From positions 1 through 54,358 of the forward strand of contig MWCR01000010.1 in the NCBI GenBank assembly GCA_002070095.1: 54,358 nt of DNA. Reading direction: 5' to 3'. This document shows positions 1 to 54,358 of this stretch, in pieces. The stretch comes from Parcubacteria group bacterium ADurb.Bin192. Its GTDB lineage: Bacteria; Patescibacteriota; Patescibacteriia; 2-12-FULL-60-25. The stretch's first letter is position 1; each line of letters begins with the position of its first letter. A program made the translations under genes and the position numbers. The notes below the pieces were generated by a model, which worked only from the letters and a program-made list of their open reading frames with translations, made no database searches and was not told the origin of the DNA.

Positions 1-104
1 AGATAAAAATGAACGATCGGACAACAGCGCCTAACCAACATTAAAACGTCGGCTAGGCGCGAACGTTAGCTGAAAAAAATTTGCTCCAATAATCAACGAA
101 AAAT

Positions 105-371
105 ATGACTACAATCGAAGATCTGAAATCAGAAATAGATAAAATCAATGCCCGCAATCAACGCGTTGAAGCTGATAAAGCTTGGGAAACAAGCTGGAGT
201 AGAAAATTATTGATCTTGGCGCTTACATACATTGTTGTCGTTATATTTTTCTTCATTTCCAATTTGGGCAATCCATTTATCAATGCAATCGTGCCAACAT
301 TGGGATTTTTCCTTTCAACATTAACCGTACCATTTTTTAAAAACTGGTGGCTTAATAACTACAAAAAATAA
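105..371 (+). CDS. small two-helix membrane protein, unknown function
   Basis: 88 residues. Residues 1-25 are charged and heptad-like, giving a likely short coiled coil or amphipathic helix. They are followed by a KAWETSWSRK segment and two hydrophobic stretches at about 34-53 and 58-78, so the protein probably spans the inner membrane twice. It ends in the basic tail NNYKK. Small proteins of this type with a WExSW motif before the first helix are, to my recollection, common in metagenomic and CPR genomes, but no function is known to me. The ATG lies in an AT-rich stretch with no clear Shine-Dalgarno site. A short inverted repeat at 29-71 lies immediately upstream. Confidence 0.7.
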   Translation: MTTIEDLKSEIDKINARNQRVEADKAWETSWSRKLLILALTYIVVVIFFFISNLGNPFINAIVPTLGFFLSTLTVPFFKNWWLNNYKK

Positions 372-489
372 GCGCAAATTTCTATCGGCTGACAATGAAT
401 AACCGGTTCACTCACTGCTCCATCTATCCGTTCGCTCTCCCGAATCTGACGGCGGTATATCGCTTCGCTCCGAAAACAATCTTTAGACT

Positions 490-1485
490 ATGCCAGAAAA
501 ACCAAGTAATACACACAAAATATTAGAGGAAGCTCGTACTGTCCGCGAAGAGACTCAAAAAGCACGCGCAGAAGGATTATTTCAAGAGCTTGAGCGGCGT
601 GTTTTCAAACCGCTCTTTGACGTTGATTATGAGGCTGACGTGCAAGATATTTCCCAAGGCGGGAACCAAATGCGGTTTACAAAAACCGAAGTAAGCAAAC
701 AAGATAAAAAGCGGCTCGCAAGTTACATCGCAAGCCATGGTAAAAGCGAGGCTGGCGAAGGCGGCTTTCCTGACGAGAATAGTTGGCAAGCCGTAGACCA
801 ACTGACATATAGAATTGGTGAGACGGATCTGAATATTTTTAGCCATCTTCCGGAGGGATACAAAATTCTGTTCTGCCCTGCCAACAAAGCGTATCATAAC
901 GGGGCCGTTGATTATAAAAATAAAGTGATATATATAACCGGTGACATTTCCTCTCTCGGCAGTATCGCGACAATCCTGCATGAGGTTGGACATGTTAACG
1001 ATGATGAGCGTTTGAAAAAAATAGACGAAACAGAACTTGCAAAAGGCGGTGATTATCATGAAAATATAGAGGCTGAAAAAATGCGCAAAGAAAGAGAAGC
1101 GAGCTTGTTCGCTCTCCGCAAAATATGGAGAGAGTTGCGAAAAAATGAGGAGATTAAAAAAGACATGCTGCTATACTTAAAAAATCTGGCATATTATTCC
1201 TACTGCGAAAAAGGCCTTGTCAATATCGCAACCGCTCGCGCAATGGCGCACCACAACCCATATGATCTTGAAGCTGACGAGGCAGAAATGCGAGAAAGAG
1301 AAAATTTTGATGCTTGGTGGAAATTTAAGCACTCTGATGAATACCAAGCATGGAAAAATATCGAAGAATTTGCGAAACTGGATGAAGATGAGGAGTATGA
1401 AGCATGGCTCGGCTGGATAGAAAAAACGGAAAAAATAAACGATGCTGATTTTCAGGAAAAATTTTTCGGTTACAAAAATGGATAA
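490..1485 (+). CDS. predicted zinc metalloprotease-like protein (HEVGH motif)
   Basis: 331 residues, soluble, with no signal peptide. The hallmark is HEVGH at residues 164-168, inside a hydrophobic helix (SIATILHEVGH) preceded by a beta-strand-like KNKVIYITGD. This is the usual layout of the zincin active-site helix, with two His as zinc ligands and Glu as the base. Glu residues after position 185 (for example in EREASLF) could give the third ligand, but I cannot assign it. The C-terminal third is charged and helical. The substrate is unknown, and the cytoplasmic location argues against a secreted protease. It stands alone, with 120-290 bp gaps on both sides. The motif is directly seen; the function is inference. 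Confidence 0.7.
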   Translation: MPEKPSNTHKILEEARTVREETQKARAEGLFQELERRVFKPLFDVDYEADVQDISQGGNQMRFTKTEVSKQDKKRLASYIASHGKSEAGEGGFPDENSWQAVDQLTYRIGETDLNIFSHLPEGYKILFCPANKAYHNGAVDYKNKVIYITGDISSLGSIATILHEVGHVNDDERLKKIDETELAKGGDYHENIEAEKMRKEREASLFALRKIWRELRKNEEIKKDMLLYLKNLAYYSYCEKGLVNIATARAMAHHNPYDLEADEAEMRERENFDAWWKFKHSDEYQAWKNIEEFAKLDEDEEYEAWLGWIEKTEKINDADFQEKFFGYKNG

Positions 1486-1605
1486 TAAGGCGCCTTGAAT
1501 TTTCATCATTGACCCACCATCCTTTTACCCAAAAGCCAAGACAAAAAATCAATTTTGTCGATTTTTTGAAAGCGCTCATACGGGTAAAAAAGTAAAGCCT
1601 CCTCC

Positions 1606-1701
1606 GGGCAACTCGGGCTATGCGGCACGTAGCAGTCTTGCTAGTATTTAAGTGGCTTAAGACTCACCCGAATCCGCTCGCATTAGCCCGAAATATTGCC
1701 C
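1606..1701. repeat. imperfect intergenic inverted repeat
   Basis: The 288-bp gap between the zincin-like gene and the nucleotidyltransferase holds no gene. It contains an imperfect inverted repeat: GGGCAACTCGGGCTATG at the left end matches the complement of the sequence around CATTAGCCCG...TTGCCC at the right end. It could fold as a long hairpin in the transcript of the upstream gene, but there is no clear T-run, so I do not call a terminator. Confidence 0.4.
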
Positions 1702-1773
1702 AAAAATCGGCCGCTCAACCCGAGTAAAAGACTTAATCAATTTATATAAATATCAGCAAATTTTCTTTTCAAT

Positions 1774-2487
1774 ATGATAAAAAAACCAGATGTTGTTTTG
1801 AAAAAAATAATTAAAACATACAACCCCGTGTCGGTATTTATTTATGGATCCCGCGCCAGAAAAGATTTTTTGAAAAACAGCGATTTTGAAATCGGCGTTG
1901 TAACTCACACGGATGGATTTGCCGGCAGCAACAAGCTGAATGATACTTTCGCTAAAGACGGTATAAATGTTTATCTGTTCAAACTTGATGATTTCAAAAA
2001 AGGCATTATTGACACTCCTTTTCAAAAAAATATTCATCTTCGTGAGCTGATTGCCGCCGGTAAAACTTTGCATGGCGAAAAAATTATTGAAAACATGAAA
2101 GCTCCGGCCATAACCATCGTTGATGTTATGCAGGATTTGAGGTTCAACATCGGATACGCACTGGGCGCACTGATTGCCCACCGCAACAAAGATTTCAAAA
2201 CAGCCTCTCTGGAATTTTATAAATCATGTCTATTCGGAACAAGAAGTTTATTGATTTTGAAAAAAAGAAAATTCGCCTTATCGTATGACGAAATATTTTC
2301 CCTGTCCAAAGAGTTGGACCTTGATATTTATTCCGATTTAGTAACAACCGCTTATAATTGCAGAACCGGCCGAGCGAAATACAGCGAAATCCATATATTC
2401 CAAAATATTTCTTACTTAAATAAATTCATTGAACCTGAACTGATGAAGTTTTTTAAGAAATACGGCAATAAAACATTAATCAAATAA
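1774..2487 (+). CDS. nucleotidyltransferase-domain protein with HEPN-like C-terminal half
   Basis: 237 residues. The N-terminal half carries the minimal-nucleotidyltransferase signature: GSRAR at residues 25-29, then SDFEIGVV with the acidic pair D37 and E39 expected to bind metal. The second half (about 105-237) is all-helical and resembles the HEPN-type partner that usually accompanies MNT domains (NIGYALGALIAHRNKDFKTA region). MNT and HEPN proteins are often separate toxin-antitoxin genes, but here both regions lie in one chain. The canonical RX4-6H RNase motif of HEPN toxins is not obvious, so a nuclease role is doubtful. It starts at an ATG after an AT-rich stretch and has no co-directional partner within 100 bp. 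Confidence 0.65.
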   Translation: MIKKPDVVLKKIIKTYNPVSVFIYGSRARKDFLKNSDFEIGVVTHTDGFAGSNKLNDTFAKDGINVYLFKLDDFKKGIIDTPFQKNIHLRELIAAGKTLHGEKIIENMKAPAITIVDVMQDLRFNIGYALGALIAHRNKDFKTASLEFYKSCLFGTRSLLILKKRKFALSYDEIFSLSKELDLDIYSDLVTTAYNCRTGRAKYSEIHIFQNISYLNKFIEPELMKFFKKYGNKTLIK

Positions 2488-2594
2488 TCCATGACCGTTA
2501 TTACCCGACTCAAGCTTCACCGTGGTCTGATAACGCGGGATAAAGGCTCTGCCCGATGATTCTAATCTCCTTCAGAATCCTGCTTAAACACTAT

Positions 2595-3662
2595 ATGCCT
2601 AACCAAAAAATCAAAGTCGGGATCTTGTATGGCGGAAAATCGGCCGAACACGAAGTTTCTTTGCAATCAGCCATAAATATACTCGAGGCGCTGAATCGTG
2701 ATAAATACGAGCCTGTTCTGATATGTATTGATAAAAACGGACAATGGCGGCTGAACCGCGGCGCCCAGCTTTCGTCTGATAACGGCATCCCGATCGCCCT
2801 GCCGCCGCAAAGCCAAGGCCGGATTTTCAGCCTGTCTGACGGCAGTCAAATACTAACCCTTGATGCGGTTTTCCCTGTTCTGCACGGTCCTTTCGGCGAA
2901 GACGGAACCGTGCAAGGTCTGCTCAAACTGGCGGACGTGCCTTTTGTGGGCGCCGGTGTCCTGGGTTCGGCCGTGGGTATGGATAAAGATGTCATGAAGC
3001 GCTTACTGCGCGATGCGGGTCTGCCTGTTGGTAAATTCATGACGCTTAAATCCCATGAACCCATCCCGGATTATCAAACAATTGTAGATGTACTGGGTTC
3101 GCCGTTTTTTATTAAACCGGCCAACATGGGGTCATCAGTCGGGGTAAGCAAAATACACGATAAAGATGCTTACGAGCACGGCCTGTCGGAAGCGTTTGAT
3201 TTTGACACCAAAATAATTTTGGAAGAAAACATTCCGGGCAGAGAAATAGAATGCGCGGTTCTGGGCAATGAACAACCCCTGGTCTCTATACCCGGAGAGG
3301 TGGTCCCGACGCATGATTTTTACTCTTACGAAGCCAAATACCTGGACGAAAACGGTGCTGTTTTAAAGATCCCGGCCGATATCCCCGATCAAGTTGCTCA
3401 AAGAATACAAAAACTAGCCATTAAAACATTTGAGACTCTGTCTTGTGAGGGGTTGGGGCGGGTTGATTTTTTTCTGAAAGAGAATAATGAAATAATCGTC
3501 AACGAGATAAACACCATACCGGGTTTCACTAAGATCAGCATGTATCCCAAGCTATGGGAGGCCGGCGGCATACCCTATACCGAGCTAATTGATAAATTAA
3601 TCCAACTGGCCATGGACAGATTCCAGAAAGAACGGAAATTAAAAACAGACTACACGCAATAA
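2595..3662 (+). CDS. ddl: D-alanine--D-alanine ligase
   Basis: 355 residues, normal length for the family. It makes the D-Ala-D-Ala dipeptide from two D-Ala and ATP in cytoplasmic peptidoglycan precursor synthesis. Visible ATP-grasp landmarks in order are GGKSAEHEVS near the N-terminus (catalytic Glu), HGPFGEDGTVQG, KPANMGSSVGVSK (ATP-binding loop), the omega-loop YSYEAKY whose Tyr is typical of D-Ala rather than D-lactate ligases, and the metal-binding NEINTIPGFT near the end. I chose the ATG at 2595 because the family begins directly with the KVGILYGG strand; the frame is open back to 2556 but that extension looks non-native. It is followed at 16 bp by a TIM-barrel gene. It implies the cell makes its own peptidoglycan. 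Confidence 0.93.
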   Translation: MPNQKIKVGILYGGKSAEHEVSLQSAINILEALNRDKYEPVLICIDKNGQWRLNRGAQLSSDNGIPIALPPQSQGRIFSLSDGSQILTLDAVFPVLHGPFGEDGTVQGLLKLADVPFVGAGVLGSAVGMDKDVMKRLLRDAGLPVGKFMTLKSHEPIPDYQTIVDVLGSPFFIKPANMGSSVGVSKIHDKDAYEHGLSEAFDFDTKIILEENIPGREIECAVLGNEQPLVSIPGEVVPTHDFYSYEAKYLDENGAVLKIPADIPDQVAQRIQKLAIKTFETLSCEGLGRVDFFLKENNEIIVNEINTIPGFTKISMYPKLWEAGGIPYTELIDKLIQLAMDRFQKERKLKTDYTQ

Positions 3663-3678
3663 ATTCACGACCACTAAT

Positions 3679-4395
3679 ATGACCATCGGCTTTGGCAACG
3701 GCGATTTTTACAGACTGCATCACCATGATTGGGATCGGTTTTCGGATAAGTATCTTGAGCTTTACACGGCCGGAGGGCTGGCCAAGGCTTTGGAGTTCCA
3801 TTGTCGAAGCGAACAAGACTTGGACTATCTGATTGGGGCTGCCGATCTCAACCTGACGCCTTTTGATTACGTTTCTTTGCACGCGCCGGCCCGAGCTTAT
3901 CAAAGTGATGATACCTCCCGGAGTTTATTGGACAAACTGGTCATTATTGCCCAAAAATACAGCCTTAAAAACATGGTATTCCACGTAGACCTGGTCCGGG
4001 ACTGGTCGGTTTTCATGGACTATCCAACCCTGCCGGTTTCCATAGAAAATATGGATGACCGAAAAGCGTCCGGCAGATCGCTTGAAGATATTAAGGCTGT
4101 CTTGGATCAATACGATTTTAATCTGACACTGGATCTGCAGCACTGTTTCGTGAATGACCGCAGCATGCTTCTGGCCGAACGATTCCAAGACGAGTATGCT
4201 GCCAAAATCGTCGAATATCATTTAAGCGGTTATGATGAGAGTCTTTTGCACTATCCCTTGTTTAAAACAAAACAAGATCAAATCATTAATTGTCTGCGGT
4301 ACACGGATAAGCCTATAATCATTGAAAGCACTTTTGATAAAATCGGCGAACATGAGTTGGAACTCCAATACATTTTGCATAGATTAAACAAGTGA
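3679..4395 (+). CDS. AP-endonuclease-2/sugar-isomerase-type TIM barrel protein
   Basis: 238 residues, slightly short for the xylose-isomerase-like TIM-barrel superfamily. Successive strand-end motifs carry the expected metal and acid residues: VSLHAPA, MVFHVD, VSIENMD, LTLDLQH, VEYHLSG and IIIEST. These match the His/Glu/Asp pattern of sugar phosphate isomerase/epimerase and endonuclease IV relatives. The Zn-binding set of true endonuclease IV is not complete enough to call it nfo, so the substrate is unknown. It lies 16 bp after ddl in the same direction and may be co-transcribed. Confidence 0.6.
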   Translation: MTIGFGNGDFYRLHHHDWDRFSDKYLELYTAGGLAKALEFHCRSEQDLDYLIGAADLNLTPFDYVSLHAPARAYQSDDTSRSLLDKLVIIAQKYSLKNMVFHVDLVRDWSVFMDYPTLPVSIENMDDRKASGRSLEDIKAVLDQYDFNLTLDLQHCFVNDRSMLLAERFQDEYAAKIVEYHLSGYDESLLHYPLFKTKQDQIINCLRYTDKPIIIESTFDKIGEHELELQYILHRLNK

Positions 4396-4453
4396 CAGCT
4401 TTTAAGCTGAATAATTTTCAAAACAAACCGGCAATGGTAAAATACGGACTGTT

Positions 4454-4792
4454 ATGAACTGGCCAGTAGTCGTCATCATTGGGACTCAAATGCTTTTTAC
4501 GGCCAGCGACTTATTGGCCAGAGCCTACATGCCCAAACAGGGCTTTGCTTTGACCACTTTCTTAAGCGGTTGGTTCTTGGCCTATTTTTCAATCAGAATG
4601 ATTGCCATGTTCGGCCAGCTTTATGTATTCACTTCCATCGAGCTGGGCAAAACCATGGCCTTATTTGGAGCGATTTCAATTTTACTCGCCAATTTATTGG
4701 GCTTTTTGGTCTTAAAAGAAGTTTTATCTCCCGGTGCATATGTGGGCGTGACTCTGGCCATCATCGCTTTTTTGGTTTTAGCCCTGACCTGA
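4454..4792 (+). CDS. small four-helix membrane protein, EamA/SMR-like
   Basis: 112 residues, almost entirely hydrophobic, with about four transmembrane segments. The last 45 residues (LLGFLVLKEVLSPGAYVGVTLAIIAFLVLAL) resemble the conserved end of an EamA or small-multidrug-resistance unit, where a short KE-x-L-S-x-G turn precedes the last helix. Such half-size units usually work as dimers. Substrate unknown. A TAAAAT box lies 10 bp before the ATG. It sits between the TIM-barrel gene and the PPC-domain gene, all on the plus strand. Confidence 0.6.
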   Translation: MNWPVVVIIGTQMLFTASDLLARAYMPKQGFALTTFLSGWFLAYFSIRMIAMFGQLYVFTSIELGKTMALFGAISILLANLLGFLVLKEVLSPGAYVGVTLAIIAFLVLALT

Positions 4793-4823
4793 CAACAAAC
4801 TCCCATCCTTCTCTGGCCGGCCT

Positions 4824-4851
4824 TTGACCGGACGACTGGTTGTGGCATAAT
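4824..4851 (+). promoter_or_regulatory. promoter of PPC-domain gene, leaderless geometry
   Basis: A -35 TTGACC (4824-4829) is separated by 16 bp from a -10 CATAAT (4846-4851). The spacer TTGCCT (6 nt) then leads straight to the ATG at 4858. Transcription would begin at or next to the start codon, and no Shine-Dalgarno sequence is present. Confidence 0.65.
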
Positions 4852-4857
4852 TTGCCT

Positions 4858-5250
4858 ATGCTGAAAATCCACGCCTTCAGGCTTTTGCCCGGCCAAGACC
4901 TCAAAGCCAGCCTTGAGCAATATGTCCGCGACCGCCAAATCAAGGCGGGTGTTATTTTATCGGGCGTGGGCAGTTTACAACGCGCCACTCTGCGCTTGGC
5001 TGACGAAAGCCTTAAAACCTTTGAACAAAAATTCGAGATCGTTTCCCTGACCGGTACCCTGTCCCAAGACGGCTGTCATCTGCATATCTCACTCGGCGAC
5101 AGCCAAGGGCAGGTGGTCGGAGGGCACTTAAAAGACGGCTGTCTGATTTACACCACGGCTGAGATGGTAATCGGTGAAATATCGGACGTAACTTTTAAAC
5201 GACGTCCGGATCAGGATACTGGTTTTAATGAATTGGTGGTTGAATCGTAA
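4858..5250 (+). CDS. PPC (DUF296) domain protein
   Basis: 130 residues covering one complete PPC/DUF296 domain, the trimeric fold known from plant AT-hook proteins and stand-alone bacterial and archaeal proteins. Family features seen are VILSGVGSLQRATLRLAD (the GxGS...R glycine motif) and the C-terminal VVGGHLKDGCLIYTTAEMVI block with its conserved His after GG. The bacterial molecular role is unknown; DNA association is established only for the plant fusions. The ATG at 4858 was chosen because it sits 6 nt after the -10 box and starts directly at the first strand; an upstream in-frame ATG at 4840 would overlap the promoter. Confidence 0.8.
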   Translation: MLKIHAFRLLPGQDLKASLEQYVRDRQIKAGVILSGVGSLQRATLRLADESLKTFEQKFEIVSLTGTLSQDGCHLHISLGDSQGQVVGGHLKDGCLIYTTAEMVIGEISDVTFKRRPDQDTGFNELVVES

Positions 5251-5271
5251 ACTAAGAGAATCTCATAACAT

Positions 5272-5301
5272 TTGGCTCATTCCTATCTGAGACGGTATAA
5301 T
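5272..5301 (+). promoter_or_regulatory. promoter of 303-aa hypothetical gene, leaderless geometry
   Basis: TTGGCT (5272-5277), 18 bp, then a perfect TATAAT (5296-5301), then 6 nt (CCATCT) and the ATG at 5308. The -10 box excludes the in-frame ATG at 5272 as a start and predicts a leaderless transcript. Confidence 0.7.
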
Positions 5302-5307
5302 CCATCT

Positions 5308-6219
5308 ATGCCCCAAGAAACAATGCCAAACGCTGAAAATCCGTTTGGCGTAGAAAAAAAGGAAGAAGAACTCGCCTCCACCCTCGAAGCCGTCCGGCGA
5401 TTGGATGATTATTGCCAATTAGTGAATGAATTTTTGCAGAACATTAAACTGCCCAACAGCGAAAAAGGATCCGACCGACTGTCTTTTTATACGGCAGATG
5501 AACATACTATCAGTTTGCAATTGGGTTCTCGGGATAGATCCTATCACATCAGGGATAGTCACCGGAGCGAGGAAGACGTTACAGAGATCATAAGCTATGA
5601 AGTCATGCCTGAAGACAAAGCCTCGAATGGCAATAAAAAAGGCTGTTTATTTTATGATCAAAACTCACCGGAGAGAAATATAAGGACAGACTTCAATTTT
5701 AATTACCGATGGGTCGATTTGAATCCACATAATTTACCCATAACATTTAAGGGCATGCAAACCTTGAAAATCGATAAGCATGGTCTGCACGTACCCAGTG
5801 CCCAACAAACGGAATGGGACAATGCTTGGAGAAATTTTCAGAAAAAACTGAATGAAAATAAGAAATTTCATGAATTCTTGCTGCGTATTCATGATGACCA
5901 AAGCCTGAAACAAGAAGACCGCGAATGGGCTTGGAAATTTTTACTTGGAGGCGTCAAAGTGGAAGACGCGAATCAATTTTTAAGGGAGGTTGGAGATTAT
6001 TGGCGCGCGGCCACGGGCAAGGAACTGAAAGACAAGGATATTGAGGCCTTAAAAGATAAACGACGGCCAAAAAGTTACATAGTCCCCCATCAGGAGGTTA
6101 GGGATACCATCCGGCAAATTCAAACACGCCTGCAAACCACCATCCGTGAGATTGACCATCGTCTCAATCCAAGACAAGATCCCTACCGCACTTCAGCCAG
6201 AAATCAATTTAGCGATTAA
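5308..6219 (+). CDS. hypothetical soluble protein, 303 aa
   Basis: Not recognised. 303 residues, acidic N-terminus, no signal peptide or membrane segment. The first about 70 residues are helical with a charged run (KKEEELASTLEAVRRLDDY). The middle (about 70-150) is beta-rich. From about 165 there are helical segments rich in Trp, Lys and Asp. The last 40 residues (VRDTIRQIQTRLQTTIREI) look like a coiled coil. It has its own promoter and lies alone before a repeat-filled gap and the minus-strand trxB. The start at 5308 is fixed by the -10 box; the ATG at 5323 is also possible. Confidence 0.6.
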   Translation: MPQETMPNAENPFGVEKKEEELASTLEAVRRLDDYCQLVNEFLQNIKLPNSEKGSDRLSFYTADEHTISLQLGSRDRSYHIRDSHRSEEDVTEIISYEVMPEDKASNGNKKGCLFYDQNSPERNIRTDFNFNYRWVDLNPHNLPITFKGMQTLKIDKHGLHVPSAQQTEWDNAWRNFQKKLNENKKFHEFLLRIHDDQSLKQEDREWAWKFLLGGVKVEDANQFLREVGDYWRAATGKELKDKDIEALKDKRRPKSYIVPHQEVRDTIRQIQTRLQTTIREIDHRLNPRQDPYRTSARNQFSD

Positions 6220-6329
6220 AAGACTGTCGGATGATGCAACTCTTGAGACCAACTCTGTTCGGCCGGAGTGTTTTTATAAATGATAGTCTATCAGCTTCAG
6301 CACCACCCCCAACCCCTCCTCGTCTGAGG

Positions 6330-6420
6330 GGGGGCACAGAGCTGACGCTGTACGTGGGACGAGCGACGTGGGACGTTAAGGACGTGAGAGGACGCTAGGT
6401 ACGTGATGTACGCTAATCTG
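6330..6420. repeat. GACGT/TACGC-rich dispersed repeat
   Basis: A run of near-identical short words (GACGTGGGACG, TACGTGGGACGAGCGACG, GGACGCTAGGTACG) built on the palindrome ACGT. The same words recur at about 11285, 11388-11422, 18660-18710, 24625-24680, 28125-28160, 46555-46640, 47700-47755, 48225-48300 and 52700-52757, mostly intergenic. It is a dispersed, locally tandem family. No coding potential. Confidence 0.7.
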
Positions 6421-6423
6421 GAG

Positions 6424-7359
6424 TTATTTATGTTCCAACCACTTCTTAGCATCTAAAAGCGCCATGCAACCGGTGCCTGCTGATGTGATGGCTTGACGAT
6501 AGACCTTGTCCGCCACATCACCAGCCGCGAAAATGCCGGGCACGGATGTTTGCGTGCCTTTGACTTTGATCCAACCGCCTTCATCAATTTCAACCAAGCC
6601 TTTTACCATATCCGTATTGGGCTTGTGCCCTATAGCCATAAACACGCCGTCCATGGGCATTTCCTGCATTTCTCCGGAGACATTGTTTTTGATACGAATG
6701 GACTGTAAAAATTGATCGCCTAAAAATTCTTCAATCTCTGAATTGAACATAAACTTGATTTTGGGATTTTGCTTGGCACGATCTTGCATGATCTTGCTGG
6801 CTTTCATGGATTCTTCTGTACCACGCACCAAAACCACAACCGAATCCGCGTACTTGGCCAGAGTCATGGCATCTTCCATAGCCACGTCGCCCGCACCCAC
6901 CACGGTCACCTTTTTACCTTTGAAGAAAAACCCATCGCAAGTAGCGCAAGCCGAGATGCCTCTGCCCCTAAACTTAGCTTCGGATTCAGTTCCCAACCAC
7001 CTGGCCACGGCCCCGGTGGCAATAATCACAGCCTTAACCTTACCCGGACGCTTATCCGCTTTGATCAAAAACTCCCCATCCTGCGGTTCAATACCCGTCA
7101 CAATTTCATTAATTATTTGACCACCAAAATGCTCTACTTGTTGCCGGCTGCGTTCCATGAGTTCAGGCCCCATAATACCTTCCGGAAAACCGATAAAATT
7201 CTCAACCATGTTGGTGGTCATTAACTGACCGCCCGGTTCAGGCCCCGTCCACACGGCCACAGTTAAACCCGCACGCACGCCGTAAATAGCCGCGCTGTAA
7301 CCAGCCGGGCCAGCTCCGATGACGCCAATGTCAGCGATAATCAAATCATTTTCAGACAT
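6424..7359 (-). CDS. trxB: thioredoxin-disulfide reductase
   Basis: 311 residues, the usual length for low-molecular-weight bacterial TrxR. It transfers electrons from NADPH through FAD and a redox disulfide to thioredoxin in the cytoplasm. Landmarks are the FAD-binding GAGPAGYSAA at residues 15-24, the redox-active CATC at 138-141 followed by DG, the NADPH-binding GAGDVAMEDA just after it, and the C-terminal GIFAAGDVAD motif. All catalytic parts are present. A TAATAT box lies about 9 nt before the start codon. No thioredoxin gene is adjacent; its partner is elsewhere or could be a thioredoxin-like protein such as the lipoprotein at 37.4 kb. Confidence 0.95.
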   Translation of the reverse strand: MSENDLIIADIGVIGAGPAGYSAAIYGVRAGLTVAVWTGPEPGGQLMTTNMVENFIGFPEGIMGPELMERSRQQVEHFGGQIINEIVTGIEPQDGEFLIKADKRPGKVKAVIIATGAVARWLGTESEAKFRGRGISACATCDGFFFKGKKVTVVGAGDVAMEDAMTLAKYADSVVVLVRGTEESMKASKIMQDRAKQNPKIKFMFNSEIEEFLGDQFLQSIRIKNNVSGEMQEMPMDGVFMAIGHKPNTDMVKGLVEIDEGGWIKVKGTQTSVPGIFAAGDVADKVYRQAITSAGTGCMALLDAKKWLEHK

Positions 7360-7428
7360 AAAATCAAAATATTAAATGTAATCAAACCATTTTTACAGAG
7401 TATTCTTTAATTCGCAAGACCTGATATT

Positions 7429-8376
7429 TTAACCGCGGATAAACAATAAACCCGTATAACCCACGTAAATCACTAAAAATAAAGCTGCTTGCCATCTTTG
7501 CAGTTTGTGCCTTTCTCCGATAAACATCCAAACGAACAGCAAAAAACTGGCCAACAACGTCATAATGATATCCATATTGGCCACCGGATTAAACGGCAAG
7601 GGCCTGATAACCGCACTAATACCCAAAATCCAAAAAATATTAAAGATATTGGAACCTACCACATTACCAATGGCGATATCCGGTTTTTTCTTTAAAGCGG
7701 CCATGGCCGAAGTCACCAATTCAGGCAAAGAAGTGCCCACGGCCACCACAGTCAAACCGATGACCGCCTCGCTGATACCCAGCCAAGTAGCAATACTGAC
7801 AGCTTGCGTGACCACTAATCTTCCGCCAGCCGTCAAACCAACCAAGCCCAGCACAACAAACAAAACGGATTTAGATAAAGTATATTTGGGAATCTCTTCA
7901 TCAACTTCTTCGCCTTTAGCGATACCGCCCGTGTAATACAGAAAAATGGCGAAAAAACACAACAAGATCAAACCATCAATCCGGCTAAGCATGGAATAGT
8001 CTCGGCCATCCAAAAGCGCATCATTGGCCATAAAACCCAATACTAAGGCGGCCAATAAACTCAAAGGAATCTCTTTCCAAGTCGTATCTTTTTTGACGGT
8101 TAGAGGATAAATAAGGCCGGCCACGCCCAAAATAAGAAAAATATTGGCGATATTACTGCCCACAATATTACCGATTGCAATATCCGTATTACCCTGGAAA
8201 CTGGCGAACAAATTTACAATCAATTCAGGTGCCGAGGTGCCGAAAGCCACAATGGTCAAACCGATAACGATATCCGAAATCTTAAATTTTTTGGCAATGG
8301 ATGACGCACCATCAACCAACAAATCAGCTCCTTTGATCAAAATGACAAAACCGACGATCAATAAAATGATTGACAT
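7429..8376 (-). CDS. calcium/sodium antiporter (CaCA family, YrbG-like)
   Basis: 315 residues with about ten transmembrane helices. Two internally homologous alpha-repeats are seen: GLTIVAFGTSAPELIVN followed by IAIGNIVGSNIANIF in the N-half, and GLTVVAVGTSLPELVTS followed by IAIGNVVGSNIFNIF in the C-half. The acidic residues in each GTSxPEL motif coordinate Na and Ca ions in this family. A central acidic loop (KGEEVDEEIPKY) joins the halves. It lies downstream of no obvious operon partner; trxB follows on the same strand 69 bp away. A second, damaged exchanger lies at the right edge of the window. Confidence 0.92.
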   Translation of the reverse strand: MSIILLIVGFVILIKGADLLVDGASSIAKKFKISDIVIGLTIVAFGTSAPELIVNLFASFQGNTDIAIGNIVGSNIANIFLILGVAGLIYPLTVKKDTTWKEIPLSLLAALVLGFMANDALLDGRDYSMLSRIDGLILLCFFAIFLYYTGGIAKGEEVDEEIPKYTLSKSVLFVVLGLVGLTAGGRLVVTQAVSIATWLGISEAVIGLTVVAVGTSLPELVTSAMAALKKKPDIAIGNVVGSNIFNIFWILGISAVIRPLPFNPVANMDIIMTLLASFLLFVWMFIGERHKLQRWQAALFLVIYVGYTGLLFIRG

Positions 8377-8462
8377 AAAATATACTGCTTATTATAGCAA
8401 CAATCATGTGCCGCCACAAACCTTGATTAATTATCCGTCCGGCCTTAATCTATTACTTACGT

Positions 8463-9653
8463 ATGCGTAAACTTATTTTTTCCTTTTTAACTCTCTTGAT
8501 CTTGGCCGGAATCCAATGGCCACTATCAGTGCAAGCACAAACTCAACCGGTCTCTCCGGAAACGGCCTTCGAAGCCAGGGTTATTGAAGTACTTGAACAA
8601 AGGCAGTCAAATGACCTGCGGAGTAATTACGCGGTCCAGCAAAGACTCAAACTGACCGGCTTAAGCGGAGACATGAAAAACCGGGAATTCGAGTTCAACG
8701 GAATGACAGAGGTGGAAGTTTTTGGAGCCCGTGAATACAAAAAAGGCGACCGCGTACTGGTCCAGCATTCTATAGATCCTGACGGACAAGATGTATATTA
8801 CGTGGTTGATTTCGTGCGCCGGCCATACCTGTATTTACTGGCTATCATTTTTGTACTCATTGTCATTATCACTTCAAAAATGAAGGGTTTTAGGGCTTTA
8901 ATCAGCTTAATCATCAGCTTCGCCATCATCATGCAGGCCATAGTGCCCCTGATCTTACTGGGCTGGCCTCCCCTGCCCGTGGGCATTGCGGGTTCGATTG
9001 TGATTTTTATCTTCATGGTTTACTTAACCGAAGGCTTTAATAAAAAATCGCATCTTTCAATCGCGGCCATTGCCATCAGCTTAACCGTCGTAGGCCTTTT
9101 ATCAATCATCATTACTTACGCGGCCCGCTTTAACGGCACTGAACAAGAAGAAACCATGTTCTTGCTGGGCATTACCCAACAAGCCCTGAACTTCAAAGGT
9201 TTGCTGTTGACCGGCATCTTGATCGGCACCCTGGGTGTACTGGACGATATCATCATCGGCCAAGTGCAAGCTGTCATTCAAATAAAAAAAGCCAATCCGT
9301 TTTTAAACGCGCGCAAAATTTTTTCCATGGCCATGGAAATCGGCAACTCGCACATGGGCTCCATGGTCAACACTTTGTTCTTGGCTTATGCGGGCGCGTC
9401 ACTGCCCCTGATTTTGCTATTCAGCATCAAACAACCGCCCTTCATGAATTTTTCTCAAGTTATTAACAACGAAATGATCGCCGTGGAAATCGTACGCACG
9501 CTATTGGGCAGTATCGGCATTGCCCTGGCCATGCCCATTGCCACTTATCTGGCTGCCAAATACTATAACGAACCGGCCCCGGCCAAGAATCAGCGCCCAA
9601 ACCCCTCACCTCCCGATGGAAACATGCTTCCAGCCGATTTCAGTGGCGCGTAA
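8463..9653 (+). CDS. YibE/F-like multi-pass membrane protein
   Basis: 396 residues. It opens with a signal-like segment (residues about 4-25 ending VQAQ). A periplasmic beta-rich part to about 115 contains a GDRVLVQHS motif. About seven or eight transmembrane helices follow, with the family-typical GVLDDIIIGQ and EIGNSHMGSMVNTLFLAYAG blocks. YibE/F proteins have no firmly established substrate. The 3' end overlaps the convergent ugd gene by 48 bp, and the last 25 codons are a Pro-rich tail (PAPAKNQRPNPSPPDGN) encoded in that overlap. The start lies right after a TATTACTTACGT stretch, with no Shine-Dalgarno site. Confidence 0.85.
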   Translation: MRKLIFSFLTLLILAGIQWPLSVQAQTQPVSPETAFEARVIEVLEQRQSNDLRSNYAVQQRLKLTGLSGDMKNREFEFNGMTEVEVFGAREYKKGDRVLVQHSIDPDGQDVYYVVDFVRRPYLYLLAIIFVLIVIITSKMKGFRALISLIISFAIIMQAIVPLILLGWPPLPVGIAGSIVIFIFMVYLTEGFNKKSHLSIAAIAISLTVVGLLSIIITYAARFNGTEQEETMFLLGITQQALNFKGLLLTGILIGTLGVLDDIIIGQVQAVIQIKKANPFLNARKIFSMAMEIGNSHMGSMVNTLFLAYAGASLPLILLFSIKQPPFMNFSQVINNEMIAVEIVRTLLGSIGIALAMPIATYLAAKYYNEPAPAKNQRPNPSPPDGNMLPADFSGA

Positions 9654-10892
9654 AGGATCAAATAAATTACGGGCATCCAACAAAATATCGCCTTCGGCCA
9701 TATCTTTGAGTTTATTCAAATCCAAAGTTCTAAACTGTTCCCATTCAGTAGCTACCACCACGGCATGCGCTCCCCGCGAGGCCTCGTAAGGGCAATCCAC
9801 GTGTTCCAAGGCATAACCGCCAATATCTTGAGACGAGACCGAGGCCACGGGATCATGTGCTCTGACCTGAGCGCCTTTTTCCAAAAACAAACGAATCAAA
9901 TCAACGGCCGCTGATTCGCGCGTATCATCCGTATTGCCTTTAAAAGCCAAGCCCAATAAAGAAATACGCTTGCCTTCAAGCCCGCCCATCACTTTCTCCA
10001 ATCTGTCCACCACGCGACGGCGCGCCAAGGCATTCATTTCAAAAGCCGCGTTAATGATGGGCAGGGGCAAACCGGCCTGTTCTCCCATATAGCGGATAGC
10101 TCGCACATCCTTGGGAAAACAACTGCCTCCCCAACCCAGTCCGGCGCGTAAAAAATCTTTACCTATTCTGGGGTCTGACCCGATGCCGGCTGCCACCTGC
10201 GTTACATCCGCACCCAGTTCTTCGGACAAAGCCGCCATCTCATTGATAAAACTGATCTTGGTGGCTAAAAAAGCGTTGGCCGCGTATTTGGTCAGCTCGG
10301 CACTCCGGCGATCCATGACGTATTTGGGACAATCAAGATGCTCATAAGCCCGCAACATCACTTCCGTGGCGCGTGGTTCAGCTGAACCAATCACGATTCT
10401 TGAAGGTTGTAAAAAATCAAAAACCGCGTGGCCTTCGCGTAAAAACTCCGGGTTGGAAACCACATCGCAAAACACACCCGATTCTTCACGTATAATCTGT
10501 TCAACTTTTTCAGCCGTACCCACTGGCACCGTGCTTTTATCGGCAATGACTGCGTAGCCTGTTAAATGTTTGGCTATTTCGTGGGCCGCGGACCACATGT
10601 AGCGCATATCAACCGAACCATCGTCAGCCGAAGGCGTGCCCACGGCCACGGAGATTAACTCGGCCCCGGGGATGGCTTCCGCGTATGAAGTGGTAAAAAC
10701 CAAACGGCCGGCATTCACGTTGCGTTTAACCAGCTCGTCCAAACCCGATTCATAAATCGGAATCACTCCCTGTTTCAAACCTTCAATCTTTTCAGGTAAA
10801 ACATCCAAACAAATAACTTGATGTCCCAATTCAGCCAAACAAGCCCCGGACACCAGCCCCACATAACCCGTACCTAAAACGGTTGTCTTCAT
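9606..10892 (-). CDS. ugd: UDP-glucose 6-dehydrogenase
   Basis: 428 residues, normal length. It oxidises UDP-glucose to UDP-glucuronate with two NAD, supplying uronic acid for capsule or exopolysaccharide. Seen are the Rossmann GTGYVGLVSG at residues 7-16, the central DKSTVPVGTAEK and SNPEFLREG motifs, the catalytic Cys258 in GWGGSCFPKD, and the C-terminal GLAFKGNTDDTRES block. Everything needed for activity is present. It fits with the polysaccharide flippase, DUF218 and O-antigen-ligase-like genes at 33.7-37.3 kb. Its 3' end overlaps the convergent YibE/F gene by 48 bp. Confidence 0.95.
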   Translation of the reverse strand: MKTTVLGTGYVGLVSGACLAELGHQVICLDVLPEKIEGLKQGVIPIYESGLDELVKRNVNAGRLVFTTSYAEAIPGAELISVAVGTPSADDGSVDMRYMWSAAHEIAKHLTGYAVIADKSTVPVGTAEKVEQIIREESGVFCDVVSNPEFLREGHAVFDFLQPSRIVIGSAEPRATEVMLRAYEHLDCPKYVMDRRSAELTKYAANAFLATKISFINEMAALSEELGADVTQVAAGIGSDPRIGKDFLRAGLGWGGSCFPKDVRAIRYMGEQAGLPLPIINAAFEMNALARRRVVDRLEKVMGGLEGKRISLLGLAFKGNTDDTRESAAVDLIRLFLEKGAQVRAHDPVASVSSQDIGGYALEHVDCPYEASRGAHAVVVATEWEQFRTLDLNKLKDMAEGDILLDARNLFDPLRATEIGWKHVSIGR

Positions 10893-11420
10893 ATGCCTGA
10901 CATCTTAGCACTTTAAATAAGACAAGCAAGCGGTAACATGTAGCATGTAGCATGTAACATACAGCATACAGCATCGTCGCACGGGGTGTCGTTCGCGAAC
11001 GACTACCCCACGTCCTACGTCCCAAAACCAACATTGTCATTGCGAGCGGAGCCGCGGCACGGCGTTCGCGAACTCCGTGCCGCGGCAATCTCGCTCATCA
11101 GCGAGTCATCTAAGCAGATTGCCACGCTCGTCGGACTCGCTCGCAATGACAAATGGTTTTAGCGGTTGAATCCCTAGTTTCCCATCTCGCCTGAGCTTCG
11201 TGGGACAAGCACGAAGATGACGAAAACCCGAACCCTCACCCGGTCGCTAGAGGCGACCAACCTCTCCCCGATGCCGGGCGAGGAAAACGCTGGGACGTAG
11301 GGCACGTGAGAGCCTAACTCACCCCTACCCCTCTCTTACTCAAGAGAGGAAAGGAAGGCCAGAAGGCGAAGCACGGAGCCCTGACGTAGGACGCTAGGTA
11401 CGTGATGGACGTCAGGTACG
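10893..11420. repeat. intergenic repeat block between ugd and leuS
   Basis: 528 bp without a gene. In order it holds an ATGTAGCATGTAACAT-type tandem repeat (about 10936-10976), a palindromic unit with the core GTCGTTCGCGAACGAC (about 10984-11015), a 115-bp palindromic element (11036-11150) beginning GTCATTGCGAG and ending CTCGCAATGAC with an inner TTCGCGAAC hairpin, fragments of the ACTCACCC/CCTCTCTT family (about 11310-11350), and GACGT-type words to the end. Related full or partial copies of the 115-bp element are at 24785-24850, 28331-28357, 29851-29979, 40059-40186 and 44805-44883. Confidence 0.8.
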
Positions 11421-14400
11421 CTAAACCACGTAATTGATAATCTTATTCTTAACGTAAATCACTTTTTTGGGCGGCTTATCAGCCAAATGTTTTTTGACCG
11501 GCTCCTGCTCCAAGGCCAGGGCACTCACCACATCCTGCTCCGCGTCCAATGGAACGCTTATCTCGGCCCGCAGTTTACCATTCACTTGAACGGCCACCAC
11601 TACTTGGGATTGAACTAATTTAGTTTCATCATATTCGGGCCAAGCTTCCAAATGCACGGACTTTTCGTGTCCCAAGGCTTGCCATAATTCTTCAGCCATA
11701 TGCGGGGCGAATGGCGCGATTAATTTTACATAAGACCTGACATCGCGCGAACGCATATCCAAACCCTGCAGTTCGTTGGTCAAAATCATGAGTTGAGACA
11801 CGGCCGTATTAAACCGCAAATTATCAATATCTTCTCCCACTTTTTTGATAGTGTAATTCAACACGTAATCATACGGCTGAACATCCCCTGCATCCAATCC
11901 CGGAGTACTCAAAGTCGGCACTTCACCCTCAATTCTTAATTCATAATTTTTAATTCTTGATTGCACCAAATTCCACACCTTGTCCAAGAACCTCTTAACA
12001 CCCTGAATATCCCTGTCGCTCCACGGAGCATCAGAATCATATGGCCCGATAAACATCTCGTAGGTTCTAAACACGTCGGCTCCGTACTTTTCCACCATAT
12101 CATCCGGATTGACCACATTGCCTTTGGATTTGGACATCTTAACTCCGCCTTCTCCCAAAATCATGGCATGAGACCGGCGGACTTTGTAAGGCTCTTGGCC
12201 GCAAGCAGACGGCACATGACCCAAGTCAAACAATACTTTGTACCAAAATCTGGAATACAATAAATGCAAAGTAGTGTGCTCCATCCCGCCATTGTACAAA
12301 TCAACCGGCATCCAATATTTAAGCGCAAAAGATGATGCAAATTCTTGATCGTTTCGCGGATCGCAATAACGCAAGAAATACCAAGAAGAACCGGCCCAAT
12401 TGGGCATGGTATCGGTTTCGCGTTTGGCCGGTCCGCCGCAAATCGCGCATTCGGCCGCCACCCAGTCCTTAATAGCGGACAAAGGAGATTCGCCCGTGTC
12501 CGTAGGTTCATAATTTTTTACTTCTGGCAACAACAAAGGCAAGTCAGATTCATTGACCGGCGCCCAACCGCACATCTCGCAATAAGTCATGGGCATAGGC
12601 TCTCCCCAATAACGCTGACGCGAAAACACCCAATCACGCAACTTATAATTGATTTTCCGCTCGCCAGCACCTTGCTTTTCCAGCCATTCAATCATCTTGT
12701 CCGTAGCCTTAGCCGTTTCCAAACCATCCAAAAAACCGGAGTTCACAGCGATGCCATCACCCGCGAAACAAACTTCTTTGCCATCCAAAGCCTGCAACCA
12801 ATATTCCAACTCCGAACAATTCATCCTATCAGGTGTTATTTCCGACCTCTCCAACCAAACAACCTCATGTTTTTCTTGTTCTTCAGGTGAAACTTCGATT
12901 TTTTTCTCGCTCTGCAGCTCAAAAACCAAACCATGCGCCATAGCTAAACGATTTTCATCTTTATGGGCTGCAAAATATGAGGCTTGTATGGGACCGCCGT
13001 AACGACGCACGAATTTAACATCCGTATATCCGGTCTCCTCTTCAATCTCTCTTAAAGCCGCTTGTATTTCGTCCTCTCCCTCTTCTACGCCACCAACGAT
13101 AAAAGTCGTCCAATCATAATTCTTCCATTTCAAACAAAGAACTTTTTTATTCTTAGGATTATAAATCAAAGAATGGATGGTATTGCGTTTAACCGTCTTT
13201 TTACCGGATTGCGGCGGATTTTTATGATCTACATGAGAAGGAGCAACCACGTAAGTCACAGGCAAATCAAACTTCTTGGCAAACTCAAAATCACGTTCGT
13301 CATGCGCGGGTACGGCCATAATGGCGCCCGTGCCATAACCGGATAACACATAATCCGCCACCCAAACGGGGATTTCTTTGCCCGTAGCCGGATTGACGGC
13401 CATCAAGCCTTCCAACTGTACACCCGTCTTATCCTTATTCTCCTGCCTCTCCAAATCAGATTTCTTTTTGGCCTGCTCCTGATACTTCTTCACCTGACCA
13501 AAATTCTTAATTCTTAATTCATAATTCTTAATTAGCGGATGTTCCGGCGACAAAACCAGATAAGTGGCGCCAAATAACGTGTCTGGCCGTGTCGTGAAGA
13601 CTTCAATAACGTCCTGCGTCGCTCGTCCCGCGTCCCGCGTCACCCTATCCTGATCTCGTAATTCGTGATTCGTAATTTTGAATTGTATAAGCGCTCCTTC
13701 AGACCGGCCGATCCAGTTGATTTGTGAGGTCTTAATTTTTTCCAAATAATCCACTTCTTCCAATTCATCAATCAAGCGTTGAGCATATTTGGTAATACGC
13801 AACATCCACTGTTCTTTTTCACGTTTTTCAACCGGCCCGCCGCAACGATCGCAAACTCCGCCGGCCGCCTCTTCATTAGCCAAACCGATTTTGCATTTGG
13901 GGCACCAATTGATTTCCGTCTTGTGTTTAAAAGCCAAACGCCGGGCATCCCGGTACTCGCGCACGGCCTCCGGACCGCGTGCTTCGACATCTTGCGGAAT
14001 ATCAAGTTCGCTGATGGGACGGGCTTTTTGCAGTTTTTCATCAAACCACGCCTCGAAAAATTGAATGAACATCCATTGTGTCCATTTGTAATAAGCCGGA
14101 TCCGTGGTGTTTATCTCCCTGTTCCAATCAAAGCCCACGCCCAGCATCTGAATCTGACGTTTAAAGTTGGCAATATTTTTTGCTGTCACCACCGCCGGCT
14201 GTTGCTTGGTTTTGATGGCAAAATTTTCGGCCGGCAAACCAAAAGCATCCCAGCCCATGGGATATAAAACATTTTTCCCCTGCATGCGCTGTTTGCGGGT
14301 CACGATATCTATGGCCGTGTAAGAACGCGGGTGACCCACATGCAAACCGTCGCCCGAAGGATAAGGAAATTCCACCAAGCCGTAGTATTTTGGCCGGTCA

Positions 14401-14495
14401 TCGGCCGGAGGTTGTTCCGCGGCATAAGTACCCTGTTCTTCCCAGGATTTTTGCCATTTATTTTCAATCTCTTTAAAAGGATAGTGGTTGGACAT
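11421..14495 (-). CDS. leuS: leucyl-tRNA synthetase with inserted Nudix domain
   Basis: 1024 residues, well above the usual 800-880. It charges tRNA-Leu in the cytoplasm. Class I signatures are intact: HVGH at 52-55 and KMSKS at 786-790. Zn-type Cys clusters (WCPKCKIG and CDRCGG) follow the catalytic N-part. The editing (CP1) domain contains GTGAIMAVPAHDERDF, but about 150 residues are inserted before its GIAVNSGFLDGL segment. That insert carries a perfect Nudix box at 468-490 (G-x5-E-x7-REIEEETGY). Three further short insertions at about 270-296, 320-331 and 843-857 match dispersed intergenic repeats. The RRM gene lies upstream beyond a terminator. Confidence 0.95.
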   Translation of the reverse strand: MSNHYPFKEIENKWQKSWEEQGTYAAEQPPADDRPKYYGLVEFPYPSGDGLHVGHPRSYTAIDIVTRKQRMQGKNVLYPMGWDAFGLPAENFAIKTKQQPAVVTAKNIANFKRQIQMLGVGFDWNREINTTDPAYYKWTQWMFIQFFEAWFDEKLQKARPISELDIPQDVEARGPEAVREYRDARRLAFKHKTEINWCPKCKIGLANEEAAGGVCDRCGGPVEKREKEQWMLRITKYAQRLIDELEEVDYLEKIKTSQINWIGRSEGALIQFKITNHELRDQDRVTRDAGRATQDVIEVFTTRPDTLFGATYLVLSPEHPLIKNYELRIKNFGQVKKYQEQAKKKSDLERQENKDKTGVQLEGLMAVNPATGKEIPVWVADYVLSGYGTGAIMAVPAHDERDFEFAKKFDLPVTYVVAPSHVDHKNPPQSGKKTVKRNTIHSLIYNPKNKKVLCLKWKNYDWTTFIVGGVEEGEDEIQAALREIEEETGYTDVKFVRRYGGPIQASYFAAHKDENRLAMAHGLVFELQSEKKIEVSPEEQEKHEVVWLERSEITPDRMNCSELEYWLQALDGKEVCFAGDGIAVNSGFLDGLETAKATDKMIEWLEKQGAGERKINYKLRDWVFSRQRYWGEPMPMTYCEMCGWAPVNESDLPLLLPEVKNYEPTDTGESPLSAIKDWVAAECAICGGPAKRETDTMPNWAGSSWYFLRYCDPRNDQEFASSFALKYWMPVDLYNGGMEHTTLHLLYSRFWYKVLFDLGHVPSACGQEPYKVRRSHAMILGEGGVKMSKSKGNVVNPDDMVEKYGADVFRTYEMFIGPYDSDAPWSDRDIQGVKRFLDKVWNLVQSRIKNYELRIEGEVPTLSTPGLDAGDVQPYDYVLNYTIKKVGEDIDNLRFNTAVSQLMILTNELQGLDMRSRDVRSYVKLIAPFAPHMAEELWQALGHEKSVHLEAWPEYDETKLVQSQVVVAVQVNGKLRAEISVPLDAEQDVVSALALEQEPVKKHLADKPPKKVIYVKNKIINYVV

Positions 14496-14546
14496 AACGT
14501 CAAAAAGATTATCACGGACTTTCCGGCACGTCCATGAGGCTGATCA

Positions 14547-14580
14547 ATAATAAAACCGCCTCGCGTAGAGCGGGGCGGCT
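14547..14580 (-). terminator. rho-independent terminator of RRM gene
   Basis: On the minus strand GCCGCCCC...GGCGGTTTTATTATT forms a GC-rich hairpin followed by a T-rich tail, 15 bp after the RRM stop codon and before leuS. It separates the two minus-strand genes. Confidence 0.75.
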
Positions 14581-14594
14581 TCGATTTTCTCCGA

Positions 14595-14864
14595 TTAGCG
14601 GCGAGGACCGCGATCTTCCATGGCGCGAGCCTTGTTGACCGCGATGCTGCGACCTCCCATATCAGATCCGTCGAACATGGAGATGGCTTTTTCAGCCGCG
14701 GCATCATCTGCCATTTCCACGAACGCGAATCCGCGGGGACGATGTGTTTCCCGGTCCATAGGAATGAAAACCGAGACCACTTCGCCGGCCTGAGAGAAAA
14801 GCTGTTGAAGCTCGTCTTCCGTCGTGCGGTAAGGGATGCCTCCAACAAACAATTTTGTGGACAT
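14595..14864 (-). CDS. RRM-domain RNA-binding protein
   Basis: 89 residues, a single RNA-recognition motif. RNP2 is KLFVGGI (4-10) and RNP1 is RGFAFVEM (44-51), with the aromatic residues that stack on RNA in place. A short basic tail (KARAMEDRGPRR) follows. This is the size of the bacterial Rbp/cold-shock-type RRM proteins. The base composition is GC-richer than the neighbours. A gap of about 220 bp to the next gene upstream could hold a structured 5' leader, as cold-regulated RRM genes often have, but I see no definite element. It has its own terminator. Confidence 0.93.
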   Translation of the reverse strand: MSTKLFVGGIPYRTTEDELQQLFSQAGEVVSVFIPMDRETHRPRGFAFVEMADDAAAEKAISMFDGSDMGGRSIAVNKARAMEDRGPRR

Positions 14865-15086
14865 GCGTGTAGTACTAAAGAATTAACACGGATATCGTTT
14901 GCGCATGACCCTTTCCCTCGACCCGATTTGCGGTCCGATGCGGCTTTTAAACATATGCCGATCGGACAGGACGGCATTCGCACGTACTATCCGCCAATAA
15001 ATTTAGCATAAAACATGCAAGCAGTCAATAAGCGCACCGCAAGATACTTATCTCAATCATCTGTTTTCTGCTAAAATAAACTCGCT

Positions 15087-15731
15087 ATGAAAAATGCTGC
15101 CAAAATATCTTTGTTCTTAATGGTTTTGATCATATTGGGGGCGGGTTGCACAGATCAGGTTCCCGGACCGGCCGCGGTCATCAGCCAAACCCAGCCCATA
15201 GTGCCGGCGGAAACCGCGGCTCAAGCGTCAGACGAGCCGATAGCCAAAACAGCTATGGCCATGCCCTGTTTGCGCTTCAAAAACCGCGACGGTTTCTTGA
15301 ACTGGACCAATAATTATCAACAAGGCCGGGAGCCTATGGCCAAGGATATGGCCATGAACATAGGTTTGGCCGAAAACGCGGACCAGGGCCTGACAGAATA
15401 TCTCACCTCTTCAGTACCGGAAAATTCCGAATTTGTCGGGCTGTGTGTTATCCATAAACAACTCAAACTGGCCACCTGGGGCGTTAAATCAGCTCAAGCC
15501 ACGGATATTTATACATATTACAACGGACACGTGACCAATATTCAATTGGATTCCCCGACCAAGGATCAACCGGCCGAATGCCTGCCCTCTACCATTACGG
15601 ATTCGGAGATGATTTGGAAATGCAATCCAGTCAATGATATCTGGCGACAAATCCATGTTAACCGCAAATCCGGAGAAATGAAGGCTATAGAATGCAGTCA
15701 AAAAAATCCCGGCCAAGGATGTTTGAAATGA
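15087..15731 (+). CDS. predicted lipoprotein, unknown function
   Basis: 214 residues. The N-terminus MKNAAKISLFLMVLIILGAGC is a lipoprotein signal, with lipobox LGAG and acylated Cys21. A low-complexity Ala/Pro/Thr linker follows (about 22-55). The mature domain (about 60-214) has six Cys residues that could form disulfides (CLRF, GLCVIH, ECLPS, KCNPV, ECSQ, GCLK). I do not recognise the family. It is probably anchored on the outer face of the membrane. A TAAAAT box lies 9 nt before the ATG, with no Shine-Dalgarno site. It converges with the carbonic-anhydrase-like gene. Confidence 0.75.
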   Translation: MKNAAKISLFLMVLIILGAGCTDQVPGPAAVISQTQPIVPAETAAQASDEPIAKTAMAMPCLRFKNRDGFLNWTNNYQQGREPMAKDMAMNIGLAENADQGLTEYLTSSVPENSEFVGLCVIHKQLKLATWGVKSAQATDIYTYYNGHVTNIQLDSPTKDQPAECLPSTITDSEMIWKCNPVNDIWRQIHVNRKSGEMKAIECSQKNPGQGCLK

Positions 15732-15799
15732 CCCTCACCCCAGCCCTCTCCCTACACAGGGAGAGGGTGTCCAGATGCTTTTGAGAGACGGATGAATTT

Positions 15800-16222
15800 T
15801 TACTCAATTGTTTCAAAGGCAAAAGTCGACTGACCGTCAGCTTGACCGATCTTACACAGCCAAAGTTTAACTTCCAAATCAGGCCATTGATCGGTTATCA
15901 ACTCTCGAGCTTCCTTCAAATCACCTGTCAATTTGTCGTATTCGGCCTGTTCATCCGCAAAAGCCTGTCTGCCTCCATAACCGCCGCAATCCGTGTGGTT
16001 CATCAGATGAATAGTTTTCGTGGAGTGCAGTGTTTTGGATATTTCGATTTGTTTTAAAGCAAAATCCCGGGTTTCCGGATTAACCAAATTTTTGGCTGAA
16101 CCGGCCATGGCAACCATATCCGCGTCGTTCATAAGATTTTTTTGGGACATAAAATCTTTTATGGCTTGTCCGAAGCGAAAATCCATACAATGCATCAACA
16201 GAGAACTGCAAACGTGTGACAT
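15800..16222 (-). CDS. beta-carbonic-anhydrase-like protein
   Basis: 140 residues, shorter than classical beta-carbonic anhydrases (about 200). It keeps the zinc and dyad residues: C12-x-D14-x-R16 (HCMDFRF), then H76 and C79 in NHTDCGGYGG. The central VAMAGSAKNLVNP loop also fits the fold. Expected activity is CO2 hydration, but such short, divergent homologues are often untested. GATATT lies immediately before the ATG, with no Shine-Dalgarno site. It lies alone between a lipoprotein gene and tRNA-Gly. Confidence 0.75.
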   Translation of the reverse strand: MSHVCSSLLMHCMDFRFGQAIKDFMSQKNLMNDADMVAMAGSAKNLVNPETRDFALKQIEISKTLHSTKTIHLMNHTDCGGYGGRQAFADEQAEYDKLTGDLKEARELITDQWPDLEVKLWLCKIGQADGQSTFAFETIE

Positions 16223-16291
16223 AATATCATCAAATTAAATGTTTTATGCACCGGATTTTAAACCCCCTGTCAGTCTAAAGCAAGCCTTTAA

Positions 16292-16322
16292 AATACAAAA
16301 GACCTCCCCGTAAGAGGAGGAC
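16292..16322 (-). terminator. terminator after tRNA-Gly
   Basis: On the minus strand CCTCC-TCTTACGG-GGAGG is followed by TCTTTTGTATTTT, 8 bp after the tRNA 3' end. This is a plausible rho-independent terminator for the single-tRNA transcript. Confidence 0.65.
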
Positions 16323-16329
16323 TTCTGTT

Positions 16330-16404
16330 TGGAGCGGGTAACGGGAGTCGGACCCGTATCTCCACCTTGGCAAGGTGGCATAATAGCCGCTATACGATAC
16401 CCGC
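16330..16404 (-). tRNA. tRNA-Gly(GCC)
   Basis: Read on the minus strand, the cloverleaf has acceptor GCGGGTA/TACCCGC, anticodon stem CCACC/GGTGG with loop TTGCCAA (anticodon GCC), T-arm ACGGG-TCCGACT-CCCGT, discriminator T and an encoded CCA. All stems pair. Confidence 0.95.
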
Positions 16405-16710
16405 CGGCTGACCTGAACTTTCATCCGAATACGCGCAATACATTATCAAATAACTTTTGGATGCGCAAGAGCGGTATCATGTAACATGTAGCATGTAACA
16501 CAAAACAGCTTGCACTCGGTTAAGTAACGAGATCCTGAACTTAATTCAGGATGACGAAGGGGGTACACGGAGACTTTGAATGATTTGCTACATGCTACAT
16601 GCTACATGCTATATGTTATATGCTTTATGTTTTGTGAATTAGAACGTTAAGCATCATTGACTAACCAGCGATTTAAATATATTTTATACTCCCAACTACC
16701 AGGAGGAGAA
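16405..16710. repeat. repeat-filled gap with a promoter-like end
   Basis: 306 bp without a gene. ATGTAACATGTAGCAT-type repeats lie at about 16475-16500 and in inverted orientation at 16583-16630, flanking a palindromic GATCCTGAAC...TTCAGGATGACG unit (about 16529-16560). The last 30 bp hold TATACT followed by a strong AGGAGG site for the gene at 16711. Confidence 0.65.
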
Positions 16711-17061
16711 ATGTCACTGCGAGCAATTAACTTCATGCACTTCAAGAGTGGATTGTACGAATCCAGCATCGGGCTGATGGAGCCCATGCAGCGCCTGGAG
16801 CTGATTCTGGCGCAAGTCGCCCAACTGCCCGACAAGGCGAATGACACGGGCGTTATCCTGCATCAGCTTCAACAGCATTCTCTGTCTGTCTTGGCCTCTT
16901 TGAAGGCCAACCCCGGGAGGTTCCCTCGTCCGCCTGAAGCCCTGCACGTCTTCGCCAAGGCCATGACCCAATCAAGCTTGGCGCGTGAGATCGCCCGCGA
17001 AATCGTGTCCCTCGATCCGAAAGAGGCTATGTCCAAAGGCCGGGCACTCACCGCCTCTTGA
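16711..17061 (+). CDS. hypothetical GC-rich protein, 116 aa
   Basis: Not recognised. 116 residues, largely helical, no membrane segment (LESSIGLMEPMQRLELILAQ-like amphipathic helices in the first half). The start at 16711 is fixed by a strong Shine-Dalgarno sequence (AGGAGG, then AGAA, then ATG). The frame is open 54 bp further upstream, but that part looks non-coding. The third codon position is clearly GC-richer than in the neighbouring efp or trxB genes, which matches the other Shine-Dalgarno-type genes at 22 and 40-47 kb. It is followed 68 bp later by a similar gene, probably co-transcribed. Confidence 0.65.
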   Translation: MSLRAINFMHFKSGLYESSIGLMEPMQRLELILAQVAQLPDKANDTGVILHQLQQHSLSVLASLKANPGRFPRPPEALHVFAKAMTQSSLAREIAREIVSLDPKEAMSKGRALTAS

Positions 17062-17129
17062 CAAGACACGAGAAAACCTGTATTTTAGCCTTCCTCCCAA
17101 GAACGGGAGCGACAAAGGAGAGAGACAGA

Positions 17130-17501
17130 ATGGCTACGGTTCGACACGACAGGCAGTTCGCGAAGTTCGTAGAGATTCTGGGCAAAGGCAGCAATCAATT
17201 GCTCCTGCCCGAATACGGACACCTCTGCGACCGGATCGTGGGTTTCGCCAAACACGACGGCCGAGCGATCAAAGAAGACATGCTGGAAAAGGAGTACCAG
17301 TATGTCAGCTACACGGCCAGGCTCTTCATGGAGGCGGTCAAACGCCGCCTGCCGGCTGACCAACTCCGCCACTTCCCGAAAGCGCTCGTGACTCTCACCA
17401 ACTGCACAGGCATCGTCCCGCGCCAGATGGAACTGGCACGAGAGTGCCAACCCTTCTTGGTTCCGGCGAGCAAACCCTCGCTCGCCACCCCTCGCGGCTA
17501 A
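17130..17501 (+). CDS. hypothetical GC-rich protein, 123 aa
   Basis: Not recognised. 123 residues, basic, helical, with an HDRQFAKFVEILGKG start and two Cys in the second half (TNCTG, REC). The start is set by GGAGAGAGACAGA just before the ATG at 17130. The reading frame extends upstream to 17058, overlapping the previous stop, but the Shine-Dalgarno position favours 17130. It has the same GC-rich style as the preceding gene. The stop codon lies in a short CGGC-TAAG-GCCG hairpin followed by TCTTTTTTT, a likely terminator. Confidence 0.62.
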   Translation: MATVRHDRQFAKFVEILGKGSNQLLLPEYGHLCDRIVGFAKHDGRAIKEDMLEKEYQYVSYTARLFMEAVKRRLPADQLRHFPKALVTLTNCTGIVPRQMELARECQPFLVPASKPSLATPRG

Positions 17502-17929
17502 GGCCGTCTTTTTTTATTTTCAAATCACAAACTTGTCCGTCATACTGAATTCACCGTGCCCCTCGAAGTCGTAAGACATGGTGGGGGTTCAGCACCCCAC
17601 TTCCCATTAATGAAGAAACAGGGAGTTCTTGAGTGCAGAGATCCTGAACTGAATTCAGGATGACGAAAGAGGTATTGTGTATGTTATGTCCCGACACTCG
17701 CAAAAAAATACATTCGGTCGGGATCCCGATCGCAGCATTGGGAGACGTGCGACGTTATGGACGTTGTTACATGCTACGTATTTCGTAACGTGCGACGTTA
17801 TTAAAGGCTTCACGACTTGATCGTATCTATTTATCACCAGCTTGACTAAAAGGCATTTTTAAACAATAATTATCAAACTTAAATATTAAATATAAAATTT
17901 GAATATTTGTTAATTGTTAATTTATACAT
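17502..17929. repeat. repeat-filled gap upstream of efp
   Basis: 428 bp without a gene. Contains the CCCCTCGAAGTCGTAAGAC unit (about 17558-17580; inverted or related copies at about 23525-23570 and 28386-28427), a GATCCTGAACTGAATTCAGG palindrome (about 17640-17665), GACGT-type words, and a very AT-rich final 80 bp that should hold the efp promoter. No coding region is supported. Confidence 0.6.
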
Positions 17930-18493
17930 ATGGGCAGTCCCAGCGATATCAAAAAAGGCGCGGTTATCAGACAAAACGGCGAACTTTGGATAGTGACCGA
18001 ATTCCAGCATGTCAACCCGGGCAAAGGCGCGGCTTTTGTGCGCACGCGCATTAAAAACGCCAAAACCGGTAAGACCCTGGAAACCACTTACAAAACATCG
18101 GAATCCATTGATTTCGCGGACTTAGAATATCACAACATGTCCTACTTATATCACGAGGCTGCGGGTTATGTTTTTATGGATTCCAAATCCTACGAACAAG
18201 TAACCATGACCGACGAAGAAGCCGGAGACCAGGCCAAGTATTTAAAAGAGGGCATGGAAGTAACCATCTCCATGCATGATAACAAACCCATCGCCTTGCA
18301 GCTGCCTAAAAAAATGACTTTTAAAATCGCGGAAACCATGCCAGCCGTTAAAGGCGACACGGCCAGCGGCAATGTAACTAAGGAAGCCAAAACCGATAAC
18401 GGCTTTCTGGTGCAGATCCCTTTGTTTATCAATCAAGACGACGAAGTGATTATCAATACGGACACGGGCGAATACGTGGAGAGAGCGAAATAA
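17930..18493 (+). CDS. efp: translation elongation factor P
   Basis: 187 residues, the three-domain EF-P length. It relieves ribosome stalling at polyproline. The modification loop is NPGKG with the conserved Lys32 at its tip. The KOW-like N-domain (IKKGAVIRQNGELWIVTEF), OB domain II (EYHNMSYLYHEAAGYVFMD) and C-terminal domain ending in IPLFINQDDEVIINTDTGEY are all recognisable. No modification enzyme (EpmA, EarP or YmfI) is in the window. The upstream 60 bp are AT-rich with no Shine-Dalgarno site. A terminator follows closely. Confidence 0.96.
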   Translation: MGSPSDIKKGAVIRQNGELWIVTEFQHVNPGKGAAFVRTRIKNAKTGKTLETTYKTSESIDFADLEYHNMSYLYHEAAGYVFMDSKSYEQVTMTDEEAGDQAKYLKEGMEVTISMHDNKPIALQLPKKMTFKIAETMPAVKGDTASGNVTKEAKTDNGFLVQIPLFINQDDEVIINTDTGEYVERAK

Positions 18494-18512
18494 ACATGTA
18501 ACATGTAACACA

Positions 18513-18545
18513 AAACAGGCGGCGGATGGCTGTCTGTTTTTTTTA
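18513..18545 (+). terminator. terminator after efp
   Basis: ACAGGC...GTCTGT hairpin followed by eight T residues, about 20 bp after the efp stop codon. The hairpin partly overlaps an ATGTAACATGTAACAC repeat. Confidence 0.7.
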
Positions 18546-18716
18546 TTGAATTCCGAATCAATATCTACAGCGGAGTTGGTTATTTTTAGTTAGATTCCCG
18601 ATTTAATGATTTGGTGCATTTAAGCTGTTCGGCTATTGAGCCGGGAATGACAATTTTGTTTTACGTGGGACGTATGACGAGCGACGTTAGGTACGTTAAG
18701 TACGCTATCCATTATT

Positions 18717-20531
18717 TCAAACGTACCATTTGGCTTGTTGCTGGTATAACTCCGCGTATTTGCCTTCCAAAGACATTAACTCATCATGCGTGCCCTGCTC
18801 GGCCAAGTGCCCGTGATGAAAAACCATGATTCTTTTGGCTCGTCTGACGGTCGAAAATCTATGCGACACAAAAATCAGTCCCCGGTTGCCGGCCGCGGAC
18901 AACATATTCTCAAAAAACTTCATTTCCGCGTTAGCGTCCATGGCCGATGTGGGTTCATCAAAACCCAAAATCCGCCCGCCATGAATCAATGACCGGCTGA
19001 TGAGCAGTCTTTGTTCCTGTCCGCCCGATACTTGGTGCGGGGTGATGCCCGGAGGAGCGGCCCAATCTCCAATAAAAGTCCTGTAATTTTGCGGCAATGA
19101 GGTGATAACCGTATTTGAACCGGAAATTTCCACGCTTTGTTTTAAAGGCAAACCAAACTTGCTTTTACCTGACGAAGTACCGTATAACAAATTATCTTTA
19201 ATGAAATCCTGATACAGTTTGGCATCCTGCAACATAAAATGAAAAGCCGATCTCCAAGCCCCGGGCTTGTATTGACGCAAATCTTTTCCATTCAAAGTAA
19301 TAATTCCTTTGGTCGGTCTGATTAATCCGGATAATAATTTCAACAAAGTGGACTTACCGGCTCCGTTCTCGCCCACAATGGCCAGATGCTCATTTTCCCT
19401 GATGGTCAAATTCAAATTTTTGATGGCCGGCTCGCGGGCATCCGGATATTGATAGGTAACATTTTTAAAAACAATCACCAGAGGCTCTTTGGGCAAATCC
19501 AAACCCCCTTGATTTTCAGGCTCAAAATTCAAAAGCTGATTGATATAAGCCATTATTTCCATATCCGACCATAAACGAGTGGCTGACCCGGAAATACCGT
19601 TCAAAGCTTCGCCCATCAAAGAAAACAAATTCAAAGCCACATAAAGCGTGGCCAGAGCCTGCGGTCCCGCGAAAGCTTCCCGTCCAAACACAATAATCAC
19701 CACGGCATAAGCCGCGACATGGATTATGGTCAGCAACAATCGGTTGCGCAAGCTAGCCATGGCCACGGCTTTGAATCTGACCAAAATGCGGTCACGGGCC
19801 GCGCTCCATTTATCCAACAAAACTTTAACCGCGCCCAGCAGCTTAAGCTCCCTGAACTCACGCGCGTTGATAAACAGGTAGCGCGTATATTCCAAACGCC
19901 GTCCATCCAAAGAATTCCAAGTGGTGGCCCAAATTTCTTTCCGCGACTCCAGCCAGTAATTGGCCGCCTGCAGCAACGCATCCGCCAAAACCAGCCACAT
20001 AACCCAAAAAGGCGCGGCCAGAGCCAAAGCCAGGGTGCCTGCGAATTTAAGTACGGACCTGATAAACCATTCGCTGGTATCAGCCAGACGATTCAAACGC
20101 CATAAATCCTCGCGCACAAAATCCAAACTCCTTTTGATTTCCGGCCGGCCCAAAGCCCCGGGTTCAAGTTGGGACAGATGCCTGTAAATATAACCTTCCA
20201 CGGCCAAGGTGGATGTTCTGGCCAGCCAATCACCCAAGCGCGAATACGTAATTTCATTCACCAGATATCGCAACGCATAAGACACAATCACCACGCCCAG
20301 CAAAAACGGCGCTTGTTCGGACCGGCCCGCGGCAATGGCCGCAATGAATTGCGCGAAAAAATAAACCTCAACCGGTTGTAAAAAAGAGCCGGCTACCAAT
20401 AAAATCAACCTGACCAAAGCCAGCCCCGGATTGGCACGCCAGATAATTAAAATAAAACGCCAATAGGCCCGCACCTTGTCCTTGGTTGGAAAATGCAAAA
20501 TATTGTCTTCCGCTTTTTTGGAATTGCTCAC
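18717..20531 (-). CDS. ABC exporter, fused permease and ATPase
   Basis: About 604 residues from the proposed start. The N-terminal half has about six transmembrane helices (ABC type-1 exporter fold). The C-terminal nucleotide-binding domain has Walker [14 protein letters not shown], a variant ABC signature [15 protein letters not shown], Walker [14 protein letters not shown] and the switch His in [14 protein letters not shown]. Half-size exporters of this kind dimerise; the substrate (lipid, peptide or drug) cannot be read from sequence. The start is inferred at GTG 20531, 9 nt after a TATAAT (20541-20546 on the minus strand). The open frame to 20576 would run through that -10 box. It is divergent from the kinase-like gene, with only 60 bp between starts. 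Confidence 0.9.
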
Positions 20532-20556
20532 AACCCATTCATTATACCTTAAAAAA

Positions 20557-20585
20557 TTGACGTTGTGTGCTGGCAAGATTATGAT
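20557..20585 (+). promoter_or_regulatory. sigma70-type promoter of kinase-like gene, leaderless
   Basis: TTGACG (20557-20562), exactly 17 bp, TATGAT (20580-20585), then 6 nt (TTAAGC) to the ATG at 20592. This is the clearest example of the leaderless arrangement in the window. The opposite-strand TATAAT for the ABC exporter lies at 20541-20546, so the two promoters are back to back. Confidence 0.75.
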
Positions 20586-20591
20586 TTAAGC

Positions 20592-21587
20592 ATGGATAAT
20601 CAAATCGTCAACAAATATTTGGAGCATCCGGATTTTTCTCCTCATTTGCAAGCATGCTTGGAGCAAGTCTGCGCGTCCACCGGCTTTATACCTGAAACCG
20701 AAATAAAACGCCGGTGCATTTATGATCCAAACAAGGTCTGGCGCGTATGCGTGGCCGGGCATTATCAAGGCCGGCCGGCTGTTTTACGGCTGGAAAATCT
20801 CAAACTCGAAGTGGACGATGAACAAATCCGCCAGCAATTCAGATTACAATGCGGACACTCCGGAGTCAGACCTCCGCAAACCTATTTCGCACAAGCTTAT
20901 GACCCGGAAAAAGGCTTTGCTTTTTACATCGAAGAACTGATTCAGGGCCGGCCCATTTTTGACGCCGCCCAAGATCCGGACACGGCTGTCAAAAAATTTT
21001 TACCTTTTTACCGCCTGTTGCGCGAAACCGTGCGTCATCCTTTTTGGGAAAAACCCCAAACCACGGAACTGGAATTCAGCGGACAGCAAATGGGTCAATG
21101 GTATGATTTGGCTTTCAAAAAGTATCCGGAACGCACCACTCGCCTGTCTCCCATCACGGATAAATTAAGAGGACGCTTGATTTCACACACGCCCGATACG
21201 CACCTGCGTTTTCAGCACGCTCATCTAACCGGAAACGACGTCCATCTTAATGAACAGGGCGAATACATCGTATTTGCCAATCATTTCTGGTCTTGGCGCC
21301 AAAACGGTTATGATATTACTTTTCCCATTTGGCACATGTGGCTGCAGCTGCCCGTGGAAAAACGCGAGGCTCAAGCCATTAAAAATATCACACAAACTTG
21401 GATGGACGCGGTCTATGATTCAGTGCGTGATCTGATCAATCCCAAAGATGTTGAGCTCATGCTGTTGAATAGATTGTACGGAGCCCTGCTCCTGGATGTA
21501 CCGGCCAAATTAAACTATGAGCCGGCCGAACAAGTGGATCAGCTGGAAAACGCTTTGATCAGCGAGGCTGAAAGACTGCTGGGTTAA
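20592..21587 (+). CDS. kinase-fold (APH-like) protein, probably catalytically degenerate
   Basis: 331 residues. The layout fits the aminoglycoside-phosphotransferase/choline-kinase fold: a nucleotide-lobe strand GRPAVLRLEN, the hinge-like AFYIEELIQGRPIF, and a catalytic-loop-like LRFQHAHLTGNDVHLNEQGEYIVFANHFW. In active enzymes that loop reads H-x-D-x-x-x-x-N and the metal-binding Asp follows in a D-x-D strand. Here the catalytic Asp position is His and the metal site reads FANHFW, so it is probably a pseudokinase or a very divergent enzyme. The start is fixed by the promoter. Its divergent partner is the ABC exporter. Confidence 0.6.
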   Translation: MDNQIVNKYLEHPDFSPHLQACLEQVCASTGFIPETEIKRRCIYDPNKVWRVCVAGHYQGRPAVLRLENLKLEVDDEQIRQQFRLQCGHSGVRPPQTYFAQAYDPEKGFAFYIEELIQGRPIFDAAQDPDTAVKKFLPFYRLLRETVRHPFWEKPQTTELEFSGQQMGQWYDLAFKKYPERTTRLSPITDKLRGRLISHTPDTHLRFQHAHLTGNDVHLNEQGEYIVFANHFWSWRQNGYDITFPIWHMWLQLPVEKREAQAIKNITQTWMDAVYDSVRDLINPKDVELMLLNRLYGALLLDVPAKLNYEPAEQVDQLENALISEAERLLG

Positions 21588-21590
21588 CAA

Positions 21591-21622
21591 ATAAAAAACC
21601 CTGTACCCTTTGGATACAAGGT
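21591..21622 (-). terminator. terminator after tRNA-Leu
   Basis: On the minus strand AACCTTGTA-TCCAAAGGG-TACAGGGTT is followed by TTTTATTTG directly after the tRNA CCA. It may also serve the convergent kinase-like gene. Confidence 0.75.
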
Positions 21623-21709
21623 TGGTGCGCAAGGTGGGACTTGAACCCACAAGCCCTTGCGGGCATTGGCTCCTAAGGCCAACGCGTATACCAGTTCCGC
21701 CACTTGCGC
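21623..21709 (-). tRNA. tRNA-Leu(TAG)
   Basis: Class II tRNA with a long variable arm (TGCCCGCAAGGGCT). Minus strand: acceptor GCGCAAG/CTTGCGC, anticodon stem TTGGC/GCCAA with loop CTTAGGA (anticodon TAG, reading CUA/CUN), T-arm GTGGG-TTCAAGT-CCCAC, discriminator A and encoded CCA. Confidence 0.95.
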
Positions 21710-21851
21710 GCACTATTTAATTTAACAACGTGCCGTCAATATACAAATCAATACCCGCAGAGTCAAGGCGGCTCATGTAACATGTAGCACAAAGCATGTA
21801 ACACATAGCATGAACCATTAAACTCGCAACAAAATTGTTACATGCTACATG

Positions 21852-21886
21852 AAAACCCCCCATAGCTTTATGCGACGGGGGGTTTT
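21852..21886. terminator. bidirectional terminator, GCATAAAGCT-loop hairpin
   Basis: AAAACCCCCC...GGGGGGTTTT encloses the loop ATAGCTTTATGCGAC. It has T-runs on both strands and lies 95 bp after the stop of the minus-strand 98-aa gene. It belongs to the dispersed hairpin family whose loop reads GCATAAAGCT on the other strand. Just upstream (about 21772-21850) lie ATGTAACATGTAGCAC-type repeats. Confidence 0.7.
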
Positions 21887-21980
21887 AATGGTCAAGCTTA
21901 TCGTATAAAACAATCAGCTAGTTCCATTTCCAAGCGAGGATGCTTGGATGGAGTGAAAGGGCGGGATATACGACGAATCG

Positions 21981-22277
21981 CTAGGCTGCGGCGACGCGGT
22001 GCCTCGGGTAAGCGCGAGCCGCGGCCCGGATGGGCTTGAGCACGAGCGCCTGGGCGCGCGTGTCGTAGCGCTGCGACCAGCCCACGAGCGGCAACGCCTT
22101 GGCGTCATCAGCCTCATTGAGCCAGTCGACGAACGACTGCTCGGACTCGGTCTCCTCAACCACCAGACCCACGTGCGTTTTGCGAGCGATGGCGACGAGC
22201 GAGCCGAGGCTGCTCTGACGGATGACGATAGCCTTGACGTTGCGACGGGCGGCCGACGAAATCAATGAAACAAGCAT
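21981..22277 (-). CDS. hypothetical GC-rich protein, 98 aa
   Basis: Not recognised. 98 residues. The start at 22277 is set by a perfect AGGAGGT six bases before the ATG; upstream codons to 22310 are leader. The first part alternates strand and helix (MLVSLISSAARRNVKAIVIRQ; VAIARKTHVGLVVEE), resembling a small alpha/beta domain. The C-terminus is basic (AARAYPRHRVAAA). GC-rich third positions set it apart from neighbouring genes. Upstream lies more than 1 kb of gene-free sequence dense in hairpins; downstream is a strong terminator. Confidence 0.62.
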   Translation of the reverse strand: MLVSLISSAARRNVKAIVIRQSSLGSLVAIARKTHVGLVVEETESEQSFVDWLNEADDAKALPLVGWSQRYDTRAQALVLKPIRAAARAYPRHRVAAA

Positions 22278-22290
22278 CTGAAACCTCCTA

Positions 22291-23280
22291 AAGGTACAGT
22301 CTGACTGCACCGGTTTACGAGTTTAGTCCTTTGTTACCGTTTCTAGCGCGGCGTTTTTTCCCTAGCTCACGGCCCATCGCCAAATTCATTGGAGAGCCCA
22401 AGCCTCTTAGCCTTACCGAAAACGGATCGCCTCACTTGCTCTGCGTCTTTACAGACACCGAGCTGAGCACTTTGCACAAAGGACGGTTTTGAAATCACGA
22501 GTGACTCATGGTTTTAAAACCGTGGCTGACGACGCGAGTGAGGCGTGCGTCGTCAGCCGGAGCGCGATCGAGCAGTTCGTCCTACCAAGCTCCCGCGATG
22601 CTGTTCGAAGCATGGAGCCGTGGCGTTGAAGGAACTGCTCGGTCGTTTTCAAGGTGCGTTAGGGCCAGTGCATGGCTGCACGCCCTCCCTGCTCCGCCTG
22701 CGTTTTGGCGGAGCGTTTGTACCATCGCACGACCCCGGTGGCCGTGTTCGCTTGCCCTTGAGGCGAGGTGCGACGTTTGTGTTTGGCTGAAGTTTTAGAA
22801 TGGGCACTTCAGTTTGGCCCGTTTCCGTCTATCAGACGGATATCGCGCTAGGGCCAGTGCATGGCTGCACGCCCTCCTTTCTTGTTTTTGGTTTCTGTCA
22901 AAACCCAGATTCACGCCTTACTGGGTCTGGCGAGGCCTATGCTTCAGCCCAAATCCCACGCTTTTCGCCGGGAGGCTGGTGGCGCCTCCGTATCGCTTGT
23001 CGTGCTCCCCGGTTACAAGCCGGGGTCGCAAAGTCATAAGTTCAGGGATTCCTCCTTCACTACGAACTGTCGAACGATCCACGGATGCCCCGTGTAGGCA
23101 TGAGTTTTTTTGGCGCGGGCTTGAACCCCCGGTTACAAGCCGAGGGAGCTATTGGTTTCCGGCCAATGCATCCCGCTTCCTTTTTTTATGATCCACGGAT
23201 GCCCCGTGTAGGCCGCGACGCAACTCAAGTCACGTCGAATCGTCATTTCAATGACGCGCGGTGATAGGGCGCAGTCATTT
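22291..23280. ncRNA. about 1-kb gene-free region dense in hairpins (possible ornate RNA or long leader)
   Basis: No credible gene. Stems I can read: long-range GTCCTTTGT (22326-22334) with ACAAAGGAC (22476-22484); an 11-bp hairpin GGCTGACGACG (22524-22534)/(22548-22558); a 14-bp stem (22565-22578 with 22632-22645) enclosing a second hairpin; GCTCCGCC/GGCGGAGC (22691-22714); CCGTCT/AGACGG (22825-22839); ACCCAG/CTGGGT (22903-22926); CCCCGG/CCGGGG (about 23008-23026). Three elements occur twice: a 28-nt unit starting TAGGGCCAGTGCATGGCTGC (from 22660 and 22849), GATCCACGGATGCCCCGTGT (from about 23076 and 23190) and CCCCGGTTACAAGCC (about 23009 and 23130). The strand is unresolved; the minus strand would make it the leader of the 98-aa gene. 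Confidence 0.5.
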
Positions 23281-23389
23281 ATTTTGACCAAGCAATATAA
23301 CACAAAATGACTCTTTTGTCAAGAGTCGTAAACACTAATATAATAGTAATTTTGGCTAAAATTAGCCTATTAGAGCGTTAACTCACCCC

Positions 23390-23625
23390 AACCCTCTCTT
23401 AAGCCTGCCCTGAGCGCAGTCGAAGGGATTAAGAGAGAGCAGTTATATACGTCATCCCGGACATTGACCCGAAATCTCACTTACGAAAAGATGCACGAAG
23501 AGAAATAAGTGAAGAGATCCTGAACCCCCACTATGTCTTACGACTTCGAGGGGCACGGCAAGTTCAGGATGACGAAAGGGTTTAGGATGACGAAAGGCTG
23601 TAAGTGAATTCGGAATAATAAAATA
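23390..23625. repeat. composite palindromic repeats
   Basis: Contains a TTAACTCACCCCAACCCTCTC unit with an inserted CCTGAGCGCAGTCGAAGG segment, then nested GATCCTGAAC/GTTCAGGATGACG palindromes around ACTATGTCTTACGACTTCGA (about 23518-23575). The inner unit matches copies at 17.56 and 28.39 kb, the latter inverted. No gene. Confidence 0.6.
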
Positions 23626-23631
23626 GAAAAA

Positions 23632-24564
23632 TTACCTTTTGGATGGTTTTAGAAAAACATCAGATATATGCTTCCAAAAAGGCAAGAGTGTGGCCCAGGG
23701 CAAAATGGAAAATACCAAGGGCAATATAACTTCGGGTTTAGGAAAAAAATGTGCAGCCAAATAAATGGCCAAGGTAAAATTCATGTAAGTCAGTGTGATG
23801 GAGGCCGTATTTTTATCCTCATGGCTTTTCCACCAAAACGCGAAATAACCCAAAACATGCAAAATCATAAAAAAGACATACATGCCTCCGACAAACACAA
23901 ACAACTGCCACCAATCTTTAGCAAAACTTAATATTTCGGCAGAATGCTGGGCCACGGCTCCGGCAATCAACAAGCCCAGCAAAAAAATGGACAGGGGTTT
24001 GGAGGCGTGGCCGATCTTTTGCACGCGCGGAATAAAATGACGAACCAATAAAGCTAAAACAAAAGGCGCAAAAATTACCAAAGCCAGCTGTCTAAACATG
24101 CTCAAAGCATCCACATTAACCGCTGCTCCGTAAAAAAGCTTAACCAGCAGAGGAATGGTGAATGGCGCGAACAAAGAAGTGGTTACGGTTAAGGTTAAGG
24201 CCGTGGATTGATTACCGCCCACCACATCCACCAGCAAAGGCGCGGTCATGCCGGCCGGCATGGCGGCCAGAAGAAACAGGGCCAGGCCCACATCTCCGAA
24301 GGATTGAACAAAAACCCAAATCAAAATCGGAAACCCCGCGAGCATCATGAGATTGGCCAAGAGTAAGAATCTCCAATCTTTAACCGATTTTTTAAGTTGC
24401 TTAATATCAATCTTCAAACAGGATAAAAAGAAAATGACTTGCAGCAATAAAGTATTCAATGGAACCAGATAAAGCATGGCCGGAATAAACAACCCCGCAA
24501 ACAAAGCGACCACCATGACAAAAATATAAGATTGAGCCAAAAATTTAAGTATGTTTAATTTCAT
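23632..24564 (-). CDS. BASS/SBF-family sodium-dependent transporter
   Basis: 310 residues with nine to ten predicted transmembrane helices, the length of bile acid:Na symporter (SBF) family members. The typical unwound-helix motif is seen in VVGGNQSTALTLTVTTSLFAPFTIPLL, and LLLAAMPAGMTAPLLVDV precedes it. Bacterial members move Na-coupled organic anions; the actual substrate is unknown. The start lies 8 nt after a TATAAT (24573-24578, minus strand) that coincides with the end of an ATGTAGCAT-type repeat. It is alone in its transcription unit, convergent with nothing nearby. Confidence 0.85.
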   Translation of the reverse strand: MKLNILKFLAQSYIFVMVVALFAGLFIPAMLYLVPLNTLLLQVIFFLSCLKIDIKQLKKSVKDWRFLLLANLMMLAGFPILIWVFVQSFGDVGLALFLLAAMPAGMTAPLLVDVVGGNQSTALTLTVTTSLFAPFTIPLLVKLFYGAAVNVDALSMFRQLALVIFAPFVLALLVRHFIPRVQKIGHASKPLSIFLLGLLIAGAVAQHSAEILSFAKDWWQLFVFVGGMYVFFMILHVLGYFAFWWKSHEDKNTASITLTYMNFTLAIYLAAHFFPKPEVILPLVFSILPWATLLPFWKHISDVFLKPSKR

Positions 24565-24572
24565 ACATACGG

Positions 24573-24578
24573 ATTATA
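24573..24578 (-). promoter_or_regulatory. -10 box of BASS transporter gene inside a dispersed repeat
   Basis: The minus strand reads CTACATGTTATAATCCGTATGT and then the ATG. The TATAAT overlaps the end of an ATGTAGCATGTTATAA-type repeat, so the repeat may supply the promoter. Confidence 0.5.
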
Positions 24579-24945
24579 ACATGTAGCATATAGCATGTAA
24601 CATGTAGCACAAAGCATATAACGAACGTACATAACGTCCTCTCACGTACCTAGCGTCGCTCGTCGCGCGGGATCCCTCCTTTCGCGAAAGGAGGGATCCC
24701 GCGTCAAAACTAGCGGAGTCCGCCCTGTCATCATAGCCACTTTCGTCATCCTGAATTTAGTTCAGGATCTCATTACTAAACCATGTCATTGCGAGCGGAG
24801 CGTAGGCGGAGTGTGGTACGGCTTTCGCGAACGCCGTACCGTGGCAATCTATGAATAACCAATGCATCAATGATCAATAACCAATCACTTAATAACCAAT
24901 AATCAATCGCTAGAATTGGTAATTGGGATTTGGTAATTGGTCATT
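24579..24945. repeat. repeat block between two divergent transporters
   Basis: No gene. In order: ATGTAGCAT/ATGTAACAT repeats (24579-24620), GACGT-type words, a GGGATCCCTCCTTTCGCGAA hairpin whose arms are GGGATCCCTCC and its complement (about 24669-24702), TCATCCTGAATTTAGTTCAG (about 24745-24772), half of the GTCATTGCGAG element (24785-24850), then AATAACCAATCA-type AT-rich tandem words. Confidence 0.65.
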
Positions 24946-24949
24946 AATT

Positions 24950-24985
24950 TCGTAATTCGTAATTTTTAATTTTTAATTGTACAAT
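24950..24985 (+). promoter_or_regulatory. AT-rich repeat forming the promoter of the P-type ATPase gene
   Basis: TTCGTAATTCGTAATTTTTA-type sequence runs into TTAATTGTACAAT; the -10 TACAAT (24980-24985) is 6 nt before the ATG. The same AT-rich word precedes the -10 boxes at 28080 (minus) and 30270, and occurs inside leuS at about 13655-13690. Confidence 0.55.
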
Positions 24986-24991
24986 GTCTGC

Positions 24992-27544
24992 ATGTCTTTG
25001 GATTTTGAAAAATATCAGGGGCTAAGCCAAAGCCAAGTCACTGTCAGACAAAAACAAGCGGGCGCCAACATCTTGTTCAAGAAAAAACGCAAGGGTCTTT
25101 TGGATTATGTGATGAAAGTTTTTAACGAGCCCATGCTCATGCTTTTGCTGATCACGGCTTTAATTTATTTTTCCATCAACCAAGCGGGCGACGGCATATT
25201 AATGTTGATCGGGGTGCTGTTCATCATCGGCATAGATTTATACCAAGAAGCCAAAACCGATAAAGCCCTGGAAGCTCTCAAAGAACTGTCCACGCCCAAA
25301 ATCAATGTTATCCGCGACGGCCACATACAGACCATCAACAATCAAGAACTGGTAGCCGGAGATTTATTGTTAGCCCGCGAAGGAGAACGTGTGGCCGGTG
25401 ACGGACTGATACTGGAAAGCTCTAATTTTTCAGTGGATGAATCCATCTTAACCGGCGAGTCAGGGGCTGTCTTTAAAGACAAAATCACTCAAGGCAAGGA
25501 CTGGCCGACAGCCAAAATTGAAAAATTAAAATTTAAAAATACTCCGGAAAACAATCGTGCCTTGGCCGGGACTCTGGTTTTATCCGGACAGGCTCTGATA
25601 TTAATTTCAGGCATCGGCACGCAAACACAATACGGAAAAATCGGAACTTCATTGGCCGAAATCGCTGAAGGCCGGACGCCTTTGCAAAAAAGCACGGGCC
25701 GTATAGTTAAAATATTCGGCCTGGCCGGCCTTGGCGCCTGCCTGGGTTTATTTTTCATTTCTTTGGCCAGAACCGGCTTGCTGGCCGACAGCATTATCAA
25801 AGGGCTGACTCTGGCCATTTCGGTCATCCCTGAAGAGATACCGGTCGTACTGACTGTTTTCGCGGCCCTGGGAGCTTACCGGCTAACCAAAAAAAACGCT
25901 TTGATCCGAAAAATCAACGCCATTGAAACCTTGGGTCACATCACTACCTTGTGTCTGGATAAAACCGGCACTCTGACCGTTAACCGCATGCGCTTAAAAA
26001 ACTTTTTTGATATCACAACCTCAAAGCTGTGCGGTCAATTCAAAAAAAACAATCCTCAGCATATAGAGATGCTGACCAAGGCCGTCCTGACCTGCCAGCC
26101 TGAACCCTTTGATCCGGCCGATATTTCCATTTTTGAACAAGCCAGATCTTTAAAGATCAATGTTGACCGTCTGCATGACCAATACCAGATTGCCCAAGAA
26201 TATGCTTTTGACCAAAACTTGAAATGCATGGGTTATGCCTGGAGATCGTCTAAAAAAGCTGAACTCGTAATTAAAGGCAGTCCTGAAAAGATTCTCGAGC
26301 TCTGTAATTTAAAAGACGAAGACAGAGAAACTCTGCTGAATCAAATCGAGCTCATGGCCTCACAGGGTTTGCGCGTTCTGGGAGTGGCCAGCACCTCTTT
26401 ATCAACCCACAAAATTCCTAAAACTTTGAAGAATATAAAAAATCTTGAGTTTGTTACCCTGCTCGGCTTTGAAGACCCGGTTAAACCACAGGCCAAACAA
26501 GCCGTCGCCGCCTGCCAAAAAGCGGGCATTGCCATCCGCATGATCACGGGCGACCATCCGCGCACCGCCTCGCACGTGGCCTCGATCGTGGGCCTTAAAA
26601 ATCCGGATCAATATTTAACCGGCGTCCAAATAGACGCCATGAATCTGAACGAACTGACCGAAAAAGTCAAAAAATATTTTGTTTTTGCCCGCATCAGCCC
26701 GGAACAAAAACTGCGCCTAATATCGGCTCTAAAAAAATCCGGCCAAGTGGTGGCCATGATCGGCGACGGTGTTAATGACGCTCCGTCACTTAAAGAAGCT
26801 GACGTGGGCGTGGCCATGGGCCAAGGAGGCACCAATGTGGCCAGAGAGGCCGCTGACTTGATTCTGATGGACGACGACCTGTCAACCGTGGCTACCGCCG
26901 TCAGCCATGGCCGGCGCATCTACGACAACATCGTCAAATCCATCTATTTTATTTTTACGGTTCATGTTTACATTGTTTTGCTGGCTCTGATCATTCCCCT
27001 GGTTGGCCTGACCCCCTTCCTGCTCCCCGTACACATCGTGCTGATTGAACTCATCATAGATCCCACCTGCGCCTTGGTATTTGAAAAAATTCCGGCTGAA
27101 CCGGACATCATGCGCCGTCAGCCGCGCGATCGCGGGCAGCAGCTTGTCAGCTTAAATAAATTTTTGCGCACTTTAGCCAAAGGCATCTTCATCTTTGCCT
27201 TGGCCGGAGGAATATATGTTTGGTCATTAAAAATCAATCAGTCCGTGGAAACCGCCCGCGCTCTGGGTTTATCCGTAGTGGTTTTCAGTAATCTGTTCTT
27301 GGTTATAAGCGCGGTTGCTCATAAGCAATCATTAATCAAAGCCTTTGGCTTCATTTTCAATAAAACTTTTCTCTATGTTTACACGGCCGTGATTATCGGG
27401 CTGATCACCCTGATCTATTTGCCGGGCGCCAACACACGCTTTGGTTTAACCGCCGTTTCACCAACTTTAATTTTGATGACCGCCTTTTTGGGATTTTTAC
27501 CGGCCCTAGGCACTGAAATATATAAAAAAATCAAGGCTGTTTAA
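24992..27544 (+). CDS. cation-translocating P-type ATPase
   Basis: 850 residues, P2-type size, with all cytoplasmic landmarks. It has a cation-ATPase N-domain (FEKYQGLSQSQVTVRQ), the A-domain ILTGESGAV, the M4 motif VIPEEIPVVLT (PEEIP in place of PEGLP), the phosphorylation site DKTGTLT with D323, and the hinge MIGDGVNDAPSLKEADVGVAMG. There is a C-terminal block of six helices. It uses ATP to pump a cation, most likely Ca2+ by overall resemblance, across the cell membrane. The start was chosen 6 nt after the -10 box. Its 3' end overlaps the minus-strand 78-aa gene by 4 bp. Confidence 0.92.
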   Translation: MSLDFEKYQGLSQSQVTVRQKQAGANILFKKKRKGLLDYVMKVFNEPMLMLLLITALIYFSINQAGDGILMLIGVLFIIGIDLYQEAKTDKALEALKELSTPKINVIRDGHIQTINNQELVAGDLLLAREGERVAGDGLILESSNFSVDESILTGESGAVFKDKITQGKDWPTAKIEKLKFKNTPENNRALAGTLVLSGQALILISGIGTQTQYGKIGTSLAEIAEGRTPLQKSTGRIVKIFGLAGLGACLGLFFISLARTGLLADSIIKGLTLAISVIPEEIPVVLTVFAALGAYRLTKKNALIRKINAIETLGHITTLCLDKTGTLTVNRMRLKNFFDITTSKLCGQFKKNNPQHIEMLTKAVLTCQPEPFDPADISIFEQARSLKINVDRLHDQYQIAQEYAFDQNLKCMGYAWRSSKKAELVIKGSPEKILELCNLKDEDRETLLNQIELMASQGLRVLGVASTSLSTHKIPKTLKNIKNLEFVTLLGFEDPVKPQAKQAVAACQKAGIAIRMITGDHPRTASHVASIVGLKNPDQYLTGVQIDAMNLNELTEKVKKYFVFARISPEQKLRLISALKKSGQVVAMIGDGVNDAPSLKEADVGVAMGQGGTNVAREAADLILMDDDLSTVATAVSHGRRIYDNIVKSIYFIFTVHVYIVLLALIIPLVGLTPFLLPVHIVLIELIIDPTCALVFEKIPAEPDIMRRQPRDRGQQLVSLNKFLRTLAKGIFIFALAGGIYVWSLKINQSVETARALGLSVVVFSNLFLVISAVAHKQSLIKAFGFIFNKTFLYVYTAVIIGLITLIYLPGANTRFGLTAVSPTLILMTAFLGFLPALGTEIYKKIKAV

Positions 27545-27777
27545 CCTTGGCCGTAAGCGTCGTAATATTCCAGCTCTTGCGCCATGTCTTTAATTTTTTG
27601 CAAAGTATCCAGATAAACACGCTCGCGTTTTAGATCTTCGGGTGTTTTTTTAGGCAAGACATTAAGCAAATTTTCAAAAGTATGACGCGCTTCCAACAAC
27701 CGACGTTTTTCAACCGCCGTCATTTCCGGTTTTAATGGCCGGTCTTTATCGGGCACCCAGGCTTGTTCCATCTTCAT
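27541..27777 (-). CDS. small charged helical protein, unknown
   Basis: Not recognised. 78 residues, highly charged and helical (LKPEMTAVEKRRLLEARHTF, LKRERVYLDTLQKIKDMAQE), consistent with a helical hairpin or coiled coil. The start ATG overlaps the stop of the upstream 99-aa gene (ATGA), so the two are translationally coupled and probably work together. A Met at the third codon is an alternative start. Its own stop overlaps the 3' end of the convergent P-type ATPase gene. Confidence 0.62.
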   Translation of the reverse strand: MKMEQAWVPDKDRPLKPEMTAVEKRRLLEARHTFENLLNVLPKKTPEDLKRERVYLDTLQKIKDMAQELEYYDAYGQG

Positions 27778-28073
27778 ATATCTTGTTTATTAAGCTGGCG
27801 CTGCATCCAGGCCAAGCGCGAAGTGGTAACTTGTCCAGCTCCTTCCAACTCGTTATACAACTTTTGTCCCAAAGTATTTAAATATTGTATGCGCGCGGCC
27901 CGGGCCGTCGGATCTTGAGCTATTTGATTCATGACCCGCGCCCGTTCTTCACCCGATTGCCCGCGTATACCGCTGGCTCTGACCGAAGACTGTCCATCAT
28001 CAACCGGCTTAACCACGGCCGGCTTCTGACTGGTCAATCTTCTCTGACTGAATGGATTAAGACCGGGTTGCAT
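27774..28073 (-). CDS. hypothetical protein, 99 aa, coupled to the 78-aa gene
   Basis: Not recognised. The N-terminal 40 residues are polar and probably disordered (QPGLNPFSQRRLTSQKPAV). The rest is helical (EERARVMNQIAQDPTARAAR; QKLYNELEGAGQVTTSRLAW). The start at 28073 lies exactly 6 nt after a TATAAT on the minus strand, which rules out the upstream in-frame codons to 28088. It forms a two-gene unit with the overlapping downstream gene. Confidence 0.65.
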   Translation of the reverse strand: MQPGLNPFSQRRLTSQKPAVVKPVDDGQSSVRASGIRGQSGEERARVMNQIAQDPTARAARIQYLNTLGQKLYNELEGAGQVTTSRLAWMQRQLNKQDI

Positions 28074-28079
28074 CTGGCT

Positions 28080-28102
28080 ATTATACAATTAAAAATTATC
28101 CC
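28080..28102 (-). promoter_or_regulatory. leaderless promoter of the 99-aa gene
   Basis: The minus strand reads ATAATTTTTAATTG, then TATAAT (28085-28080), then AGCCAG (6 nt), then ATG. The AT-rich word matches the promoters at 24985 and 30275. Confidence 0.6.
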
Positions 28103-28149
28103 GACGCAAACACGCGCTTAACGTACCTAGCGTACATCACGTCCTACTT

Positions 28150-28460
28150 CACAAAACACATAACATGTAGCATGTAACAACGTACCGCGTCGCTCGTCCC
28201 GCGCCCTACGTCACGAAACATGTAGCATGTAACATACAGCAAACATCACAAACGAGCTTGTATTACTCATCCTTCGTCATCCTGAATTAAGTTCAGGATC
28301 TCGTAATTAAACCATTAAAGCGACATCCGTGTCATTGCGAGCGAAGCGCGGCAATCTATTAATAAACCTTCGTCATCCTGAACTTGCCGTGCCCCTCGAA
28401 GTCGTAAGACATAGTGGGGGTTCAGGATCACATCAGTAAATCAACAAATGGCTTAAATTA
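28150..28460. repeat. repeat block downstream of ruvB
   Basis: No gene. Contains two ATGTAGCATGTAACA units (28150-28178, 28217-28238) with a GACGT-type stretch between, TCATCCTGAATTAAGTTCAG (28268-28298), a short GTCATTGCGAGCG...GGCAATCT unit (28331-28357) and a nested TCATCCTGAAC palindrome with inner CCCCTCGAAGTCGTAAGAC (28370-28430). Confidence 0.65.
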
Positions 28461-28467
28461 TTTATAG

Positions 28468-28554
28468 TGGATTCCTGCCTTCCCACTTCGCTAACCCAAC
28501 TTCGCATAAAGCTTCGATGGATTCAGCTCCTAGGGACAGGCCGCAGGAATGACA
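28468..28554. repeat. 87-bp palindromic repeat, copy 1
   Basis: Begins TGGATTCCTGCC and ends GGCCGCAGGAATGACA, so the ends pair. The inner part contains AACTTCGCATAAAGCTTCGA. A second copy at 30091-30177 differs at about one position (AGCTCCTAGGG versus AGCTGCTAGGG). The two copies flank the ruvB gene. Confidence 0.8.
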
Positions 28555-28574
28555 ATATGGATAATGGATAATGG

Positions 28575-28708
28575 ATAATTGGTTATTAAGTGATTGGTTA
28601 TTAAGTGATTGGTGATTGGTTATTGATTATTAAGTGATTGGTGATTGGTTATTGATTATTAAGTGATTGGTTATTAAGTGATTGGTTATTAAATAATTGG
28701 TAATTGAT
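28575..28708. repeat. AT-rich tandem repeat
   Basis: Repeated words TTGGTTATTAAGTGA and TTGGTGATTGGTTATTGA, end to end for about 130 bp up to the ruvB stop codon. It is a degenerate minisatellite; related words occur at about 24853-24940 and 30205-30245. Confidence 0.75.
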
Positions 28709-28710
28709 TA

Positions 28711-29727
28711 TTAAAAAAGCGTATCTGTATTTTCAGGCGGCGGATAGCCTAAATGATCATAAGCCTGACGGGTAACCACCCGGCCGCGAGGAGTTCTGGC
28801 GATCAAGCCTTCTTGCAGTAAAAAAGGTTCCAACACATCTTCCAAAGTATCCGTTTCTTCAGCCATGGCCGCGGCCAAAGTGCTTAAACCGACCGGACCG
28901 CCGTTAAATTTTTCGATAATCAACTTTAAGGCGCGTCTATCCGTGTCATCCAGGCCTTTATCATCAATATTCAAGGCCTTCAAAGCTCCGATGACGGCTT
29001 GTTCGTTGAATAGGCCGTCATTGCGCACTTCGGCGAAATCCCGGACTCGACGCAATAATCGGTTGGCAATACGGGGCGTTTTGCGCGCCCGAGTGGCAAT
29101 GCTGAACGCCGTCGGTTCATCCACGGCCAGCTCTAATAAAGAAGCACTGCGTTTAACAATGGCCGTCATTTCATCCGGGCCGTAAAAATCCAAATGAAAA
29201 ATCGAACCGAACCGGTCGCGTAATGGGCTGGAGAGCAAGCTCAAACGCGTGGTAGCTCCGATTAATGTAAACCTCTTCAAATCCAAGCGTAAAGTTCTGG
29301 CCGACGGGCCTTTGCCGATCACCAGATCCAAAGCATAGTCTTCCATGGCCGGATACAAAACCTCCTCAATATTACGATTCATGCGATGTATTTCATCAAT
29401 AAACAACACATCACCGTCATCCAAATTGGTTAAAATCGCGGCCAAATCACCCACTCTTTCCAAAGCCGGACCGCTGGTTATTCTGATGTTGGCTTCCATC
29501 TCGCGCGCAATCACATGGGCCAAAGTCGTCTTGCCCAAACCCGGCGGTCCGTAAAACAAGACATGTTCACAAGCTTCATTTCGTTTTTTGGCGGCTTCCA
29601 AAAAAATACTTAAATTATCCTTGACCACGGGCTGACCGATAAATTCAGCCAAGGTCTTTGGCCTTAAAGACAAATCTATTTTTTCTTCGCCCTCCAAGGC
29701 TTGAGGTTCAATGACACGCTCTTCCAT
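28711..29727 (-). CDS. ruvB: Holliday junction branch migration helicase RuvB
   Basis: 338 residues, normal length. It is the hexameric AAA+ motor that, with RuvA, drives branch migration of Holliday junctions. Walker A GPPGLGKT is at 60-67, Walker B FIDEIHR at about 109-115, with an intact sensor region ([20 protein letters not shown]) and C-terminal winged-helix ([18 protein letters not shown]). ruvA and ruvC are not adjacent. A TAGGGT-like box lies 9 nt before the ATG. The gene is bracketed by repeat blocks on both sides. Confidence 0.97.
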
Positions 29728-29739
29728 ACGCCTAATACC

Positions 29740-30245
29740 CTACAATGACGGCGGACCGACGTCCATAACGTCATACATTCACTAAACATGTAGCACGTAG
29801 CATGTAACAAACAACCCCAACGTCCCGCATCCTACGTCAAAACCAACATTGTCATTGCGAGGAGCGAGTCCGACGAGTGCCACGGCACGGCGTTCGCGAA
29901 CTCCGTGCCGTAGCAATCTCGCTTATTGGCTAGTCGTCTAAGCAGATTGCCACGTCATGATTACATTCCTCGCAATGACACGATTGTTGACTCGTCATCC
30001 TGAATTCAATTCAGGATCTAACGACTAAATTATTGAAGCGATATCCGTGTCATTGCGAACGAGTCCACAGTAATAATCAATTGATCATATTGGATTCCTG
30101 CCTTCCCACTTCGCTAACCCAACTTCGCATAAAGCTTCGATGGATTCAGCTGCTAGGGACAGGCCGCAGGAATGACAGGGTTGACAGGATGTTGAATTAT
30201 AATACCTCAATTGGTGATTGAATTTTGGTTATTGGTTATTATTTA
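29740..30245. repeat. repeat block upstream of ruvB
   Basis: No gene. ATGTAGCACGTAGCATGTAA repeat (29787-29810), a full GTCATTGCGAG palindromic element with inner GGCGTTCGCGAACTCC (29851-29979), TCATCCTGAATTCAATTCAG (29996-30020), the second 87-bp repeat (30091-30177) and AT-rich tandem words. Confidence 0.7.
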
Positions 30246-30246
30246 T

Positions 30247-30275
30247 TCGTAATTTTTAATTATTAATTGTATACT
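30247..30275 (+). promoter_or_regulatory. AT-rich repeat promoter of small membrane gene
   Basis: TTCGTAATTTTTAATTATTAATTG is followed by TATACT (30270-30275), then 6 nt (ATTGTC) and the ATG at 30282. Same AT-rich word and spacing as at 24985 and 28080. Confidence 0.6.
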
Positions 30276-30281
30276 ATTGTC

Positions 30282-30533
30282 ATGATCCCTCTAATTTATT
30301 TTGTCCTTGCTTGGCTGATTTTCTTGGGTATATTTTTCCTGCTCTCGGCTTTAAGCATTTTTCAAATGCTGCGGCATGGGCTGGCCCATCCCCTGACTCA
30401 AATAAGCACGGCTGCCTTCATCATCTTGTCAGTCGTTATCATATTGGGCACCTTGGGGTATTTGGCAGGCGTTGATTTAAACGGCAGTTTGGACCTCAAT
30501 TCATTATTAAGACTTGACCAAAGCCTCTTATGA
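30282..30533 (+). CDS. small two-helix membrane protein
   Basis: Not recognised. 83 residues with two long hydrophobic segments (about 4-30 and 42-64) and a short polar C-terminus. Its stop codon overlaps the start of the bacterial-PH gene (ATGA), so the two are coupled and may form one membrane complex. The start is fixed by the -10 box. Confidence 0.65.
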   Translation: MIPLIYFVLAWLIFLGIFFLLSALSIFQMLRHGLAHPLTQISTAAFIILSVVIILGTLGYLAGVDLNGSLDLNSLLRLDQSLL

Positions 30534-31150
30534 TTCACTTGGACCACTTGCCCGATGCCTTGGCCGATGAAAAATTAATCAAAGTCTACCGAAGACACCC
30601 GATTACCGCCCTGGGGCTGATGGCTTCTTTGATCGTGATTTTAATCTTGCCCATTGCCAGCTTTATAGTCATCAAAATAAACAATCCGGAAATCCTGAAC
30701 GATCAAGCTCTTTCAACTCTCATGGTATTGGGCGGAGGCTTGTTTTTCATGTTCGCCATATTATTCATTTACCAGCACTTCATGGATTATTGGCTGGATG
30801 TTTGGATTGTCACCAACCGGCGCATTATCAATATCGAACAAAACGGCTTGTTTTCCCGCACCATTTCCGAACTGCGCCTTTACCGTATACAAGACGTGAC
30901 CAGCAAGGTGGATGGTTTTGTGCGCAGCATGCTGCATTTTGGCATGGTTTACGTGCAGACCGCCGGTGAAAAACATTATTTTGTCTTTGAAGACGTCCCC
31001 GATCCCACGGGCATCGCCAAAAATATCCTGCACCTGGCTGAAATTGACCGCCAAGAACACATGGAAGAGGCCATGGAAACCATGGGTCAAACAAGCGCAG
31101 ACAAACATCCCGCCATCCGGGAAAAAACAGCCACACATTTGGAACCGTAA
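30530..31150 (+). CDS. bacterial PH-domain (DUF304/YdbS-like) membrane protein
   Basis: 206 residues. A short N-terminal segment ending in LIKVYRRHPI leads into two transmembrane helices (about 28-50 and 64-88). Then comes a bPH2-type domain with the characteristic WLDVWIVTNRRIINIEQNGLFSRTISELRLYRIQDVTSKVDG stretch (shown as the motif around TNRRII). The protein is anchored in the inner membrane with the PH-like domain in the cytoplasm; function is unknown in general. It is coupled to the 83-aa gene. A strong hairpin follows at 31188. Confidence 0.85.
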   Translation: MIHLDHLPDALADEKLIKVYRRHPITALGLMASLIVILILPIASFIVIKINNPEILNDQALSTLMVLGGGLFFMFAILFIYQHFMDYWLDVWIVTNRRIINIEQNGLFSRTISELRLYRIQDVTSKVDGFVRSMLHFGMVYVQTAGEKHYFVFEDVPDPTGIAKNILHLAEIDRQEHMEEAMETMGQTSADKHPAIREKTATHLEP

Positions 31151-31187
31151 AACCAACAAACAAAAAAATTTTCAATATCAATTATCA

Positions 31188-31221
31188 AATATAAAATGCG
31201 GAGACTGCCGCATTTTATATT
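31188..31221. terminator. bidirectional terminator between convergent genes
   Basis: A perfect 14-bp stem AATATAAAATGCGG/CCGCATTTTATATT with a 6-nt loop, T/A-rich flanks on both sides. It lies between the plus-strand PH-domain gene and the minus-strand SpoIID gene. Confidence 0.8.
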
Positions 31222-31248
31222 TTAAAATTTGATATTTTATATTTGGTT

Positions 31249-33150
31249 TTATCTGTACCATTTCTGCAGTTCAACCCCTTTATAAAAGTATTTTAAAATA
31301 TAGTCATAAGTCCGGCTTTCGTGGGCGGCCATGGCCAAGGCGCCGGAAGCGGACATACCCACGCCGTGGCCCCAGAGTGTTTTGCCCGCATCTTGCGGAA
31401 CCGGCACGCCCACGCACCATTCCACTTCTCCATACCAAACTTCGCTCCAGCTCCGGGTACGGCCGTCTGAACGTGAAAAATACGGTGTAATGGCAATCTT
31501 GCCTTGATGGGTAACGATTATACCGCGCGTTTCATCGATGGCCGCCACGATTCTGGGACTGCGCGCCTCTTGGCCGTATCCGCGGTAAACCTGATCATAC
31601 TTGGCGTCCACGATATAAAACTCATCCGCGTGCTTGGTGGCCCGTGTTACATGATACATGGCATAAGTACGCGCCGCCACCAATAAAGTTTTTTGAAATT
31701 CCATGGGACTGACATCCGAAGTTTCAGCGATGCCTTTCAAGTACCATTCCATGGGCAGTTCATTGATGACCCAGACAGCATCCGTCTTGGGCGTAAAACG
31801 CAGTTCCAATTTGCCTCTGAATTTATTATCATTGGCGCCCGGCAGCCAGCTGACCGGCCGGCTGAAATCAGTGATTTCCAAAGGCGACAAGCCATCCGGA
31901 GCCACGGCCACGTAATACTGCGTGGATTGAGTCTGGCAGCGGGGGCCCGTAGCTTTATACACTCCATTAACACGATCATAAAAAACTTTGGCAATCTCAC
32001 CCGGATTAAAAGTACAAACATTGGTTGAACCTTGAGTTAGACTGAACCCCGTACTTACTCCCCTGACCATCAAAATATCATCCGTGGTTTTATATAAACC
32101 AACACGGATTATGGGTTCAACAGGCAAGTTACCCGGATCTACGGGCGGAACATAAGTATTATTGACGGTATTTTGAGTGGTATTGGAGCTGACCGATTCC
32201 GGCTGGATCATGCCATCGGCCGTCACGGTGACCGGAATTTCAATCAAACCGCCGGGCACTTCTTGACCATCGGTCTCCACGCTGAAACGAACCGTGTAAT
32301 TACCTTTTTTGGCCGGCGCTTTAACCTGAAAATGCACCAAACTTAAAGCACCCGGAGCCGTAACATTATTCACTGTTTTAACTTCCGTGCCCGAAACCCA
32401 AGAATCGTGTCTGACACCCGAATAACGAGTCCCTAAGTCAGGCACCACTTCTTTTAAAGTCACGCGCTGTTTTTTCCATTCCGTGTTACCGATATTCTGC
32501 AGACCAAAACTAACATACAAAGTGCCGTTGCCCGAAGTGATAAATGGTCCGCCCGGCTTTAACAACAGTCTGGCCAAATAATCTTTAACCGATCCCAACA
32601 GATTGGATGCCTGCTCATTGGAAGCGGTTTGATTGTTGATTGCGGGCGCCGGAGAAACCGGTGCGGGCAAAGCCGAGCCTCCCACTTTAAAAGCTATTTC
32701 TATAACCGTATTTTTATGCCAAGTCGAACCGTCTCCCAATAAAAATCTTTGAGTATAGGTGCCGGGCGCGGCAGGCGCTTTCACATAAAAAGAAACGGTC
32801 GCTATTTGGCCGGGAGCCACGGACTTTTCGTTGATCACGGCCGGCAAATCCGCCTTTTTCCAGGTACCGTAATACAAGACGCTTTTATCGCCGTACGCAT
32901 AAAAAGCTGTTTTATCCAAACCCCCCTGCCAGGTGTATGAAGTCTGATTTTTAATGGACACGAAAATATTCTTGACTTCATTGGGCTGTAAATTGACTTG
33001 CGAGCGCTCAACAATGGTCACGGCCTCCGCTCCCTTAATCCCGAACACACAAAAAGCCGACAAAAAAACCGCCAAACCTGCCAATGACTTGATTGACAGC
33101 CAGCCGGCCTTTGAACAAATCCGACGTTTAATTTCCTCCTGATTAAACAT
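31249..33150 (-). CDS. SpoIID/LytB-domain cell-wall protein
   Basis: 633 residues. An N-terminal membrane anchor or signal (about 18-43) is followed by two Ig-like, NEW/CARDB-type beta domains (about 45-155 and 195-310) and a Ser/Thr/Asn linker. The C-terminal SpoIID domain is at about 415-633. SpoIID hallmarks seen: EWYLKGIAETSDVSPMEFQ, LLVAARTYAMYH, the Ser-rich FSRSDGRTRSWSEVW and LWGHGVGMSASGALAMA. Family members cut denuded peptidoglycan strands or assist amidases, here in a non-sporulating organism, so wall remodelling is likely. Its partners SpoIIP and SpoIIM are not visible. A TAAAAT box lies 7 nt before the ATG. Confidence 0.87.
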   Translation of the reverse strand: MFNQEEIKRRICSKAGWLSIKSLAGLAVFLSAFCVFGIKGAEAVTIVERSQVNLQPNEVKNIFVSIKNQTSYTWQGGLDKTAFYAYGDKSVLYYGTWKKADLPAVINEKSVAPGQIATVSFYVKAPAAPGTYTQRFLLGDGSTWHKNTVIEIAFKVGGSALPAPVSPAPAINNQTASNEQASNLLGSVKDYLARLLLKPGGPFITSGNGTLYVSFGLQNIGNTEWKKQRVTLKEVVPDLGTRYSGVRHDSWVSGTEVKTVNNVTAPGALSLVHFQVKAPAKKGNYTVRFSVETDGQEVPGGLIEIPVTVTADGMIQPESVSSNTTQNTVNNTYVPPVDPGNLPVEPIIRVGLYKTTDDILMVRGVSTGFSLTQGSTNVCTFNPGEIAKVFYDRVNGVYKATGPRCQTQSTQYYVAVAPDGLSPLEITDFSRPVSWLPGANDNKFRGKLELRFTPKTDAVWVINELPMEWYLKGIAETSDVSPMEFQKTLLVAARTYAMYHVTRATKHADEFYIVDAKYDQVYRGYGQEARSPRIVAAIDETRGIIVTHQGKIAITPYFSRSDGRTRSWSEVWYGEVEWCVGVPVPQDAGKTLWGHGVGMSASGALAMAAHESRTYDYILKYFYKGVELQKWYR

Positions 33151-33305
33151 ATTGCTAATTTTATTTTAATTAAACAACCTCAAACAGACACTGAAAATAA
33201 AATAGCATTTTTTGGCTCTATCGTCAATAAAAATGCTTAATTTTGCCTAATTTTAGACAAGTCTAAAAATTGTACTCAATCATGTCCTCCAAGCTAAACC
33301 CTCGA

Positions 33306-33557
33306 TCAATCGTCCTTGCCCAATATACCGCGCAATTCCCGATCCTCCCGAACTCTTTTTTCGTAATCAGCCGGTGTTTCAGGCACATGAAATTTTTTAT
33401 CCGCGAAAGACAGACGAGCTATATCCGAGGTTCCTCCCGTATTTTCACGCGGCTTCTCGCGCGCGGCTCTTTCTTTCCGGCTTTCTTCCACCATTCTTTG
33501 AGCTGTTTGCTGTGAGGCGTCAGAAATATTATCTCCGCCCGGTGCGATTTTCGACAT
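33306..33557 (-). CDS. small charged hypothetical protein, 83 aa
   Basis: Not recognised. 83 residues, very polar (Lys/Arg/Glu-rich) and probably partly disordered (ERAAREKPRENTGGTSDIAR), with no membrane segment. The upstream 50 bp are AT-rich with no Shine-Dalgarno site. The start codon ATGTCG is the first in frame. It lies between the SpoIID gene and the divergent flippase gene. Confidence 0.55.
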   Translation of the reverse strand: MSKIAPGGDNISDASQQTAQRMVEESRKERAAREKPRENTGGTSDIARLSFADKKFHVPETPADYEKRVREDRELRGILGKDD

Positions 33558-33731
33558 AATTATCTGATTAAAATCAAAATTATCAAATATTAAAATATAA
33601 ATTCAGGAGTCGCTGTGCGATTTTATTATATAAATAACGAAGTTCACATGATTTTTTATTTTATATTTAATTATTTTTTAATTAATTGGTCAATTGGCTT
33701 TTCCGGCCGAGTTGTGCCAAAATGCTGGGAT

Positions 33732-35186
33732 ATGAGCCTCACACGCGCCATTGCTTGGAACACGGGTTCGCAAGCTATCGGAAAAGTTTTTTCCACTTTA
33801 TTGGGCGTAGCCATTATCGCGCTCATGACCCGGCACCTGGGGCAAACCGGCTTTGGCTATTATTCCACGGCCATCACTTTCTTTCAAATCTTCGCCATTA
33901 TGCTCGACTTGGGCATTAATGTCATGATCGTTCAGATGCTGGGCGAACACAAAGGCGACGAGGCTTACGAGAAGCGGGCAGTCAGCGCCACCATGACCCT
34001 TAGAATCATCACCGCCTTGGTTGTTTTGGGCTTGGCTCCGTTTATAGCACTTCTCTTTCCTTATGCCTGGGAAGTAAAAATCGCGATTTTCGCTTTAACC
34101 ATTTCTTTTTTCTCGGCCTCCTTGAATCAAGTGGTTATCGGCGTTCAGCAAAGACACCTGAAGATGTACGCTGTGGCCATCAGCGAAGTTTTAGGACGCG
34201 CAGTTTTGTTGATCGGCTTGCTGATGGCCGTCTGGCTGGGCTGGGGTTTGCTGGCCATCTCCATCTTTGTTTCTTTGGGCAGTGCCATCAATTTATTGAT
34301 CAACTGGGGCGTAGCCCGGCGTTACGCGTCTTTTGCCTGGAACTGGGATCCTGATTTTTGGACACAGCTCTTAAAAAGATCTTGGCCCATCGGCGTATCC
34401 ATCATATTTAATCTGGCTTATTTTAAAGCTGACACTTTTATTTTGTCTTTGGTTCGTTCTCCCGAAGAAGTGGGCGTTTACAGCGCGGCTTACCGTGTCC
34501 TGGAAATTTTGGTCACCTTCCCGTTTATGCTGGCCGGCATCATGCTGCCCTTATTTTCCAATGCCTGGGCCAAAAAAGATCTGCCTCGTTTTAATCAATT
34601 GGTGCGCCAAGCCAACAACGTCATCATCTTATTGGCCGCGCCCTTGGCCTTGGGAACCCTGGTCATGGGCGTTCCCCTTATGACCTTCGTATCCGGACAA
34701 GAATTTGCCGAATCCGGAGAGATTTTAAAAATACTGGCTTTTGCCGTGTCCATTATTTATCTGGGCACCATCGCTTCTCACGTGGTAGTGGCCGTTAACG
34801 CGCAAATGAAGATGCTGCCCGTGTACATTGGCGCGGCCATTCTGGCTGTAGCCGGCTATATCATATTCATACCCGTCTACGGCATGTGGGCCGCGGCCTG
34901 GATGACTCTGATTTCCGAAGCTGTCGTGGCCGGAGCCGCCATCCGGATTACATATAAAGCCGCGCCTCAAAGTATTTCATGGAGCATTATTCTCAAAACC
35001 TTATTCGCTTCAGGCCTGATGGCTCTGGCCATCCTGCCCGTCAAAGATGCCTGGCTGCCCATCCCCATTTTGCTGGCCGTCATCATTTATACCGTTCTCA
35101 TCTTCTTGCTGGGCGCGGTTTCCAAAGCCACTCTGAAAGAAATATTTTCCTGGCGCAAAGATAGTCCTCCCATTAAAAGTTTATAA
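33732..35186 (+). CDS. polysaccharide/lipid flippase (MOP superfamily, Wzx-like)
   Basis: 484 residues with 12-14 hydrophobic segments. It belongs to the MOP exporter fold that flips undecaprenyl-linked sugars. The first helix block (IAWNTGSQAIGKVFSTLLGV) and the repeated GFGYYSTAITFFQIFAIMLD pattern are typical of Wzx/RfbX relatives. The ATG at 33732 was chosen because the upstream open frame (from 33615) encodes an AT-rich, non-conserved stretch. It is 10 bp from the end of the convergent DUF218 gene. With the O-antigen-ligase-like gene and ugd it points to export of a surface polysaccharide. Confidence 0.88.
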   Translation: MSLTRAIAWNTGSQAIGKVFSTLLGVAIIALMTRHLGQTGFGYYSTAITFFQIFAIMLDLGINVMIVQMLGEHKGDEAYEKRAVSATMTLRIITALVVLGLAPFIALLFPYAWEVKIAIFALTISFFSASLNQVVIGVQQRHLKMYAVAISEVLGRAVLLIGLLMAVWLGWGLLAISIFVSLGSAINLLINWGVARRYASFAWNWDPDFWTQLLKRSWPIGVSIIFNLAYFKADTFILSLVRSPEEVGVYSAAYRVLEILVTFPFMLAGIMLPLFSNAWAKKDLPRFNQLVRQANNVIILLAAPLALGTLVMGVPLMTFVSGQEFAESGEILKILAFAVSIIYLGTIASHVVVAVNAQMKMLPVYIGAAILAVAGYIIFIPVYGMWAAAWMTLISEAVVAGAAIRITYKAAPQSISWSIILKTLFASGLMALAILPVKDAWLPIPILLAVIIYTVLIFLLGAVSKATLKEIFSWRKDSPPIKSL

Positions 35187-35195
35187 CAGACGAAC

Positions 35196-35849
35196 TCAAT
35201 CCTGCGTTACTCTGCCATCACCGGATATGGGAATGAGCTCGCCCAAATGGTGTGGTTTTGATTTTAAAATCTCAACATCAAGGTAGGCTTTAACGCGCGC
35301 CAATGAATCGCGGATGGTGTTGGCATACCACCACGGATAATACAGCCGGGCCTGAATCCCTTGCGTTTCAATACCTAAACGCCTGGCTATATATAAAGCA
35401 CGCGGCAAGTGAAAGTTTTGAGTTACAATGATAGCGGACTTGACTTGAAAAATATCACGCGCCCGATATAAAGAATCATAAGTATCAAATCCGGCGTGAT
35501 CCATAAAAATATCTTGAGCCGGTACATCGTGGTCCAGTAAATAATCTTTCATGGCTTGGACTTCATTATAGTTCTTTTGACCATGGTCACCCGAAACCAA
35601 TATCTTGGGGGCAAGTCCCGCCCGGTACAGCTCAAGACCCGTGTCCAGCCTGTCCCGCAGTATCCAAGACAAGGCTCCGTCCGGACGAACGTAGGCTCCA
35701 AGAATAATAATGGCGTCGGCCGGTTTTGCTTGAGCCGGCTCAACCATTGATTTAAAAGATACCAGCCAGACCCAAAGATTGGCTGATAAGTAAAAATATA
35801 CAGCCAAACCCGCCATAACGGCGGTTAATTTTAATATTTGTTTCATCAT
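35196..35849 (-). CDS. DUF218/SanA-like envelope protein
   Basis: About 217 residues. A single N-terminal membrane anchor (about 5-30) precedes an extracytoplasmic DUF218 domain. Family motifs are ADAIIILGAYVRPDG at the first strand, RDRLDTGLELYRAGLAPKILVSG, and NFHLPRALYIARRLG near the end. SanA-type proteins affect envelope permeability in E. coli, but the biochemical role is unresolved. The start is one of two adjacent ATG codons (35849 or 35846), after a TATATA stretch. It is divergent from the O-antigen-ligase-like gene and convergent with the flippase. Confidence 0.85.
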   Translation of the reverse strand: MMKQILKLTAVMAGLAVYFYLSANLWVWLVSFKSMVEPAQAKPADAIIILGAYVRPDGALSWILRDRLDTGLELYRAGLAPKILVSGDHGQKNYNEVQAMKDYLLDHDVPAQDIFMDHAGFDTYDSLYRARDIFQVKSAIIVTQNFHLPRALYIARRLGIETQGIQARLYYPWWYANTIRDSLARVKAYLDVEILKSKPHHLGELIPISGDGRVTQD

Positions 35850-35964
35850 ACAACTATATACTCCGCCTTCTTTGTTGCAAAGATGCCATGTCATGACGCG
35901 CGGGTTCACGAAGACCCGCAATCTTATTGGCGGGCTTGATTTTATGGTTTATAGTATCTGCAAC

Positions 35965-37266
35965 ATGAAAAATCAACTCTTCAGTTGGATGATCGGCCTG
36001 CTGCCGCTCGCACTGCCTTTATATGTGGTTAGATTCGACATCGGACTCCTGCCCACCACGGCTCTGGAAATTTTCATCTTGTTACTGATTGCGGTTTGGC
36101 TGATGCAGGTTAAATTTACGGGCCTGAAAAATGCTTGGACGACTTTAGGCGTTTGGCGCTATCCGCTGACGGCTTGGCTGGCCGCCACCCTGCTGTCCGT
36201 CTTAATTGCTCCGGATTCTTGGTCTGCTTTGGGCCATTGGCGCGCCTTTATGCTGGAACCGGCTCTGATTTTTGCACTGCTGTTAGAACGATATAACAAC
36301 AGCGAACACCTCAAAGCAACTCTGACTAAAAATCTATTGTCCGGTTTGACCGCGGTTACCATCCTGATGGGCGCTTATGCCATCTACCAATTTTTCACCG
36401 GCTTTGGCATTCCATCACCCTGGGACGTTTCCCCGGGACGGCGAGCCACGGGCGTTTTTGGCTTTCCCAACGGCTTGTCGCTGTTTATGGCGCCTTTTGG
36501 CGTGACCTGTTTTATTTTCTGGCTGAAAAAAGTCTTTGACGGCGAAGGCGGCCGGCTGCGTTTGGCCCTGCCCATAGCTTGGGCCTTGGCCGGAGCCGCG
36601 GAAATCCTGGCCAAATCCATGGGCGGGCTTTTAGCCTTTGGCATAGGCACGGTTTTAGTTCTATTGGCCTATAAAAAAACCCGGCTGATCGGACTTGGCT
36701 TGTCGCTGATCGGATTAATCGGCGCGGGTTTGATAGCTTTTAACATCTATCAAACCGAATTACATCCGCAGACCCTGGAACACACCGTGGCTTCCACCAA
36801 AAAATGGTCCAGCATGGTGCGTACCATCATCTGGAAGGAGTCACTCGACTTAGCGCTGTCCAACCCCATCTTAGGATCCGGCCTGCGCAGTTACAAAACC
36901 GCTGTCGTCCCTTACCATACAGCGACCTGGATGGAAGTTTACCCGCATCCGCACAACATCTTTCTTATGCTCTGGATTGAAACCGGACTCGCCGGGCTTC
37001 TGGCATTCATTTGGATTATCATCACATGGACAACGATCGTCACACGGGGTGTCGTTACGCGAACGACCACCCCACGTCGCACGTCCCAATCGTCCTACGT
37101 CAATCAGAGCGACGCGGGACGTGCGACGCGGGACGTGCGACGTTTAGTCTGGCTTATTCCTTTGATAGTAATCCTGGTTCACGGGATGGTGGACATGCCT
37201 TACTTTAAAAATGATTTAGCCATGCAGTTTTGGATACTGGCGGCCCTTGCGGCCATAACTGATTAA
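35965..37266 (+). CDS. O-antigen ligase/polymerase-like membrane protein
   Basis: 433 residues with about 11 transmembrane helices and the Wzy_C-type periplasmic loop (WSSMVRTIIWKESLDLALSN ... ILGSGLRSY ... YPHPHNIFLMLWIETGLAG). That loop holds the conserved Arg and His residues of O-antigen ligases. It would join or polymerise lipid-linked glycans outside the membrane, after the flippase at 33.7 kb. Between about residues 357 and 392 the frame runs through a copy of an intergenic dispersed repeat (37035-37142), producing an Arg/Thr-rich insert before the last helices. The start is placed shortly after a TATAGT box; the frame is open upstream to 35872. Confidence 0.85.
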   Translation: MKNQLFSWMIGLLPLALPLYVVRFDIGLLPTTALEIFILLLIAVWLMQVKFTGLKNAWTTLGVWRYPLTAWLAATLLSVLIAPDSWSALGHWRAFMLEPALIFALLLERYNNSEHLKATLTKNLLSGLTAVTILMGAYAIYQFFTGFGIPSPWDVSPGRRATGVFGFPNGLSLFMAPFGVTCFIFWLKKVFDGEGGRLRLALPIAWALAGAAEILAKSMGGLLAFGIGTVLVLLAYKKTRLIGLGLSLIGLIGAGLIAFNIYQTELHPQTLEHTVASTKKWSSMVRTIIWKESLDLALSNPILGSGLRSYKTAVVPYHTATWMEVYPHPHNIFLMLWIETGLAGLLAFIWIIITWTTIVTRGVVTRTTTPRRTSQSSYVNQSDAGRATRDVRRLVWLIPLIVILVHGMVDMPYFKNDLAMQFWILAALAAITD

Positions 37267-37359
37267 TTAATAAATAATAAAATTTTTAAATATAAAATAT
37301 TGTGAACTTCGTTAATTTATCTTTTGTATTTGAATATTTAATATTTAATTCGTAATTCC

Positions 37360-37785
37360 ATGCCAAAATACTTGATCATCTCGTTGACCATGTTGACCAT
37401 GCTGGGCGCGGGTTGTTTTTCGAATAATCTGGATTTAAGAGCTGATGCCCAACCACTACCCCAAGTTCCGACCACCACGGCTGATTATGGGCAGGGTCCC
37501 ATCTACATTTATACCAGCGAACAATGCGCTTATTGTTCAACGGTTGAAAACGCGGTCGTTAAAGGACAGGTGAACCGCCAACTGCCGATAGTCTTCCGCG
37601 AGATTTCGCGTGACCAACAAAACGCTTTGGAAATGCTGGCTGTGACTCAAAAATGCGGTTTGAATATTGCCAAAGTGGGCGTGCCTTTTTTGTATGACGG
37701 TCGAAATTGCTTGGAGGGCACGGACAGAATCATGCGCTACATCGATGAACGCATGAGGGCTTTTAATAACGAACCCAACAGATAA
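37360..37785 (+). CDS. thioredoxin-like lipoprotein (CAYC motif)
   Basis: 141 residues. A lipoprotein signal ends LGAGC (Cys19). A linker of about 25 residues follows, then a short thioredoxin/glutaredoxin-like domain starting GPIYIYTSEQCAYCS with the redox pair C56/C59, and a later VGVPFLYDG cis-Pro loop. It is likely a membrane-anchored extracytoplasmic disulfide oxidoreductase. Two extra Cys residues (QKCGL, RNCLE) are present. It may accept electrons indirectly from cytoplasmic TrxB, but no transmembrane carrier is seen here. Confidence 0.82.
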   Translation: MPKYLIISLTMLTMLGAGCFSNNLDLRADAQPLPQVPTTTADYGQGPIYIYTSEQCAYCSTVENAVVKGQVNRQLPIVFREISRDQQNALEMLAVTQKCGLNIAKVGVPFLYDGRNCLEGTDRIMRYIDERMRAFNNEPNR

Positions 37786-37834
37786 ACAAATCCATTATGG
37801 TAAAGCCGCCCCAAACGACCGTGGCCAGGTAAGC

Positions 37835-37939
37835 CTAACTCACCCTGCCCTCTCTTACCCAAGAGAGGGTTCTGAGGTTTAATATGAGGATGATGCGGTT
37901 CTTTCTCTTGGGTAAGAGAAAGTTAGAATGAGTTAGGCT
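37835..37939. repeat. 105-bp palindromic repeat, left copy flanking DUF559 gene
   Basis: Begins CTAACTCACCCTGCCCTCTC and ends GTTAGAATGAGTTAGGCT; the two ends are complementary and the inner arms (CTCTTACCCAAGAG, CTCTTGGGTAAGAG) form hairpins. It is identical to the right copy at 38355-38459 except for one base (ACCC versus AGCC). The last 17 bp lie inside the DUF559 coding region and encode its C-terminal PNSF and stop. Confidence 0.9.
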
Positions 37940-38294
37940 CAACAGCTTCCAAAATCCTCTCGATAACACCTTCCATATTTGTTAAAACTTCATTGTTCCA
38001 AAAACGCATGACTTTTATATCTTTGGTATTCAAATAAACGGTTCTTTCTTGATCATAGGCCATACCCTGTTCTGACGCATGCTGACTACCGTCAAGTTCA
38101 ATAGCGATTTTTTTCTCAGGACAATAAAAGTCTAAAATATATGGCCCCACGCTGAATTGTCTAAAAAATTTTAGCTTATCAAGCTGTCTTCCTCTTATTC
38201 TTTGCCACAATAAACGCTCAGCATCAGTAGAAGCAGCTCGCAATTTTCTCCGACGATCTTTTAAGAAGCGTTCATTGTTAGTTGTCAACCTCAT
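37923..38294 (-). CDS. DUF559 endonuclease-like protein
   Basis: 123 residues, one DUF559 domain, related in fold to very-short-patch-repair and PD-(D/E)XK nucleases. Motifs: LLWQRIRGRQLDKLKFFRQ near the start, LDFYCPEKKIAIELDGSQH with the acidic catalytic cluster, and RTVYLNTKDIKVMRFWNNEV near the end. Function in bacteria is unproven; a DNA nickase or endonuclease is the usual guess. It is bracketed by two 105-bp direct repeats, one of which supplies its last codons, which suggests the gene and repeats move or duplicated as one unit. Confidence 0.88.
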   Translation of the reverse strand: MRLTTNNERFLKDRRRKLRAASTDAERLLWQRIRGRQLDKLKFFRQFSVGPYILDFYCPEKKIAIELDGSQHASEQGMAYDQERTVYLNTKDIKVMRFWNNEVLTNMEGVIERILEAVEPNSF

Positions 38295-38354
38295 ACTCTT
38301 ATCAGAGTATCATAATTAAAATTTATGAGAGCAGCTCACGCTGGCCACGTGGGT

Positions 38355-38459
38355 CTAACTCACCCTGCCCTCTCTTAGCCAAGAGAGGGTTCTGAGGTTT
38401 AATATGAGGATGATGCGGTTCTTTCTCTTGGGTAAGAGAAAGTTAGAATGAGTTAGGCT
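38355..38459. repeat. 105-bp palindromic repeat, right copy flanking DUF559 gene
   Basis: Near-identical direct copy of 37835-37939, 60 bp upstream of the DUF559 start. A truncated third copy of the left arm (CCCTGCCCTCTCTTAGCCAA) follows at about 38483-38513. Weaker relatives are at about 11310, 15731 and 23390. Confidence 0.9.
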
Positions 38460-38522
38460 TGACTTGCCACTGGGCTTTATACCCTGCCCTCTCTTAGCCA
38501 AGAGAGGATTCTGGCAATTCAG

Positions 38523-39770
38523 TTATAAACTAAATTTTTCAAAATGAATTTGCCGTTTGGGTACACCGGCTTGTTTTAGAGCGTGCAAAATATTTTTCAT
38601 CATGATGCTCGGCCCGCAAACATAAATATCTCTTTGTCGTAAATCCGGAGCTAGGCGCTCGATTTTTTCCAGATCTATAACTCCCCGCTCTCCAAGCCAA
38701 GCTTCATCATGGCTTAACACGTCATGCCGGCTGTTTGGACTTTGCTTAAAAATTTCGTTTAATTCATGGGTCAAGATCAAATCCTGTTGTGTTCTGGCGC
38801 CTCGTAAAAAAATAACATCTTGATTCTCTTTAGCTAATTCTTGAGCCATAGACATTAAGGGGGTCAGGCCTATGCCGCCGGCGATCAACAAATATTTGCT
38901 AGTGATTGCTTGATCAGGTGTAAACACGCCGTGCGGACCATCAACCACCACCCGGGTGCCGGGCCTAAGTTCGCGCATACGAGACGTGTAATCACCCAAA
39001 TTTTTGACCGTGATGCGCAAATATTGTCCGTTGGGCGCGCAGGACAAAGAAAACGGATGCGCCTGCCACCATCTGTGTTTATCCAAAAAACGCATAATAA
39101 AAAACTGCCCGGGTTTGACTTTAAAGCCGTTCAAACCCCGGCCTGCAATATAAATGGAAACACAGTCCTGATTTTCAACCACCACTTTTTGCACCCTGAA
39201 GGCATGTTTGATGGATTGATAAGCCGGCCGCCAAAAGCGGTAGATGACTAAATTGGCAAAAGTAAAAATATACAAACCCATCCAATAATACCTGGGCCAG
39301 CCGGCCTGCAAATCAGAACCCACGCTAAACTGATGGCCCATGGCTAAAAGCACGGCCGCGTACATGAAAACATGGGTGAAATACCAGGTTTCGTATTTTA
39401 GTTTTTTGTAAACAATCAAGACCGACAAACCGATAAGCAATAAAAACAATAAAAAAGAGACTGCGGCCGCGGGCACGCCTTCGTAGTAATTCACATAACC
39501 CATAAATTGGGCCCAAGGCCGCGTTTTGCCGATCATGGACGCGCCGACCACCAATAAAACCGGATGCACAATAATGAACACGGGAATTAAAAAACCGAAA
39601 ATATGGTGCCAGCGCGACAACTTGTCCAAACCAAAAAACCCTTCCAGCCACTTGGCCCGGCTGACCAGCAATATTTGCAATAAAACCAAAAAAGCGGCCA
39701 ACAAGCCGGCCAGATTAGCGATAGACTTAAAGACCAAGCCAAAACTATAGCTTTCCATATACCAATCCAT
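38523..39770 (-). CDS. ferric-reductase-type transmembrane flavoprotein
   Basis: 415 residues. The N-terminal half has about six helices with paired His that could bind heme (RWHHIFGFLIPVFIIVHP and THVFMYAAVLLAMGHQF). The C-terminal half is a ferredoxin-NADP reductase module: FAD motif HPFSLS near KPGQFFIMRF, the DGPHGVF loop, the NAD(P) motif IAGGIGLTPLMSM and a terminal CGPSIMMKN. It would move electrons from NAD(P)H across the membrane, as in ferric reductases or NOX-like proteins; the acceptor is unknown. The ATG at 39770 was preferred over the TTG two codons upstream. Confidence 0.88.
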   Translation of the reverse strand: MDWYMESYSFGLVFKSIANLAGLLAAFLVLLQILLVSRAKWLEGFFGLDKLSRWHHIFGFLIPVFIIVHPVLLVVGASMIGKTRPWAQFMGYVNYYEGVPAAAVSFLLFLLLIGLSVLIVYKKLKYETWYFTHVFMYAAVLLAMGHQFSVGSDLQAGWPRYYWMGLYIFTFANLVIYRFWRPAYQSIKHAFRVQKVVVENQDCVSIYIAGRGLNGFKVKPGQFFIMRFLDKHRWWQAHPFSLSCAPNGQYLRITVKNLGDYTSRMRELRPGTRVVVDGPHGVFTPDQAITSKYLLIAGGIGLTPLMSMAQELAKENQDVIFLRGARTQQDLILTHELNEIFKQSPNSRHDVLSHDEAWLGERGVIDLEKIERLAPDLRQRDIYVCGPSIMMKNILHALKQAGVPKRQIHFEKFSL

Positions 39771-39897
39771 AATCAACCGGCCTGAATACGGAAACTAGAT
39801 GGCTAAGATGATAAACAAATTGACGATCAATAGACTTTGCAGTAGACGTTTTTTCCAAATCATAAAATAATCGTACCTTGTGCTTCGGATAACGTCC

Positions 39898-40190
39898 ATT
39901 TTCATGTAGCATGTAACATGTAACATATAGCATGTAACAACGTACCAAGTACCTAGCGCTCTTAACGTCCTAATTCACAAAACATAAAACACACAGCATA
40001 TAACAACGTCCCACGGGGTGTCGTTCGCGAACGACTACCCCAAGTCAAAACCAACATTGTCATTGCGAGCGAGTCCGACGAGCGCGGCAATCTCGCTTAT
40101 AAGCCTGTCGTCTAAGCAGATTGCCACGGTACGGCGTTCGCGAAAGCCGTGCCACGTCACTCGTCGGACTCATTCCTCGCAATGACAAGA
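39898..40190. repeat. repeat block
   Basis: No gene. ATGTAGCATGTAACATGTAA repeats (39903-39940, 39978-40000), the GTCGTTCGCGAACGAC palindrome (about 40018-40035) and a GTCATTGCGAG palindromic element (40059-40186) with an inner GGCGTTCGCGAAAGCC hairpin. Confidence 0.7.
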
Positions 40191-40325
40191 CTGTTATTCT
40201 GTCATTGCGACTGGAACGAAGGTGGAATGGAGAAATCGCTTTAACTTATTAAACCCAAGGGATCTCTCCACAGAGCCTGGACTGAGCTTGTCGAAGTGGT
40301 CGAGATGACAAAAAAATATAAAACC

Positions 40326-40491
40326 CCGCAACAACACAACAACACGCGTCTTAATGACTATCAGAGGCCTGACCGAGTCACGTCGTTCGCAAACAACGTG
40401 ACGGAGACACGTCGCTCGCGAGCGACGTGTCGGAGAGAGTTGGTCAGGCTCTCCGAATGGCCAGAAAAATACGGTTGTTGAGTTGTTGCGG
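40326..40491. ncRNA. three-way-junction-like structured element
   Basis: Nested complementary arms: an outer 18-nt pair (40326-40343 with 40474-40491, one mismatch), an inner GCCTGACC/GGTCAGGC pair (40367-40374 with 40442-40449), and two hairpins inside it. One hairpin is GTCACGT/ACGTGAC (40377-40402), the other a perfect 24-nt palindrome at 40407-40430. It lies about 100 bp after the stop of the DUF3228 gene on its minus strand. It could be a 3' UTR structure, an independent RNA or a DNA cruciform; the strand is unknown. Confidence 0.5.
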
Positions 40492-40588
40492 AATGGGGAG
40501 CCTGAATCCAAGAGCTGGACAGGCTCCCCGAGATGGGACACGGGTTATTTATAAAGCGCTCCCGTGCGAACAGCGCTGAAAGAACGGC

Positions 40589-41170
40589 CTAGCGGATCAC
40601 GGCGTGGTCGCGCCAGAATTCGACACTCCGCATGTACGCGTCGCGGTCGAGCGTGACGCCGGACCCGCCTTCCTCGACGCCGAGAGCGTTCCTCACCATG
40701 GTCGCCGGGGGCATGGGCGACTCCTCGGGCCGGAGCTCAGCGTTGATCGCCACGATACCCCAGTCCGCATCCGGGACGTCTCGGTCGGCCTCGGGCTTGC
40801 CCTCGGCCTCCTTCTCCAACTGCTCCTTCGAGTAGAGGATCAAGTCGAGGTACTCGGCCCTCGGAGCCTCGAGACCTTCGAACCAACGCTGGAGGACGGG
40901 CAGCTCCTCCGGGCGACGCGCCTCGTACCCGGAACGCAACAAGTGCTGATTCTCGGGCGTAATGCACGCGACCCCGGCCTTGGTCGGCGAGGCGTTACGA
41001 AGGAACAGATGCTTGCAGAACGGCGCGTAGCCGTCGACGAGCACCGCGCCCTCCGCGATGACCTTGTCCGCGAGGTCGACCAGCTCGGCCTCCGTCAACC
41101 CGAGCACCTTCGTGCCCTTGAACGACGACGTGAAGTGACGGCCCGCGAACTTCGTGATGGCAACGCTCAT
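40589..41170 (-). CDS. DUF3228-family protein
   Basis: 193 residues, the family's usual size. I recognise the DUF3228 pattern from ADKVIAEGAVLVDGYAPFCKH followed by LFLRNASPTKAG and the later VLQRWFEGLEAPRAEYLDLI and DADWGIVAINAEL stretches. Function is unknown; the protein is soluble. It is GC-rich with third-position bias unlike the flanking ferric-reductase gene. It is the most downstream gene of the minus-strand cluster that includes the vWA and MoxR genes. I see no perfect Shine-Dalgarno site directly before the ATG; GGCGAGGTCAGAAA is the nearest purine-rich stretch. A structured gene-free block lies upstream. Confidence 0.78.
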   Translation of the reverse strand: MSVAITKFAGRHFTSSFKGTKVLGLTEAELVDLADKVIAEGAVLVDGYAPFCKHLFLRNASPTKAGVACITPENQHLLRSGYEARRPEELPVLQRWFEGLEAPRAEYLDLILYSKEQLEKEAEGKPEADRDVPDADWGIVAINAELRPEESPMPPATMVRNALGVEEGGSGVTLDRDAYMRSVEFWRDHAVIR

Positions 41171-41249
41171 TTTCTGACCTCGCCGTTTCTTAAACTGACG
41201 CGAGGCTCCTTGTTTTAGGACTTCTCCTCATGCACCGCGCGGATTCCTC

Positions 41250-41510
41250 CGTTTGTATGCACTCGGTTCTTGATCCCGCAGCAAACACAAAACTTCTTCT
41301 TCCTGCATACTTCATGTTGTACGCGAGACGATTAGAACGTGCTACGAGCGTCGTTCTGCGCTTTGTGATTAGTGTGGGGCGGGGTCGTTTGAGTTGCATG
41401 CACGACCCCTTTGAGTGCCCGGTATCACGGCTTAGATTAACCACAAAGCCGCATTGTGGATCTCATCATTTTGGAAAGCGCTGAGTCGCTTTCTCTTGAT
41501 TTTTTTACCA
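41250..41510. ncRNA. structured intergenic block upstream of DUF3228 gene
   Basis: Contains a divergent copy of the recurring hairpin: GGGGTCG...CGACCCC followed by TTTGAGTGC (41391-41418). A GGATT...CCGTTTG...GCACTCGG stretch at about 41240-41275 resembles the AGCACTTCGCT element near the other genes. At about 41475-41510 GAAAGCG/CGCTTTC followed by TCTTGATTTTTTT is a plausible plus-strand terminator. The region 41511-41889 has more stems (CGCTTTAGCC with GGCTAAAGCG, about 41604-41649) and no supported gene. Confidence 0.45.
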
Positions 41511-41889
41511 GCCTGCGCTGGTGCCTCAAGTCCCGAAGTTTCGCGTGAGATGCGCGAAATTCAACAAGTCCATGCTCCGGGTTACGGGACTAGGTTGCCA
41601 ATACGCTTTAGCCAACCTTGTTTGCGCGTGCCGCTAATCGGCTAAAGCGCATTTAATTTAAGATCTGAATAGCCCGCGCTCATCAGATCCGAGACCGATG
41701 CCGGCTGTTTACCGGCTTATACTACTATCTGTGCAGGGGGGATCGGTCACTCCCTTACTGCCCAGGTTCCCGCTTTGGCGCGGTGGCCGGTGCCGGTCCA
41801 GACATGATGGCTAATCCGCTGAAACGGAAATTTTTACAACCCGCGGCCTCTAGCGCCCGCAGACAGCTGTCCACCATCCGGCAACAAGT

Positions 41890-42087
41890 TCAGCCTCCCG
41901 CAGAAGTACGAGGTGAACCACCCCCGGGCAGACAACAGCCTGCCAGCGCCGGTGCGTCGCTTTCACCGGTAAGCCTTTGGAGCGCGCGACTTTCGCTCCC
42001 CCAAGCGCCCGCCCATGCGAACCCTGGGATGCCGCCGTACTTTTTACCGCGCCCAACGGAGGCGCTATTTTCACTCGGTGGAATCAT
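41890..42087 (-). CDS. possible small GC-rich ORF, 65 aa
   Basis: Only modest support. An ideal Shine-Dalgarno context (GGAGGTGAATG then ATG) starts a 65-codon frame rich in Gly, Ala and Ser with Trp and a Cys pair (CC). It has no recognisable domain, and a second overlapping frame is equally open, so coding is uncertain. It lies in the gene-free, structured part of the 40-47 kb cluster between the DUF3228 gene and the 155-aa gene. The ribosome-binding site alone makes it worth listing. Confidence 0.35.
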   Translation of the reverse strand: MIPPSENSASVGRGKKYGGIPGFAWAGAWGSESRALQRLTGESDAPALAGCCLPGGGSPRTSAGG

Positions 42088-42098
42088 CATTCACCTCC

Positions 42099-42560
42099 TT
42101 TCCACCCTTTTTTTGCGAGTCTATATTTTTGACCCGCTGCAAGCAAGAGCGTTTGACCACGCTTTTACCCTGCCTGCGTGCCCCTTTTGGCGGGGCTCCT
42201 GGACTACTCTTTTAGCATGCTCCAGGTCCTTGCTCGCTTTTTCCCGGCCCACATGGCCACAAGGTTAACGACGGCTTAACGAGCTACCGACGGGAGTCTT
42301 TCTGTTGCCGGGCCTCCTACCATTCCCCTTTGACGGTTTCCGCTCAAGGCGGACCGCGTGCGCTCACCATGATTCTCTCCTTTCAGATGAGCCTCTGCAG
42401 ATTTACTGCAGACAATCGAAGCACTCATTGCTCCGACCCCGCATAGTCCCAGAGGGACGACGTGGGGTCGAAGGGCGAGATGTGCAATCTCACCAATTCG
42501 AGTACTTGTTATGCAGTCTTGCCCTCATTGGCCGCTTGCGCGTTTAACGTCGCACTGCAA
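42099..42560. ncRNA. structured intergenic block with recurring hairpin
   Basis: No credible long gene. Holds the TCGA-hairpin-TCGAGTAC element (42468-42505, stem GAGAT/ATCTC, loop TGTGCA), a nested CGACCCC/GGGGTCG with inner GTCCC/GGGAC stem (about 42436-42470), and GAAGCACTCATTGCTCCG (about 42419-42436) matching the AGC-loop-GCT element of the sister blocks. On the minus strand AAGGAGAGAATC precedes an ATG at 42371 that opens only an 8-codon frame. Confidence 0.45.
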
Positions 42561-42582
42561 TCTGCGACGGTCTGTTTGTTTT

Positions 42583-43050
42583 TTACCAGGGACAACGAGT
42601 CGTCTCGGTCCCCGGGATCGTGGGCTCGCTTCCCCAGACAAGGGCGTGCGAGTTCCAGAAAGGAAGGCTGTTCGCCGTTGCGTTCCGATCCCAGGGCTCG
42701 GGCTCGGAACGCCTTCCCACGAAGGCGGTAATGAGAACGTAACCGCCGAAATCCTCCGCCTTCTTGAGGATGACGACGACAGATGAACACGGCTCGGGGC
42801 GCCGATTTTTGACGAACCTGCTCAACCCGAACCGTTTGGGCCGTTTGGCGTAAACCACCGCGTCGTCCGGCCCGGTCGCGACGCAAGTGGTCTCGCCGAT
42901 GAGGCGACCGAAATCTACCTCATCGACGAGGAAATCTCTCCCCGCGGCATCTATGCGGCCGAGGGCCTCGGGGAGGAGGCCCTCGACGGCGGCGTGCAGG
43001 TGGGACTGGTGACGGTCCACCACCCGCTCGCCGTTCTTCAACTGCCACAT
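42583..43050 (-). CDS. hypothetical GC-rich protein, 155 aa
   Basis: Not recognised with confidence. The start at 43050 is set by GGAGGAATT before the ATG (MWQLKNGERVVDRHQ). The middle is acidic and Val-rich. The C-terminal third has a SSVVVILKKAEDFGGYVLIT strand pair followed by WDRNATANSLPFWNSHALVW, a pattern with conserved-looking His, Arg and Asn that recalls small BECR-type RNase domains; that is weak inference only. It lies between two structured blocks, in the same orientation as the vWA gene. Confidence 0.6.
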   Translation of the reverse strand: MWQLKNGERVVDRHQSHLHAAVEGLLPEALGRIDAAGRDFLVDEVDFGRLIGETTCVATGPDDAVVYAKRPKRFGLSRFVKNRRPEPCSSVVVILKKAEDFGGYVLITAFVGRRSEPEPWDRNATANSLPFWNSHALVWGSEPTIPGTETTRCPW

Positions 43051-43059
43051 AATTCCTCC

Positions 43060-43299
43060 ATTTGTGGCAGAGCAACCGGATTCGGTCCGGTTTCCGTCCT
43101 CAGCACTACGCTTCGGTCCCGACGCACGTCTGCTGACGCGAATCGGGATCGAAGGGTGAGGAGAACTGTGCAGGTTCTTGATCTCACCGTTCGAGTGCTG
43201 CGTCCGCCATAGCTTTATGCGTAGGCGGACATTTTGCCCATATCGCCGGGACCAGCTATCCAAGATTCAGGCCTTACTTGGACTGGCCGCTCTTTTTTT
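43060..43299. ncRNA. recurring structured element, copy upstream of the 155-aa gene
   Basis: Read left to right: GGTTTCCGTCCTCAGCACTACGC-type element with an AGC-ACTAC-GCT hairpin (about 43090-43125); TCGA-GGTGAG...CTCACC-TCGAGTGC (43149-43198); GTCCGCC/GGCGGAC around ATAGCTTTATGCGTA (43202-43230); GCCCATATCGCCGGGACCAG; CCAG-TCCAAG...CTTGGA-CTGG around ATTCAGGCCTTA (43252-43286); then TTTTTTT (43293-43299). The T-run after the last hairpin would terminate a plus-strand RNA. On the minus strand the same block is the leader of the 155-aa gene. Confidence 0.6.
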
Positions 43300-44721
43300 C
43301 TAGAACTTGTCGACACCCACGCCACCTGTTGACCGAGCAAAGTCAACGATGGACTTATTCTCGACCTCCATCGCGAACCCGTGCACTCGTGTGCCCGGAA
43401 TCTCGGCCTTTTTGAGGCTCGCGACAGAGGTGTCGTCATCGGTCAACACGACCACTTCGGGGCGGTACAGAGCCGCGCCCTTGGCGATCGCGTCCTCGAT
43501 GAACTTGTGGGCCTCACGGACGGCCGCGGCGATGTCGGTCCCACCGCCACTGAAATTACCTTGCGCGAACTTTTTTACCAGCTCTCGCGCTTCAGCTGGT
43601 GTTCCGGCGTGGTGTACCTTGGTCATCTTGGTGTCGAAGACACTCAAGTAGACTTCGGCGTCACCACTAAGCACGGCCTTCAACCGGTTCATGACGACAC
43701 CAGTGGCCTTCCAGTGCTTCTTGCCTGACATACTGCCGCTTCCGTCTACGAGTATGAAGATCGCTTGCTTGCGCACGACCCTCGTTACTCGCTCACGCAC
43801 CGGCAGTTGGTGCGTGACAGCCTGATACAAGAAGTAAGACGGATTCTGCTGCCGGGTGGCCCAGGCTGTCTTGGCCACTCTCGACAGCTCGCCGAGATGC
43901 GCGATCGGGCGTGTTCGGACTTCTTCGCCCGCTGGGTCCACTTCTTGCCTCTCCTGCTTGCGCACTTGAAGCTTGGTGAACTGATCCAGTTTGCGGGAGA
44001 TGTCCAACATTACCCGTTTATCGCTTCCGTCAACGAGATCTTCGGCCACCTTCAGGCGGTTAAGCCCTTGATGGCCCTGACGCTGTCCGTCCCGCTCGGA
44101 CTCGGACTCGATCTCATGGCTCTTCCCTTCCGGGTCCACCATGTCGAGCTCCTCGTCAGAGAGAGAGTCAACAGCGTCCATGGTCTCGTGGAGGGCTTCG
44201 GCAACTCCCTCCGGCCGCTCGTTGTCTACGAAGATGGGGAGCGGCTCTCCCCCACCCTCTGCGCCGCCACTCGATTCCCCGCCCTGCTTTTTGGACAGGA
44301 GCTTGAGACAGGCCATGGCCTGCTCCAGCGGGGAGTTCCCGGGGAAACGCGCGAGGTCCAGAGTCTGCAAAAAGTCGCAGACATTCTGGTGATACCTCAT
44401 CGCATCGTCCACCCGGGACGAGACAGCTTCCTGCCGGTTTTTCGTGCTCTTGCTGGTCTTCTTCCCATCCTTGCGGACGGTAATGGGCCAGTCTCCGCTC
44501 GAGTCGGGAGCCGGCAGCTTCTCCTCGACCCGCTGCGTCACCATGCCCCTGTAGGCAGACGGGGGGTTGACGCGCCCTCCCGCCGCCAGGTTTGTCATGT
44601 CAGCCACCAGGTCTGGGGCGAACTCCTTGAGGCTGACCGCCTGCGCTGCGGCTTTCATCTCATCCCGCGAGGGAGAGATGTAAGTCGCAGGAGGCGACGT
44701 GCGAAACGTGAATTGGCTCAC
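43300..44721 (-). CDS. von Willebrand factor A domain protein
   Basis: 473 residues. The C-terminal 155 residues are a vWA domain: MIDAS motif IFILVDGSGSMSGKKHW with D326-x-S-x-S, a GGTDIAAAV Thr and a VVLTDDDTS Asp. The N-terminal two thirds are charged and helical (RQEVDPAGEEVR, ESESERDGQRQGH). vWA proteins of this build pair with MoxR-type AAA ATPases, and one lies directly upstream on the same strand, so a chaperone or metal-insertion-like complex is likely. It starts at GTG 44721, 5 nt after GGAGG. It is GC-rich, and a large antisense frame over it is a compositional shadow. Confidence 0.87.
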   Translation of the reverse strand: MSQFTFRTSPPATYISPSRDEMKAAAQAVSLKEFAPDLVADMTNLAAGGRVNPPSAYRGMVTQRVEEKLPAPDSSGDWPITVRKDGKKTSKSTKNRQEAVSSRVDDAMRYHQNVCDFLQTLDLARFPGNSPLEQAMACLKLLSKKQGGESSGGAEGGGEPLPIFVDNERPEGVAEALHETMDAVDSLSDEELDMVDPEGKSHEIESESERDGQRQGHQGLNRLKVAEDLVDGSDKRVMLDISRKLDQFTKLQVRKQERQEVDPAGEEVRTRPIAHLGELSRVAKTAWATRQQNPSYFLYQAVTHQLPVRERVTRVVRKQAIFILVDGSGSMSGKKHWKATGVVMNRLKAVLSGDAEVYLSVFDTKMTKVHHAGTPAEARELVKKFAQGNFSGGGTDIAAAVREAHKFIEDAIAKGAALYRPEVVVLTDDDTSVASLKKAEIPGTRVHGFAMEVENKSIVDFARSTGGVGVDKF

Positions 44722-44739
44722 GTTCGCCTCCTTCCCCCT

Positions 44740-45020
44740 TGCGGGAGTCAGGATTACCGCTTCCGGCGGTACGGTTTCAGAGCACTTCGCTCCGACTTCT
44801 ATCCGTCATTGCGAGGAGTCTGACGACGAAGCAATCTACTGTAGATCGCCACGTCACTCGTCGGACTCGTTCCTCGCGATGACATGAATAAAAGTCGAAG
44901 GGCGAATGTGCGTTCGCCAATCGAGTGCCATCCACCTTCGCGTTAAGCTATGGTGGACCTTGGGCCCGTTTATCGTCCGGGATCAGACTATTCAGGTTCA
45001 TGCCTTCTCCTGAAATGGCG
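44740..45020. ncRNA. recurring structured element, copy upstream of the vWA gene
   Basis: Same order as the 43.1-43.3 kb copy: CGGTTTCAGAGCACTTCGCT with a GAGC-ACTTC-GCTC hairpin (about 44771-44795); an inserted GTCATTGCGAG repeat (44805-44883); TCGA-GGGCGA-ATGTGCG-TCGCC-TCGAGTGC (44895-44928); TCCACC/GGTGGA around TTCGCGTTAAGCTAT (44931-44957); GCCCGTTTATCGTCCGGGA; TTCAGG/CCTGAA around TTCATGCCTTCT (44991-45014). Stem sequences differ from the sister copy but still pair. Confidence 0.6.
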
Positions 45021-45098
45021 GCCAATTTTATCGGACTTTGGCAAACGTGAATTTCCATTTTTGTTTTACGAGGTCTTGGACTGACCTCAGCGGATTAG

Positions 45099-46179
45099 CT
45101 AGATCCGCGTGGCTTCGAGGGCGAGGCGCTGCGCCTCGACAGCCTTCTCGCTCGCCGAGTCGCGGATGCGCTTTCGGCGGTCGGTCAAGCCATCGGTGAC
45201 CTTGAGGCTGGCGGCCTCGTCACCGAAGGCCGTGAGGCTCTTCGCGCTCTGGAGCAGCTTGATCGGCGACGCCGCGCGTTTGGCGTCCTCGAAACCCGTG
45301 AGGATGGCAGCGAGCTTACACTCCGCTTCCACTACCCGAGCCTCGGCCGCCGCGCGCTCCATCGCCGCCTCCAGCTCCTTCTGGATTGTGTCGGCCAGCC
45401 CCTCGAGACCTGGCAGAAAGCGAAGGTCAGTTAGGTCCTGCTTCTCCACGTGATCGGAACCACGCATTACAGCGGCCGCTTGGCACACCTGCAACGCATG
45501 AACTGCCGTGCGAGGAGAAACAAAATTCCCATTGGCCGTCGCATTTGCCAAAATCTCTGCAAGGATCGCTTTAAACCCGTTCATCACGGGTCCCCCGAGC
45601 CGCGCAGCCACCTTCTCGAACATAGAGAGGTAGCTAGCTGCCGAGTAGTCTTTCCACTTCAGGTTGAGCTGCAGTGGGAACCTCTCGATCAGCGCCTGAG
45701 CCGAGGGTCCTAGCTCGGCAACTTCTGCCGACTCCTTGTTAGTCAGACAGATTATTACTTCTGTCCGCATCGGGAACCTCTGTGCCCCGTTACGCAGCTC
45801 CTTGGCGGTCAACACGTCTTTCAAAGCAAGCAAGACCGAAGCAGGAGCGTCGAACAGCTCCTCGAACACCGCTACGCGATGATTCAAGAAAGACTGTGCC
45901 GGGTAGTACTCAAGAATTTTTTCCTCCTCAAGCTTCCTGAAATTGAGGCCCCCAAACAGGCGAGCCTCGTCCATCCCTTCTCCAAAGAATTGGTAATAGG
46001 CCTCGTCGGAGTAACCGAGACCATCCAGTACTGCTTTCACCATCTCGGACTTGCCGTGGCCGCCAGGCCCGAAGATGATGATGTTCTTTTTCGCGGTGAA
46101 AGCGAGCGCCATAATACGCGCCACTTCATCGACAAAAAACGAACATGGCAGACAAGATGCTCAGAATCTGCTGGAACAT
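45099..46179 (-). CDS. MoxR-type AAA+ ATPase, apparent frameshift near the start
   Basis: The main frame (from 46124 at a GTG) encodes Walker A FGPGGHGKSEM, a Walker-B-like VAVFEELFDAP, and sensor TEVIICLTNKE. This is the MoxR/RavA layout, about 341 residues, with a helical C-terminal region. No ATG with a ribosome-binding site precedes this frame. Instead AAGAGG and an ATG at 46179 open a +1-offset frame (MFQQILSILSAMFVF) that would join smoothly to VDEVARIMALAF if one base were skipped in the A6/T6 run at 46134-46139. So the gene is either frameshifted, read by frameshifting, or carries a homopolymer sequencing error. It lies directly upstream of the vWA gene. Confidence 0.8.
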
Positions 46180-46194
46180 GACGCAAACCTCTTC

Positions 46195-46530
46195 GGCCGA
46201 TTGTTGGCCTCAGATTGGGCTTGCCCTGGGGAGGGGCAAGACGTTTTCGGACGTTCGTCCCTCTCCAAGAACAAGCTCTTGGTTTGGGTCCCCAATCACC
46301 TGACCATCAAGTCAGGATCAGGGGATCCAAATGAGTTTTGTGTCACTTCTCAATCCAGCCCTTTGACAAGAGCGGGATATTCGAAGCAGTGAACGCTGTG
46401 CATTGTTCACGTTTCGAGTGCGCCCTTGAGATCAAGGGCCGGCTCCACCTTCTAAGTTATCGTCCTCCGATCGGACTCGGGAGCCAGATTCTGACATCGC
46501 GCACTAGGGCGCTAGTCGAACCTGAGGCAT
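46195..46530. ncRNA. structured block upstream of the MoxR gene, partial copy
   Basis: Has the TCGA-GTGAAC-GCTGTGCATT-GTTCAC-TCGAGTGC element (46381-46421), followed by an 8-bp GCCCTTGA/TCAAGGGC hairpin in the position of the third element, then TTATCGTCC...CTCGGGAGCCAG resembling the linker of the sister copies. Between it and the gene lie further hairpins (CTTGCCC/GGGCAAG, about 46219-46239). No coding region is supported from 46180 to 46761; the right part holds GACGT-type repeats. Confidence 0.5.
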
Positions 46531-46761
46531 CGGAGTAACGCCTGCCGACTAACGCACTTAACGTACCTAGCGTACCTAACGTCCTTCGTCATTACTGACG
46601 TGATGGACGCGAGGGACGTGATGGACGTCATGTACGCTTGTCATCTTTCATCCCGCTTTAACAGCGTGGACTTGGCTTGGCTTTTTTCCCACGAAGTTTT
46701 ACACGTAGTGGGATACTTCACTTTGCCCAGGGGCTAGGAATCATTCCCCTGTCTAAGGTTT

Positions 46762-47571
46762 TTAGACCACGATGCACGGGCTATCACCACGTCGCTTTGT
46801 GATCTTGCAGACCTCTCGCGATTTCGGCGGTTGGGACTGCACGTGCGACTTTACGTTCGCCACTATCCGCCCACCGTTTTGCGCCACGAACTTCTTCGCC
46901 TTACGGTACGTCGAGAAGACGTCCGCAACCACGACCTCCTTTCCGTCCTTGAGCTTTCCATAAACCACACTGTAACGGTAGTAGCTATTCGCATCGCCGC
47001 GGAATGGAAGCTCTTCGTTGTCCTTGTAGTACTTAAGGATTTCGATAAGCTCCTCGATGGAAGCGACACTGCTAACGTCGTCGCTACCGCGAACGACGTC
47101 CTGAGGTGCGATCACTGAGTACCCTCCCCATTGCGACAACCAAACCTGGAGGTCGGTGCCGACGATGGAAAAGGTACGCAACGCTCGCTCGTGGTCGGCG
47201 AACGTCCCGGTCGAAACGATCTCGATGCCGTGGCGTGCGAGCTCGGCGGTGAGCTTGAGCTCGCGCTCCCTCTGGAGCCACTTTCTCGCTCTGAGGCGGT
47301 AGTGGCGCGCCTGGGCGAGGATGGGCTTAGCGTCACGGGCGGAGGGGTACTTGGCGAGAGCCTGCTCGAGCGCTCCCTCTTTCGAGGGGCCGAGCTCGCG
47401 GCCCCAGTCCCCGCCGACTGAGCCGTAAAACGACTCAATCTCGTTCTCATTCTTCTCTGCGTCGTCGAGGGTGCGAAACACCCTGACGATTCCCCTCCAA
47501 CCACAGAGAGTTGCGAGGGGGTGGCGGAAGTTTGCATTGGAGTAAAAGGTCTTTCCAATTGTGTAGAACAC
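46762..47571 (-). CDS. hypothetical GC-rich protein, 269 aa
   Basis: Not recognised. 269 residues, soluble, basic. The first 45 residues (YSNANFRHPLATLCGW) are compact; then a charged helical region (ARHYRLRARKWLQRERELKL), and in the second half a region with Tyr/Asp-rich strands (RGDANSYYRYSVVYGKLKDG) and a Lys-rich end. It starts at GTG 47571 after AAGAAAAAA. A hairpin ATGCGG...CCGCAT directly precedes the start. The codon style groups it with the vWA/MoxR/DUF3228 genes, of which it is the most upstream. Confidence 0.6.
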   Translation of the reverse strand: MFYTIGKTFYSNANFRHPLATLCGWRGIVRVFRTLDDAEKNENEIESFYGSVGGDWGRELGPSKEGALEQALAKYPSARDAKPILAQARHYRLRARKWLQRERELKLTAELARHGIEIVSTGTFADHERALRTFSIVGTDLQVWLSQWGGYSVIAPQDVVRGSDDVSSVASIEELIEILKYYKDNEELPFRGDANSYYRYSVVYGKLKDGKEVVVADVFSTYRKAKKFVAQNGGRIVANVKSHVQSQPPKSREVCKITKRRGDSPCIVV

Positions 47572-48990
47572 TTTTTTCTTATGCGGCGCTTCTTGGGCTT
47601 ACCGCATCTCCGTTATTTAAGCGCCATACTAACCATCCATCTACTGCACCATGCAGTATCTGTCCGGTTCGCACCGCGCTCGATCTAAAACAACAAACCT
47701 TGCCTGACGTTAAGTACGCTAGGTACGTTATGGACGTTAAGTACGCCAGGTAAGTTCCCTGCCTTAGATCGTCAATTGTCAAAGTTACATCACTCTCTAC
47801 CGAACCATTTCACATGCTGCCATCACACGATCACCCCCTCTCCTCCTCATCACATTCCCTGCTACATGTTATATGTTACAAGTTACATGAATGAATAAGG
47901 GTTGATCGCTTCCTTTGGGTAGTAGCGACTGCAGGACCTCTGTCTGGATTCCCGTTTTCACGGGAATGACAGGGGTCTGCGCACTCGATACTACTGGGCT
48001 TCTCTAGAACCCAGAGGGTGAAACACTTGTTTGCCGTTCCCTCCCCGCCGCATAAAGCTTTGGGGAGATCTTTGGTACGTCCCGTGTTCACCGAAGCCCC
48101 ACTTCGCGTAAAGCTGCGTGGGGAAGTTAGAGATGCGGCTCATTATCTTACGATGAGATCTCTCTCCGATGACCATTGATCATCACATCGTAAAACCGTG
48201 AGTATCGCCAGAAGATTCGTCCTGCGTCCTGCGTCCCGCGTCCTGCGTCCTACGTGGGACAACTGGGACGTGCGACGAGCGACGTTATAAGAAGTAAGGT
48301 ACTAAGGTGCGTTTATTCTTTCTCCCGTCGTCATCCTGAACTTGTTTCAGGATCTCCGGGCTTCAGAACAAGGATTCTGCAGAAGATGTTGTTTAAGCTT
48401 TTTGGGTCAGGCGGCGAATGTCAGCCGCTTTAAGTTGCATATTCACCCTTGGCTTAAAACTTGTTTATTTATCCGCCGGCCGGATGGGCGTTAGCCCGAT
48501 CAGCCAGTCAGTTACTCTCTCCTCTGCAAGATTCTCGTTCCGAAACAAAACAGCAGGTATCACAGCTCTCGTGTTTTGGAGAGAGCCGCAATACCTGCTG
48601 CTAAATATTTCTTTTGTGTTACATGCTACATGTTATATGTTACATGCTACATGTTACATGTTACATGTCTCGTCCTCCCCGGCTCTCTCCTTCCGAGTTG
48701 GACTGTTAATTTGTTGGTTGTAAAGTTCGCTTTTTGTTTCCGCCTGTTCTAGCTTTGTTAAACACAGTATAGCATACTTTGTAAATTATGTCAAGGGTTC
48801 ATAGTCAATATTTAGGCTTTTTAGCTTATTTTAGCCATTTTTATATATAATATTCTGTCATTTACAGTCTGGCAAATGTGTGATAATATACTCATGTAAC
48901 ATGTAGCACGTAACATATAACATTTATTTATTAAATAAATAAGCTAGATTAAGCCAAAAACTAAAAAGGGCTCAACCTAGCCAATATGTA
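47572..48990. other. gene-poor region with repeats and hairpins
   Basis: About 1.4 kb without a supported gene. Contents: GACGT-type words (47700-47755, 48225-48300); an ATGTTATATGTTACAAG repeat (47860-47888); GGATTCCCG...CGGGAATGAC (about 47947-47972); two hairpins with the GCATAAAGCT/GCGTAAAGCT loop (48041-48067, 48097-48123); TCATCCTGAACTTGTTTCAG (about 48331-48354); a 10-bp stem CAGCAGGTAT/ATACCTGCTG enclosing GCTCTC/GAGAGC (48551-48600); and long ATGTAACATGTAGCA tandems (48618-48668, 48894-48922). Confidence 0.6.
48551..48600. ncRNA. stable two-tier hairpin
   Basis: Perfect outer stem CAGCAGGTAT (48551-48560) with ATACCTGCTG (48591-48600), inner stem GCTCTC (48565-48570) with GAGAGC (48581-48586), loop GTGTTTTGGA. 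It lies in a gene-free region, with no T-run directly after. Strand and role unknown. Confidence 0.45.
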
Positions 48991-49016
48991 CCCACTTGCT
49001 ACATGCTACATGTTAT

Positions 49017-49811
49017 ATGCTACATGAACTCCACTACCCCATCCTCAAAGAGCTGGGTTTGACTGAAACCGAGGCTGTTATATATGAGGTGCTTTTGGAA
49101 CAAGGGCCCAAACCGGCCAAAGATCTGGTTATTCCTTCGGGTTTAAGCCGCGGCAACGTGTATAACGCGGTTACCGCCTTGGCCAAAAAGGGCTTGGCCA
49201 CGGAAAAACAGGGACAAAAAACCATTTTCGAGGCCGCCCCGCCCTCGCAGTTGGCCGTACTTTTGGATCGTGAACAAGCCAAGCTCAAACAAATCAGCAC
49301 TTCCTTTAAAAGCGTCCTGCCCCAGCTCTCGCAAGAATTTAGTTTTTCTACCGGCAAACCGGTTATCCAAATGTTCTCGGGCTTTGAAGGGGCGGAAAAG
49401 GCTATTATGGATACTTTGGAGTCAGGTCAAGAAATAATGACCTATTTGGATGTAGGCGCCATGCTGCCCGAAATATCCAAAATGAATGCCAAATATTTAA
49501 AACGCAGAATAGACAAGCAAATCAATAAACGCATCATCGTGGAAGACAGCCCGGCAGCCCGGCGCTTTTTCGCGGATCAGAACACTCCTTTTACTGAAGT
49601 CAGATTCATCCAAAACTTTCCCGGAGGCTTCCAAACATCCATGCAAATCTACGCCAACACAGTTTTGTATTTAACCATGAATCCGGACAATCAAATTTCA
49701 GTTATTATCCGCGATCAACATATTTTTGACATGCATAAAGCCCACTTTGATTATTTGTGGAACTACGCGGCCCGCCTGACCAATGAAGACGCGGGTTCAA
49801 AAGCCACATAA
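49017..49811 (+). CDS. TrmB-like transcriptional regulator
   Basis: About 264 residues. The N-terminal winged helix is clear: LKELGLTETEAVIYEVLLEQ, then AKDLVIPSGLSRGNVYNAVT, then LAKKGLATEKQGQKTIFEAA. This is the TrmB/sugar-specific regulator layout. The rest is an effector-like domain (IQMFSGFEGAEKAIMDTLES; RIIVEDSPAARRFFAD). The ligand is unknown. The first codons (MLH and the preceding ATG codons back to 48996) are part of an ATGCTACATGTTATATGCTA dispersed repeat, so both the promoter and the start are embedded in it. The 3' end overlaps the convergent 875-aa gene by 49 bp. Confidence 0.85.
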   Translation: MLHELHYPILKELGLTETEAVIYEVLLEQGPKPAKDLVIPSGLSRGNVYNAVTALAKKGLATEKQGQKTIFEAAPPSQLAVLLDREQAKLKQISTSFKSVLPQLSQEFSFSTGKPVIQMFSGFEGAEKAIMDTLESGQEIMTYLDVGAMLPEISKMNAKYLKRRIDKQINKRIIVEDSPAARRFFADQNTPFTEVRFIQNFPGGFQTSMQIYANTVLYLTMNPDNQISVIIRDQHIFDMHKAHFDYLWNYAARLTNEDAGSKAT

Positions 49812-52390
49812 CGGATATTGGGATCATGCGGGTCCGCCACATAACGCGTGCCCAGCATCCCCGAAGCGGTTTTTTGAGCTATTTCATTTAAAAATTTATC
49901 TTTCTCTGTTCTTAAATCATAACGCCTGACTTCGACCCCGCCCGGAGCCTGCCCGCCGGCCATGGCCATGATCTGATCTTTTTGCAAAGAACCGTTTCTC
50001 AATTTATATGTTGTCTGCGCGGCATCGTCACGGCGAATCAAGAGCCTCTTATGCCGGCCCATTTGTTTAGTTTTGGGATCCCGAACAGTGATTTCTTCCA
50101 CGCCCGTAATCACAAAGCCGAAGTTTTCCACGTAACTGGTCCCGGCCTGCACCTCGGGGAACACATCCGCGCAAATCACATGTTCTTTAGCCTCGCTGTC
50201 GATAGCATTGCGCATAACCGCTTCTCCGATAGCTGAACCGCGCATCAAAGGACTGACATTCAACGAACCCGCGTAAACCGCGTTCTCTCCCAAATCCGGC
50301 CGGTCATCAAAGCGCACGAAAGACACAACCTGATCTCCTTTACTGAGCAAGCTGAAACGGGAAGCTTGATTATCAGAATTCAGCTTGGACCGCAAACCGC
50401 CCGCCACAAAATCCGTGATACCGGGCAGGCTTTTTTCCTGCTGTTTCCAATTTTCCTTGGCAATCAACAGCATCTGACTTTTTTGCCGGTCATCAATGTC
50501 CGCGGGCGAAAAACTCCCAAAAGACAAATCCTTGATTTGCTCAAAATCCACCCGTTCCGAACCCTTGAAAGCTGTTTTGAAAATCCCGCCAAAAATCAAC
50601 ACATCCTGTTTGACAGCATCCAATTCATGCAAGACCTGACGCAATTTCAATCCCCGATCCTCCTCCCCGGCGTTTGAAATATTTTCAAAAAAATCCACCA
50701 TGACCCGGTTGGCTCTGCGCAAAAGTTCTGCTCTTAATTTGGCGGTTTGCTCATCATTCAATTCTTGCTTGGCCTGAAAAAATTCCCGGCTCACCTGATC
50801 ACCGGTTTTATAGGCGGTCTCAATAATTTCATCATGCTTGTCCAACAATTCGCCAAATAATAACGGACCCATCTTATCCGCCGCTTCCATAACCCTGTCC
50901 AAATTCCGGGATGACAAATTCAACAAAGCCCGCAAAGCTTTCAGCCCCCCATGTTTGCGAGCCAACTCCAAAACCTTTTGCCGATGTAAGTCACTCAAGT
51001 CCGTAAACTTTTCCACCACGAATTGTTGCTCTGACAAATTTAAAGCGTTCAATGAAATACCGGCTTGTTGCGCAAAATACTTTTTAAATTTTAATAATAT
51101 TTCAAAATTCTCCAACATGCCCAGTCTATGCTGATAATCTTCGATCGTTTCATCCGGCCGCCTGGGAACGGCTTCACCTGCTTGATAAGGAGTTACGGCC
51201 GTAACATCGGACCCGGCTCTAAACAAAATCTTATTTCTTCCACCGGAAATCCGTCTTAATCTTTCATCGTTCAAATTTACCAAAGTAAACGTGTGTGTCA
51301 GTCTTTGCTGGCCATCTGAATCAAGATAAGTGATTCCTCCCAAATTGGGTGTTAATTTATGCACCAAATAATCATCATTACAAAACTTTCTGCCTAAAGA
51401 GTACATAATGCCGTCCAACATAATATCGCCTGTTTGATAAACTTTCTTACCGCGCATTCTGGCATTCGTATCCAATTTTGAATACTGCCTAATATCGTTC
51501 GGCTCCAAAACATGGCGCGTAAAAATATTAGGCGCGTAATCTTCTATAAACACCAATGGCGAAATATGCATACCGACTTTTTCATCCGGCTTTGTTCTTG
51601 AGCCAGCATAACCGATACCCCTAAAAAACTGTGCTGAAAATCTGACATGCTTGCCTTTTTTATCTTTTACCATCAAGACCCCGCTTTCATCGCGATAACC
51701 ATCACCGTAATTCGGATGATAAATTAAAGCCGCTATAGCCACTTCATCCAAATTCAACTTTTCCTGATCGCAAGGATATTCTTTAACTTTATTTTTGAGA
51801 GAACCGTCAGCTTTAGGGTCAAATATTTCCCATAAACCCAAATAAAAATCACTCTGTTTGATAGCTTCGGGATCCAGCGCCTGATCAGAAGTTTCGGGCT
51901 TATAAAACAAAGGCTTAGGCGATTGACGTTTATTTTGCTGGTCTTCCTTGGACACAACTTTTATATCTTTAAATAACAAATACAAGGCATATCGCCGTCC
52001 TCGTTCTATATATGGTAAAAACGGCTGCCATTTTTTCTTTTGTGCATTAACCACCTGCCTTAAAGGCAATTCTTTTATAGCCGGCAAATCAACCACATAA
52101 AAATCCTTTTTCTTTTCGATGACGCCTTTTTGCTCCAAAGCCTGCAAAACCGCCTCTCTGTACTCTTCCACGGTTGCCATGTTTTCCATCACATTTTTGA
52201 CATCTTCCACACGCAAACCTTGAGGGCTTTGCATGGCCGCAGTCAAAGCTTCCACGCCGGGCTTGCCATACATGGCTTGAAAATCCGAAAAACCGCGCAG
52301 AATATTTTCCATTTTTTCCGCTTTGCTTTCAACCGGCTGTTCGGCAGAATCCCCGCGGCTCCCGGGCATGGCCATCATCTTTTTTGGCAT
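49763..52390 (-). CDS. large hypothetical protein with GNAT-like C-terminal domain
   Basis: 875 residues, soluble. Residues about 20-120 are helical and include a winged-helix-like LEQKGVIEKKKDFYVVDLPA. The middle (about 180-440) is beta-rich and Asp/Gly-rich; 430-620 is helical. The end (about 690-810) looks like an acetyltransferase: VVSFVRFDDRPDLGENAVYA, LNVSPLMRGSAIGEAVMRNA (acyl-CoA loop) and SYVENFGFVITGVEE. I do not recognise the rest. The start is 6 nt after TATAAT (52397-52402), so the two-Met-earlier start at 52408 is rejected. Confidence 0.7.
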   Translation of the reverse strand: MPKKMMAMPGSRGDSAEQPVESKAEKMENILRGFSDFQAMYGKPGVEALTAAMQSPQGLRVEDVKNVMENMATVEEYREAVLQALEQKGVIEKKKDFYVVDLPAIKELPLRQVVNAQKKKWQPFLPYIERGRRYALYLLFKDIKVVSKEDQQNKRQSPKPLFYKPETSDQALDPEAIKQSDFYLGLWEIFDPKADGSLKNKVKEYPCDQEKLNLDEVAIAALIYHPNYGDGYRDESGVLMVKDKKGKHVRFSAQFFRGIGYAGSRTKPDEKVGMHISPLVFIEDYAPNIFTRHVLEPNDIRQYSKLDTNARMRGKKVYQTGDIMLDGIMYSLGRKFCNDDYLVHKLTPNLGGITYLDSDGQQRLTHTFTLVNLNDERLRRISGGRNKILFRAGSDVTAVTPYQAGEAVPRRPDETIEDYQHRLGMLENFEILLKFKKYFAQQAGISLNALNLSEQQFVVEKFTDLSDLHRQKVLELARKHGGLKALRALLNLSSRNLDRVMEAADKMGPLLFGELLDKHDEIIETAYKTGDQVSREFFQAKQELNDEQTAKLRAELLRRANRVMVDFFENISNAGEEDRGLKLRQVLHELDAVKQDVLIFGGIFKTAFKGSERVDFEQIKDLSFGSFSPADIDDRQKSQMLLIAKENWKQQEKSLPGITDFVAGGLRSKLNSDNQASRFSLLSKGDQVVSFVRFDDRPDLGENAVYAGSLNVSPLMRGSAIGEAVMRNAIDSEAKEHVICADVFPEVQAGTSYVENFGFVITGVEEITVRDPKTKQMGRHKRLLIRRDDAAQTTYKLRNGSLQKDQIMAMAGGQAPGGVEVRRYDLRTEKDKFLNEIAQKTASGMLGTRYVADPHDPNIRYVAFEPASSLVRRAA

Positions 52391-52396
52391 GACTGT

Positions 52397-52402
52397 ATTA
52401 TA
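52397..52402 (-). promoter_or_regulatory. -10 box of the 875-aa gene, leaderless geometry
   Basis: The minus strand reads TATAAT, ACAGTC (6 nt), ATG at 52390. No Shine-Dalgarno site. Confidence 0.65.
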
Positions 52403-52427
52403 TCTCAAATGATGCTTGGACGGCCAA

Positions 52428-52457
52428 TAAAAAAAGCGCCGTTAGTTGTCACGGCGC
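52428..52457 (-). terminator. terminator overlapping the stop codon of the 53-aa gene
   Basis: The minus strand reads GCGCCGT-GACAACTA-ACGGCGC followed by TTTTTTTATTGG. The stop codon TAA lies in the loop/right arm. It is a perfect 7-bp stem plus a T7 tail. Confidence 0.85.
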
Positions 52458-52603
52458 GTAGAAGCATGGCCCAGCCAAACCAATAATTTTTCACGGGCAT
52501 GGTCTTTGGCCAAGATCAGGGTTAAACGGCCGGCCATAAGGAGCAAATCTGTCAGCAGGGCCGAGCCTGACTTATGTTTTTCTGCTTGGATCTTATCCGC
52601 CAC
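52442..52603 (-). CDS. small basic protein, 53 aa
   Basis: Short gene supported by context. GTG start at 52603, preceded by AGGAGGAGAGACT, 53 codons, and a rho-independent terminator beginning at the stop codon. The sequence begins ADKIQAEKHKSGSALLTDLL and continues with an amphipathic, mildly hydrophobic helix (LMAGRLTLILAKDHAREKLL) and a polar end. It could be a small membrane-associated or helical protein; no family recognised. It is transcribed toward the 875-aa gene, which has its own promoter beyond the terminator. Confidence 0.62.
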   Translation of the reverse strand: MADKIQAEKHKSGSALLTDLLLMAGRLTLILAKDHAREKLLVWLGHASTRRDN

Positions 52604-52788
52604 AGTCTCTCCTCCTGTCTATAGATTTGATAACTAAAGGTTTATATTATACTCCCCAATCAATGGTCAAGGCACGATTCTTGATTCCTGGAGAGTCATT
52701 ATGGACGCTGTGGACGCAAGGTACGCTATGGACGTAATGGACGTGATGTACGTTATATGTGCCTATTTACAAATTCCCGACTTTTTCT

Positions 52789-52794
52789 TATACT
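52789..52794 (+). promoter_or_regulatory. -10 box of the tRNA-Val locus
   Basis: TTCCCGACTTTTTCTTATACTGCACGC contains a TATACT 18 nt before the GGACGGC of the broken tRNA 5' fragment. Placed correctly for the ancestral tRNA and likely to transcribe the intact tRNA-Val downstream. Confidence 0.5.
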
Positions 52795-52811
52795 GCACGC
52801 ACAAATTATAA

Positions 52812-52868
52812 GGACGGCTAGCTCCCACCTTCGCACAAGCTACGGTGGGCAAGCAGTTTCCGGGAGCG
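52812..52868 (+). pseudogene. 5' fragment of a disrupted tRNA-Val
   Basis: GGACGGC (52812-52818) is exactly complementary to GCCGTCC in the 3' fragment at 53121-53127. It is followed by TA and GCTC, the standard positions 8-13 of a tRNA. A hairpin CCCACC/GGTGGG with loop TTCGCACAAGCTAC (52824-52849) fills the D-loop position, and GGGAGCG (52862-52868) could be the other D-stem side. The anticodon arm does not follow; instead an intact tRNA-Val begins at 52879. Confidence 0.55.
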
Positions 52869-52878
52869 TATTAATTTT

Positions 52879-52955
52879 GCACGCATAGCTCAGTTGGTTA
52901 GAGCGTCACATTGACATTGTGAAGGTCCCAGGTTCGAATCCTGGTGCGTGCACCA
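52879..52955 (+). tRNA. tRNA-Val(GAC)
   Basis: Acceptor GCACGCA/TGCGTGC, D-arm GCTC...GAGC, anticodon stem TCACA/TGTGA with loop TTGACAT (anticodon GAC), T-arm CCAGG-TTCGAAT-CCTGG, discriminator A and encoded CCA. Complete. It lies between the two halves of another tRNA-Val. Confidence 0.95.
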
Positions 52956-52956
52956 T

Positions 52957-52987
52957 AATTCCCCGTAGCATAAAGCTATGGGGAATT
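52957..52987 (+). terminator. hairpin after tRNA-Val, GCATAAAGCT family
   Basis: AATTCCCC/GGGGAATT around GTAGCATAAAGCTAT, then TTGTTATAC. It is directly after the tRNA CCA and may end or process its transcript, although the T-run is weak. Confidence 0.55.
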
Positions 52988-53030
52988 TTGTTATACTAAT
53001 TTTAAATACTAAACTCCTGCGTCACACCCG

Positions 53031-53086
53031 CCCACCGAAGCTTCGTGACCCTCGTAGCTTCAGCGAAGTGGGTCAGCGTAGGTGGG
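53031..53086. repeat. nested hairpin insert next to the tRNA 3' fragment
   Basis: Outer stem CCCACC (53031-53036) with GGTGGG (53081-53086) and an inner TGACCC/GGGTCA stem around TCGTAGCTTCAGCGAAGT. The inner loop is an inverted member of the TTCGC-xx-AAGCTACG hairpin family. It ends exactly at the first base of the tRNA fragment. Confidence 0.65.
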
Positions 53087-53131
53087 TTGACATTGTGAAG
53101 GTCAGAGGTTCGACTCCTCTGCCGTCCACCA
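53087..53131 (+). pseudogene. 3' fragment of a disrupted tRNA-Val(GAC)
   Basis: 45 nt aligned without gaps to the last 45 nt of the intact tRNA-Val: loop TTGACAT, TGTGA, T-arm AGAGG-TTCGACT-CCTCT (a compensated change from CCAGG/CCTGG), GCCGTCC and an encoded CCA. The 5' partner strand of the anticodon stem is missing. Its acceptor half matches the fragment at 52812, so the two are halves of one former gene. Confidence 0.7.
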
Positions 53132-53134
53132 CGT

Positions 53135-53163
53135 AAAAACCGCAGTAATAACTGCGGTTTTTG
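53135..53163 (+). terminator. terminator after the tRNA fragment
   Basis: AAAAACCGCAGT-AATA-ACTGCGGTTTTT: a perfect 12-bp stem with a T tail, 3 bp after the CCA of the broken tRNA. Probably the original terminator of that tRNA gene. Confidence 0.85.
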
Positions 53164-53188
53164 CTTATGCCAAACACGGCATCATTAA

Positions 53189-53467
53189 TCAACCGTTTGA
53201 ATCAATTTTAATATTCAAACTTTCACGTACTCTGCGCAATAATGGAGTAGCGATGTTGCCGTTCTTTTTCACGGAACTCTCGCGCATGCGGGCCGCGAAT
53301 TCATTAATATATGCTTCATAGTAAACCAAACGATACGGCCTGTTGACGCGTGATGAAGTAACTTCACCGTCATTATGCTGTCTCAACCTTCTATCCAAGT
53401 CATTGGTTGAGCCTTTATAGAAATAATTATCTTGTTGCAAACTCTGCAAAATATAAAAATACCACAT
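53189..53467 (-). CDS. GIY-YIG endonuclease domain protein
   Basis: 92 residues, a stand-alone URI-type GIY-YIG domain. The first strand reads MWYFYILQS and the second YKGSTNDLDRRLRQHN, with the catalytic Tyr and Arg. A later GEVTSSRVNRPYRLVYYEAY with the downstream Glu-containing helix completes the fold. Stand-alone members are common in CPR bacteria and their role (repair, mobile element) is unclear. The start lies 6 nt after TATTAT. A 45-bp palindromic repeat lies 50 bp upstream. Confidence 0.9.
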   Translation of the reverse strand: MWYFYILQSLQQDNYFYKGSTNDLDRRLRQHNDGEVTSSRVNRPYRLVYYEAYINEFAARMRESSVKKNGNIATPLLRRVRESLNIKIDSNG

Positions 53468-53473
53468 TCAACC

Positions 53474-53501
53474 ATAATACATCTTAATAAAAAACTTTCA
53501 A
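53474..53501 (-). promoter_or_regulatory. leaderless promoter of the GIY-YIG gene
   Basis: Minus strand: TTGAAA (53501-53496), 16 bp, TATTAT (53479-53474), 6 nt (GGTTGA), ATG at 53467. Confidence 0.65.
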
Positions 53502-53516
53502 AAAAATCGCGAACCC

Positions 53517-53561
53517 CGCAGCTCCGTCAACTGTGGCGGAGCCACGGCGTTCGCGAACGCC
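53517..53561. repeat. 45-bp palindromic repeat, copy 1
   Basis: Two linked palindromes: GCTCCGTCAACTGTGGCGGAGC and GGCGTTCGCGAACGCC. An identical copy is at 53657-53701. The TTCGCGAA core is shared with the repeats at 10.99, 29.89, 40.02 and 40.13 kb. Confidence 0.8.
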
Positions 53562-53656
53562 CGTAGCAAAGCCACTCAAAAGACAGCACTTTTAAACAAT
53601 TCGTAAATTCGACTATATCAACCCACAGGAACCAGACCCAACAACTTCGCAAACAT

Positions 53657-53701
53657 CGCAGCTCCGTCAACTGTGGCGGAGCCACGGCGTTCGCGAACGC
53701 C
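53657..53701. repeat. 45-bp palindromic repeat, copy 2
   Basis: Second copy of the unit at 53517, 140 bp away in the same orientation. The sequence between and after the copies (to 53792) has open frames on the minus strand, but they are encoded by the repeats and show no domain, so no gene is called. Confidence 0.8.
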
Positions 53702-53792
53702 GTGGCGGTGTTTTTTGAACGAAGTTCGAACATTTTTTGAGCAAAACCCCCAATAAGGAAGCCAGCCCCACCGTCGCTCGGAAACCTCGCCA

Positions 53793-53878
53793 CCCCGCAA
53801 AAAAGTTTTCTTCACATTTTTTAATTTGCGCGCGCCGATTTTTTTCTTCTAAAAGGAAAAGAAAACTTTTGTGCGGGG
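53793..53878. repeat. long inverted repeat
   Basis: CCCCGCAAAAAAGTTTTCTT on the left pairs with AAGAAAACTTTTGTGCGGGG on the right (one mismatch), with about 46 bp between. It is followed by GC-rich palindromes (GCGTGGCGGAA...TTCCGCCACGC, about 53932-53971). The stretch 53468-54025 has no supported gene. Confidence 0.7.
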
Positions 53879-54025
53879 TTCTGCTCTTAACGAGCAGGAC
53901 GGCGGGGCTGTCCGTTTTTTGTATTCGCTCGGGCGTGGCGGAATTCCCCCCACACCCCCCTTCCGCCACGCCCTCGCGGGGACGATTCTTTTTTTCGGCG
54001 GAATTTGAGGCTGTGTACACTTATT

Positions 54026-54358
54026 TTACCTATTTACCGTAAATTCCACAATCACAAAAAGCAACCAGTAAATAATCAATAAACAAGCTTCTTTTTTTGA
54101 AAGAGTACGGCCAGTTTTTAAGAATTTAAACAACATAAACGAAGCACCGACCATAAACATGCCAGTTATATAAATGATTTTTGTGGAAATGAAAATGGAT
54201 TGATCAAGGCGAGTATCCCCACTACGATAGTAGCATCAGCAAGCACTGTACCGAGAATATCTCCGACAGCTAACGAGTCATCATGTTTTTTGACAGATTT
54301 TAGTGAGAAAAGTAATTCTGGAATGGTTGTACCAAGTCCTACGACAAGCATTCCAATA
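54026..54358 (-). pseudogene. sodium/calcium exchanger-type membrane protein, 5'-truncated by window edge, frameshifted
   Basis: The upstream part (54358 to about 54200) reads GLGTTIPELLFSLKSV and LAVGDILGTVLADATIVVGI, an alpha-repeat of the CaCA exchangers. In that frame a stop follows at 54166. One base off, the sequence continues as a typical exchanger end: STKIIYITGMFMVGASFML, then FKFLKTGRTLSKKEACLLII, then YWLLFVIVEFTVNR and a stop at 54026. A single missing base near 54196-54200 explains the break. It could be a true pseudogene or a sequencing error. The start lies beyond the window. Confidence 0.75.

Follow-up and report, generated by a model that had tools for sequence, protein, structure and literature searches.

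An intercistronic structured RNA in GC-rich gene islands of Patescibacteria

A GC-rich island and its intergenic elements

The window analysed here is one whole contig of 54,358 nt from the genome assembly of Parcubacteria group bacterium ADurb.Bin192 (1.44 Mb in 69 contigs). Its GC content, about 0.45, climbs to 0.54–0.60 at about 40–48 kb, and the genes of this island all lie on the minus strand: orf269 (46762..47571), a MoxR-like AAA gene (45099..46181; frame broken near the 5′ end, with a T run at about 46130), a vWA (CoxE-like) gene (43300..44721), orf156 (42583..43050) and a DUF3228 gene (40589..41170; 6.1e-67). Neither orf269 nor orf156 falls into a known family. A confident structure model was predicted for orf156, and a structure search of the PDB returned no meaningful match to it. 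Named relatives of the cluster come mostly from Patescibacteria (Uhrbacteria, Kaiserbacteria, Doudnabacteria, Moraniibacteriota and others); relatives of the vWA gene sought in viral contigs, plasmids and phages were not found. The island stands at a recurrent site adjoining TrmB and a GNAT-like gene, and gene order differs among islands. The best minus-strand promoter match in 41.2–48.9 kb, a sigma-70-like TTGACA-17-TATACT (48766..48794) recognized by consensus match only, is located in the interval separating TrmB from the island and is oriented divergently to TrmB. A consensus-match scan of the minus strand from 48794 down to 41200 listed no other promoter- or terminator-like site.

The gaps between these genes contain a recurring element. 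In the gene sense, its core reads (A/U)GCACUCG[A/G]-(1–4 nt)-P2-YYCGAY-P3-s3, in which GCACUCG[A/G] forms strand s1, YYCGAY forms s2 and s3 is of the RUCGGAG or RUCGAGG type; the loop of hairpin P2 keeps GCAC(A), and the tip of the second hairpin, P3, is freely variable. An earlier note, made from the letters of the sequence, had described four pieces in the same order in two blocks, 43060–43299 and 44740–45020, which lie in the vWA–orf156 gap (43054–43299) and the MoxR–vWA gap (44722–45098). All four pieces were found in both blocks, as were the three stems said to differ yet pair (GGTGAG/CTCACC versus GGCGA/TCGCC, GTCCGCC/GGCGGAC versus TCCACC/GGTGGA, and TCCAAG/CTTGGA versus TTCAGG/CCTGAA). 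Re-read in the gene direction, the motifs of that note amount to a conserved GCAC(A) loop and a single strand, GCACUCG, that is likewise conserved.

The window holds four good copies and one degenerate one, all on the gene (minus) strand; the scores given here are those of a covariance model, R1, with shortened calibration. Copy A (43111..43198, vWA–orf156 gap, 52.4 bits) comprises GCACUCGA, a P2 hairpin with a UGCACA loop, CUUCGAUCC, P3 and the s3 strand GGACCGAAG, and copy B (44790..44928, 35.3 bits) occupies the MoxR–vWA gap. Copy C (42431..42505, 36.6 bits) follows orf156 and stands just before a micro-ORF, MVSARGPP*; copy D (46381..46421, 34.5 bits), upstream of the MoxR leader, consists of s1-P2-s2 without a convincing s3. 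Among the partial copies proposed earlier, those at 42419–42505 and 46381–46500 are genuine core copies, and that at 41391–41418, upstream of the DUF3228 gene, is only a degenerate relative: it has GCACUC and a hairpin but no UCGA pairing, and R1 does not detect it.

Copies A and B carry further structure on the same strand. Directly 5′ of each is an accessory hairpin (GTCCGCC/GGCGGAC at 43202..43230 and TCCACC/GGTGGA at 44931..44959), and upstream of that is a module, which we denote F (43237..43283 and 44964..45016), formed by a hairpin with the loop AAGGCNUGAA followed by CUGRUCCCRGNCGAUAA..GGG; in copy A this following segment is CUGGUCCCGGCGAUAUGGGC. Module F also occurs in three copies (e1, e2 and e3) of a syntenic island, L029, and its stems differ between copies yet pair. 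The block at 44740–45020, which had been taken as an element copy, is one, and it also holds a genomic palindromic repeat. This REP/MITE-like palindrome (44806..44883, minus strand), with relatives at 40151–40187 (94.6% over 37 nt) and 29850–29879, lies within copy B at the tip of P3, with the s2:s3 pairs at the helix base kept. REP/MITE repeats resemble the element in being short intergenic palindromes; unlike them, however, the element shows neither dispersal through the genome nor sequence conservation of its stems.

A covarying core with two mutually exclusive helices

The element is a structured RNA with compensatory changes across copies and genomes, as the earlier note had proposed in reading the differing stems as the covariation of a functional RNA. 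The outer stem of P2 occurs as GGUGAG/CUCACC, GGCGAA/UUCGCC, ACCCAC/GUGGGU, CGUCCA/UGGACA, GGGAAA/UUUCCC, GGAUGA/UCAUCC and CGUGAA/UUCAC(U). The UCGA of s1 lies opposite the UCGA of s2, the four copies with UCGG in s1 have CCGA in s2, and the A/G of s1 agrees with the U/C of s2 in 15 of 15 copies. Across P2 and s1:s2, 98.5% of cells are paired against 76.8% in shuffled controls, and 7 of the 10 pairs change on both sides, in an alignment of 13 copies (A11) whose trimming and register were set manually and which is biased towards the structure. A descriptor requiring all core features found seven genuine copies and one antisense mirror at the island loci, against none or one in ten local shuffles.

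Two alternative helices share strand s2, one of 4 bp with s1 and one of about 9 bp with s3; they are mutually exclusive, and both covary. In the competing s2:s3 helix, 93.2% of cells are paired; because s3 was chosen as the best match, this helix was tested against shuffled downstream sequence, and its summed best pairing of 124 exceeded both the mean (104) and the maximum (113) of 1,000 shuffles, although copy by copy only about half stand out. Two further helices, P1 (AGCAC/GUGCU) and an s3:s4 hairpin, were considered for the core but dropped, since only some copies have them.

The likely strand of the element can be judged from its pairs and its orientation. Either strand of the two blocks folds 3.8–5.6 s.d. 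better than dinucleotide shuffles, and folding alone thus does not pick the strand. The third pair of s2:s3 runs through U-A, U-G and C-G, and G-U pairs outnumber A-C pairs in this helix by 10 to 5, which favours the gene strand. The earlier note had offered as an alternative a family of plus-strand small RNAs antisense to the leaders, since a T7 run closes copy A when read on the plus strand. The other copies do not keep that T run, the plus strand offers just a poor promoter match, and every copy, in the window as in L029, L032 and L066–L069, lies on the strand of its adjacent genes; with this constant sense orientation and the G-U pairs, we regard the antisense alternative as highly improbable.

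Distribution, known families and neighbouring leaders

Fifteen copies were found in seven Patescibacteria genomes of at least two families, all of the compared genomes being metagenome bins. Another genus of the same family (G021; JAVHLR010000001.1, locus L029) has a syntenic cluster with six copies, and R1 also matches L032 (Uhrbacteria UBA10169, before vWA) and the genomes G010, G354, G331 and G012; two borderline matches (L032 9097 and L066 8886) were excluded from the count. As copies within one genome are paralogs (two of the L029 cores are identical), the independent lineages are fewer than fifteen. The neighbours of the copies include MoxR, vWA, orf156, DUF3228, the RGPP micro-ORF, a DEAH-type helicase (G010) and a MYG1 exonuclease (G331); the expectation that a covariance model would find copies beside unrelated GC-rich genes was thus borne out in other Patescibacteria. 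Copies usually stand in front of a gene, as had been said of all of them, but in G354 and G012 the copy stands after the last island gene, and 'between genes' is the better description. No further significant copies were found beyond one island per genome. Weaker R1 matches (L062–L065) lack the core, several lie in coding sequence, and they look like chance; an exact-pattern scan of viral contigs gave 15 matches, none with the stems.

No Rfam family matches the element, in line with the view that it belongs to no described class: at the gathering threshold, Rfam 15 finds tRNAs alone in the window, and at E ≤ 5 it finds nothing meaningful in 41.2–46.8 kb. Among the papers searched, none deals with structured RNAs or hammerhead ribozymes of Patescibacteria/CPR. 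New structured RNA classes that are conserved across genomes are rare. We also considered a DNA element, either an attC-like recombination or cassette site or a transposable repeat that sits between genes by chance. The variable gene order of the islands, their recurrent site by TrmB and the GNAT-like gene, and the near-identity of the L029 leaders e1 and e2 over about 150 nt would suit such an element, and integron attC sites are, like the element, intergenic palindromes of a variable island. However, core sites of the GTTRRRY/RYYYAAC type are absent or scattered rather than in register in the 15 copies, which rules out attC identity; the element, unlike attC, keeps a constant orientation relative to the genes and shows RNA-type covariation with the U-A/U-G/C-G series; its stems change without the sequence identity expected of a transposed repeat; and it is confined to one island per genome. 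A DNA element of either kind is accordingly very unlikely.

The islands contain a second uncatalogued RNA, a covarying MoxR leader present in 13 clusters, the window's excluded. A leader of the form UGAUUCCUGGGUGAUUCGCGACCAACAAGAC..GGCGCUCAAACUC, about 130 nt before MoxR, is common to eleven loci. Two-sided changes affect 20 of its 29 predicted pairs, and its model finds two loci outside the training set, L042 and L039 (E about 1e-20). Among 381 genomes this model is strong only at G095 (E 7.4e-33) and weak at G005 (E 0.005), and scanning the loci against Rfam gave no gathering-level match. The window, L029, L030, L032 and L040 have instead another conserved MoxR leader, the alpha form, at 46184..46330 on the minus strand of the window. 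In addition, vWA or orf156 is repeatedly followed, on the gene strand, by a micro-ORF with a Shine–Dalgarno sequence, such as those encoding MVSARGPP* (42344..42370, minus strand, in the window), MKNRDPP* and MDRGPP*. RGPP, a known arrest motif, is reported to be the most stable among RAPP-like ribosome-arrest motifs (PMC12992588). The RGPP/RDPP micro-ORFs carry such a motif, and arrest by peptides this short is putative.

Hammerheads at the same junctions and a possible role in processing

Orthologous islands carry type III hammerheads on the gene strand, as detected by a stem-based scan and by Rfam RF00008. In L030 they occur in the MoxR–vWA gap and again in the vWA–orf156 gap, in L040 (= L027) in the MoxR–vWA gap, and in L033, L035, L042 and L045 elsewhere in or near the island. 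The L042 hammerhead scores 50.6 bits, above the Rfam gathering score of 48.5, and the other island hammerheads fall below that score, with E-values of 8e-9 to 0.006. Thus, at the MoxR–vWA junction the window, L029 and L032 have the element, and L030 and L040 have a hammerhead; at the vWA–orf156 junction the window has the element and L030 a hammerhead. Most other loci have MoxR and vWA side by side without an insert. The two RNAs share strand and position within orthologous MoxR–vWA islands, and in both a pair of hairpins surrounds a conserved core a short way before ORFs. In contrast to the hammerhead, the element has neither CUGANGA/GAAA nor a hammerhead junction, and in the window's island a hammerhead was neither matched by Rfam even at E ≤ 5 nor called by the stem-based scan. 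Hammerhead-like matches occur in 22 of 381 genomes of the class, mostly in other contexts, which somewhat weakens the positional argument; a survey of 14 control genomes found none. A general preference for structured leaders could account for the shared position. Hammerheads at the same gaps in orthologues, switch-like exclusive helices and copies after the last gene were all observed in addition to what the earlier note had described.

Between the cistrons of GC-rich Patescibacteria islands stands a structured RNA, and because it lies where sister islands have hammerheads, it probably helps to cut up or control one long mRNA. The reading we rank first, with a probability of roughly 0.4, is processing or insulation in a broad sense at message junctions. 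From the promoter-like site next to TrmB, the island genes would be read as one long transcript, and the element between messages would process or insulate each one, with type III hammerheads in its place in sister islands. The means might be self-cleavage, a nuclease or protein site offered by the duplicated GCAC, or a change from the s1:s2 fold to the s2:s3 fold and back. The lack of a hammerhead or other Rfam ribozyme signature in the core counts against processing, and so do the two copies after the last gene, as no message there needs separating. The first of these means, by which a new self-cleaving ribozyme class would cut the polycistronic RNA of the island between genes and would have replaced hammerheads there, seems doubtful to us. 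Earlier ribozyme classes came from gene-association searches, in a context like this exchange with hammerheads in orthologous operons.

Two exclusive helices that both covary are as compatible with a regulatory switch as with processing. An orphan riboswitch or attenuator, in which the pairing of s2 with s1 or s3 sets the expression of the following gene, is a tentative alternative that we consider unlikely on balance. Attenuators and riboswitch expression platforms likewise keep mutually exclusive helices by covariation, and some copies also form the s3:s4 hairpin (e2, UCGAAGC/GCUUCGA; wC, e4 and e1), giving a 1:2, 2:3, 3:4 helix series that resembles an attenuator. However, no U-run was seen after s3:s4 and no pairing that would bury a Shine–Dalgarno sequence; the element, unlike these platforms, has no recognized terminator or SD-sequestering stem and repeats at almost every island gene; s4 is absent from several copies; a large invariant ligand core is lacking; and the copies of two genomes after the last gene fit poorly here too. 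Less probable still is that the element serves chiefly as a binding site for a GCAC-recognizing RNA-binding protein or sRNA, with GCACUCG single-stranded and GCACA in the P2 loop. Both GCAC places are kept in nearly all copies while the stems change freely, as such a site would require, but no candidate protein was identified, and the covarying s1:s2 and s2:s3 pairs would be left unexplained.

If the element cleaves itself, it would add a ribozyme class, and if it switches, it would be an orphan regulator. Either way, the element opens to testing the question why Patescibacteria, with their minimal genomes, retain RNA-rich, GC-rich islands that combine arrest-motif micro-ORFs with an adjoining MoxR–vWA pair.

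A leader RNA before the MoxR-like gene

Directly 5′ of the MoxR-like AAA gene, a strongly conserved leader RNA of roughly 130 nt shows covariation, with two-sided changes in 20 of its 29 pairs. It occupies this position in the related island loci L026, L031, L033–L039 and L041–L044 (for example, L035 5128–5265), is almost restricted to the MoxR gene and had no gathering-level match in the loci scanned against Rfam. On these sequence comparisons, we denote the MoxR leader a candidate second RNA class besides the element, the repeated structured RNA between island genes. In the window, the MoxR frame is broken near its 5′ end within a T run (around 46130), which may reflect an assembly error, a frameshift or decay.

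Other RNAs and small reading frames of the island

Type III hammerhead-like ribozymes occur in the island loci L030 (5796 and 7392), L033 (4077), L035 (8322), L040 (4198), L042 (943) and L045 (11648), and in 22 of the 381 Patescibacteria genomes surveyed, with Rfam scores mostly slightly under the gathering threshold. A search of a limited collection of papers found none on such ribozymes in Patescibacteria. In locus L032 (6960–9640), hairpins GCUCGCAACACAACANACGUUGCGCUUCGAC..GUCGGAGCAAUCCGAA, which resemble the s2:s3 part of the element, are repeated among small genes, one encoding a PIN domain.

Micro-ORFs of the pattern M-x(0-5)-R-[GD]-P-P, preceded by Shine-Dalgarno sites, lie on the gene strand in nearly all cases: window 42344–42370 (minus strand), L027 (1326 and 731), L029 (9702), L030 (7988 and 8546), L033 (9492 and 9852), L035 (7825), L041 (9370 and 9827), L042 (5960) and L043 (9356). 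RGPP is a known ribosome-arrest motif (PMC12992588). Long noncoding, RNA-like stretches follow these micro-ORFs (window 41450–42340, minus strand; L029 9750–10380; L030 8000–9240), and share similar blocks across loci, with GGUUACAANGGUGC..AACCUCUAA present twice in L030.

The protein encoded by orf156 (window 42583–43050) is conserved and without a known family; its AlphaFold2 model (pLDDT 92) found no meaningful match in the PDB.

The island flank

In many genomes, the island is flanked by a TrmB-like regulator, often together with a large GNAT-like gene (window 48996–52408; also L029, L033, L034, L036, L037, L041, L043, L045 and L066–L068). The island contents vary between these genomes, and the flank marks a recurrent site for the GC-rich island.
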